A model generated the notes under the pieces. That model ran no database searches. It saw only the letters and a list, made by a program, of their open reading frames with translations, and was not told the DNA's origin. 32,267 nt of DNA. Source: a virus. The stretch is taken from IMG/VR virus record IMGVR_UViG_3300025154_000295, positions 1 through 32,267 of that record; one strand, 5' to 3'. The stretch's first letter is position 1, and the number at the start of each line of letters is the position of its first letter. Of the stretch, positions 1-32,267 are shown piece by piece. Made by a program: the position numbers and the translations under genes.

Positions 1-993
1 CTCCTTGAGGACTGGGCAGAAGTTACCTTTGTACTGGTTATAGCACTGGTAATCTTCTGGACAATAACCCGTGTATGAATCTTGCATACTGCAAGGAAGA
101 TCTATGTGTTCCAATGTTGCACGCTTAACGGCATGGACAGCGCGTTTCAGTTCGTAATCATCCATCACCATACCCCTCGGACTTCCGGCGATCCCCTTAT
201 GACCGCCTGCCTCCGGCCCCCAAAGTGACTGAACCAGTGCGCGGCAGTCAATCGATCCGTCTGAGCAGGAAACCGTGATCGCCTTGAATTTTTCGTTGAA
301 ACTGACTACAGCTTTGGCGATCGTGCGGTGGGTTGGGGAGTAGTAACTTGCCCCACAAAATACGCCATCCGTACTAAAAACACGGTAATTCTCGGTTTCC
401 ATGAGTAGTTTTGACTCGGTTTCGCGCTGGATATTTGCTGCCCATTCGCGCCCTTCCTTGATAAGTGGAGGCGAGTTGTGAGCATACAGGTCAAACAGCA
501 ATTCAAAAAACTCAATATACTTGTGAATTGTAGCAGTAATGTCGGTAATATCGGCTACCCTCGGAGCGCGGTTTTCCGGCAGTGCGTTCCATGCCCAGTA
601 AGCGTTGAACAGATCCTGAGTCTCTTGGTCGAACATGTATATATGATGCGGCCCGTTCAAGTCGATAAACTCGGCAACCTCGCGGAACTTTTTAGGGATG
701 AAATACCATTCCCCCATGAGTCCCATGACACCCAGAACGGTATCAAGGTCAATGTGACTGACCACGATGTTGACGCCCATCGGCAACCCCGTATGGTAGT
801 CTTTCGGCAGGTCAACATTGCAAGGCGCAGGTTGCCCGGCGTACTTAGGCAAGTGATGGTTTGCGGTATAAATAGTTCCCTCGAGTGCCCAATCGCCGTA
901 TTCGGTTTCTACGCAACAGTGTGCCTCGAAAGGCAAGTTTTGAGCTAATTCCTTGGTCGGTACTAAGTAGATGTTTTGTACTCTTTGTGTCAT
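1..993 (-). CDS. DHH/DHHA1-like phosphoesterase-family protein (3' end cut off)
   Basis: At least 331 residues, reading off the left edge, so the C-terminus is missing. The start is the ATG at 993, preceded by AGAGGGGGATTTTAAA. Residues 263-272 (GGHKGIAG followed by SPRG) resemble the GGH-containing substrate-binding motif of DHHA1 domains. Near the N-terminus are an NHH triad (45-47) and a SHIDLDT stretch (79-85), which recall the DHH and acidic metal-binding motifs of DHH phosphoesterases (nanoRNases, RecJ, c-di-AMP hydrolases). The motif order is not a textbook match, so this may be a divergent branch and catalysis is uncertain. It is the most downstream gene seen in the minus-strand early module. 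A small-nucleotide or nucleotide-signal hydrolase would fit a phage early gene, but that role is inference. Confidence 0.5.
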   Translation of the reverse strand, partial: MTQRVQNIYLVPTKELAQNLPFEAHCCVETEYGDWALEGTIYTANHHLPKYAGQPAPCNVDLPKDYHTGLPMGVNIVVSHIDLDTVLGVMGLMGEWYFIPKKFREVAEFIDLNGPHHIYMFDQETQDLFNAYWAWNALPENRAPRVADITDITATIHKYIEFFELLFDLYAHNSPPLIKEGREWAANIQRETESKLLMETENYRVFSTDGVFCGASYYSPTHRTIAKAVVSFNEKFKAITVSCSDGSIDCRALVQSLWGPEAGGHKGIAGSPRGMVMDDYELKRAVHAVKRATLEHIDLPCSMQDSYTGYCPEDYQCYNQYKGNFCPVLKE

Positions 994-1026
994 TTTAAAA
1001 TCCCCCTCTTATTTTAATCCTTCGGC

Positions 1027-1048
1027 ATCCCCTGGCACGGCAGGAGAT
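1027..1048 (-). repeat. Intergenic stem-loop 1
   Basis: In the transcript, ATCTCCTG pairs with CAGGGGAT (8 bp, one G-U) around a 6-nt loop. It lies between the stop of the small zinc protein at 1058 and the ATG at 993. The sequence shares a CCTGCCG stretch with stem-loops 2 and 5 and belongs loosely to the family. Confidence 0.55.
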
Positions 1049-1057
1049 AACGAAAAA

Positions 1058-1222
1058 CTAGAACTTCTTACCGCAGTACGGACAGAACAAGATTCTAGTA
1101 AGCAGATACCCGCCGCCGTAGTGTTTAAACACCAAATTAACCTCACCACGACATTCAGCATGTTCCTTTTCTGCTAGGTTTTTGAGGTACTCGCAACAGA
1201 AAGTTTTAGACTTGTTTGGCAT
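1058..1222 (-). CDS. Small zinc-ribbon protein, 54 aa
   Basis: A strong AAGGAGGG site sits before the ATG at 1222 and the gene ends in TAG. The protein has a CCEYL Cys pair near residue 9, a Cys at about 24, and closes with CPYCGKKF, a typical zinc-knuckle half. Four or more cysteines in 54 residues suggest one structural zinc. Function is unknown. It is flanked on both sides by intergenic stem-loops, like most genes of this module, and is presumably co-transcribed from the promoter near 1931-1959. Such tiny zinc proteins in phage early regions often bind host proteins or nucleic acid, but nothing here shows the partner. Confidence 0.7.
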   Translation of the reverse strand: MPNKSKTFCCEYLKNLAEKEHAECRGEVNLVFKHYGGGYLLTRILFCPYCGKKF

Positions 1223-1240
1223 CTTAGTCCCTCCTTAGTT

Positions 1241-1287
1241 TTTAATCCTCTACCCAACGCCCTATAGACGCTCGGCAGGGGATTAAA
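1241..1287 (-). repeat. Intergenic stem-loop 2
   Basis: TTTAATCC pairs perfectly with GGATTAAA (8 bp) around a 31-nt loop, just before the AAGGAGGG site of the gene starting at 1222. An alternative CAGGG/CCCTG hairpin uses the 5' arm as its loop, so two folds compete. It follows the upstream TAA (1294) by about 6 nt. Confidence 0.65.
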
Positions 1288-1293
1288 CCCTGT

Positions 1294-1467
1294 TTACTTC
1301 ACTGGGGTATAATATTTTTTCATATATCCGGTTTCTTTCACCTTGTGCGCCCACTTTTTGCTATTTTCTGCACATTGAGCGCAATACCTTTTCCCTTCCT
1401 GTTCTTGTGCGGCAAACTCGGCATAGACTTGGATTTCTCTCTGATAACGATAATTTATACAACCCAT
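1294..1467 (-). CDS. Small Cys-pair protein, 57 aa
   Basis: The ATG at 1467 lies inside the last codons of the ADP-ribosyltransferase-like gene (13-nt overlap). No clear Shine-Dalgarno sequence precedes it, so translation is probably coupled to that gene. The protein is basic and aromatic-rich, with a CAQC pair near the middle (after KRY) and the C-terminal run YMKKYYTPVK. The Cys pair could be half of a zinc site, with the partner near the N-terminal Cys. Function is unknown. I accept it as a gene because it fills the gap exactly, has the CxxC motif shared by its neighbours, and is followed by stem-loop 2 in the pattern of this module. Confidence 0.5.
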   Translation of the reverse strand: MGCINYRYQREIQVYAEFAAQEQEGKRYCAQCAENSKKWAHKVKETGYMKKYYTPVK

Positions 1468-1748
1468 CTGTCAAATTTGTTGATAACGTCTGACTTAAAA
1501 GCATAACTATTGCAACTATACTGGTCGTTGTCGGTTTCTTGGTCTTCATAGTTTCCAAGCGTCAGTTTTTCTTCAGGAACATCAACGGCAACCCAGCAAT
1601 CATGATATCCGCCGAAACCGGTAAGAGGTTTGTCGGCAAGAAAAACAACATCTTCCAGATCCCAAACGTCGTTACCGCGAAAACCTTCTTGCTCTATTTT
1701 CTTGGCGTTTTCGTAGGCCGGTTGGCGCGTTGCGTGATATAATATCAT
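1455..1748 (-). CDS. Putative ADP-ribosyltransferase-fold protein, 97 aa
   Basis: Two ATGs occur (1754 and 1748). The second lies 7 nt from GGAGG and is preferred, giving MILYHATRQPAYENAKK. The pattern LYHATR, then an Ile-x-x-x-GF stretch (IEQEGF), then VVFLADKPLTGF resembles small ART-fold proteins, in which an H-T/S motif opens the NAD pocket and 'GVFLAD' forms a later strand. A catalytic Glu cannot be assigned. It follows the RHH repressor with an ATGA-type junction, so both are in one autoregulated operon. If it is an active ART it would modify a host target early in infection. A non-enzymatic ART-like fold or an unrelated protein is equally possible. Confidence 0.45.
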   Translation of the reverse strand: MILYHATRQPAYENAKKIEQEGFRGNDVWDLEDVVFLADKPLTGFGGYHDCWVAVDVPEEKLTLGNYEDQETDNDQYSCNSYAFKSDVINKFDRWVV

Positions 1749-1750
1749 GC

Positions 1751-1900
1751 TCATTCCTCCTTCGCCGGTTCGCCCGGCATGATTTTTTTAACCACTATCT
1801 CGGAAACCGTCTTACCCTCTTTGTCCGCTTGCTCACGTAACTGCTCGGCAAGCGACTTCGGCATGGTTATTTGTACTCGTGTGTTAGTTTTTGCTATCAT
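1751..1900 (-). CDS. Ribbon-helix-helix repressor, 49 aa (RHH2)
   Basis: GGAGGACAGCACA precedes the ATG at 1900. The N-terminal strand NTRVQITMPKSLAEQL is a typical MetJ/Arc/CopG ribbon (alternating residues on the DNA face), followed by helix 1 (SLAEQLREQADKEG) and helix 2 starting KTVSEIVVKKI. This is the usual minimal size for the family. It should bind as a dimer to the 11-bp inverted repeats in its own promoter (1919-1953) and repress it. Its stop overlaps the next start, so the downstream ART-like gene is co-regulated. Assignment to the RHH fold is secure by pattern; the regulated targets are inferred from the operator position. Confidence 0.8.
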   Translation of the reverse strand: MIAKTNTRVQITMPKSLAEQLREQADKEGKTVSEIVVKKIMPGEPAKEE

Positions 1901-1918
1901 TGTGCTGTCCTCCGTCTT

Positions 1919-1959
1919 GGTGGTACACCTATTATATACTATGGTGTACCACCTGTCAA
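1919..1959 (-). promoter_or_regulatory. Consensus promoter with paired palindromic operators (PRHH2)
   Basis: On the minus strand TTGACA (1959-1954) and TATAAT (1936-1931) are separated by exactly 17 bp. Two 11-bp perfect inverted repeats, GGTGGTACACC and GGTGTACCACC, occupy 1919-1929 and 1943-1953. One lies in the spacer and the other just downstream of the -10 box. The layout is that of a strong promoter silenced by its own RHH product. Confidence 0.85.
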
Positions 1960-1977
1960 GCGTGAGAATAAATTATT

Positions 1978-2223
1978 TTATCTTACCAGTTCCACCCACT
2001 CGGCAGTGGTAAAATGTCCCATCATCCATTGACAGGCATCAAGTGGCGAAGTTCCCCAAACTATTTTATTTTCCACCCCGGCAGGTATGAGCGTTTTACC
2101 TATACGTAAGTCGGGGAAATGCACTAATGTAGTGTATTTGCTCAATTCAGGTGTATTTGTATCTGTTGGCGCTTTGCTCCCCTGTATGGTGGCGTGAAGC
2201 AGGTTTTTGGCGGTTGCTAGCAT
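1978..2223 (-). CDS. Hypothetical protein, 81 aa
   Basis: GGGGAGG sits 7 nt before the ATG at 2223, which lies 1 bp beyond the stop of the preceding gene, so the two are tightly coupled. The product opens MLATAKNLLHATIQGSK, has a central beta-rich part around TTLVHFPDLRIGKTLIPAG and ends FTTAEWVELVR. There is no Cys cluster, membrane segment or recognised motif. It is the last gene of its transcription unit, since the consensus promoter of RHH2 begins about 20 bp after its TAA. Function is not recognised. Confidence 0.65.
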   Translation of the reverse strand: MLATAKNLLHATIQGSKAPTDTNTPELSKYTTLVHFPDLRIGKTLIPAGVENKIVWGTSPLDACQWMMGHFTTAEWVELVR

Positions 2224-2224
2224 G

Positions 2225-2539
2225 TTATTTACCTCCCCTCCTGAAATATTCATCCGCAATGAGTCCCTTTAACTCATGCGCGACGACGTGTTTTTCGTCC
2301 TGGCGCAACGATCTTTTGTGCTGCCCATCAAAGAACGTCCCCGGATTAGTCGGTCCGTCATAACAGTAACGAACCTTCTTTTTCAACTCCCCGTCGAAGT
2401 AGATCTTGCAATCATTTTCGCTGACTAGAAGTTGATACTTGCCAGACACGGCACAAAATTCATTGTCCTGTTTAAAGTTTGCTAAAAACTGCCCAGCGAC
2501 TAAACCGTTTGGGCGAAGTTTTATTTTCAAGTTTTCCAC
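2225..2539 (-). CDS. Hypothetical protein, 104 aa, GTG start
   Basis: The in-frame ORF extends upstream, but AAGGAGG followed by 8 nt points to GTG at 2539 as the start (protein beginning VENLKIKLRPNG). The stop of the previous gene overlaps this Shine-Dalgarno, so translation is coupled. The middle (KYQLLVSENDCKIYFDGELKKKVRY) looks like a beta-hairpin-rich fold, and the end (KHVVAHELKGLIADEYF) is helical and His-containing. No family recognised. It shares an operon with the genes at 2545 and 1978. Confidence 0.65.
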   Translation of the reverse strand: MENLKIKLRPNGLVAGQFLANFKQDNEFCAVSGKYQLLVSENDCKIYFDGELKKKVRYCYDGPTNPGTFFDGQHKRSLRQDEKHVVAHELKGLIADEYFRRGGK

Positions 2540-2544
2540 ACTAC

Positions 2545-2748
2545 TTACCTCCTTAATTTCATAATAGCGTGGCACATATCCTGGGCTGTGATTTCGCCGT
2601 CCTGAATGTCCTCCTGCGCCTCGTCGTACTGCAAATTTCCCCAAACTCCAGCATCTACATAGTCCAAAAAGCAGGAGGTAAGGTTTTGCTCGGTTGGTTC
2701 GCTATTGTAACCTGCATGGTCAAGTGCGCGCTGGATTTTTTGTTTCAT
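2545..2748 (-). CDS. Hypothetical acidic protein, 67 aa
   Basis: The ATG at 2748 follows GGTGAGGT by 5 nt. The protein is acidic (many Asp/Glu in NLQYDEAQEDIQDGEITAQD) and predominantly helical, ending MCHAIMKLRR. The last codons contain the AAGGAGG site of the next gene, a sign of translational coupling. Only 17 nt separate it from the preceding gene and no stem-loop is present there, unlike most other gaps in this module. Function is unknown. Confidence 0.65.
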   Translation of the reverse strand: MKQKIQRALDHAGYNSEPTEQNLTSCFLDYVDAGVWGNLQYDEAQEDIQDGEITAQDMCHAIMKLRR

Positions 2749-2765
2749 TGTGTAACCTCACCTTG

Positions 2766-3173
2766 TTAATTTAATTTTGAGTAAGTGTGGTAATCCTTAG
2801 GTTTGTAAACCTCTTTTTCGTTTGAGTTGGGCAGGAACATCGTTCTCACTCCGTCAACGTCAGCATGGTAACAGTCAACGTAAGAACCGTTTGACACTCC
2901 GACATACCGTTTTGCATTCTGCGGTATTTCTTCCATGCTGCGGAAATATTTCTCGTTATACTGACCATGCAGTTTGTAGCAGTCAACTTTGCCATGTTCG
3001 CGACTATTGACTGTCCGCTGGAATTCCGGTGTAAGTCCGGTTCGCTCAAGATAGTTTTTGTAGCCCTGCTCTGTTTTAAATGCTGTATGAGAAGTTGCGC
3101 CTGACGTTATGATGTAGTGATAGTTGATTCCTCTAGGTTTTTCTGATACTTCTAGGTATAAATTATTATACAT
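2766..3173 (-). CDS. Hypothetical protein, 135 aa
   Basis: The ORF is open further upstream, but GGGAGGC placed 7 nt before the ATG at 3173 fixes the start (MYNNLYLEVSEKPRG). The protein is rich in Tyr, Asn and His, with short beta-like stretches (INYHYIITSGATSHTAF, KRYVGVSNGSYVDCYHADVDG). No transmembrane or zinc signature and no family that I recognise. The upstream gap contains stem-loop 3. Confidence 0.7.
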   Translation of the reverse strand: MYNNLYLEVSEKPRGINYHYIITSGATSHTAFKTEQGYKNYLERTGLTPEFQRTVNSREHGKVDCYKLHGQYNEKYFRSMEEIPQNAKRYVGVSNGSYVDCYHADVDGVRTMFLPNSNEKEVYKPKDYHTYSKLN

Positions 3174-3189
3174 TATATCTGCCTCCCTC

Positions 3190-3248
3190 ATAATTTTACC
3201 TAAACCCTCTCGCAAAAGGATTTGGGTAAAACCCCTGCTATTACAGGG
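3190..3248 (-). repeat. Intergenic stem-loop 3 with adjacent stop-codon hairpin
   Basis: In the transcript, TTTTACCCAAATC pairs with GGTTTAGGTAAAA (3231-3194; 12 of 13 positions including one G-U, one C-A mismatch). Immediately upstream is a short hairpin CCCTG/CAGGG (3248-3233) whose loop contains the TAA stop of the upstream gene, followed by GTTTT. The Shine-Dalgarno of the next gene begins a few nucleotides after the long stem. Confidence 0.75.
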
Positions 3249-3462
3249 ACTTAGTGAAAATATTGGCATCACCCTTGAAGTAGCAGTATTCGCCGCCTCG
3301 CATTTCGCGAATTGCCGGATCTTCTTGTGGGTAAGTCCATGTGTTACCCCGGTTTAACTCAAATTTTTGGCGGTAAGCGATTAAAGCTTGCTTTGCCGAC
3401 AGGGTATATGTTGCCAGTTCGGAAATATCGCCTTGCTCGTCGAGTAACATTATTATTGTCAT
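3241..3462 (-). CDS. Hypothetical protein, 73 aa
   Basis: GAAGGAGGAATAACG precedes the ATG at 3462. The product begins MTIIMLLDEQGDISE and contains a beta-turn-rich C-terminal half (RGGEYCYFKGDANIFTKSL). It looks like a small single-domain alpha/beta protein. No recognised family. Its TAA lies in the loop of the terminator-like hairpin next to stem-loop 3. Confidence 0.7.
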   Translation of the reverse strand: MTIIMLLDEQGDISELATYTLSAKQALIAYRQKFELNRGNTWTYPQEDPAIREMRGGEYCYFKGDANIFTKSL

Positions 3463-3484
3463 CGTTATTCCTCCTTCACCTCAA

Positions 3485-3533
3485 CAAAATACCTCTCTAA
3501 AGGTACTTTGGCGAAGCAGGGACCGGAGTCCCT
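3485..3533 (-). repeat. Intergenic stem-loop 4 with adjacent stop-codon hairpin
   Basis: Long stem CAAAGTACC/GGTATTTTG (9 bp with one G-U, 3510-3485). Upstream of it AGGGAC/GTCCCT with a TCCG loop (3533-3518) overlaps the TAG stop of the gene ending at 3532. The sequence differs from the TTAGGTTTTACC type, but the two-hairpin architecture and position are the same. Confidence 0.65.
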
Positions 3534-3762
3534 AGTCTACCCTGTTGACTAGATACAACCAATCCAACCAGTATTCGTCGGAGTCAGACAAAACCAATGT
3601 CCAACCACCTGTACAACTGGAAAGATTTTCTACATAGACGAAACTATTTTCGCTCTGCAAAAGTTCGTCTGCCGCTTTCCTGCGCTTTTCTTTTTCAGCA
3701 TCTTTCAATGATTGCTCATACTTGCTCGCTTCACTGACGTAACTTTCGTATGTTTCCAGCAT
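3532..3762 (-). CDS. Hypothetical protein, 76 aa
   Basis: AAGGAGG placed 8 nt before the ATG at 3762 selects the shorter form (MLETYESYVSEASKYEQ). The N-terminal half is a charged helix with coiled-coil character (KYEQSLKDAEKEKRRKAADELLQ). The C-terminal half is aromatic-rich (GGWTLVLSDSDEYWLDWLYLVNRVD). No recognised family. The architecture of helix plus small beta unit could suit a host-factor-binding phage protein, but nothing specific shows that. Confidence 0.7.
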   Translation of the reverse strand: MLETYESYVSEASKYEQSLKDAEKEKRRKAADELLQSENSFVYVENLSSCTGGWTLVLSDSDEYWLDWLYLVNRVD

Positions 3763-3776
3763 TTTATCATCCTCCT

Positions 3777-3833
3777 TAGATTTTAGCTCCACACCCGGCA
3801 GGATGCAGAGGTAAAACCTAGCGGAGTGCTAGG
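3777..3833 (-). repeat. Intergenic stem-loop 5 with overlapping competing hairpin
   Basis: Long stem: TAGGTTTTACCTC pairs with GAGCTAAAATCTA (3820-3777; 12 of 13 positions, one G-U, one C-C mismatch). Short hairpin: CCTAGC-ACTCC-GCTAGG (3833-3817) followed by TTTT, beginning 2 nt after the upstream TAA. The 3' arm of the short hairpin and the 5' arm of the long stem share TAGG, so only one can form fully. This is the clearest attenuator-like example. Confidence 0.8.
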
Positions 3834-3835
3834 AG

Positions 3836-4012
3836 TTAGCCATTAATGTAGTTATCCAGTAATTCGGTTGCTAATTCTATGCCCACGGAAAAAACTTCCC
3901 TTTCTCTTTCTGTCTTATAGGTGTCATTAAATTCACCTGATTTAACGCGTTCTAAAAGTTTTTTGTTGTGATCTACTATTTCTTTTAGATATTGTTTTTC
4001 TTTCTTAGTCAT
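3836..4012 (-). CDS. Small helical protein, 58 aa
   Basis: AAAAGGGGGAATTAAAA precedes the ATG at 4012. The protein is strongly charged and almost all helix: MTKKEKQYLKEIVDHNKKLL, then TEREREVFSVGIELATELLDNYING. The pattern suggests a two-helix hairpin. No known family recognised. The gene is bracketed by stem-loops 6 (upstream) and 5 (downstream), and its TAA immediately precedes the short hairpin of stem-loop 5. Confidence 0.65.
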   Translation of the reverse strand: MTKKEKQYLKEIVDHNKKLLERVKSGEFNDTYKTEREREVFSVGIELATELLDNYING

Positions 4013-4027
4013 TTTTAATTCCCCCTT

Positions 4028-4080
4028 TTAGATTTTACCTCAATCTCACGGACTCAGGTAAAACCTAACGCGAGGTTAGG
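4028..4080 (-). repeat. Intergenic stem-loop 6 with overlapping competing hairpin
   Basis: Long stem: TTAGGTTTTACCT pairs with AGGTAAAATCTAA (4068-4028; 13 bp, one G-U). Short hairpin: CCTAAC-CTCGC-GTTAGG (4080-4064) followed by TTTT. The upstream gene's TAA lies in the CCTAAC arm and the GTTAGG arm overlaps the long stem's TTAGG. The two folds are mutually exclusive, exactly as in stem-loop 5, although the bases differ. Confidence 0.8.
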
Positions 4081-4243
4081 CGTTACAACCTGGACATTCG
4101 TAGTCTAGCTCGGAATAACATTCTGGACAGGTTTCACATCCGCATTTGTCGCAACATAAACCCGCTGCTTCCTCGTAGTCATATTCAAAATCTTTTCCAC
4201 ATCTATCGCAGGTGCAAATTTCTATTATTCTATCTTCCTCCAT
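4076..4243 (-). CDS. Double zinc-ribbon protein, 55 aa
   Basis: An in-frame ATG exists at 4258, but GGGAGA lies 6 nt before the ATG at 4243, giving MEEDRIIEICTC. Four Cys pairs occur in order: CTCDRC, CCDKC (preceded by Leu), CETCPEC and CPGC near the end. That is enough for two zinc sites in a rubredoxin- or treble-clef-like arrangement. Very acidic around DFEYDYEE. Function unknown; it probably acts as a small adaptor or nucleic-acid-mimic protein. Its stop codon is built into the short hairpin of stem-loop 6. Confidence 0.75.
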   Translation of the reverse strand: MEEDRIIEICTCDRCGKDFEYDYEEAAGLCCDKCGCETCPECYSELDYECPGCNA

Positions 4244-4257
4244 CTTATTATCTCCCA

Positions 4258-4308
4258 TTTAAGTTTTATCAAAAATCCCTCATTGAAGGCGTTTGGATAA
4301 AACCTAAA
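4258..4308 (-). repeat. Stem-loop 7
   Basis: TTTAGGTTTTATC pairs with GATAAAACTTAAA (13 bp with one G-U) around a 25-nt loop that has a further CCT/AGG pairing. The 5' arm matches the TTTAGGTTT consensus of stem-loops 6 and 8. It overlaps the 3' half of the tiny zinc peptide gene at 4269-4346. Confidence 0.8.
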
Positions 4309-4346
4309 CTTCCTCCTACCTTTTTCTTACAAGTTGGACATTTCAT
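4269..4346 (-). CDS. Possible 25-aa CxxC micropeptide
   Basis: A perfect AGGAGG site (9 nt before ATG at 4346) starts a reading frame MKCPTCKKKVGG and then 13 residues ending at TGA. The N-terminus resembles the first knuckle of a zinc ribbon. The C-terminal half is encoded by stem-loop 7, so the original gene may have been shortened when the repeat arrived. It could equally be a real micropeptide. The strong ribosome-binding site is the main support. Confidence 0.4.
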   Translation of the reverse strand: MKCPTCKKKVGGSLGFIQTPSMRDF

Positions 4347-4364
4347 ATTTTAGCCTCCTAGTAG

Positions 4365-4410
4365 TTTAAATTTACGTCAATCCCCTTGTGGGTACTCACG
4401 CAAACCTAAA
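4365..4410 (-). repeat. Stem-loop 8
   Basis: TTTAGGTTTGCGT pairs with ACGTAAATTTAAA, 13 bp of which three are G-U pairs, so the stem forms in RNA but not as a perfect DNA palindrome. The loop holds a CCC/GGG extension. It precedes the AGGAGG site of the micropeptide gene. The wobble pairs are the best evidence in the set that selection acts on RNA structure. Confidence 0.8.
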
Positions 4411-4437
4411 CTCCCATACTTCCCTTTTTCTGCACCT

Positions 4438-4671
4438 CTAGCGGATATCCCTTCGGGTCCAGTGTTCGCGTTCCTTGATCCGCATCATGCAGACTTCGCC
4501 GGTTCGCGCTGTGGGGTTTTTGTTATTCTTTTCTGTGTGTGCGGTGCGCTTTGTTGCTGTGGTGCTGTATCGCCTCCCTTTTATTCTGACTTGCCACCCC
4601 CACCCTTTCGGGTAGGACGCTCCCAGCTTAAGGCACTTTTTATACTCGCTGAGACGAGTTATTGCGGCCAA
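4438..4671 (-). CDS. Possible basic protein, 77 aa, TTG start (uncertain)
   Basis: An open frame from TTG at 4671 to TAG at 4438, overlapping the end of the upstream zinc protein by 13 nt. A GGTGGAG lies just before the TTG but too close for an ideal site, so translation would have to be coupled. The product is very basic (KGWGWQVRIKGRRYSTTATKRT and KEREHWTRRDIR). No competing frame in this interval is better. The composition is plausible for a nucleic-acid-binding peptide, but the region could also be non-coding leader. Confidence 0.35.
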   Translation of the reverse strand: MAAITRLSEYKKCLKLGASYPKGWGWQVRIKGRRYSTTATKRTAHTEKNNKNPTARTGEVCMMRIKEREHWTRRDIR

Positions 4672-4850
4672 ACTCCACCTGATGGTAACTGATGCTCTAA
4701 AGGTGTTTTGTTTTTTTCGTAGTTTTCCTTAATTTTCTTATCCCTCAAGACTTTACCACATTCGTCAGAGCAAACCGAAGGTTCCCAGCTTTCAAAAAAA
4801 GATTCAAATTCTGATTTCTCAATCTCTTTTCCGCAAAGTTTACATTTCAT
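4659..4850 (-). CDS. Zinc-ribbon protein, 63 aa
   Basis: AGGGGGATGCACAC precedes the ATG at 4850. The motif CKLCGKEIEK at the N-terminus and CSDECGK about 20 residues later form a C2-C2 zinc site like that of DUF2116/Sjogren-type short zinc ribbons. The C-terminus is a charged helix (KVLRDKKIKENYEKN). It is the second gene after the promoter at 4985-5014. Its partner or target is unknown. Confidence 0.7.
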   Translation of the reverse strand: MKCKLCGKEIEKSEFESFFESWEPSVCSDECGKVLRDKKIKENYEKNKTPLEHQLPSGGVWPQ

Positions 4851-4866
4851 GTGTGCATCCCCCTTA

Positions 4867-4887
4867 TTTAGTTTAAAGTTGACTAAA
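4867..4887 (-). repeat. Short stem-loop 9
   Basis: TTTAGT/ACTAAA (6 bp) around a 9-nt loop that contains the TAA stop of the membrane micropeptide. It precedes the GGGGG ribosome-binding site at 4859. This is the shortest and least certain member of the family. Confidence 0.45.
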
Positions 4888-4944
4888 GCACCATGTTAGA
4901 GTTGCTATTGTTGCTAGTAACATTGCGCTTACTATGTATTCCAT
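4873..4944 (-). CDS. Membrane micropeptide, 23 aa
   Basis: GGGAGGCGCGAAC precedes the ATG at 4944. The product MEYIVSAMLLATIATLTWCF plus SQL is a single hydrophobic helix of about 17-18 residues with a short polar end, enough to span a membrane. It is the first gene after the operator-containing promoter at 4985-5014. Phage single-helix micropeptides often act as inhibitors of host membrane proteins or as superinfection factors, but no target can be read here. The strong ribosome-binding site and promoter position support a real gene despite its size. Confidence 0.6.
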   Translation of the reverse strand: MEYIVSAMLLATIATLTWCFSQL

Positions 4945-4984
4945 GTTCGCGCCTCCCGTTCGTGTTGCTGTGTTCCATATGCTT

Positions 4985-5014
4985 ATACTATCACATCTGG
5001 CTAGCCACAATCAA
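4985..5014 (-). promoter_or_regulatory. Promoter with GGCTAGCC operator for the minus-strand zinc-protein operon
   Basis: On the minus strand TTGATT (5014-5009) and TAGTAT (4990-4985) are 18 bp apart, and the palindrome GGCTAGCC (4999-5006) fills the spacer. The same palindrome core occurs at the RHH1 promoter (5318-5324) and at 5064-5071, so RHH1 probably controls this promoter too. Confidence 0.65.
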
Positions 5015-5063
5015 AGTCGATATAACGTCATATTCAATTATTTTCGACTGCTCTGCATCTACT

Positions 5064-5071
5064 GGCTAGCC
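5064..5071. promoter_or_regulatory. Third GGCTAGCC operator copy
   Basis: The palindrome GGCTAGCC, flanked CT/CA as in the promoter copy 65 bp away (4999-5006). It overlaps the RHH1 stop codon and has no promoter of its own. Six helical turns from the other copy would allow a looped repression complex. Confidence 0.5.
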
Positions 5072-5269
5072 AATGCTCCCCGTATCTGCCTTTTTCATCG
5101 AGTTTTGAAATTCTGAAATAGTTCTTTCAATGGCTTTTCTGCCTATTTCAGTTGCCGTCAAGCCAGTGGTGGCTGCGATTCTGTCTATTTCTTCCCTTTG
5201 CTCTATTGGTATACGAAGGAAAAGAGTTCCCCATTTTTCACGATATTTCTGCGCTATTCTTTTTGTCAT
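5066..5269 (-). CDS. Ribbon-helix-helix repressor, 67 aa (RHH1)
   Basis: ACAGGAGGAAATAAA precedes the ATG at 5269; the longer in-frame extension lacks a good site. The ribbon WGTLFLRIPIEQREEIDRIA, a turn (ATTGLTA) and helix 2 TEIGRKAIERTISEFQ match the Arc/CopG/ParD DNA-binding fold. The extra basic N-terminus (MTKRIAQKYREK) is common in phage members. Its promoter carries a perfect 14-bp palindrome and tandem GCTAGCC half-sites, so it should repress itself and, through GGCTAGCC at 4999, the following operon. It lies at the divergence point of early (minus) and late (plus) genes, where a lysogeny or early-late switch regulator would be expected. Confidence 0.8.
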   Translation of the reverse strand: MTKRIAQKYREKWGTLFLRIPIEQREEIDRIAATTGLTATEIGRKAIERTISEFQNSMKKADTGSIG

Positions 5270-5303
5270 TTTATTTCCTCCTGTCTTGTGATTTCTATGT
5301 AGT

Positions 5304-5335
5304 ATTATAGCACATGTGCTAGCCAGTGGCAAGCC
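5304..5335 (-). promoter_or_regulatory. Consensus promoter and operators of RHH1
   Basis: Minus strand TTGCCA (5332-5327) and a perfect TATAAT (5309-5304) with a 17-bp spacer. The spacer contains the perfect palindrome TAGCACATGTGCTA (5308-5321). Direct repeats GCTAGCC and GCAAGCC (5318-5324, 5329-5335) are 11 bp apart, one helical turn, as expected for side-by-side RHH dimers. Confidence 0.85.
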
Positions 5336-5528
5336 AGCTACAGAGAGCAAAGAAAAAACATATCTATAGAAGAAACACGCAAAATAGCCGGAAACGTGCT
5401 TGTAGTGACCATACGCAAATTGGAGGTACAAACATACCTGTAATGTGTTTTGTGTCGCTCTGTGGTCGCTGTGGCGAAGCTGTTTTTGTTGTGGAGGGAA
5501 GGAAGCATGAGAAAACGGAAAGTTTTGC

Positions 5529-5557
5529 TTGTTATCCGACTTTAACCGTGATAGAAT
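5529..5557 (+). promoter_or_regulatory. Rightward promoter for the packaging module
   Basis: TTGTTA (5529-5534) and TAGAAT (5552-5557) with a 17-bp spacer on the plus strand. It is the only good plus-strand promoter between the divergent RHH1 promoter and the first rightward gene at 5754. Confidence 0.6.
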
Positions 5558-5753
5558 GGTAGTGTGGGGTTTTTATACCTGCTTATTTTTTTTGTGTCTG
5601 TCTACTGTTTTCGGTTGGCGAATACTGTTTATGGGAGCATCCGAGAGGGTGCTTTTATGTTTTGTTTTTATGTATGTAGTATTGATTTCTACCTGCCAAA
5701 TATGGCAGGTGCTAAAATGGTGTCTAGCCTTACTCCCATAAGGGTTTGCTGGT
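5558..5753 (+). other. Structured untranslated leader
   Basis: About 190 nt between the rightward promoter and the gene at 5754. It is T-rich, with a terminator-like hairpin at 5636-5656 and a second hairpin CCTGCC-AAATAT-GGCAGG at 5692-5709. Two hydrophobic overlapping frames read through it (from 5529 and 5564), but neither has a convincing ribosome-binding site. A 39-aa Cys-containing frame at 5443-5562 just upstream is also weakly supported. I treat the segment as an attenuating leader. Confidence 0.4.
5636..5660 (+). terminator. Attenuator-like intrinsic terminator in the leader
   Basis: AGCATCC-GAGA-GGGTGCT (7 bp, one G-U) followed by TTTTATGTTTTG. It lies about 80 nt after the rightward promoter and before the first gene, so read-through rather than initiation may set expression of the module. 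Confidence 0.6.
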
Positions 5754-6392
5754 TTGGCTCGTGAAAAGCAGTATATATATCAGAAAGTGAGTTGTTTTTG
5801 CTTGATTAAAAGATGTTTAATTTTGGACGATGATTTCGGATATGGCAGGACAAGGCGACAAGTTATAGATCCGGAAACCGGCGAAATGCTGGCCGAAGTT
5901 TGGCATAACAAACCTGAGCAGGGTATATTTCCAATTGGAGTCAGCGCGACAGTAGCGCAAACCATTTTTACTAGGGAAGAATCGCCGGACAAGCAGTCGG
6001 AACATATCAGCATCCGCGACAAGGATATAGAACATAGTTATTATGAGTTCTGGAATACGAAAAAAGGACTAAAACCGCCCAAAAAGCGCAGTACAGGGAA
6101 TAAAAAAGGTTACGTGAAGCTGTATAATGAAAAATTGGTGGAACTGAGCGCAAAACTGAGCGATGCAGACATGGGGTTTTTGGTGAAGTTGTCGCCGCTG
6201 ATTGACTGGGACAGTGGAGCATTGACGGACAAGCGGAAAAAGGAAAAGCTGAGCGCAGACGATTTGATTCGTGTGCTGAAAATGCCGGAACGCAACTTCT
6301 ATAGAAGAATGTCAGCACTCACGGGTGCAGGTGTAGCGTATCGGAAGGACGATTGTTATTATATTAATCGTTCGTATATGGCTAAAGGATAG
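5754..6392 (+). CDS. RepL/MarR-like winged-helix phage regulator, 212 aa
   Basis: The C-terminal 95 residues fit the winged-helix pattern of RepL-type and phage regulatory proteins: YNEKLVELSAKLSDADMGFL, then LSPLIDWDSGALTDK, then recognition helix region LSADDLIRVLKMPERNFYRRM, and the typical end YYINRSYMAKG. The N-terminal 110 residues (with DPETGEMLAEVWHNK) are less conserved and may bind a partner. The TTG start at 5754 is weakly supported by AAGGG about 9 nt upstream; an internal TTG is possible. As the first rightward gene, it could control late transcription or replication initiation. Winged-helix DNA binding is fairly sure; the biological role is inference. Confidence 0.6.
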   Translation: MAREKQYIYQKVSCFCLIKRCLILDDDFGYGRTRRQVIDPETGEMLAEVWHNKPEQGIFPIGVSATVAQTIFTREESPDKQSEHISIRDKDIEHSYYEFWNTKKGLKPPKKRSTGNKKGYVKLYNEKLVELSAKLSDADMGFLVKLSPLIDWDSGALTDKRKKEKLSADDLIRVLKMPERNFYRRMSALTGAGVAYRKDDCYYINRSYMAKG

Positions 6393-6444
6393 TAGTTTAT
6401 TGTATCTTACATAGGAATATCTAAGAAAATGAGGTGAAATGATT

Positions 6445-6906
6445 ATGGCAGAGTTTATTGACGAAAGGCATCCGGGAGGACGACCGCTGAAGTTTACGAG
6501 CGTCGAAGAACTTCAGAAAAGAATTGATGAATACTTTGAGTATTGTGATAGTAGAGTAATAAACCAAGTCACGAAGCAAGGTGATGTTGTACCTGTCAAA
6601 ATGCCTAGACCTTATACATTATCAGGATTAGCTTGTTATCTGGATTGTGATAGAAAAACGTTGTTTAACTACTCAAAAGATGACCAGTTTTTCCCCGTTC
6701 TTATGCGTGCGCGAAGAAGATGTGAGAACTTTGCCGAAGAACAGCTCTATGAGGGCAACGATAGAGGCGCGAAATTCTGTCTATTGAACGGTTACGGCTG
6801 GTCCGACACTCAAAAGCTAGAGCTGACGGGCGCTGACGGTGGTCCCGTGGACGTGCGAATAGCTGGTATGAGCGACGAGGAGCTAGAGCAGTTGTTGGAG
6901 GATTAG
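6445..6906 (+). CDS. terS: Terminase small subunit, 153 aa
   Basis: Recognises viral DNA and loads the large terminase for head filling. The protein opens with HPGGRPLKFTSVEELQKRIDEY and continues with an HTH-like segment PYTLSGLACYLDCDRKTLFNY, both typical of the phage small-terminase family that includes P22 gp3-like proteins. The C-terminal part (GAKFCLLNGYGWSDTQKLEL and the acidic tail MSDEELEQLLED) is the usual oligomerisation and TerL-contact tail. The ATG at 6445 is 8 nt from GAGGTG and is preferred over the ATG at 6439. The order terS, small genes, terL, portal is that of P22-like and related podoviruses. Confidence 0.85.
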   Translation: MAEFIDERHPGGRPLKFTSVEELQKRIDEYFEYCDSRVINQVTKQGDVVPVKMPRPYTLSGLACYLDCDRKTLFNYSKDDQFFPVLMRARRRCENFAEEQLYEGNDRGAKFCLLNGYGWSDTQKLELTGADGGPVDVRIAGMSDEELEQLLED

Positions 6907-7019
6907 CCCGAAAACCATATTTCGAAATCCTTCGAAGTTCCGAGAATATACATTATGTAAACTAGCAGAAACATTGTAGCGTGCGTCGTTGCTGGGTTTC
7001 TCTATTTGCCGGCACTATT

Positions 7020-7073
7020 GCAGGTACAAAAACGCCATTTGTCCTCCACTCATGGACATTTCATTGTACCTGC
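7020..7073. repeat. 10-bp inverted repeat in the terS spacer
   Basis: GCAGGTACAA (7020-7029) and TTGTACCTGC (7064-7073) are perfect inverted copies. An inner TGTCC/GGACA pair extends the cruciform or RNA hairpin. GTACCTG recurs near 7237. Confidence 0.7.
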
Positions 7074-7189
7074 TCACCTTCACAGGCGCAGGGTTGTGAT
7101 ACTGTATTGTACGCACAGAGCGCAGCGCATACGCGAGCAGGAGAGCGAGCGCACGTATTTAGATAGGAGATTCGCCAAAAAGATGGGGT

Positions 7190-7206
7190 GGGGGTCAAAC
7201 ACCCCC
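7190..7206. repeat. G5T/AC5 hairpin
   Basis: GGGGGT-CAAAC-ACCCCC: 6 bp of nearly pure G:C with a 5-nt loop. There is no T-run on either strand, so it is not an intrinsic terminator. It could be a protein-binding or cleavage signal. Confidence 0.6.
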
Positions 7207-7319
7207 GGTATGGATTGGTGGGACTCCGGCGGCGGGTACCTGTACCTTATGCTATCTCCATCTAACGATTTATCATTTTATGTATATACATAAAACTAAC
7301 TGAGAACAGGAGACTTGTT

Positions 7320-7598
7320 ATGATAATACCAAATAACATCAAAATACTAGGTCATATTTACAGCATCATCATGGTTGATGATAGAGAAAGTGGTGACTAT
7401 GGAAGTCTTAATCCAAACACTAACACCATCCGCTTGAATAAGAATAAAACTATAAGTCAGATTGATACAACTTTACTGCATGAGATTATTGAGTGCCTCA
7501 ATATGAGTCTTGAACTAAGACTAGAGCATCAGCAAATATCAGCACTTGAAGCGGGACTATATCAAACACTAAAGGACAACAAAATTTCATTCAATTAA
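7320..7598 (+). CDS. ImmA/IrrE-like putative zinc peptidase, 92 aa
   Basis: AGGAG lies 7 nt before the ATG at 7320. The pattern matches short phage proteins related to ImmA/IrrE metalloproteases: opening IPNNIKILGHIYSI, the middle GSLNPNTNTIRLN, the helix TTLLHEIIECLNMSL, and the end ISALEAGLYQTLKDN. The metal motif is HEIIE rather than HExxH, with a later Glu/His (LEHQQI) that could complete it. That variant is common among short phage members, and catalysis is unproven. No substrate is visible. Confidence 0.55.
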   Translation: MIIPNNIKILGHIYSIIMVDDRESGDYGSLNPNTNTIRLNKNKTISQIDTTLLHEIIECLNMSLELRLEHQQISALEAGLYQTLKDNKISFN

Positions 7599-7654
7599 TG
7601 GCTTTTCCATAATCACCAAAACTTCATAAATCATATCATCAAAGGTTGTTAACT

Positions 7655-7765
7655 ATGAAAAGTAACATTAAAGCATGTGGGGTTGTATGTGGATATTGCA
7701 GAGAAGAAAATACAGTATATATACATTCACCTTATGTAACAGAAAATTATTCAGAACAGCGGTGA
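7655..7765 (+). CDS. Small Cys-rich peptide, 36 aa
   Basis: ATG at 7655 with a weak AAAGG upstream, TGA at 7763. Contains CGVVCGYCREE, three Cys in eight residues, suggesting a metal site. The stop is 4 nt before the next ATG and the last codons contain that gene's ribosome-binding site, which supports translational coupling and a real gene. Function unknown. Confidence 0.5.
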   Translation: MKSNIKACGVVCGYCREENTVYIHSPYVTENYSEQR

Positions 7766-7769
7766 TTAA

Positions 7770-8033
7770 ATGAAAACTCCTGCTTGGACAAGAAAAGAAG
7801 GTAAAAGCGAATCTGGCGGGTTAAATAGTAAAGGTCGTAAATCCTATGAGAAGGAAAATCCCGGCAGTAATCTTAAACCTCCTGTATCTAAGGAAACGGC
7901 TAAGAAATCACCTAAAGCAGCGGCAAGAAGGAAGTCCTTCTGTGCAAGAATGGGTGGTATGCCAGGACCGTTAAAGGACGAAAAAGGCAGGCCGACACGA
8001 AGTAAACTCGCTTTAGATAAGTGGGATTGTTAA
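7770..8033 (+). CDS. DUF6321-like phage protein, 87 aa
   Basis: Highly basic. The sequence TPAWTRKEGKSESGGLNSKG followed by RKSYEKENPGSNLKPPV, and then RRKSFCARMGGMPGPLKDEKG with terminal LALDKWDC, matches the conserved family found in many phages close to terminase genes (DUF6321 as I recall it). The role is not established; basic character and location suggest association with DNA or the packaging motor. Full length for the family. Confidence 0.75.
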   Translation: MKTPAWTRKEGKSESGGLNSKGRKSYEKENPGSNLKPPVSKETAKKSPKAAARRKSFCARMGGMPGPLKDEKGRPTRSKLALDKWDC

Positions 8034-8035
8034 AT

Positions 8036-8052
8036 ATAACCGAGGACGGTGT
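8036..8052 (+). repeat. Repeated translation-initiation leader, copy 1
   Basis: ATAACCGAGGACGGTGT, identical to 11481-11497 before another small gene. AGGACGGTGTAA recurs before the gene at 20629. Each copy carries the GAGG Shine-Dalgarno of its gene. Confidence 0.7.
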
Positions 8053-8057
8053 AAGTA

Positions 8058-8408
8058 ATGAGCAAAACCAAAAGGTACCGTAGAAAACCTATTTTTGTTG
8101 ATGCCGAACCTTATGTTGATGGTTTGGAGGATGGCTTTTATCAAGGAATTCCTTATATTGCTGCCGGACAAATAAAGATAAAAATATCACCGGTAGATTA
8201 TATTGCAACAAGACCAGACGGTGTTAGATTTCCTTATGAACCTAAAAACTTCGAGGCAACTTATGAGGAAGTAGGAGATATCGAAGACACTCGCCCCATA
8301 TGTCCTGACTGTAAGACCATCATGGTTAAAACTCACATTGAGTTAAGTGACGGTAGTGGTTGGTTCTCTGGTTGGGGTTGTGATTGCAAATATGAGCCAA
8401 AAAGTTAA
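8058..8408 (+). CDS. PGDYG-like phage protein with C-terminal zinc ribbon, 116 aa
   Basis: Start ATG after AGGACGGTGTAAGTA. Residues around SPVDYIATRPDGVRFPYEPK and then NFEATYEEV match the phage family whose core reads PGDY...G..YP..P..F..TYE, a small beta-domain of unknown role. The last 40 residues add CPDC and CDCKYE Cys pairs, probably a zinc ribbon. It lies in the small-gene set between terS and terL, commonly of unknown function in phages. Confidence 0.6.
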   Translation: MSKTKRYRRKPIFVDAEPYVDGLEDGFYQGIPYIAAGQIKIKISPVDYIATRPDGVRFPYEPKNFEATYEEVGDIEDTRPICPDCKTIMVKTHIELSDGSGWFSGWGCDCKYEPKS

Positions 8409-8462
8409 GCGCATATTACCCGGCCCCGTCAATGGACTAATCAATTGGATGGAAGAATTGAA

Positions 8463-8786
8463 ATGAATTTTCCCAATGAATTAAAAAGTTGTAGTAACAT
8501 GCCGATGAATGAACCTGCATGCTCTATGGAGTTAACCCCACTAGAAAGCATAATGGGGGCAATAACCCAATCTGTGCATGAAAACAGCAATGCCATTTCT
8601 TTGCTTGAAGGAATTGTGCGGAAACCATATCCTGTTTCTTGCGAAGGTAAAGGTTCAACAAATAACGATGTTACGCTGTATGAAAAATTATATACTTTAG
8701 CAGGAATTATAGTAGACAACAATAAGGCATTATATGACTTATGCGACATACTTAAAAACGAAATCGGCGAATTTAAAATAATCTAG
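8463..8786 (+). CDS. Hypothetical protein, 107 aa
   Basis: An in-frame TTG exists at 8445, but GGAAG lies 7 nt before the ATG at 8463, which gives MNFPNELKSCSN. The central and C-terminal parts are helical (SIMGAITQSVHENSNAISLL and TLYEKLYTLAGIIVDNNKAL), with amphipathic pattern typical of small oligomerising phage proteins. It directly precedes terL, so a packaging accessory role is possible. No family recognised. Confidence 0.6.
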   Translation: MNFPNELKSCSNMPMNEPACSMELTPLESIMGAITQSVHENSNAISLLEGIVRKPYPVSCEGKGSTNNDVTLYEKLYTLAGIIVDNNKALYDLCDILKNEIGEFKII

Positions 8787-8804
8787 TCACAGTAAGGTGA
8801 TCTT

Positions 8805-10595
8805 ATGACCGAACAGCAGGAAAAGAAAAAACTATCCACTCAGAAGTTAAGGGAAAAAGCGGCAGCAAAAGTTGAGTTAGAATATCGTAAATCCTCTAAG
8901 AGTGTAGAGTATTTCATAGATAAGTACGCCTACATTGAGGATAGAGACGTTCAAGACTTAGTTGCCAAACTCAACCTATGGGACGGTCAGAAGGAAGCGT
9001 TAAGGAAGATTATTGACAGTAAGTTATCAATTATACTTAAAGCGCGGCAGTTAGGTTTTACTTGGTTATCTCTTATTTACGGATTGCACGGGGTTATATT
9101 TCGACCTGGATATTCTGTTGTTGCTCTGTCTAAAAGGGAAGAGGATGCTAAGGAACTTGTCAGGCGTATTTGCTTTATTCTGAGGTATCTACCTTCATGG
9201 ATGATTCGTCACGTTAAGGGTACTCCGAAGCAATATCCTAACCCTACGTGGGATTCAACGGTATTGTCGGTTACTATCTACCATAAAGGCAAGGAACCTG
9301 CTGTTTTTAACGCTATGTCTGCCGGTCCTGACAGTGGACGCTCTTTCACAGCTAACCTTGTAATACTTGACGAATGGGCGTTTCAGATGTTCGCTAGAGA
9401 TATTTGGTCTGCTGCTTATCCGACTATTAACCGTCCTACTGGTGGACAGGTTATTGGGTTATCTACCGCTAAAAAAGGTACCTTATTTGAGGAAATATTT
9501 TGGAAGGCGTACAACGGTGAGAATACGTTTACGCCTATATTTATGCCTTGGAGTACCGACCCTAGACGTACCCAGGAGTGGTATGAGCAGGTCAAAAAAG
9601 ACTTACCTCATAGTTATATGGCAGAGTATCCAGCAACTCCGGAAGAGGCGTTTACTGCCGGTGAAGGGCAGTTCTTTAAAGAGTTTCGTCGTGATGTGCA
9701 TGTCGTTAAACCTTTTAAGATACCGTCCTGGTGGAAAAGGTTCTGCTCGTTGGACTATGGACTTGATATGTGTTCATGTCACTGGTGGGCAGTATCGCCC
9801 GAAGGCATTATGTGCGCTTATCGTGAGTTATATCAACCCAACTTAACCCTTAGTCAAGCGGCGAAAAAGATTATCTCCATGACACCCAAAGACGAGAAAA
9901 TTAGCTATACGGTTGCTTCTCCTGACTTGTGGAATAGACGACAAGAGACAGGGACAAGCGGTAGGGAGATAATGAATCGTGCTGGACTTAATAATCTGAG
10001 AAAAGCAAAGCATGACCGTGTTGCAGGTTGGAGGGCATTAAGGGAATATCTATTGGTTAGAGAGGAAAAGCAGGACGTTATTACTGATGAAGGTATTGAT
10101 GCGGTTACTGTACTTACTTCTAAACTGAAGATATTTGAGGAATGTAAGAATCTTATACGGTGTTTACCACTACTTGAACATGATAAGAATGACTCCGAGG
10201 ATGCGGCAGATACTCCACACGAGGTCACACACGCGCCGGAGGCATGTTTGATTGGACAAACAATAATAAATACTCCTAATGGCGACTTTCCTATTAAGGA
10301 TTTAGTCGGTAAATTAGGTTGTATATATTGTTATGACGAAGAAAACAAGTGCATGTCAGTATCTACTTTTTCTGATGTTAGGTTAACAAGAGAGAATGTG
10401 GATGTGTATGAAATAGAACTATGTGACGGAAGAAATATTGTTGCAACTAAAGATCATCCTGTACTTACTAATAGCGGATGGAAATTAGTTGAGCAACTTA
10501 CTGACAATGATTTTATTATCGACGTATCATTAGAGGTGAATCATGCAAATAGTAACAGAAACAAAAACAATAACAACACAATACATAATCTTTAA
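8805..10595 (+). CDS. terL: Terminase large subunit N-part (480 aa) fused to split-intein N-domain (116 aa)
   Basis: ATP-driven DNA-packaging motor and nuclease. Residues 79-87 (KARQLGFTW) form the adenine/Walker A-like element, 185-190 (LVILDE) Walker B, 218-225 (GLSTAKKG) the coupling motif, and D317 (SLDYGLD) the first nuclease Asp. At residue 481 (10245) the terminase sequence PHEVTHAPEA stops and an intein begins: block A CLIGQTIINTPNG with Cys1, then block B NIVATKDHPVLTNSGW with the TxxH residues. The intein has no C-terminal blocks in this frame. It ends in a 17-residue Asn-rich tail that overlaps the HNH gene and stops at TAA. The N-domain is about 98 residues and net acidic (about -9). 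Its partner is the ORF at 11215. TerL is therefore split at the conserved nuclease-region motif. Confidence 0.92.
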   Translation: MTEQQEKKKLSTQKLREKAAAKVELEYRKSSKSVEYFIDKYAYIEDRDVQDLVAKLNLWDGQKEALRKIIDSKLSIILKARQLGFTWLSLIYGLHGVIFRPGYSVVALSKREEDAKELVRRICFILRYLPSWMIRHVKGTPKQYPNPTWDSTVLSVTIYHKGKEPAVFNAMSAGPDSGRSFTANLVILDEWAFQMFARDIWSAAYPTINRPTGGQVIGLSTAKKGTLFEEIFWKAYNGENTFTPIFMPWSTDPRRTQEWYEQVKKDLPHSYMAEYPATPEEAFTAGEGQFFKEFRRDVHVVKPFKIPSWWKRFCSLDYGLDMCSCHWWAVSPEGIMCAYRELYQPNLTLSQAAKKIISMTPKDEKISYTVASPDLWNRRQETGTSGREIMNRAGLNNLRKAKHDRVAGWRALREYLLVREEKQDVITDEGIDAVTVLTSKLKIFEECKNLIRCLPLLEHDKNDSEDAADTPHEVTHAPEACLIGQTIINTPNGDFPIKDLVGKLGCIYCYDEENKCMSVSTFSDVRLTRENVDVYEIELCDGRNIVATKDHPVLTNSGWKLVEQLTDNDFIIDVSLEVNHANSNRNKNNNNTIHNL

Positions 10596-10986
10596 CGGAG
10601 TTAAGTTTTATAAAGACGGTAAAGGTTATTGGTTAGCAACTATAGATAAAAAACCCAAAAGACTGCATGTTTATGTATGGGAATGTAGTAACGGAAAAGT
10701 GCCGAAAGGTTATCATGTCCACCATGTCGATTTAGACAAGGATAATAACTATATTGATAATCTGGTTGCGATGAAAAAAGAAGATCATCTAAAACTACAT
10801 GCACTACTCAGCAATATTGACGGAGAATGTTTGGAAAGGAAAAGGAAGAATTTAGACAAATACAGACACCTTGCTACTGAGTGGCATCATACGGATGAAG
10901 CAAGAGAGGTGTCGAGAAAGAATTGGCACAAATCTCTTGGTTTATACATGGACCAGATGATAGTCCTCAAGTGTGACCTATGCTGA
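10543..10986 (+). CDS. HNH homing endonuclease lodged between the intein halves, 147 aa
   Basis: GAGGTGAATC precedes the ATG at 10543. Stops lie directly upstream in this frame, so it is a separate gene and not fused to the intein N-domain. The core KGYHVHHVDLDKDNNYIDNL plus a following DHLKLH has the His residues and Asn of HNH_3-type homing nucleases. The start overlaps the intein N-domain by 53 nt. The reading frame ends at TGA just after KCDLC, where homologous endonucleases continue with a glycine and a zinc finger. The rest is found in the same frame (11008-11211). The nuclease core is intact, so cleavage could be retained. The normal role would be to cut an uninterrupted terL allele and drive homing of the split gene. 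Confidence 0.8.
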   Translation: MQIVTETKTITTQYIIFNGVKFYKDGKGYWLATIDKKPKRLHVYVWECSNGKVPKGYHVHHVDLDKDNNYIDNLVAMKKEDHLKLHALLSNIDGECLERKRKNLDKYRHLATEWHHTDEAREVSRKNWHKSLGLYMDQMIVLKCDLC

Positions 10987-11211
10987 AAGCAATATGAGAC
11001 AAGCATAATGATGAGAGATCATAGTAGGTTTTGCTCTAATAAGTGCAAGTCTGCATACAGGAGAAGTATAGGTGTGGACGATATTGAGAGGGTATGTATT
11101 GTTTGCGAAAAAATATTCCCAATAAATAAATATTCTAAAACAAAGACATGCTCAAGGAAGTGTAGTGCAAAATTAATGCTCCTTAAACGAAATGGTATAA
11201 GGAGGTTTTAG
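10987..11211 (+). pseudogene. C-terminal zinc-finger remainder of the HNH endonuclease after an in-frame TGA
   Basis: In the same frame as the HNH gene: KQYETSIMMRDHSRFCSNKC, then CIVCEKIFP and TCSRKCSAK. These are two treble-clef-like fingers (C-x2-C ... F-C-S-x-K-C). The finger's first Cys pair (CDLC) lies before TGA 10984-10986, so one finger is cut in two. GGA to TGA would restore CDLCGKQYE, the usual form. A separate start at ATGATG (11008) lacks a ribosome-binding site. It ends in TAG, whose upstream codons form the AAGGAGG site for the next ORF. Confidence 0.6.
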
Positions 11212-11214
11212 TTT

Positions 11215-11478
11215 GTGGTACAGGTTAAATCGGTAAAATATGTTGGTAAGTCAGATGTGTTTAATATGGAAGTTGAAAAACATCATAACTTTAGCGTTAA
11301 CGGTGGACTTATTGTCCATAATTGTCGCTACGCCGTAATGTCAAGACCTCCCATTTCTAAAGATGATAAGTATTCGTTCCCCGATGATATGTCACTATCT
11401 GAGCAGTCAGCAGTTTTAAGCAACATTGCGTTTGAGAAAGAATATGAGAAGTTGCAGGAACATATTGTAGGTTTTTAA
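11215..11478 (+). CDS. terL: Split-intein C-domain (36 aa) fused to terminase large subunit C-part (51 aa)
   Basis: AAGGAGG (11197-11203) lies 11 nt before GTG 11215 and overlaps the stop of the previous frame, giving independent translation. The first 36 residues, with block F DVFNMEVEKHHNFSVNGG and block G LIVHN, are the same length as natural split-intein C-domains such as DnaE. Asn36 is the last intein residue and Cys+1 (11323) starts the C-extein CRYAVMSRPPISKDD, which continues the conserved TerL motif interrupted upstream. The C-domain is slightly basic, complementing the acidic N-domain. Trans-splicing would yield a 531-residue terminase, a normal family length. Without splicing the nuclease motif would be broken. 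Confidence 0.9.
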   Translation: MVQVKSVKYVGKSDVFNMEVEKHHNFSVNGGLIVHNCRYAVMSRPPISKDDKYSFPDDMSLSEQSAVLSNIAFEKEYEKLQEHIVGF

Positions 11479-11480
11479 TA

Positions 11481-11497
11481 ATAACCGAGGACGGTGT
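11481..11497 (+). repeat. Repeated translation-initiation leader, copy 2
   Basis: Identical 17 nt to 8036-8052 (ATAACCGAGGACGGTGT). It directly follows the TerL C-part stop and supplies the Shine-Dalgarno for the small GTG-started gene at 11502. Confidence 0.7.
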
Positions 11498-11501
11498 TAT
11501 T

Positions 11502-11687
11502 GTGAAAGAGTATATATGTTTTTATCATCAAGAATTTGTAATGACTTATTGTGTTAAGGTAAAATCGCTAAGTTATGATGAATCTGAAAATAAGTTTAGA
11601 GAGTATTTGAAACAAAACGGCATTGCCTATATTAGTGACAGTAATCTTACGATTTTTGAAGTTGGTAATATATGTGAAATATCTTAA
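11502..11687 (+). CDS. Hypothetical protein, 61 aa, GTG start
   Basis: GTG at 11502 follows the GAGG of the repeated leader. The product begins KEYICFYHQEFVMTYCVKVK and has a short alpha/beta pattern, ending IFEVGNICEIS. No recognised family. It sits between terL and portal, a position that often holds small unknown genes. Confidence 0.55.
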   Translation: MKEYICFYHQEFVMTYCVKVKSLSYDESENKFREYLKQNGIAYISDSNLTIFEVGNICEIS

Positions 11688-11699
11688 GGGTGTGTCTAA

Positions 11700-13811
11700 A
11701 TGGACTGGAAAAAACCATTTCGTGCGTTAAAAAAGAAGGTGAAAGAAATAGTAGCACCTGTCATAGAATACGATCAAGAGACTCTTGACCTACTTAAATA
11801 CTGGCAAGATCAGTTTGAGATTGACCGTTTCGCTAAGAAAAAGTATGACCTTCTCATGGACTCATGGGAAAACATGTATAACGGTAATCGTGAATTTGAG
11901 AACGTCAATAATCGGCAAGATAGGGAAGCGAGAACAGTTGTTAACTTCCCTCGCTTAATTATAGAAGCACTTATTGATATGACTATTCCTGACCATGACT
12001 TTAAACCTGTTGCCGCTGCCGATGAAGTGCCTGTTAATGCTTTGAAAAGTTACGTCGGTTATGTGCTGAGAAGTTCTTCTCCTTCATTAGAAGAAATGAA
12101 TATGTCAGACGAGCGCAGAGTTTCAAAGCTGGGTGGTACATTTAAGAAGGTTCACTGGAATAATAATATTAAACGTGCGGGGTATATTGGTGAGATTGAG
12201 ATTAGTAATCCTCACCCCAAAGATATCATTCCCAATAAATCGTCCATCAACTTCGGTGACGATATGGAACATTATCACCATCCGGTTAACCGTACACAAA
12301 AGTATATTCTTCGTAAATGGAAGGATATAACGAAGGATATGCTGGAAGAAAAGGCAATTCTGTATGCCGAGTATGACGAGATATTGGGCGACCAAAGGAT
12401 AACTACCGTTACCGATACTACCGGAGTTTCTAAGGATACGGGACTTGGTAAATATACAATTATTGAGACTACCTATCGTGACGATGACGGAGATATTTGT
12501 AAGTTGTGGTGGTCCGGTGACTTGTTGATTAAGCACCTGCCTAAGTTCTTTTATCGTAGGGACGAGGACGGTAATCCATATAAGACTGAAACTATCGAAG
12601 CAGGTACGCAGGTTCGCAAGGGAATTGATGAATACGGCAATATTGCCTACCGTGTTATTGATGCCGAAACAGAGGCAGAGTATTACATACCTACTTGCTG
12701 GGATATAGTCTATCAACCCTTTATTATGCGTGATAAGTGTTGTTGGGGTATATCTATTATGGAAGATGTTTGGGACTTGCAGGAGAGTATTAAGAAAGCG
12801 GTGCATATGTACGAAGAATCTTTCCTTCGTGGTAGGAAGAAGATTTTAACCGACTCTCTTGAAGTACAAAGGAAACTTATGGACCCAACATCAGAGATAA
12901 TCCATGTTAACGATCCGAATTCTGTTAAAGAAGTCGATTTAAGTACCAATATTGACGGTATTCAATTGGTTGATAAATTTAAAGAATGGATGCAACTTAT
13001 TACCGGCGTAACCGATGCCTCACTAGGAGTTCATCAACCTGGGGTAACTTCCGGCGATCAGGCGCAGGCATATATAAGTCAGTCAAGTAATAAATTAGCG
13101 ATTAAGTCTGCCTATAAGTCAACCTCGTTTAAGACTCTTTACCGCACTATTGCCGAGTTTGCGTTGGCGTTCTGTGACGATGACAGACCTTTCCGCATTA
13201 CCGGAGAGAAGGGCGAGAATAAATACGGTCAGTTTAACCGCTTATCTATGCTTCGTGACGTTAACGGAGACTTAATTTATCCTGACTTCGATATTGAGAT
13301 TAGTGCAGAAGTTGGATTTATGAAGAATAAGTCGGAAATGATGAATTCTATTGTGTCTCTTGCAGGGCAGGGACGCTTTGAACCTACTCCTGGCAATATG
13401 CTGATACTGAAAATTCTTGACAAAATCGGTGTTCCGCATCTCAAAGAGGTTATTGGTCAGATGGAGCAGGATATACAGCAAGCGCAGGAGGCCCAAGCAA
13501 AGCAGGAAGAACAGGCTAAACTTATACAAGAACAACAACTACAGCAGAGTACCGATATGATGCTTGCCAAACAGCAGCATGAAAAAGAACTTGCCGTCAT
13601 AAAACAGCAGGGAGAATTAAACCGTCAACAGCAATCGCACGACCTTGAAAGTGACAAAGAGGCTATGAGCGGCGATTTACAGCAGGAAGCGGTTATTCAG
13701 TTCATGGACAGGTTGAATCAGATTAAAGAACAAGATCCCGATGTGTTTATGCAGATTATGCAGTTGCCAGCAGATCAGCAGGTACAGGCGGCAATGAGCA
13801 TGGTGGGTTGA
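11700..13811 (+). CDS. Portal protein, 703 aa
   Basis: Forms the dodecameric ring at the head vertex through which DNA enters and leaves. The N-terminus (WKKPFRALKKKVKEIVAPVI) leads into a large alpha/beta region with NRQDREARTVVNFPRLIIEA, DDGDICKLWWSGDLLIKHLP and the helical SGDQAQAYISQSS stem-like segment. The last ~130 residues are an extended Gln/Glu-rich coiled coil (IQQAQEAQAKQEEQAKLIQE), as in P22-type portals with a barrel. Size is close to P22 gp1. It follows terL and precedes scaffold and capsid, the standard order. The start is ATG after GGGTGTGTCTAA. Confidence 0.88.
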   Translation: MDWKKPFRALKKKVKEIVAPVIEYDQETLDLLKYWQDQFEIDRFAKKKYDLLMDSWENMYNGNREFENVNNRQDREARTVVNFPRLIIEALIDMTIPDHDFKPVAAADEVPVNALKSYVGYVLRSSSPSLEEMNMSDERRVSKLGGTFKKVHWNNNIKRAGYIGEIEISNPHPKDIIPNKSSINFGDDMEHYHHPVNRTQKYILRKWKDITKDMLEEKAILYAEYDEILGDQRITTVTDTTGVSKDTGLGKYTIIETTYRDDDGDICKLWWSGDLLIKHLPKFFYRRDEDGNPYKTETIEAGTQVRKGIDEYGNIAYRVIDAETEAEYYIPTCWDIVYQPFIMRDKCCWGISIMEDVWDLQESIKKAVHMYEESFLRGRKKILTDSLEVQRKLMDPTSEIIHVNDPNSVKEVDLSTNIDGIQLVDKFKEWMQLITGVTDASLGVHQPGVTSGDQAQAYISQSSNKLAIKSAYKSTSFKTLYRTIAEFALAFCDDDRPFRITGEKGENKYGQFNRLSMLRDVNGDLIYPDFDIEISAEVGFMKNKSEMMNSIVSLAGQGRFEPTPGNMLILKILDKIGVPHLKEVIGQMEQDIQQAQEAQAKQEEQAKLIQEQQLQQSTDMMLAKQQHEKELAVIKQQGELNRQQQSHDLESDKEAMSGDLQQEAVIQFMDRLNQIKEQDPDVFMQIMQLPADQQVQAAMSMVG

Positions 13812-13834
13812 TAACGGATAACCGGAGGTAAATA

Positions 13835-13963
13835 ATGTTAACTGACAAAGAGAAAAAAGTAATCGACAAGATGAAGTCTACTCCGTGGGGTACAATCGTT
13901 ATTAAAATGAAGGGCGGTAAACCTGTCATGCTGAGTACGACCGAGGATATTAAACTTGATTAG
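13835..13963 (+). CDS. YezD/DUF2292-like small protein, 42 aa
   Basis: GGAGGTAAATA precedes the ATG. The body KVIDKMKSTPWGTIVIKMKG, then GKPVMLSTTEDIKLD, fits the small DUF2292 (YezD) pattern: a short helix, a G-[ST]-[IV] strand, a G-K turn and a closing strand. Family function is unknown. It is tightly placed between portal and another tiny gene with good ribosome-binding sites. Confidence 0.6.
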   Translation: MLTDKEKKVIDKMKSTPWGTIVIKMKGGKPVMLSTTEDIKLD

Positions 13964-13975
13964 GAGGCGTTTACT

Positions 13976-14077
13976 ATGGCAGGTTGTAAAGGTAAGGGCA
14001 AGGGCATGAAAGGTATGCCTAAGTCAGACAAGAAAGAAATGGGCATGGGCAAGGGTTATGGTAAGAAGATGAAATAA
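13976..14077 (+). CDS. Gly/Lys/Met-rich micropeptide, 33 aa
   Basis: GGAGG precedes the ATG at 13976. About one third Lys and one quarter Gly with several Met (KGKGKGMKGMPKSDKKEMGM). Unstructured and strongly basic; it might coat DNA or RNA or bind an acidic scaffold. Such short basic genes occur near portal in some phages. No family assigned. Confidence 0.55.
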   Translation: MAGCKGKGKGMKGMPKSDKKEMGMGKGYGKKMK

Positions 14078-14112
14078 TAACTAAATAACCAATCCTTAGT
14101 AGGAAAACCACA

Positions 14113-14170
14113 GGGATAGTGTATGAGACAATGCGACTAAGCACTCTCTCATACACTATCCCTATTTTTA
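14113..14170 (+). terminator. Strong intrinsic terminator after the packaging/portal unit
   Basis: A perfect 16-bp stem, GGGATAGTGTATGAGA with its complement, 18-nt loop, then TATTTTTATT. It ends the portal-side transcription unit before the scaffold and capsid genes. Confidence 0.92.
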
Positions 14171-14201
14171 TTGCCTAAATCTATGAAAGGAGGTGTTAAA
14201 C

Positions 14202-14348
14202 ATGGCCAAAAATCTCGACAAAGCTATGCCGTGTAGCGGTACTTTTACCTATGGTAATACTGGTAGTCGGCAGGCAGATGTTACTCGTGTCATTAAGGGT
14301 GGCGATCTGCGTTCACGCCCCGGCAAGAACAACGGTGCTGTTAAATAG
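14202..14348 (+). CDS. Small hypothetical protein, 48 aa
   Basis: AAAGGAGGTG lies 6 nt before the ATG. MAKNLDKAMPCSGTFTYGNT then GSRQADVTRVIKGGDLRSRP; basic and glycine-rich, no predicted helix of length. It stands alone between two terminators (14113 and 14351), so its mRNA must come from read-through or from a promoter I could not identify. Function unknown. Confidence 0.55.
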   Translation: MAKNLDKAMPCSGTFTYGNTGSRQADVTRVIKGGDLRSRPGKNNGAVK

Positions 14349-14350
14349 TT

Positions 14351-14373
14351 AAGGCAGGGTAAAACCTGCTTTT
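14351..14373 (+). terminator. Intrinsic terminator
   Basis: GCAGG-(GTAAAA)-CCTGC followed by TTTT, starting just after the stop of the 48-aa gene. Confidence 0.75.
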
Positions 14374-14488
14374 CCTATTTGCCTACATAACATCGTTCCG
14401 CATTAGGGTGGCAGTTGGAAATAGACAACGTACACGCCGGATAGACGGTGAAATATATCGCTGGCGAGCGTAAACGTGGGGTGTAATT
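14374..14488 (+). other. 115-nt leader of the scaffold/capsid unit
   Basis: Contains CGCCGGATAGACGGTG and CGCTGGCGAGCG partial hairpins and ends in the GGGGTG ribosome-binding site of the scaffold gene. I see no good promoter here. Confidence 0.3.
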
Positions 14489-15319
14489 ATGGAAGATCAA
14501 GTATTGGAAACAGGAACAGAGGAAGTCGTTTCACCTCAAACAGATATTGACACTAACGAACAAACCAATACCGGGGACGTAACCGGCACTCAGCAAATGA
14601 GTGATGCTGAAGTCGTTGAACAGCAGAAACAGAAGCAGACACAGGAACAAAACAGGGCATTTGCTCAGATGCGTAGGGAGGCACAAGAGGCCAAGCGCAA
14701 AGCAGATGAACTTGAACAATGGAAACGTGACTTTGAGCAGAAGAATAACGCACAGCAACAGAGACAGTTGCAGGCAGACATGGATGCTCAGAGGGAAAAA
14801 CTTGCCGCAGAGTTAGAGGAACAGGGATTTCCTGTTAGTCAGATTAACAAATATCTGAAAATGGACCCTGTTTTTCAGCAGATGCAGGAAGAGTTAAACG
14901 CCAATAAGCAGCAGTTAGAGCAAGAAAGACACCTGAGAAATAGGCAGGAGGCAGAACAGCAGTTTGTGAAGGACCATGCCTATTTAAGGAGTAAATACGG
15001 TGACATTGTTCCCGACTTGAATAATCTTGACCAGGCAACCGTTGATATGCTGTATGGCGGTATGCCGCTTAGATCGGCATGGCTAACTGCTAATGAGGAT
15101 GCTATTGCCGAGGCGTTGCAGAAAAAGGCAGCGCATAAGGCTATTAAGCAGGTGGGCAGTAAGGCGCACTTGGGTACTGAGAAGTCGAATGATAGTACGG
15201 ATTTGGGTACTCAGGTTAGTTTGAGCGCGGAACAGATGAAAACTTGGAAGTCAATGTTTCCTGGTGAAACAGAGGCACAACTAAAGAAACGTGCCGCAAA
15301 ATACGTTAATAAGAAATAG
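14489..15319 (+). CDS. Capsid scaffold protein, 276 aa
   Basis: Directs assembly of the prohead and is then lost. Very rich in Gln, Glu and Lys with a long coiled coil (about 45-150: QQKQKQTQEQNRAFAQMRRE, then EAKRKADELEQWKRDFEQK). The acidic N-terminus and the basic C-terminal end (LKKRAAKYVNKK) are typical; the basic end normally contacts the coat protein. It sits directly before the decoration and major capsid genes. Start ATG after GTGGGGTG. Confidence 0.8.
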   Translation: MEDQVLETGTEEVVSPQTDIDTNEQTNTGDVTGTQQMSDAEVVEQQKQKQTQEQNRAFAQMRREAQEAKRKADELEQWKRDFEQKNNAQQQRQLQADMDAQREKLAAELEEQGFPVSQINKYLKMDPVFQQMQEELNANKQQLEQERHLRNRQEAEQQFVKDHAYLRSKYGDIVPDLNNLDQATVDMLYGGMPLRSAWLTANEDAIAEALQKKAAHKAIKQVGSKAHLGTEKSNDSTDLGTQVSLSAEQMKTWKSMFPGETEAQLKKRAAKYVNKK

Positions 15320-15329
15320 GGGGTTTATC

Positions 15330-15755
15330 ATGGCATTAAGAATTATTGGAAGCATTTTGACTGGTGCTTCGAGAGATAAGTTTATTGATAACATCTATAT
15401 GACAGATTCGGAGGCGGCAGTAGCTGGGCGTGGCTATTACCTTGCTTCTGGCAGATGGACTAAATCTGCTACAACCGCAGCAATTGAGGCGGTTTGTGTT
15501 AAGGCGGCAGATGCTGGAACTGATGTATTGCCGATTATGGCAGTAGTTAAGACTGGTGACATTATTGAGGCAAATTATACCGGAACCGCAGATGCAGCAT
15601 TTTTGCCGGGACTTACTGTAGCAATTTTGGATTCTAATGGAGACAATGTGGATGCCGCAACCGTTACTGGAGGTCATGGGGTTATCTTGGAGAAAGATAC
15701 TGTTGGACTAAAAGTAAGGATGATTGTTAAGAAGAATTTCACTGAGGCCAGCTAA
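15330..15755 (+). CDS. Probable head decoration/stabilisation protein, 141 aa
   Basis: GGGGG lies 6 nt before ATG 15330. The product is beta-rich and Ala/Gly/Thr-rich (TTAAIEAVCVKAADAGTD, IIEANYTGTADAAFLPG, ATVTGGHGVILEKDTVGLKV), a pattern like small beta-barrel decoration proteins placed beside the capsid gene. A minor head protein is an alternative. It terminates at its own stop-overlapping terminator. Confidence 0.55.
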   Translation: MALRIIGSILTGASRDKFIDNIYMTDSEAAVAGRGYYLASGRWTKSATTAAIEAVCVKAADAGTDVLPIMAVVKTGDIIEANYTGTADAAFLPGLTVAILDSNGDNVDAATVTGGHGVILEKDTVGLKVRMIVKKNFTEAS

Positions 15756-15776
15756 TTAGTTGGTCTTTTTATTTTG
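15746..15776 (+). terminator. Intrinsic terminator overlapping the decoration-gene stop
   Basis: GGCCAGCTAATTAGTTGGTC folds on itself (up to 8-10 bp with G-U pairs) followed by TTTTTATTTT. The TAA stop lies within the stem, so termination may be partial. Confidence 0.65.
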
Positions 15777-15797
15777 TAAATTGAGAGGAGAAAAGAC

Positions 15798-16769
15798 ATG
15801 GCAGTTTTAATTCAAGAAAGCGGAGATTTTGAACAGTTAGTTGGTAAATATGAACATGCGCTCTTAGAATTCTGGCAGGACGGTTTTACCGATGCTATTC
15901 AAGATAGTATGATTGATGAGTTATATACTCCTGAGCAATCAGATAACCCCACTGAGGCAATCGGTGAGATGGTTGGGGCGATTGACTACAGCAAGTGGAA
16001 CGGTGAATTCACTTATGGCACCATGAAACAAGGCGATACGAAGATCTGGACCCCAATCGTGTGGCAGGCTGGCATGGAGTATGACAGATTTTTACTGTCT
16101 AATGCCAAACTTATTAATTTAAAAGATGATTTCAGTGGTTTCTCTATTGGCGCAGCAAGACACCGCGAAGCGTGCGCATCCGGTTTACTTACTTATGCCG
16201 ACCAGACAAGTTTTATGGTTAACGGAACTCCTGTTAACTGGACTTTGACAGCCAATGGGTTGCCACTTGCTTCAAACGCTCAGACTTCTGCTAATTATGG
16301 AAGCACTCAGGATAACTTAGAGGCTCTAGAACTCAACGACGAGAATATCGAAATTTTATGTCAAAAAATGTTTGACGTTAAGGACAGTTCGGGCAAGGAC
16401 GCAAATCTTCAACCTGATACTTTAATCGTGCCTACCGCACTTCGCAAAAAGGCTTTGGAGTTAATCGGTGGAGAAGGTAAGGTAGATTCTTCCGACAACA
16501 ACCCGAACATCTATAATGGTTCGATGAAATTGATTGTCTACAAGCAATTCCGTCGTCAGGCCGGAAAGACTGGTCAACCGTGGTGTATTATGGACTCTAA
16601 GATGGCTAAAAAATCCATGAAGTGGATTAATCGCCTAGAATCTGGTGATAAATACGATATTATCTCTTGGAAGAATATGGAGAATCAGGTCTGGAAAGTA
16701 GGTTCCATAATGTGGTATTCATGCGGCAGCAAGTCATGGAGGCCTTTCCAGTTCAGTATACCTGCGTAA
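15798..16769 (+). CDS. Major capsid protein, 323 aa
   Basis: AGAGGAG then ATG. Position after scaffold and decoration gene, and sequence with alternating strands and loops (FTYGTMKQGDTKIWTPIVWQ, NAKLINLKDDFSGFSIGAAR, QPDTLIVPTALRKKALELIG, LIVYKQFRRQAGKTGQPW), suit the coat subunit. The C-terminus KSWRPFQFSIPA suggests a beta-tongue or P-domain end. No domain motif is diagnostic by eye, so the call rests on gene order, length and composition. Confidence 0.75.
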   Translation: MAVLIQESGDFEQLVGKYEHALLEFWQDGFTDAIQDSMIDELYTPEQSDNPTEAIGEMVGAIDYSKWNGEFTYGTMKQGDTKIWTPIVWQAGMEYDRFLLSNAKLINLKDDFSGFSIGAARHREACASGLLTYADQTSFMVNGTPVNWTLTANGLPLASNAQTSANYGSTQDNLEALELNDENIEILCQKMFDVKDSSGKDANLQPDTLIVPTALRKKALELIGGEGKVDSSDNNPNIYNGSMKLIVYKQFRRQAGKTGQPWCIMDSKMAKKSMKWINRLESGDKYDIISWKNMENQVWKVGSIMWYSCGSKSWRPFQFSIPA

Positions 16770-16780
16770 TTTGTAGTATT

Positions 16781-16818
16781 TGAGGTGTGATTACCTTACA
16801 TCACACCTCATTGTCCTT
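16781..16818 (+). terminator. Terminator after the capsid gene, shared with the RHH3 gene end
   Basis: TGAGGTGTGAT/ATCACACCTCA, 11-bp perfect stem with an 8-nt loop (16781-16810), then TTGTCCTTT. On the minus strand the repressor's stop (16803-16801) is inside this stem. Confidence 0.7.
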
Positions 16819-16938
16819 TACCCATAACTCTAGTAGCGACTTTACTGTGTCCTGTATGTTTACGTCTTTCTTTATACATAAAACCTTAACTTTCTTTATT
16901 AGTTCATCTTCTAATCTAATATTTAATTGTTTTAGCAT
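16801..16938 (-). CDS. Ribbon-helix-helix protein, 45 aa (RHH3)
   Basis: AAAAGGAGGGTTAAA precedes the ATG at 16938. Opening LKQLNIRLEDELIKKVKVLC is a ribbon plus helix 1, then VNIQDTVKSLLELWVKDN is helix 2, the CopG/Arc pattern at minimal size. It runs opposite to the surrounding structural genes and diverges from an HNH endonuclease gene, with TATCAT/ATGATA operator repeats in between. It probably represses itself and the endonuclease. The pair looks like an inserted cassette. Confidence 0.75.
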   Translation of the reverse strand: MLKQLNIRLEDELIKKVKVLCIKKDVNIQDTVKSLLELWVKDNEV

Positions 16939-16956
16939 TTTAACCCTCCTTTTAGC

Positions 16957-17027
16957 TTGCTATCATTATATAAATATGATATAATAATATCATGCTATAA
17001 GTATAGCACAATATAAAAATAAGTCAA
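16957..17027. promoter_or_regulatory. Divergent promoters with palindromic operators (RHH3/HNH)
   Basis: Plus strand: TTGCTA (16957-16962), 17 bp, TATAAT (16980-16985), toward the HNH gene. Minus strand: TTGACT (17027-17022), 16 bp, TATACT (17005-17000), toward RHH3. Between and over them are ATGATAT-AATA-ATATCAT (16976-16993), TGCTAT-AAGT-ATAGCA (16993-17008) and a further TATCAT (16961-16966). One bound repressor array would shut off both directions. Confidence 0.8.
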
Positions 17028-17039
17028 AGAGGGTTTTTT

Positions 17040-18038
17040 ATGAAACAGCAAAAAAATATTAAATTAAGAAAAAACTTCAATGAAATAGTTAAGGGATTTG
17101 AGGATAGGGATTGTATACTGCTTATAAAGGAAGAGGAATATATAAATACTAAACAAAAACTTCCCTACATCTGCAACAAACATAAAGATAAGGGAATTCA
17201 GTATACAAGGTGGGATAATTTTAGAATATCTGTTGGCTGTTACTATTGTAGTTATGAGTATAGGGGTAAAAATAGGAGAGTTGGTTTTGATGTAATTTGT
17301 AAGTCTTTTTCTGATAGAGACTATATGTTATTAGCTAAGGAAACTGATTACAATAACAACTCAACTAAACTTCCTTATGTCTGCCCTAAACATAAGGAAA
17401 ATGGCATTCAATATATAACATGGTCAGACTTTAATTCTGGATGTGGTTGCTATTATTGCGGCAGGGAAAAGGTTGAGGAATTAAAGTTTAGATATACCTT
17501 AGAGTATTTACAGAAAAAATACAATGATCGCGGATACACACTTTTAAACCCAGACTATAAAGGAACCGACAGTTACTCCTATTTTGTTTGTGAGAAACAC
17601 CCAGACAAAATTCAAAGAGTTAAATTCTCTAATTTTATACATCTTGGCGACGGATGTGCTTTTTGTCGGGATGAACGCAGACCGAGAGGTAAAAATCACT
17701 ACTTATGGAATGGCGGCGTTACTCCTGAGCATGAGAGAATAAGGAAAAGTAAAGAGTATGTCTCATGGAAGGTTAAAGTTCTCATAAGAGATAAACATAC
17801 CTGCCAATGTTGCGGAAGTAGAAAGGGAAAGGATTTAAGGGCACATCACATTAAAGGTTTTGCCAATAATCCAAAACTAAGGACTGATGTAAATAATGGC
17901 ATAACTCTTTGCAAATACTGCCACGACACTAAATATCCTGGTAGTCTGCACAATGTTTATGGATGCTGGGATGTTACCGAACAACAACTAACTGAATACA
18001 TGAAAAGAAGGAAGGAGGAATTATTAAATGCAAATTGA
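17040..18038 (+). CDS. HNH endonuclease with three zinc-finger repeats, 332 aa
   Basis: Free-standing homing-type nuclease. Residues 12-71, 82-141 and 152-210 are three copies of a ~60-residue repeat: a start like FEDRDCILL, a C-x2-KH unit (YICNKH, YVCPKH, FVCEKH) and a closing C-x2-C (GCYYC, GCYYC, GCAFC). Each would bind one zinc and make DNA contacts. The nuclease lies at 250-300: KHTCQCCG, then RAHHIKGF, then NNGITLCKYCHD, a full HNH with two structural Cys pairs. Its last codons carry the ribosome-binding site of the next gene. It has its own promoter under RHH3 control, unlike its structural neighbours, which suggests insertion. Confidence 0.85.
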   Translation: MKQQKNIKLRKNFNEIVKGFEDRDCILLIKEEEYINTKQKLPYICNKHKDKGIQYTRWDNFRISVGCYYCSYEYRGKNRRVGFDVICKSFSDRDYMLLAKETDYNNNSTKLPYVCPKHKENGIQYITWSDFNSGCGCYYCGREKVEELKFRYTLEYLQKKYNDRGYTLLNPDYKGTDSYSYFVCEKHPDKIQRVKFSNFIHLGDGCAFCRDERRPRGKNHYLWNGGVTPEHERIRKSKEYVSWKVKVLIRDKHTCQCCGSRKGKDLRAHHIKGFANNPKLRTDVNNGITLCKYCHDTKYPGSLHNVYGCWDVTEQQLTEYMKRRKEELLNAN

Positions 18039-18411
18039 TAAGGGTATCCTTCCTATGGTTGAAGTAATGAACGCAACTGGTTTCATGCAAACATGTTCTA
18101 GTTGTCAGGGACATAGTAAAGGCATCCACCGCCTACCATATGTATCTTTTTATTGCAGGCAAAATGAAATAAGAAAACTATCTATAATTCTGGATAATGC
18201 TAGTGTGGAGTTAGAGGAGATTGGCGCACCGTTCTCTATAGATTGTTGTCTGGTGTTTAGTCCCGATATAGGTGATAATACCTTGGATGCAAAACTCGGC
18301 TGGGCAGTTTTTAATATCAGCCCCATAGAGGATAAAGGCTTTAGAATGAAAAAGACTGACAAGGAAATTTTCATACTTGTAATAGCAAATGCAATAATAG
18401 ATTCACTTTAG
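18028..18411 (+). CDS. Hypothetical protein, 127 aa
   Basis: AAGGAGG then 9 nt before ATG 18028, overlapping the end of the HNH gene by 11 nt. The N-terminal part MVEVMNATGFMQTCSSCQGH followed by RLPYVSFYCRQNE recalls a group of small phage proteins with a 'SSC.GH' stretch; the rest is alpha/beta (KLSIILDNASVELEEIGAPF, EIFILVIANAIIDSL). Role unknown. It ends at a clear terminator and belongs to the HNH transcript, so it could be a passenger of the cassette. Confidence 0.55.
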   Translation: MQIDKGILPMVEVMNATGFMQTCSSCQGHSKGIHRLPYVSFYCRQNEIRKLSIILDNASVELEEIGAPFSIDCCLVFSPDIGDNTLDAKLGWAVFNISPIEDKGFRMKKTDKEIFILVIANAIIDSL

Positions 18412-18432
18412 ACACCTAACGGTGTCTTTTAA
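18410..18432 (+). terminator. Intrinsic terminator after the HNH cassette
   Basis: AGACACC-TAAC-GGTGTCT (7 bp) followed by TTTTAATTTT. It separates the HNH transcript from the following virion genes. Confidence 0.85.
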
Positions 18433-18454
18433 TTTTCCCATAAGGAGGTATAAA

Positions 18455-18994
18455 ATGGCAACATATTCACATAACAAAAAAGTATGCGGCATCGAAGGTT
18501 TATATGTAGGTGTAGCAGGGTCAGAAAAGAAAGTCGCTGATGGCACAGGTAAACTATTTCAACAGGAAGTAGAAATCACCTCTAATGCTGCTGAGTTGAA
18601 CTTAGTTGACAACGCTGACCGCATCGAAAAAGTAGCTAAAATAGCACTCTCTGCAGTCAATACGGCAGGCGGTGTATTTGCCTGGCAGAATGACGAAGGT
18701 GCTTCTATTATCGTCACCGGACTGTATCTTAACGTAACCACCAAGACTACCGGAGCATGTTCGCTGGATTGCGGTACTACTGCAACTTCGGCAACTACCC
18801 TGTCTGACAACTTAATTAACGCCGTTGACGTTAACTCTGCTGCCGGTGTATTTGACAATATTACCGATAAAGGGACTAACGGTAAGTCTCGTCAGTTATT
18901 AGCATCTGGTAAATGGGTAACTGGTTCGGTTGTATCGGGTGGTGCAAGTGCCGGTATCGTTGGGTTTGCCTATATTCGATATATTGTAATTTAA
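18455..18994 (+). CDS. Probable virion surface or minor head protein, 179 aa
   Basis: AAGGAGG then 6 nt before ATG 18455. Composition Ala/Thr/Val/Gly-rich with many short strands (AAELNLVDNADRIEKVAKIA, GASIIVTGLYLNVTTKTTGA, GSVVSGGASAGIVGFAYIRY), resembling beta-sandwich decoration or fibre-base proteins. The neighbouring gene order (capsid before, fibre-like protein after) fits. No family-specific motif. Confidence 0.5.
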   Translation: MATYSHNKKVCGIEGLYVGVAGSEKKVADGTGKLFQQEVEITSNAAELNLVDNADRIEKVAKIALSAVNTAGGVFAWQNDEGASIIVTGLYLNVTTKTTGACSLDCGTTATSATTLSDNLINAVDVNSAAGVFDNITDKGTNGKSRQLLASGKWVTGSVVSGGASAGIVGFAYIRYIVI

Positions 18995-19007
18995 ACTGAG
19001 GTGCTTT

Positions 19008-19277
19008 ATGCGATACACCAAAAAACCGGAAAATTTCACCGATACAGAGAGGTTGCTTTTAGGCATATTGGAGGAATTGCAGAAAATATCCTCACTTTTA
19101 CATACACCAAAAGTAGTTGAAACGCCCAAGAAAGATGTTGGGCGTACTGTATCGGTGAAGAAAACTAAGGAAATAAAGAAATATTCATGCAAAAAGTGCG
19201 GCAGGGAGTTTGGTAATGCCCGTGTCCGCACTAACCACGAAAAGAACTGCAAGGGTGGTGTTAAAGATAGCAACTAA
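19008..19277 (+). CDS. C2H2-like zinc-finger protein, 89 aa
   Basis: GAGGTGCTTT then ATG at 19008. The N-terminus has a helix (DTERLLLGILEELQKISSLL), the middle is Lys/Val-rich, and the end YSCKKCGREFGNARVRTNHE followed by KNC is a classic C-x2-C...H-x4-C finger. C2H2-like fingers of this type occur in small phage and Bacillota DNA-binding proteins. The last 62 nt overlap the start of the next gene in another frame, so one of the two starts may be wrong. Confidence 0.65.
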   Translation: MRYTKKPENFTDTERLLLGILEELQKISSLLHTPKVVETPKKDVGRTVSVKKTKEIKKYSCKKCGREFGNARVRTNHEKNCKGGVKDSN

Positions 19278-20625
19278 TATTCAAGGTAAAAATCCTGTCG
19301 GAACAACGGCAGCTAATACTAACCCCGTCACCATTGGCGGCGTTGATGGTGACAATGATATAGTTGGTCTAGTTCTAAATTCAGACGGTTCAATAACGGC
19401 AAAATTGGGTGCAGGTACGTCGATAGTAGGTAAGTTTATTCCTGTAGATGCGGACGGTGACGAGAAGTTTACCGCTACTAATCCAGCAATAGTCGATAGC
19501 AACTTTGACGGTGGCATAGCGACTGGTGGCAGTAAAACTACCATTATTGACACATCTAAAAACTTTGAGACTAATATGTTTGCCGGGCATACGGCAAAAG
19601 TCACCATTAGTGGTGTTGACTATTACCGCACAGTAGCGAGTAATACAGCAACAACTTTGACTATTACTGCTCTACCTGGCGCGGCGGCAAGTGCTATTGT
19701 TGGTACTCCTGGAACAGCAGAAGTAACGGTAGTTTATGTAAATGAGGGAGTTGCAGGTAACTCGATAACTGCTGAAGTAGTGGCAGCACCAGGGGACAAT
19801 GATAACTTGTCGGCATCTTTCACTGATAATGTTTTGACGGTTTATCTCGGCAAAACTGGTGGCGTATTAGACGATGCCAAAAATACCGCGACTCTTGTTG
19901 CTTCTAAGATTGATGAACTAGCAGAATTTACGGCAACCATGACTGGTTCTGGTGGGGTTGTGCCTGTAGCGTCAGCAGTTACGTTTACTGGCGGTATTGC
20001 TGTTGTAAGCGTTGCCGCAGGTTCAGATTACCAGATTATGCGGAAAAATGTTGTTGCAGATGGCGGTGGTTCGATAACTGTCGATCAGTCTACGCACGAT
20101 AATTTTAACGCCAATGTTAATTTACAGGTGGGCAATACTGACGTTGCAACTGGCAACCCTGTGCCTACCGTACTAGCTGGTAGTATAATTACAAATGGGC
20201 TACAAACTAGAGAAAGTTGGATTCCTGTTGCCATTATTGATGAAAGTGTGGGTATATCAAAAATTTTCACTGTGCCTACTAATACCGAGTATGAAATTCT
20301 CTCTATTACAGTTTTATTTGTAGCAAGTGCAGTTGCAGGGAACAGAGGTATTCGTATTTTAATGTCAACTGGTACAACAGGACAAAATTATGCACGACAC
20401 ACTACAGGGGTTAATATTACTGCTGGTCAGACTAGACAGATAACATTTGCTCCAAACTTATTGAAAGAGACAACTACTGACTTGACAGGTACACAATTGT
20501 CAGCCCCAATTGCTAGATGTATTATACCAGCTGGTCATAAGATTAGTATTTCTGATTTAGCTTCAATCGATGCTGTTGGGGATTCGATGAAAATATATAT
20601 GTTAATTAGACAAAGGACGGTGTAA
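19216..20625 (+). CDS. Probable head or neck fibre protein, 469 aa
   Basis: GGGAG lies 7 nt before ATG 19216 (a TTG at 19210 is less good; GTG at 19258 is possible and would shorten the overlap). Low-complexity Thr/Gly/Val/Ala sequence with repeated beta motifs (TVVYVNEGVAGNSITAEVVA, ATMTGSGGVVPVASAVTFTG), then a C-terminal domain EYEILSITVLFVASAVAGNR ... HKISISDLASIDAVGDSMKI, which looks like a compact beta-sandwich tip. These features suit a fibrous virion protein. The biological target is unknown. Confidence 0.5.
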   Translation: MPVSALTTKRTARVVLKIATNIQGKNPVGTTAANTNPVTIGGVDGDNDIVGLVLNSDGSITAKLGAGTSIVGKFIPVDADGDEKFTATNPAIVDSNFDGGIATGGSKTTIIDTSKNFETNMFAGHTAKVTISGVDYYRTVASNTATTLTITALPGAAASAIVGTPGTAEVTVVYVNEGVAGNSITAEVVAAPGDNDNLSASFTDNVLTVYLGKTGGVLDDAKNTATLVASKIDELAEFTATMTGSGGVVPVASAVTFTGGIAVVSVAAGSDYQIMRKNVVADGGGSITVDQSTHDNFNANVNLQVGNTDVATGNPVPTVLAGSIITNGLQTRESWIPVAIIDESVGISKIFTVPTNTEYEILSITVLFVASAVAGNRGIRILMSTGTTGQNYARHTTGVNITAGQTRQITFAPNLLKETTTDLTGTQLSAPIARCIIPAGHKISISDLASIDAVGDSMKIYMLIRQRTV

Positions 20626-20628
20626 AGT

Positions 20629-20826
20629 ATGAACTATAAAATTATTCAAGTTTTTACAGACGACCGTTTGAGTATTAACGATGAGGTAATTGGTAAACAA
20701 AAAGTTGCTTATATTGAGGTTAACGGTTCTATTCATGTGGTGCGTTATGATTATGAAATTGGTACACCAGAGGATGAAGTTAACACTGCACTAAATAAAA
20801 AGATAGATGACGTATCTACCTTGTAA
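20629..20826 (+). CDS. Hypothetical protein, 65 aa
   Basis: AGGACGGTGTAAAGT precedes ATG 20629, a near copy of the leader at 8036. Product MNYKIIQVFTDDRLSINDEV then KVAYIEVNGSIHVVRYDYEI; short beta-rich protein. It ends directly before the integrase promoter. Function unknown. Confidence 0.5.
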   Translation: MNYKIIQVFTDDRLSINDEVIGKQKVAYIEVNGSIHVVRYDYEIGTPEDEVNTALNKKIDDVSTL

Positions 20827-20870
20827 TACTAACGAAGGTGCGAATTTTAGATAGTTAGTTATTTAGTTAG

Positions 20871-20899
20871 TTGAGCTAAGACTCGATATATGGTATAAT
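20871..20899 (+). promoter_or_regulatory. Integrase promoter
   Basis: TTGAGC (20871-20876), 17 bp, perfect TATAAT (20894-20899). Upstream is a tandem TAGTTAGTT/TTAGTTAGTT repeat (20853-20873) that could be a regulator or recombinase arm site. Confidence 0.75.
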
Positions 20900-20938
20900 T
20901 AATGACAAATAATCATAAAGGTGGTTTTTGTCATTAAT
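20898..20938 (+). promoter_or_regulatory. 12-bp inverted repeat enclosing the integrase ribosome-binding site
   Basis: ATTAATGACAAA (20898-20909) and TTTGTCATTAAT (20927-20938) are perfect inverted copies. The loop contains AAAGGTGG, and the GTG (20921) and ATT (20933) candidate starts lie in the loop and 3' arm. As RNA, the hairpin would constrain initiation. As DNA, it lies at the transcription start and could be an operator. Confidence 0.75.
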
Positions 20939-21769
20939 GTACTCGAATCTTGGCCTAGATATGAGAGAGATAAGAAATTTCTCAATTATTCACCTCACAC
21001 ACTAAAGTCATATAAGATACAGTGTCGCCTACTCCATGAATTCATAGGCGATATGGATATGGGTGAAGTAACATATGAGCAATTAAAGGATTATTTTGCC
21101 GAGCAGGGACATTTGAAACCTGCAAGCATCGGTCATAGGGTAAGATTTGTTCAGTCTTTATTTAGATGGGCTATTGATGAAGGATATATTCCAAAAAACC
21201 CTGCCACTAAATTGCGCGAACCTAAAATTGGCTTACGGGTTCCTAAGTTTCTGAGCGAAGAAGATATGGAAGCATTGCGCGAGTCATGCAGATGCCCAAA
21301 AGAACACGCCATTGTAGAATTTATGTATACTACCGGATGCAGGATAGGTGAGGTTTCCTTGGTTGATAAGAAAGATATTAATTGGGGCAATAAATCAGTT
21401 ATTGTGATGGGTAAGGGCGACAAAGAAAGAGAAGTTTATTTTAATTCAAAATGCTTCTTCTGGCTTAAAAAATACGTCGAATCAAGAAAAGACAATGATC
21501 CTGCCCTATTTGTTACTGACCGCGCACCAAGGCGTATGAGTATAGCACGTATGAGAGAAATAATTAAAGCGGTTGCTGTTCGTGCGGACATTGAAGCAAG
21601 TGTCTATCCCCACAGATTAAGACATTCTTATGCCACTCATTTATTGGACAATGGTGCTCCTATGGAAGCAATACAGCAACTCATGGGACACGCCAAGCAG
21701 GAAACGACCCAACTATATGCCCGTTTAAGCGGCGAGCGCAGAAAAGAATTATATAAGAGGTATTTTTAG
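20921..21769 (+). CDS. int: Tyrosine integrase, 282 aa
   Basis: XerC/D-size site-specific recombinase that would insert the phage genome into the host chromosome. N-terminal SAM-like core-binding domain (HTLKSYKIQCRLLHEFIG), then the catalytic domain with R141 (TGCRIGEV), K165 (GKGDKER), H231-x-x-R234 (HRLRHSYATH), H257 (GHAKQ) and Y266 (TTQLYARL), all in the expected order. The start is uncertain: GTG 20921, or ATT 20933, which is better spaced from AAAGGTGG. It has its own promoter and terminator, and lies unusually among structural genes rather than beside a repressor or excisionase. No att core could be identified without the host sequence. Confidence 0.9.
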   Translation: MVFVINVLESWPRYERDKKFLNYSPHTLKSYKIQCRLLHEFIGDMDMGEVTYEQLKDYFAEQGHLKPASIGHRVRFVQSLFRWAIDEGYIPKNPATKLREPKIGLRVPKFLSEEDMEALRESCRCPKEHAIVEFMYTTGCRIGEVSLVDKKDINWGNKSVIVMGKGDKEREVYFNSKCFFWLKKYVESRKDNDPALFVTDRAPRRMSIARMREIIKAVAVRADIEASVYPHRLRHSYATHLLDNGAPMEAIQQLMGHAKQETTQLYARLSGERRKELYKRYF

Positions 21770-21773
21770 CACA

Positions 21774-21800
21774 GGGAGGTTAACCGCCTCCCATTTTACA
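21774..21800 (+). terminator. Integrase terminator
   Basis: GGGAGG-(TTAACCG)-CCTCCC followed by ATTTTAC. It closes the integrase unit before the head-tail adaptor. Confidence 0.7.
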
Positions 21801-21815
21801 TAAGGTGGTGATAAA

Positions 21816-22655
21816 GTGTCCTTCACGCTAACAAACTGCAAAACAATTGCAGATTCATTATTGAATGAAACGATAGATGATACTAACCTACTAATATGGG
21901 GTAAGGAATGTCTGCAAGACAATATTCCATCTCAGTTATGGCAAGAGAACTCAAGAGAATATAAATCAACAGTCGCAAAGAGGTCATACAACCTGCCGAG
22001 CGACTTTTTTAGTTTAGTAAGTCTATCAACTACCATCGGATCACCGACAGGGCTAACAGCAACCCCAACCGGAACTACCGGAGCGACTACATATAAATAC
22101 CAAGTTACGGCGGTTACAGAATCAGGAGAAACTATACCTTGTAGCGAGGTTACGTCAACTTCCGGAAATGCCGCATTATCTGAGACCAACTACAACGCCC
22201 TGTCTTGGACTGAGGTTGATGATGCCGTAAGTTATAACGTCTACCGTACCTACGGAGGCACTACAACTGGACTAATCGGGACAACTACAGATACTACCTT
22301 AGATGATACAGGACTTGCCGGTGACTCTGAAAATGTTCCTACCGAGGATACTACTGGTATCGGTTATGATAACTATTTTATCCGTAATAGAAAAATTTCC
22401 TTTACCGATGCCGATGATTATGCAATGACATATATATCATACCCAACAGTTTCCAGCATATCCGCTAATGTACCACTGCCAGATGCCTGCGAGTATGCAA
22501 TGGCTAAATTTATCGCTTCAAGATTTAGGAGTAGTGATGATTCTGAGGATGCTGATGCCTCCAGATGGATGCTAGAGTTTCAGAATTCCATCAATAAACT
22601 GATTAATGAAATGGAGATAGATAGTAATTCATTTCAGGTGAAAATGGCATGGTGA
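21816..22655 (+). CDS. Head-tail adaptor with an inserted FN3-like domain, 279 aa
   Basis: GTG start after AAGGTGGTG. Residues 1-75 (NCKTIADSLLNETIDDTNLL ... RSYNLPSDFFSLVSL) and 184-279 (YDNYFIRNRKISFTDADDYA ... ACEYAMAKFIASRF) match the podoviral/siphoviral connector-adaptor pattern (P22 gp4- and gp6-like). Between them residues about 76-176 form a separate beta module: PTGLTATPTG, TYKYQVTAVTESGE and SYNVYRTYGG read like a fibronectin type III domain. Adaptors lacking this insert are the norm, so here a 100-residue domain has been added, probably exposed on the neck. The end overlaps the next gene by 7 nt. Confidence 0.65.
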   Translation: MSFTLTNCKTIADSLLNETIDDTNLLIWGKECLQDNIPSQLWQENSREYKSTVAKRSYNLPSDFFSLVSLSTTIGSPTGLTATPTGTTGATTYKYQVTAVTESGETIPCSEVTSTSGNAALSETNYNALSWTEVDDAVSYNVYRTYGGTTTGLIGTTTDTTLDDTGLAGDSENVPTEDTTGIGYDNYFIRNRKISFTDADDYAMTYISYPTVSSISANVPLPDACEYAMAKFIASRFRSSDDSEDADASRWMLEFQNSINKLINEMEIDSNSFQVKMAW

Positions 22656-24127
22656 TAGCGAAAATACCTAAAAGGGGCAACAGTAGCGATAAAATACCTA
22701 TTGAAATAAAAAGTTATGGCGGCATAAATACCTTACCGTCCAGACAGTTAGGACAACCTTCTGCCGGCAAAAACTTTTATACTAAAAACGGAGAGTTGTA
22801 TACAAGGCCAGGACTTTTAGAAATAGATAATCCACCCAGTTTATCATCACCTATCTATGCTATTCACTCATGCAAGCAGGCACAACTAACAGAGCGTCTT
22901 ATTGTTCAGTCAGGCAGTGAACTGCATCACAGGCCAGATGAATTAGGATCATGGTCGCTGGTTGATAGTGGAATATCTGGTTATGCCTACGGGAATGTGT
23001 GGAGAGAGCACTTAGTCCTGTCTTTTGGTTCTACGGTACTCGATTATGGCATAGAAACTGCATCGGCCAGTGATTTGCGCGGCGGTGCTACCGATATGCC
23101 AGGGTGCTTATTTACCGCAACATGGAAGGACTATTTATGGACCATACCAGGACCGAACTGGGCCCCTGCTTATAAAACACAGTTTAACGGTTATCAGTAT
23201 GTATGGGATGATGAGTTAGAAGAGTATACCGAGGAAATAGTTGATAGAGATATTATTGTTTGGCCGGAGGACTTTAATGTACCCATGAGTGATGGGTCGT
23301 CTTTGATGGCTGCTTTTCCGTTTAGTTCATCCTTGTTTTGTATAACTGGAAAAAGTACGTGGCACATATACGGTGACAATGAGGATAATTTTGAAGTACA
23401 CCAAGGTTCTCATGTTGGAGCATACGAGAACGGAGAGTTTTGCCCTGCCGCTTTAGTTTCCGATATGCCAATGTGGATAGGAAATGATTATAAAATTTAT
23501 CGCTACACAGGTTCAGTTGTTGAACCAGTAAGCCAACCAATAGACAAAATACTGCAAGAGGAATTCAGTGTAGTCGGATTAAAACCGAGGGCTTACGGCT
23601 TAGATAATAAGTTTTGGCTGTTCCTGCTGAGAAATATTCTAATAGCACAGACCACTGAAACTTCAACTAAGTGTTTAGTATTTGACCCGGCAGAAGGTGA
23701 ATGGTTTTTGTATGAGTTTGCCGGTCACATAATTAGTGCCGGTGAGTACGACGGCAAGATTTTACTTGGAACCAAGGATGGTAGAGTTTTATATATGAAT
23801 GATGTTGATACGGATGATTCAGAGGATATAACGACTTCTCTAACTATTGGCCCGGCAGATATGCAGGCTAGAAAAATCAAAGCAAAGACATTTTACCTGA
23901 CCGCAGAAGCGGAAAGCGACTTTACTGTAGATGTTTATACACAATGTGACAGTGAGGCAGAGGTTAGTCAGGGATATATTACATTCAATGCTGATACGTT
24001 GGTAATTGAGGATATTCGGTTAAATAGTGTTAGCGGTCAGAATGTTTCCGTGAGGATTGAGACTACCGATAGGATAAATAAGTTGCAAAAGGCAGAACTG
24101 ACGGTTATTCCTAAACGGTTGAAGTAG
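22649..24127 (+). CDS. P22 gp10-like tail stabilisation/hub protein, 492 aa
   Basis: AGGTGA then 7 nt before ATG 22649. Reads as repeated beta-propeller-like blades: ERLIVQSGSELHHRP, EHLVLSFGSTVLDYG, YLWTIPGPNWAPAY, SSLFCITGKSTWHIYG, DMPMWIGNDYKIYRYTG, KFWLFLLRNILI, EGEWFLYEFAGH and DGRVLYM. Proteins of this size and pattern are the packaged-DNA stabilisation proteins of P22-like podoviruses, which plug the portal and bind the tailspike or needle. The position after the adaptor is the same as in P22. Function by family resemblance and synteny. Confidence 0.65.
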   Translation: MVIAKIPKRGNSSDKIPIEIKSYGGINTLPSRQLGQPSAGKNFYTKNGELYTRPGLLEIDNPPSLSSPIYAIHSCKQAQLTERLIVQSGSELHHRPDELGSWSLVDSGISGYAYGNVWREHLVLSFGSTVLDYGIETASASDLRGGATDMPGCLFTATWKDYLWTIPGPNWAPAYKTQFNGYQYVWDDELEEYTEEIVDRDIIVWPEDFNVPMSDGSSLMAAFPFSSSLFCITGKSTWHIYGDNEDNFEVHQGSHVGAYENGEFCPAALVSDMPMWIGNDYKIYRYTGSVVEPVSQPIDKILQEEFSVVGLKPRAYGLDNKFWLFLLRNILIAQTTETSTKCLVFDPAEGEWFLYEFAGHIISAGEYDGKILLGTKDGRVLYMNDVDTDDSEDITTSLTIGPADMQARKIKAKTFYLTAEAESDFTVDVYTQCDSEAEVSQGYITFNADTLVIEDIRLNSVSGQNVSVRIETTDRINKLQKAELTVIPKRLK

Positions 24128-24135
24128 GTGAGATT

Positions 24136-25485
24136 ATGGCGGGTGGAAGTTTTGGTGGAGGAACTGGTACGGAATTAGATCCGTATCTTGTGGAGGATGC
24201 GGCAGATTTTAATGCTGTAAGAAATAACTTAACCGCATATTACAAGCAAACAGCAGATATTGATTTATCTATCTACCCCAACTGGGAGCCTATTGGTATC
24301 CCTTTTATGGGTAATTATGACTGTGATAATAGGGAAATTAACAATCCAACAATAAGCAGCTCAGAAACATATTTAAGCGTTTTTGGTGTATTGGTTGAGG
24401 CAGTTATAAAAAACATTAAAATTAAAAATGCTAATATTTCAGGTACGGGTAGTGGTCAACTGGCAAGTATTTTAGCATCTGTAATGGTTTCTTCAATTGT
24501 AGATGCATGTTATTTGCAAGGATCGGTTATTGTGGGTGAAGGAAGTCATGCATGCGGTGTTGCCACTACGATTGAGGGTGGAAGCGTTGTATCTAAATGC
24601 GGAACCGATGTAACGGTCGAAGGTGAAACAGTCGCAGCTTTTGCCACATATATCAACAGTAGCACAGCTAATGATTGTTACGGAAAAGGGCATGTGCGTG
24701 GTTACTCTGCTACAGAATCTGCTTTACTTGGTGGAATGTTTTGTGATGTATACAGTGGTTCTGTTGTAAGCAGATGCTATGCGGCAACAACCTTTGCTAA
24801 TCATGGTGAGATTGCTTGGCTTGGTGGGTTTGCAGTTCATAGTTATGATGGTACTATTAATGATTGTTATTACGATTACGATCTTTCTGGTCAATCCGAT
24901 AACGGTATAGGAATCCCAAAGACCACAGTCCAAATGAAACAGCAAGCGACATTCACTGGCTGGGATTTTACAGATATATGGAAAGTTGATGAAGGAGAAT
25001 CTTACCCGTATTTCATACCTGTAATTACATTAACAATAGCAATATCTGGCGTAGGCACAACAGATCCAGAAGTCGGTACTTACTCGCATATTGAAGGTGA
25101 TGTAGTCGAATTATCCGCAACAGCAGGCGAGGAAAGTAGATTCGTCAACTGGGAAGGTAATGTAAGTAATGCTAAATCAGCTAACACAACCATAGTCATA
25201 GGCACAACCGATGAAACTGTCATAGCGGTATTTATGCCTGGTGGATTTAACGCAAACTTAGCCGGAATAATCACAAAAGATATTAAACCGCTCACATTTA
25301 AGCGCGCATCACACACTGACAGTAAGCAGTCGGCAGATGCTGTAAACGATAATTTTCGGCAGGTAAGTACGTATACCGGAACAGTAACAAAAACACTAAA
25401 ACAGTACAATCAAAATCTTGGTACGCTAAACGGTAATATAGAGGAAATTAGACAAATATTAATTGACGCTGGAATAATAGTATAA
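24136..25485 (+). CDS. Fibre-like beta-solenoid protein with InlB-type repeat, 449 aa
   Basis: AGGTGAGATT then ATG. The N-terminal two-thirds begins GGGTGTELDPYLVEDAADFN, the usual opening of GLUG-type adhesin solenoids, with degenerate turns (FGVLVEAVIKNIKIKNANIS, SSIVDACYLQGSVIVGE, GSVVSRCYAATTFANHGEIA). Then a ~70-residue module (ISGVGTTDPEVGTYSH, VELSATAGEESRFVNWEGNV) resembles Listeria-Bacteroides/InlB B-repeats. A C-terminal coiled segment (QSADAVNDNFRQVSTYTGTV and KTLKQYNQNLGTLNGNIEEI) would make a trimer. Likely a receptor-binding or baseplate fibre; the domains are shared with bacterial surface adhesins and suggest horizontal acquisition. Confidence 0.6.
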   Translation: MAGGSFGGGTGTELDPYLVEDAADFNAVRNNLTAYYKQTADIDLSIYPNWEPIGIPFMGNYDCDNREINNPTISSSETYLSVFGVLVEAVIKNIKIKNANISGTGSGQLASILASVMVSSIVDACYLQGSVIVGEGSHACGVATTIEGGSVVSKCGTDVTVEGETVAAFATYINSSTANDCYGKGHVRGYSATESALLGGMFCDVYSGSVVSRCYAATTFANHGEIAWLGGFAVHSYDGTINDCYYDYDLSGQSDNGIGIPKTTVQMKQQATFTGWDFTDIWKVDEGESYPYFIPVITLTIAISGVGTTDPEVGTYSHIEGDVVELSATAGEESRFVNWEGNVSNAKSANTTIVIGTTDETVIAVFMPGGFNANLAGIITKDIKPLTFKRASHTDSKQSADAVNDNFRQVSTYTGTVTKTLKQYNQNLGTLNGNIEEIRQILIDAGIIV

Positions 25486-25510
25486 CCGGAATAAAAAGGA
25501 GTTGATCTTA

Positions 25511-26443
25511 TTGGCATACACTAAACCGACAGGGGATCAAGGTAATCTTAGTTTCCTGCAAAATGCACTTAATTCTTATAAGCCAAAGCAGTATAACGAC
25601 TGGCAGTATATAGCCAATCAGCAAGTAGAAAATCCTGATTTTAGAAGTATGTTTAGAAATCTTTATCAAGCCAGAAATACAGCAGGTAATAGAGAAAGGG
25701 CGGCATATCAAGATTCTAAGGAAAACCTCACAACCAACAGGGCAAACAGCGTTAACTCAGCTGTAAAACGCTCTCTTGCCGCAGGACTTGGAGGTGCGGG
25801 TGGTGGTTCTGGTTTAGGTGGTTATCGTTCCCAGGAAATATCGGAAGGTTATCAGCCATCATTCGACAGGTTGGAGCGTGGTCATAAAAATAATATCTCC
25901 GACATAAACAAAAACTATCGAAGTGGTGTTGCTCAGATCGATGCACAAAAGGAAAATAGGGGATTAAAGGTTGCCTCAGAAGCCACAAGGTTAATGCAAG
26001 CTGATACGCAGGGGTTTCGTAACTGGCAAAGCTCATTAGCCGATACAATACAGAAGTACGGTGCTGAGCAGGCAGACTTATCGTATAAGCAGCGGCAGGA
26101 TGCTTTTAATAACCAGTTAGCGTTACAGAAATTTGACTGGCAGAAGAAGATGGATGATCGTCCATACCAAGAGACTACAGCGGCACAAAGAATGCCTTAT
26201 GAATATCCTTCTGCTAATTCGCTACTACCGTACAATATGGGACCTACTCCTTACCAGCAAGCGCAGCTTAGTAGAAGTAATGGTGGTGGAAGCAACGACA
26301 AGTCTGCTGCTTATGCCGCTGCTTATCAGGCCATATCGTCTAACCCTACAGTGATTAGCGATCCTGAGTTTATACAGTCGTTTTTAGCTGCTGGACTGAC
26401 ACCGAGCGACTATAGCGCACTGCTTGAAATGTTGGGTCAATAA
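25511..26443 (+). CDS. Probable internal virion/ejection protein, 310 aa, TTG start
   Basis: AAAGGAG lies 9 nt before TTG 25511 (protein MAYTKPTG; TTG 25502 is too close). Gln/Asn/Ser-rich with extended helices (NTAGNRERAAYQDSKENLTT, NNISDINKNYRSGVAQIDAQ, GAEQADLSYKQRQDAFNNQL) and a Gly-rich hinge (AAGLGGAGGGSGLGGYRS). Such proteins are stored in the head and pass into the cell with DNA. No enzymatic motif. It shares a TTG-GC[AT]-TA[CT] start with the next gene. Confidence 0.55.
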   Translation: MAYTKPTGDQGNLSFLQNALNSYKPKQYNDWQYIANQQVENPDFRSMFRNLYQARNTAGNRERAAYQDSKENLTTNRANSVNSAVKRSLAAGLGGAGGGSGLGGYRSQEISEGYQPSFDRLERGHKNNISDINKNYRSGVAQIDAQKENRGLKVASEATRLMQADTQGFRNWQSSLADTIQKYGAEQADLSYKQRQDAFNNQLALQKFDWQKKMDDRPYQETTAAQRMPYEYPSANSLLPYNMGPTPYQQAQLSRSNGGGSNDKSAAYAAAYQAISSNPTVISDPEFIQSFLAAGLTPSDYSALLEMLGQ

Positions 26444-26467
26444 TTAATACTAAGGTAGGTGGTTTTA

Positions 26468-29400
26468 TTGGCTTATAGCTTATACAAAGGACCATACAGT
26501 AACTTCAATCAGTACAGTCAGAACCAGAGTAAGGATACTTCCAGGGAAGATGCCATTAGGAGGTTGCTTAGTTTTTCGAGCAGCCAACCTTCTGTATCCG
26601 GTAGTGGTTTTAATGATTCCGTAAATAAGGCATTGCAGGAGCAGTATGAAAGTATTTATGGTGATAATGTACCAAAAAATACAACCTTAAAAATTCCACA
26701 AATAACTAACGATCCTGACATGGCCGACAATATCTTAGATTACAGTATTAAGGTACCTCCTATAACAGGACTAAAAGCACCCATATCACCTAGAAGCAGT
26801 TTTTATGAGTCTCTGGATAATAAATTTGGTGGGGTGTTGCCTGGCGGTGCTGATTTTAACTCCGGTGAATACGGTATCAGTCCAGAATTTGCAGCCAATC
26901 ATCCGATTATAAGCAGGAGTCTAGCAACGGCAGCGAGCCCCATCAAGGCAGTTATGGATAATCCGTTTGCTGATAGATCGAGTCAAGTAGCAGGACAAAT
27001 CGTAACTACCGTAGATAATCCCGATATGGCAAGTACGGGTAGTAAGGGATGGGATACTGCCGCTGATTTACTTGGAGGCATTGGAGGGTTTGCTCTTAGC
27101 CCTACAGGTGGTGTCAGAAGCGCAGGGGCGCAGTTGTTTGGTGTAGGAGAAAAGACTATTGAGCGAGGACTTGGTCTAGGTAATTTGCCGGGCATGGTAA
27201 AAGGACTAGAAAATCTGCCTGGGATAGTTAAGACTGGCATTAAGTTGGGTGGTGCAACAATACCCTATGAGGCAGCAATGGCCGCCTTGAACGATAGGGA
27301 ATTTAGTCCCAGAGAAGCAGGTATGGCAGGGGCGGCTAACGCTGTTATCGGGATGGCATTGCATGGCGCAGGGAGTGTCTTAGGTAAACGCAATACACCA
27401 ACTACACCAGCTGAATTCAAGATGCCAGAATATAAAGCACCAGATATGTCGGCATTTACACCGGAGGAATTGGCTAATATTAAAAGTAAGTCAAGGCCAG
27501 GTGAAATGATAACACCTGATAATATTGTTACCACGGAAGTAGCGGCGGCGCAGCGCACTCTCAGGAATACGCTGAATGTCGAAAAGGCCAATAAAGTATT
27601 GGATGAATTTCCGGAACTCGAAAGAGAGTTTCCTTATTTTAGACTACAGCAGGGTAATACGGTTATCCTGCCAAATGGAAAAGAAGGAACCGTTAAAACA
27701 GCAGATAAAATGATTATTCAAGTTGATGTAGACGGAAAGACGGTTAGCATTGGTCGGAAGGTTGTTAAAGTGCCGGAGGTTGTGAGTGAGTCAATATCGG
27801 AAGTTACGGAGATTGCAACTCCTGAGATTAAACAACAACCCATTGTTAACGATGTTCAGCGACTAAATAACAGAAGTGGTGCCGAGACTTTTCCTGACGA
27901 AAATATACCTGCCACACCAGAAGCAACCTCTAATAAAATAACTCACGACGACAAAGACGGTACATTTTCTTATGACACAAAAGAATTTTATATGCGTGGT
28001 GTCGTAAATGACGGTGATTTATACATCCATCGGGCAGACAAAAATCCAGAAACAAAGGATAAGGGGTTACTTGGAAAAGCAATAAATGAAGTATTGGACT
28101 CCTATTCTAAAAAAGGAATTAGTGTAAGCAAGATAACCGCAGATGGATCGCCGTCCTTCGTTAAGTCAATGCAAAATATTTACGGTAAGGACAATGTTGC
28201 AATACACGACACAAACGTATATAACGGAGAAGCACAAAGCGACATAGAAGTTCGTCTGAGTAATACTAATAAGGAAGTTGTTGCCCAGGAAGCATTGCCG
28301 CAAACTCAAATAAAGGTTAACCGTGGCAGCAAGGGCGTAGCAAACATAACCCTGCCCGATGCCGACCATGCTATGCTGTTTGAATTAGACAAACAAATGA
28401 AAATGCTCAACAACGAGAAAACATATTCACATGAATTGGAGGTTTTGGCGGAAGCAAACTACAACAAACTTAAAGATAAGTTTCCAGATCCCATCGGTAC
28501 TGCCGATACTTACCGCAGAAGCGTTTTGAGCGGCGCGAAGGATATTGAGAAGGACGGTACTTATGCGGCAGAGACTTTTGAGACAGTTAAAACTAAACTC
28601 GATGCTGAGGCAAAACGCTTTGATATTCCGGTAGATAAGCGTAATTCTAAAAATGTCGGAGATAGAAAAGTTAATGCCATGCAGTACAATCACCCTGAGT
28701 TGAAACCATATGTTCAGGAACAGGCCAAAAACATCATGGGCGATCTTGCTGCATCATTAAAAGCAGAGCGTGGCGGTACTACTGTTTATGGTGAAAATAC
28801 CGGACCGGAGAATATCTCCTGGGGCAATAAGCGCATGACTACCGACACTATTGCTAAGATATTGGACGAGCAGAAGGTAAGTTATGCCGACATTGATAGC
28901 GCCTTGCAAAGAATTATTGATGATGCAGGTCAGGAAAATACCGCACTTGCCAAACGCATTGAGTTGCTGATTGACGATCATTTGACTAATGGGTATACCG
29001 ATATATACGGTAATAAGTATCCTCCGAACAAAGAGTATGTCGATGCTAAGAATAAGGCGTATGGTACGGACATTAAGCCAAAAGAGCAGTATAAGGATAT
29101 GTCTGACGAGGATTGGCAAGAGTTAGAGCAGTTGCAGGATGAAATGGGTAAGGGTGAGGTTGTCAATAAGGATTTGCGTAAAACTCAAATAGAACAGTCT
29201 TTCGCGAAAGAGGATTGGGAAGTTCCGAAGGATATTTTTATTGAAAGAGGAAGTAAATATATCGACGAAAAACCTGCTTCCTATGTTCATAGAAGTATAG
29301 TTGAGCAGGCATTTAAAGAAGGTAAACCCGTACCCCCCGAAGTATTAAAGGACTATCCTGAGTTATCCGCAGAGGTAGTCAGTAAACCTGCATCGGAAGT

Positions 29401-32267
29401 TAAGACTATAGCTGAGGACATTGGACTAAAACCGGAGAAAGCGGATGAGTTGATAATTGAGGGCGATAAGGTTACTGGTAGTGCTGAATCTGTGCCGGAG
29501 CAGGCAGGTACATATGATCCTGGAACTATTGGGGCAGCAAGGCTAACCGTACCGGAAAAGCAATCAATTCTACCCGGCACTAACGAAAAGGTACGCTCAT
29601 TTCAAAGAACTGCCATTGATGCCCCGGTCACCGACGATATGACTAAGGCAGGTCTACTTGTTGATATTTACGCCGAAGGTCCAGGCGCATATAAGTCGAT
29701 TACGAATATCGAAACCGAGGCAGCAGCGAGGAAATTTATTGAAAATGACGGCATCGAAGAATCATTGAAGTATGTCTTTGATGAAAATGAGGTATCAGCA
29801 CTAAAACCGGCAATGGCAGGTCAGTTAGCATATGTTATGCAAAAGCAGGGCAGGCATGATGTGTCTGTAGAATTACTTGAAAGTATGGGCAAGCAATTGA
29901 CTTCTGCTGGACAAATGGCGCAGGCAGTAAAAATATTTATGAACTTATCTCCCGAAGGTGTGCTGATTAAGGCAAATAAGGAAACCAAAAAAGCGTTCAA
30001 CGAGTTACCGAAGCAAACTAAGGATAAGCACGATGATTTAAGCGATAAACTACAAGAGGAATTCGACGGGATCGACAAAGAAGCAATTGACCAAGTGGTT
30101 AATGAAACTCCGGTATTGGGCGGTAAGAAACCTAAGTCCAAGCAGGGTAAGCCGAATCCAGAAAATCAAACTGACCCGGCAAATATGCTGGCACAAAGAA
30201 TAGTTAGTTACGTAAAACCGATGATGCCTGCTAGTAGATTGACACCAGAAATGCAGATGGTAAAAACGCTATTTTCTAAGGCAAAAGAAGTTTTGCCAGC
30301 AGAGAAAGTAAAGTTACCTAAGAAAAACGCATTGGATGAAGTCGTTACCGCACTACAACAAAGCGACAACTACCGCAAAACCTGGGAAGATGCCAAACAA
30401 TCTATTATCGAGCAGAACGGCGAACTGCCACAGGTAATGAAAGATGTTGAAGCATACATCGAGCATTACTTAAATGTGCCGTATTCTGAGCGTTCACTTG
30501 GAAATATATTGGCCGAGGCAATGAAGGATAAAAACTTTGATTTAGAGCAGAGTGCTTTTGGCCCAATGTCACCTAACTTCCGAGGGACTAAAGCAGAGAA
30601 TACCGCATTTATTCAGTCTATTGTTATGGACAGCGGATTGAGCGGAAAGAACGCAGAAGTTTTGTCCTTGGAGTTGGGCAGTAAACTCGATGAAGCGTTG
30701 AAGAAAAAACGCGACAATAAGACTTCCGATCTTGCCAAAAGAATTATCAAGATGGCAACGGAAACACCAAAAGGTGCCGAGTCTAACCCTGTCAAAGAAA
30801 TGTTTAATATCCTTATGCAGAAGGCCAAAGAATCCATGCCGAAGGTGGAAGGAACTAAGTCTACCAAGGATGGCATGTTGCCGATATATAACGCCTTAAA
30901 TAACCGCAAAATGTTCAATGCGGTGTGGTCAGAGGCGAAGAAGGATATTGTTAAGCAGTTAGAGGCAAAAGGATTGTCAGTTGAGGGTGCTAATCTTGAC
31001 CAAATGTTTGCCGAACTTCTCTATCACCCCTATACTAAGGGACAGTTAAGTAGGGAAGTTACCAAGGGCATTAAGCAATACGGCATTGATGTAAATAATA
31101 TCGTCCGGCAGCATTTTACTGTAGCTGAGAAAACAGGGCAGACGTTGGCTGAAAAGTTAACTACTCGCGGCATGTTGTCTAAAGACGAAGCGGCATTGTT
31201 GGCGCAGGATATTCAGGCCAGATTTGCCGAGGTTGCAGAAACCAAGAAATCGCAGATATTGAAGAATATGTTTCGAGAGAAGTCGTTGACTAAAGAGCAG
31301 AAAACTATTGACCAGAAGATTGTTGAGTTGTCTAATTTGGGTGCGCTATCGAAAGAGCAGTACCGTAGGTCGGTTGCTGAGAAGATGGGGTTGCCGGTAC
31401 TGACCGATGATATTGCCAATAGATTGGTTATGTTGGCAGAGCAGGCGCAGCAGACAACGGGCAGGAAATCGGAGATTTTAAGGGCGCAGATGGCGAAGAT
31501 ACTAGCAGAGCAACAACCTGTATCTTTTTGGAGAAAAGTATCATCGGTGCAAACATTTAGCCAGTTAATTAATTTGAAAACTGCAACTAGAAACCTTGTC
31601 GGTAACGCTGGATTTAACGCATTGGAGAATGTAAGTGATGTTGTCGGTGCAGGTATTGACAAGGGTGTTAGTCTGGTAACTGGTAGGCGATCAAAGGTAC
31701 TACCGAGCATAGCTACGCAGATTAAAGGCGGTATTAAGGGTGCTAAAGAAGGCATAGAAGATGCCATGTTGGGCATCGACACCTTGGGTTATGAAGGTAA
31801 ATTCGACTTACCACGAAGCAGGACATTTAAAAAAGGCATAATGGGTAAACTTGAAACTGCCTTAAATATTGAGTTAAAAGCAACTGACCGGGCGTTCTAT
31901 GAATCGGCAAAAACAGAATCTTTACGCAATCAAATGGCGGCGGCGAAGGTCGAGAAACCAACTGATGCTATGATAGAACAGGCACATCTTGACGGACTTT
32001 ACAGGACATTCCAGGACGAGAATATTCTTAGCAATATGTTCGTCGGGATTAAGCGGATACTAAACGCTAATAAGGAATGGGGTGGGGGCGATCTACTGTT
32101 AAAATATCCCAAGACGCCCGCTAATTTACTTATGCGTGGGGTTGACTATTCTCCTGCCGGATTTATGAAAGTTTTGGTTGAGGCATCAAGACCGCTATTT
32201 AAGGGTGAATTTAATCAGAAAGCATTTGTCGAAGCATTTTCAAGGGCGTTGGTTGGTTCAACTGCTT
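26468..32267 (+). CDS. Giant virion-associated protein (at least 1,933 aa, right end cut off)
   Basis: TTG 26468 after AAGGTAGGTGG starts a frame that stays open to the window end. The N-terminus carries an amphipathic, Gly-rich segment (AADLLGGIGGFALSPTGG) and LGGATIPYEAAMAALND. Around 395-440 is a small beta domain (GNTVILPNGKEGTVKTADKM). Residues about 500-600 (FSYDTKEFYMRGVVNDGDLY and following) form a compact alpha/beta unit like those of polyvalent phage proteins. The rest is mostly long charged helices and linkers. The last part contains KTATRNLVGNAGFNALENVS, seen in large internal proteins of podoviruses. Probably an ejected multi-domain protein. Exact enzymatic modules cannot be named by eye. 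Confidence 0.65.
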   Translation, partial: MAYSLYKGPYSNFNQYSQNQSKDTSREDAIRRLLSFSSSQPSVSGSGFNDSVNKALQEQYESIYGDNVPKNTTLKIPQITNDPDMADNILDYSIKVPPITGLKAPISPRSSFYESLDNKFGGVLPGGADFNSGEYGISPEFAANHPIISRSLATAASPIKAVMDNPFADRSSQVAGQIVTTVDNPDMASTGSKGWDTAADLLGGIGGFALSPTGGVRSAGAQLFGVGEKTIERGLGLGNLPGMVKGLENLPGIVKTGIKLGGATIPYEAAMAALNDREFSPREAGMAGAANAVIGMALHGAGSVLGKRNTPTTPAEFKMPEYKAPDMSAFTPEELANIKSKSRPGEMITPDNIVTTEVAAAQRTLRNTLNVEKANKVLDEFPELEREFPYFRLQQGNTVILPNGKEGTVKTADKMIIQVDVDGKTVSIGRKVVKVPEVVSESISEVTEIATPEIKQQPIVNDVQRLNNRSGAETFPDENIPATPEATSNKITHDDKDGTFSYDTKEFYMRGVVNDGDLYIHRADKNPETKDKGLLGKAINEVLDSYSKKGISVSKITADGSPSFVKSMQNIYGKDNVAIHDTNVYNGEAQSDIEVRLSNTNKEVVAQEALPQTQIKVNRGSKGVANITLPDADHAMLFELDKQMKMLNNEKTYSHELEVLAEANYNKLKDKFPDPIGTADTYRRSVLSGAKDIEKDGTYAAETFETVKTKLDAEAKRFDIPVDKRNSKNVGDRKVNAMQYNHPELKPYVQEQAKNIMGDLAASLKAERGGTTVYGENTGPENISWGNKRMTTDTIAKILDEQKVSYADIDSALQRIIDDAGQENTALAKRIELLIDDHLTNGYTDIYGNKYPPNKEYVDAKNKAYGTDIKPKEQYKDMSDEDWQELEQLQDEMGKGEVVNKDLRKTQIEQSFAKEDWEVPKDIFIERGSKYIDEKPASYVHRSIVEQAFKEGKPVPPEVLKDYPELSAEVVSKPASEVKTIAEDIGLKPEKADELIIEGDKVTGSAESVPEQAGTYDPGTIGAARLTVPEKQSILPGTNEKVRSFQRTAIDAPVTDDMTKAGLLVDIYAEGPGAYKSITNIETEAAARKFIENDGIEESLKYVFDENEVSALKPAMAGQLAYVMQKQGRHDVSVELLESMGKQLTSAGQMAQAVKIFMNLSPEGVLIKANKETKKAFNELPKQTKDKHDDLSDKLQEEFDGIDKEAIDQVVNETPVLGGKKPKSKQGKPNPENQTDPANMLAQRIVSYVKPMMPASRLTPEMQMVKTLFSKAKEVLPAEKVKLPKKNALDEVVTALQQSDNYRKTWEDAKQSIIEQNGELPQVMKDVEAYIEHYLNVPYSERSLGNILAEAMKDKNFDLEQSAFGPMSPNFRGTKAENTAFIQSIVMDSGLSGKNAEVLSLELGSKLDEALKKKRDNKTSDLAKRIIKMATETPKGAESNPVKEMFNILMQKAKESMPKVEGTKSTKDGMLPIYNALNNRKMFNAVWSEAKKDIVKQLEAKGLSVEGANLDQMFAELLYHPYTKGQLSREVTKGIKQYGIDVNNIVRQHFTVAEKTGQTLAEKLTTRGMLSKDEAALLAQDIQARFAEVAETKKSQILKNMFREKSLTKEQKTIDQKIVELSNLGALSKEQYRRSVAEKMGLPVLTDDIANRLVMLAEQAQQTTGRKSEILRAQMAKILAEQQPVSFWRKVSSVQTFSQLINLKTATRNLVGNAGFNALENVSDVVGAGIDKGVSLVTGRRSKVLPSIATQIKGGIKGAKEGIEDAMLGIDTLGYEGKFDLPRSRTFKKGIMGKLETALNIELKATDRAFYESAKTESLRNQMAAAKVEKPTDAMIEQAHLDGLYRTFQDENILSNMFVGIKRILNANKEWGGGDLLLKYPKTPANLLMRGVDYSPAGFMKVLVEASRPLFKGEFNQKAFVEAFSRALVGSTA

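Follow-up and report, generated by a model that had tools for sequence, protein, structure and literature searches.

The question raised by this locus is why a gene for a tyrosine recombinase should lie among the structural genes of a phage, with its ribosome-binding site enclosed by a perfect inverted repeat. The DNA is that of virus record IMGVR_UViG_3300025154_000295, all 32,267 bp of which are referred to here as the window, and its recombinase locus was compared with about 40 relatives, designated below by L numbers. As an earlier note on this DNA had described, the enzyme is encoded between fibre-like genes and an adaptor: upstream are an adhesin-like gene and a 65-aa ORF, and the downstream gene has a weak match to the SU10 adaptor. 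The locus is organized as follows.

19210..20625, + strand: adhesin/head-fibre-like gene; exact start uncertain
20173..20184, + strand: left site CTAGCTGGTAGT, degenerate; in-frame Leu-Ala-Gly-Ser
20629..20826, + strand: small 65-aa ORF closing the adhesin cassette; equivalents in relatives
20829..20846, + strand: right site CTAACGAAGGTGCGAATT, putative recombinase core site, 2 nt past the stop codon
20850..20873, + strand: TAGTTAGTTATTTAGTTAGTTG repeats, resembling the TAGTT half-site; similar in L004 and L024
20871..20899, + strand: sigma-70-like promoter TTGAGC-17-TATAAT with TG extension; the -10 element overlaps the hairpin 5' arm
20898..20909, + strand: hairpin 5' arm ATTAATGACAAA
20917..20924, + strand: ribosome-binding site AAAGGTGG
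20927..20938, + strand: hairpin 3' arm TTTGTCATTAAT, holding ATT 20933-20935
20921..21769, + strand: tyrosine recombinase ORF, 282 aa from GTG or 278 aa from ATT
21774..21792, + strand: hairpin GGGAGG..CCTCCC, leader/terminator of the downstream adaptor gene

The enzyme and its neighbours

The gene upstream of the recombinase presumably encodes an adhesin; it has a constant N-terminal part that extends to about 20172, followed by a variable C-terminal part, and searches of Pfam and PHROG returned no match to it. The small ORF behind it, present at the equivalent position in L004, L018, L043, L085, and L091, may specify a chaperone. The TAGTTAGTTATTTAGTTAGTTG repeats, proposed earlier as arm sites, are possible accessory binding sites. 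Reverse-transcriptase genes of the diversity-generating-retroelement type occur upstream of the recombinase in L087 (1451-2569), where the gene adjoins the adhesin, and in L098 (about 5238-6446). Elsewhere in the window, an intein-like insert that includes an HNH endonuclease and extends across several ORFs appears to interrupt the terminase gene (8805-11478).

The recombinase ORF matches PF00589 (E 9.5e-34), includes a core-binding SAM-like domain, and is also assigned to phrog_1, and Pfam and PHROG searches found no arm-binding domain. The residues R141, K165, H231, R234, H257, and Y266, corresponding to the R-K-H-R-H-Y set of tyrosine recombinases, are invariant in eight relatives. The protein therefore has the domains and residues of an armless tyrosine recombinase, and it would be expected to be catalytically competent.

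A second tyrosine integrase is encoded elsewhere in the L004 and L037 phages, and a serine integrase in the TPELB_ph1 and L005 phages; because these four relatives carry a separate enzyme, the window recombinase probably does not serve as the lysogeny integrase. No match to PF00589 was obtained in window-family contigs of 40-72 kb, which may be incomplete, nor any to PF07508 in those that were searched for that family. No second integrase was found in the window record, nor was an att core in a host.

Sites and breakpoints at the ends of the adhesin cassette

Across loci, the right site conforms to the consensus CTAACG-N5/6-CG, often followed by NTAGTT, and it is composed of imperfect inverted half-sites around a spacer of 5-6 bp. 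Inverted half-sites around a short spacer are the usual form of a tyrosine-recombinase core. The site lies between -4 and +13 nt from the stop codon in 14 of the 14 loci with a readable upstream ORF, a count outside which L100 fell on account of its short contig. The same or a similar site ends the adhesin cassette in phages lacking the recombinase (L021-L024, L043, and L045), and it is found upstream of related recombinases in Desulfotomaculum, Halobacillus, and Paenibacillus, with 0 occurrences of a reversed control pattern. That the enzyme acts on the CTAACG site is suggested by this association.

Every phage record has a single right site and therefore holds no store of alternative cassettes; no inverted long repeats were found in the window. 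Two successive variant right sites (CACACGGATGT) are present in L090 at about 4337 and 4660, suggesting two cassettes in a row. Inverted spare fibre parts were encountered in two distant relatives alone, L005 and L006, as fibre shufflons, in which inverted spare C-terminal parts are arranged around a related recombinase (L005 8816-11547; L006 8866-11469) and the repeat core is close to GAATTAAGTAGCAA.

Pattern searches of viral contigs with 17 bases of the site led back to the L004 record, already known and here labelled L009, and to a single chance match within a coding region; about 20 chance matches of a 15-base pattern lay inside genes and were discarded. A genome scan with an alignment of eight proteins located 69 loci, and one with a two-protein alignment none. 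Neither blastn of the region against phage records nor tblastn of the capsid protein gave a match.

In relatives, the left site takes the in-frame form CTAAC[G/T]GGNAGT, which encodes LTGS (Leu-Thr-Gly = CTA-ACn-GGn), and Leu-Thr-Gly-Ser or a variant of it closes the constant part of the adhesins that adjoin the sites. Its leucine is specified by CTA in 13 of 14 loci, compared to a background of 8-15%; the corresponding P of about 6e-12 is only indicative, because the motif search helped to pick the loci and some left sites were found by motif once the pattern was known. The left site of the window is degenerate (CTAGCTGG) and that of L002 differs (CTCTCTGG), so that the window's own cassette may be fixed.

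Breakpoints were defined as the ends of pairwise blastn homology relative to the sites. At the left site, homology ends at +12, -5, +18, +8, +10, +11, +20, and +5 bp (for example, +12/+12 for window-L043, -5/-5 for window-L024, and +8 to +20 among L018 and L021-L023); at the right site it starts at -1, -1, -7, -2, -3, and 0 bp (-1/-1 for window-L004, L021-L022, and L021-L045, and 0/0 for L002-L091). L043 is a chimera, with an N-terminal part of the window type joined to a cassette that from +1 bp matches L018 and L025, and the cassettes of L021, L022, and L023 are unrelated, the remainder being 85-97% alike. Mosaic breakpoints at the sites were seen between phages and none within one phage, where no instance of recombination was detected either.

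The inverted repeat and translation of the recombinase

The arms at 20898-20909 and 20927-20938 pair in 12 of 12 positions, with 17 nt between them, and they enclose AAAGGTGG and GTG 20921, with ATT 20933-20935 in the 3' arm, as had been reported. The repeat is real, beyond chance: counting perfect repeats of 12 bp or more whose loop does not exceed 30 nt, the 32-kb window has just two, and one in total arose when the whole window was dinucleotide-shuffled 20 times. A perfect 22-bp inverted repeat with an 8-nt loop lies between the portal and scaffold-like genes (14112-14163).

The earlier note had given the unit its own promoter and its own terminator, of which the first is retained. The promoter, TTGAGC-17-TATAAT with a TG extension, scores 10/12, a type of match that is common in shuffles (8 found, mean 6.0), and its extended -10 match is kept in L004. 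The GGGAGG..CCTCCC hairpin is equally real; however, it stands at the same place in the integrase-less L018, L021, L023, L024, and L025, and it therefore belongs to the downstream adaptor gene. Translation from AUU at 20933 is favoured, which makes the earlier suggestion of an ATT start credible, because this codon aligns with the ATG start of the L002 enzyme (66% identical) and is retained in L004; it lies eight bases downstream of the ribosome site. GTG 20921 is in frame and a possible start, but it falls inside the ribosome site, and a second good site is lacking upstream.

A simple model would suggest that the repeat controls translation of mRNA reading through from upstream genes. Folding z-scores for the read-through RNA are -3.1, -3.0, and -3.2 in the window, L004, and L002, respectively, compared to -0.7, -0.5, and +0.3 for RNA from the own promoter. 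As an energy measure, the cost of opening the ribosome docking site was computed, with 134 genes as controls (mean 8.3 kcal/mol, 95% below 14.6 kcal/mol). For the read-through RNA this cost amounts to 23.8 kcal/mol in the window, 19.1 in L004, 17.0 in L002, 24.9 in L091, and 25.1 in L007, and to 14.9-23.7 kcal/mol in eight Paenibacillus loci. From the own start, all transcription starts being predictions, it is 8.8 kcal/mol in the window, 9.4 in L004, 3.8 in L002, and 8.4 in L091; the own mRNA needs only about 9 kcal/mol because its promoter starts within the 5' arm. By computation, the hairpin is confined to the read-through mRNA and covers the start region. The two window transcripts are separated by the opening energy of the whole docking site and not by the mean probability that the ribosome site by itself is unpaired; the ribosome octamer is partly in the loop, and control would therefore operate mainly via the start codon and the stem.

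The architecture recurs with different sequences. L002 and L091 are quite different from the window in sequence, yet their -10 element lies in the 5' arm and the 3' arm adjoins the start; between these two, one pair has changed on both sides (U-A to C-G) and further pairs are held by wobble. The L004 hairpin departs from that of the window by a single change, G-C to G-U. A third hairpin, AAAACCTCCCATTAG/CTAATGGGAGGTTTT, is seen in the Paenibacillus copies, with 99% of cells paired, an invariant ribosome site, and an opposite 5' arm that varies only from C to U; covariation statistics for this stem are not decisive, because every paired change is on one side. Strong start-region hairpins are also found on the distant enzymes of L007 (9775-9830, z -7.8, on a recombinase adjoining a fibre) and TPELB_ph1 (z -3.8), the latter with an opening cost of 12.9 kcal/mol, inside the control range.

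In most relatives that lack the hairpin, a divergent repressor gene takes its place. With such a gene, opening costs are ordinary in L085, L037, L087, and L090 (4.9-8.9 kcal/mol) and intermediate in L089 (14.2 kcal/mol); in L086, no hairpin is clear and no repressor was recognised. The earlier note had looked to conservation of the repeat in homologous phages as the test of its proposal, and a partial answer is that L002 and L091 conserve the structure of the repeat but not its sequence, and that the hairpin-less relatives mostly pair the enzyme with a repressor. Its proposal that the hairpin holds integrase synthesis low is supported, by these computations, as translation control of the read-through mRNA, and most likely the inverted repeat acts as an RNA lock that keeps the recombinase off during late read-through.

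The same note had also considered that a recombinase or a repressor might bind the repeat as its site, which was not supported. As a recombination core, its 17-nt gap exceeds the spacers of tyrosine recombinases and its sequence is not retained in L002, L091, and Paenibacillus; the likely recombination site is CTAACGAAGGTGCGAA at 20829. A DNA operator for autoregulation would account for the overlap with the -10 element, a common operator position, and several relatives do possess divergent repressors with palindromic operators. It is nevertheless a distinctly unlikely reading of the repeat. No repressor gene adjoins the window unit, and L002, L091, and Paenibacillus keep the RNA pairing through G-U wobbles, which, together with the unrelated hairpin sequences of relatives, break the DNA symmetry and so argue against a DNA site.

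Mobility of the unit and competing explanations

The window and L004 share DNA only from 20828 to 21770, at 90-93% identity and excluding a replaced middle portion of the L004 gene. The shared block begins at ACTAACGAAGGTGCGAA, immediately past the stop codon of an upstream gene that differs, and L004 is a siphovirus-like phage with structural genes different from those of the window. The recombinase gene of L004 is broken, its middle (8769-9165) having been replaced by some 400 bp of unrelated DNA that contains repeats and resembles an insertion sequence.

In Paenibacillus chromosomes, recombinase units occur on their own and the site is present in many scattered copies, numbering 13, 10, and 9 in three genomes (reversed control, 0); genome G022 has 13 sites and six recombinase copies. 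Some chromosomal units have a CTAACGGGCAG-like core as their right end, 37-378 nt after the gene, CTAACGGGCAG being the core of the left site as well. Dispersed elements of ~95 bp in Paenibacillus G017-G025 (e.g., L175, L176, and L189) have the form CTAACGN5CGNTAGTTCAAT - terminator-like hairpin - (C)TAACGGGCAG; they are non-coding, share both ends with the recombinase units, and have the look of MITE-type derivatives that arose from a tyrosine-recombinase element. It is plausible that phages adopted the enzyme and the ends of such a mobile element.

Taken together, the sequence comparisons are probably best explained by a recombinase of an adhesin-cassette exchange system that is RNA-locked in the late operon. 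The adhesin would consist of a constant N-terminal part and a swappable C-terminal part with the small ORF, the swappable segment being bounded by two direct core sites, the in-frame CTAACnGGn and the CTAACG-N5/6-CG at the cassette stop codon. The recombinase, encoded just past the second site, would recombine both, and cassettes would be swapped between co-infecting or resident phages. Because the gene lies inside the late operon, it would be locked by a hairpin that forms only upon read-through and buries the ribosome site and start codon. The own-promoter mRNA, starting in the 5' arm, would be unable to form the long hairpin and would allow low, regulated synthesis, probably from AUU. More tentatively, and with somewhat less than even confidence, the system may be a dedicated one for adhesin-tip exchange, common to podovirus-like and siphovirus-like Bacillota phages and descended from chromosomal recombinase elements, a family that would still have autonomous and MITE-like copies in Paenibacillus.

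Several alternatives have to be weighed against the exchange system. The unit might be a selfish element that moves only itself, CTAACG targets lying behind adhesin genes by chance, as the stand-alone copies in Paenibacillus and Bacillus chromosomes, the CTAACGGGCAG-like right-end core of some of them, the scattered non-coding elements with the same ends, and the transfer of the unit between unrelated phages might indicate. Such an explanation is unlikely, because in phages the two sites flank the adhesin cassette rather than the recombinase, no clear right-end core lies within 350 nt downstream of the gene in any of the phage copies checked, and phages without the recombinase still have the right site where the cassette ends.

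Phage module boundaries are often at short conserved linkers, and homologous recombination there could generate sharp boundaries; CTAACG would then be a relic or a linker and the recombinase incidental, in agreement with the occurrence of the same boundaries in phages without it. This is very unlikely given that only about 8-15 bp are common to unrelated phages, that the right site has the half-sites and spacer used by tyrosine recombinases, that synonymous codons are constrained at the left site, and that in distant Bacillota, too, the recombinase is found with these sites. An ordinary lysogeny integrase, misplaced by mosaic evolution and with its attP at 20829, is highly improbable: four relatives have a second, canonical integrase, window-family phages are without any in the contigs searched, the site marks adhesin-cassette ends even where the recombinase gene is absent, and adhesin and adaptor flank the locus, although the enzyme belongs to integrase families (PF00589 and phrog_1), the site adjoins a gene as attP often does, and no other integrase was seen in the window record.

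Few parts of phages change as fast as the receptor-binding tips, whose sharing by unrelated phages is usually ascribed to chance recombination. If the exchange system exists, site-specific recombination would allow unrelated phages to pass receptor-binding cassettes to one another; through the dedicated recombinase and the common in-frame site, tip exchange would become predictable, and cassette ends could be recognized in the sequence. More generally, the conserved RNA lock suggests a rule for late-operon enzymes, which would be guarded by either a read-through hairpin or a private repressor.

A literature search covering open-licence papers returned no description of the CTAACG-N5/6-CG site or of the adhesin-exchange system proposed here, and the closest systems resemble the present one in part. 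Gin, Cin, and Min are serine recombinases. In R64 Rci, Mu/P1 Gin/Cin, and p15B Min, as proposed here, site-specific recombination gives an adhesin or tail fibre a different C-terminal part, but these systems invert DNA at inverted sites, and the sites are unrelated (PMC6109161). Integrons likewise have a tyrosine recombinase beside exchangeable cassettes ended by a recombination site, and the dispersed gene-plus-site arrangements in Paenibacillus are reminiscent of them; here, in contrast, the cassette is fused in-frame to a constant N-terminal part, and phages have no array. Sites compared by eye did not match the attC core RYYYAAC/GTTRRRY, which argues against membership.

With respect to the hairpin, the ribosome sites of IS10, IS50, and T4 early/late genes are hidden by an inverted repeat in read-through mRNA and not in own-promoter mRNA. 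ISPpu9 is a related case (PMC8450116). The inverted repeat studied here would similarly hide a ribosome site only in read-through mRNA; in contrast to IS10/IS50 and T4, it would guard a phage recombinase in a late operon, and the sequences are unrelated.

The nearest parallel is Rin/rix of Bifidobacterium prophages, in which an armless XerD-like tyrosine recombinase, distinct from the lysogeny integrase, is encoded beside a receptor-binding-protein gene, one site lies between the constant N-terminal and variable C-terminal parts, a second, directly oriented, follows the 3' end, and inverted spare cassettes are present (PMC6109161). The domains of the window enzyme place an armless tyrosine recombinase next to a presumed receptor-binding gene, relatives combine an in-gene site with a directly oriented 3' site (the left one being degenerate in the window), and rix TTCCCTAACCC has CTAAC in common with the present site (PMC6109161). 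The differences are that one cassette is found here and inverted spares are absent, that the site is CTAACG-N5/6-CG, that exchange apparently occurs between phages rather than by inversion, that site and enzyme are common to unrelated phage types, and that control is by hairpin or repressor. With the first three features matched and the spares missing, the window system would therefore work like Rin without being a member of its family.
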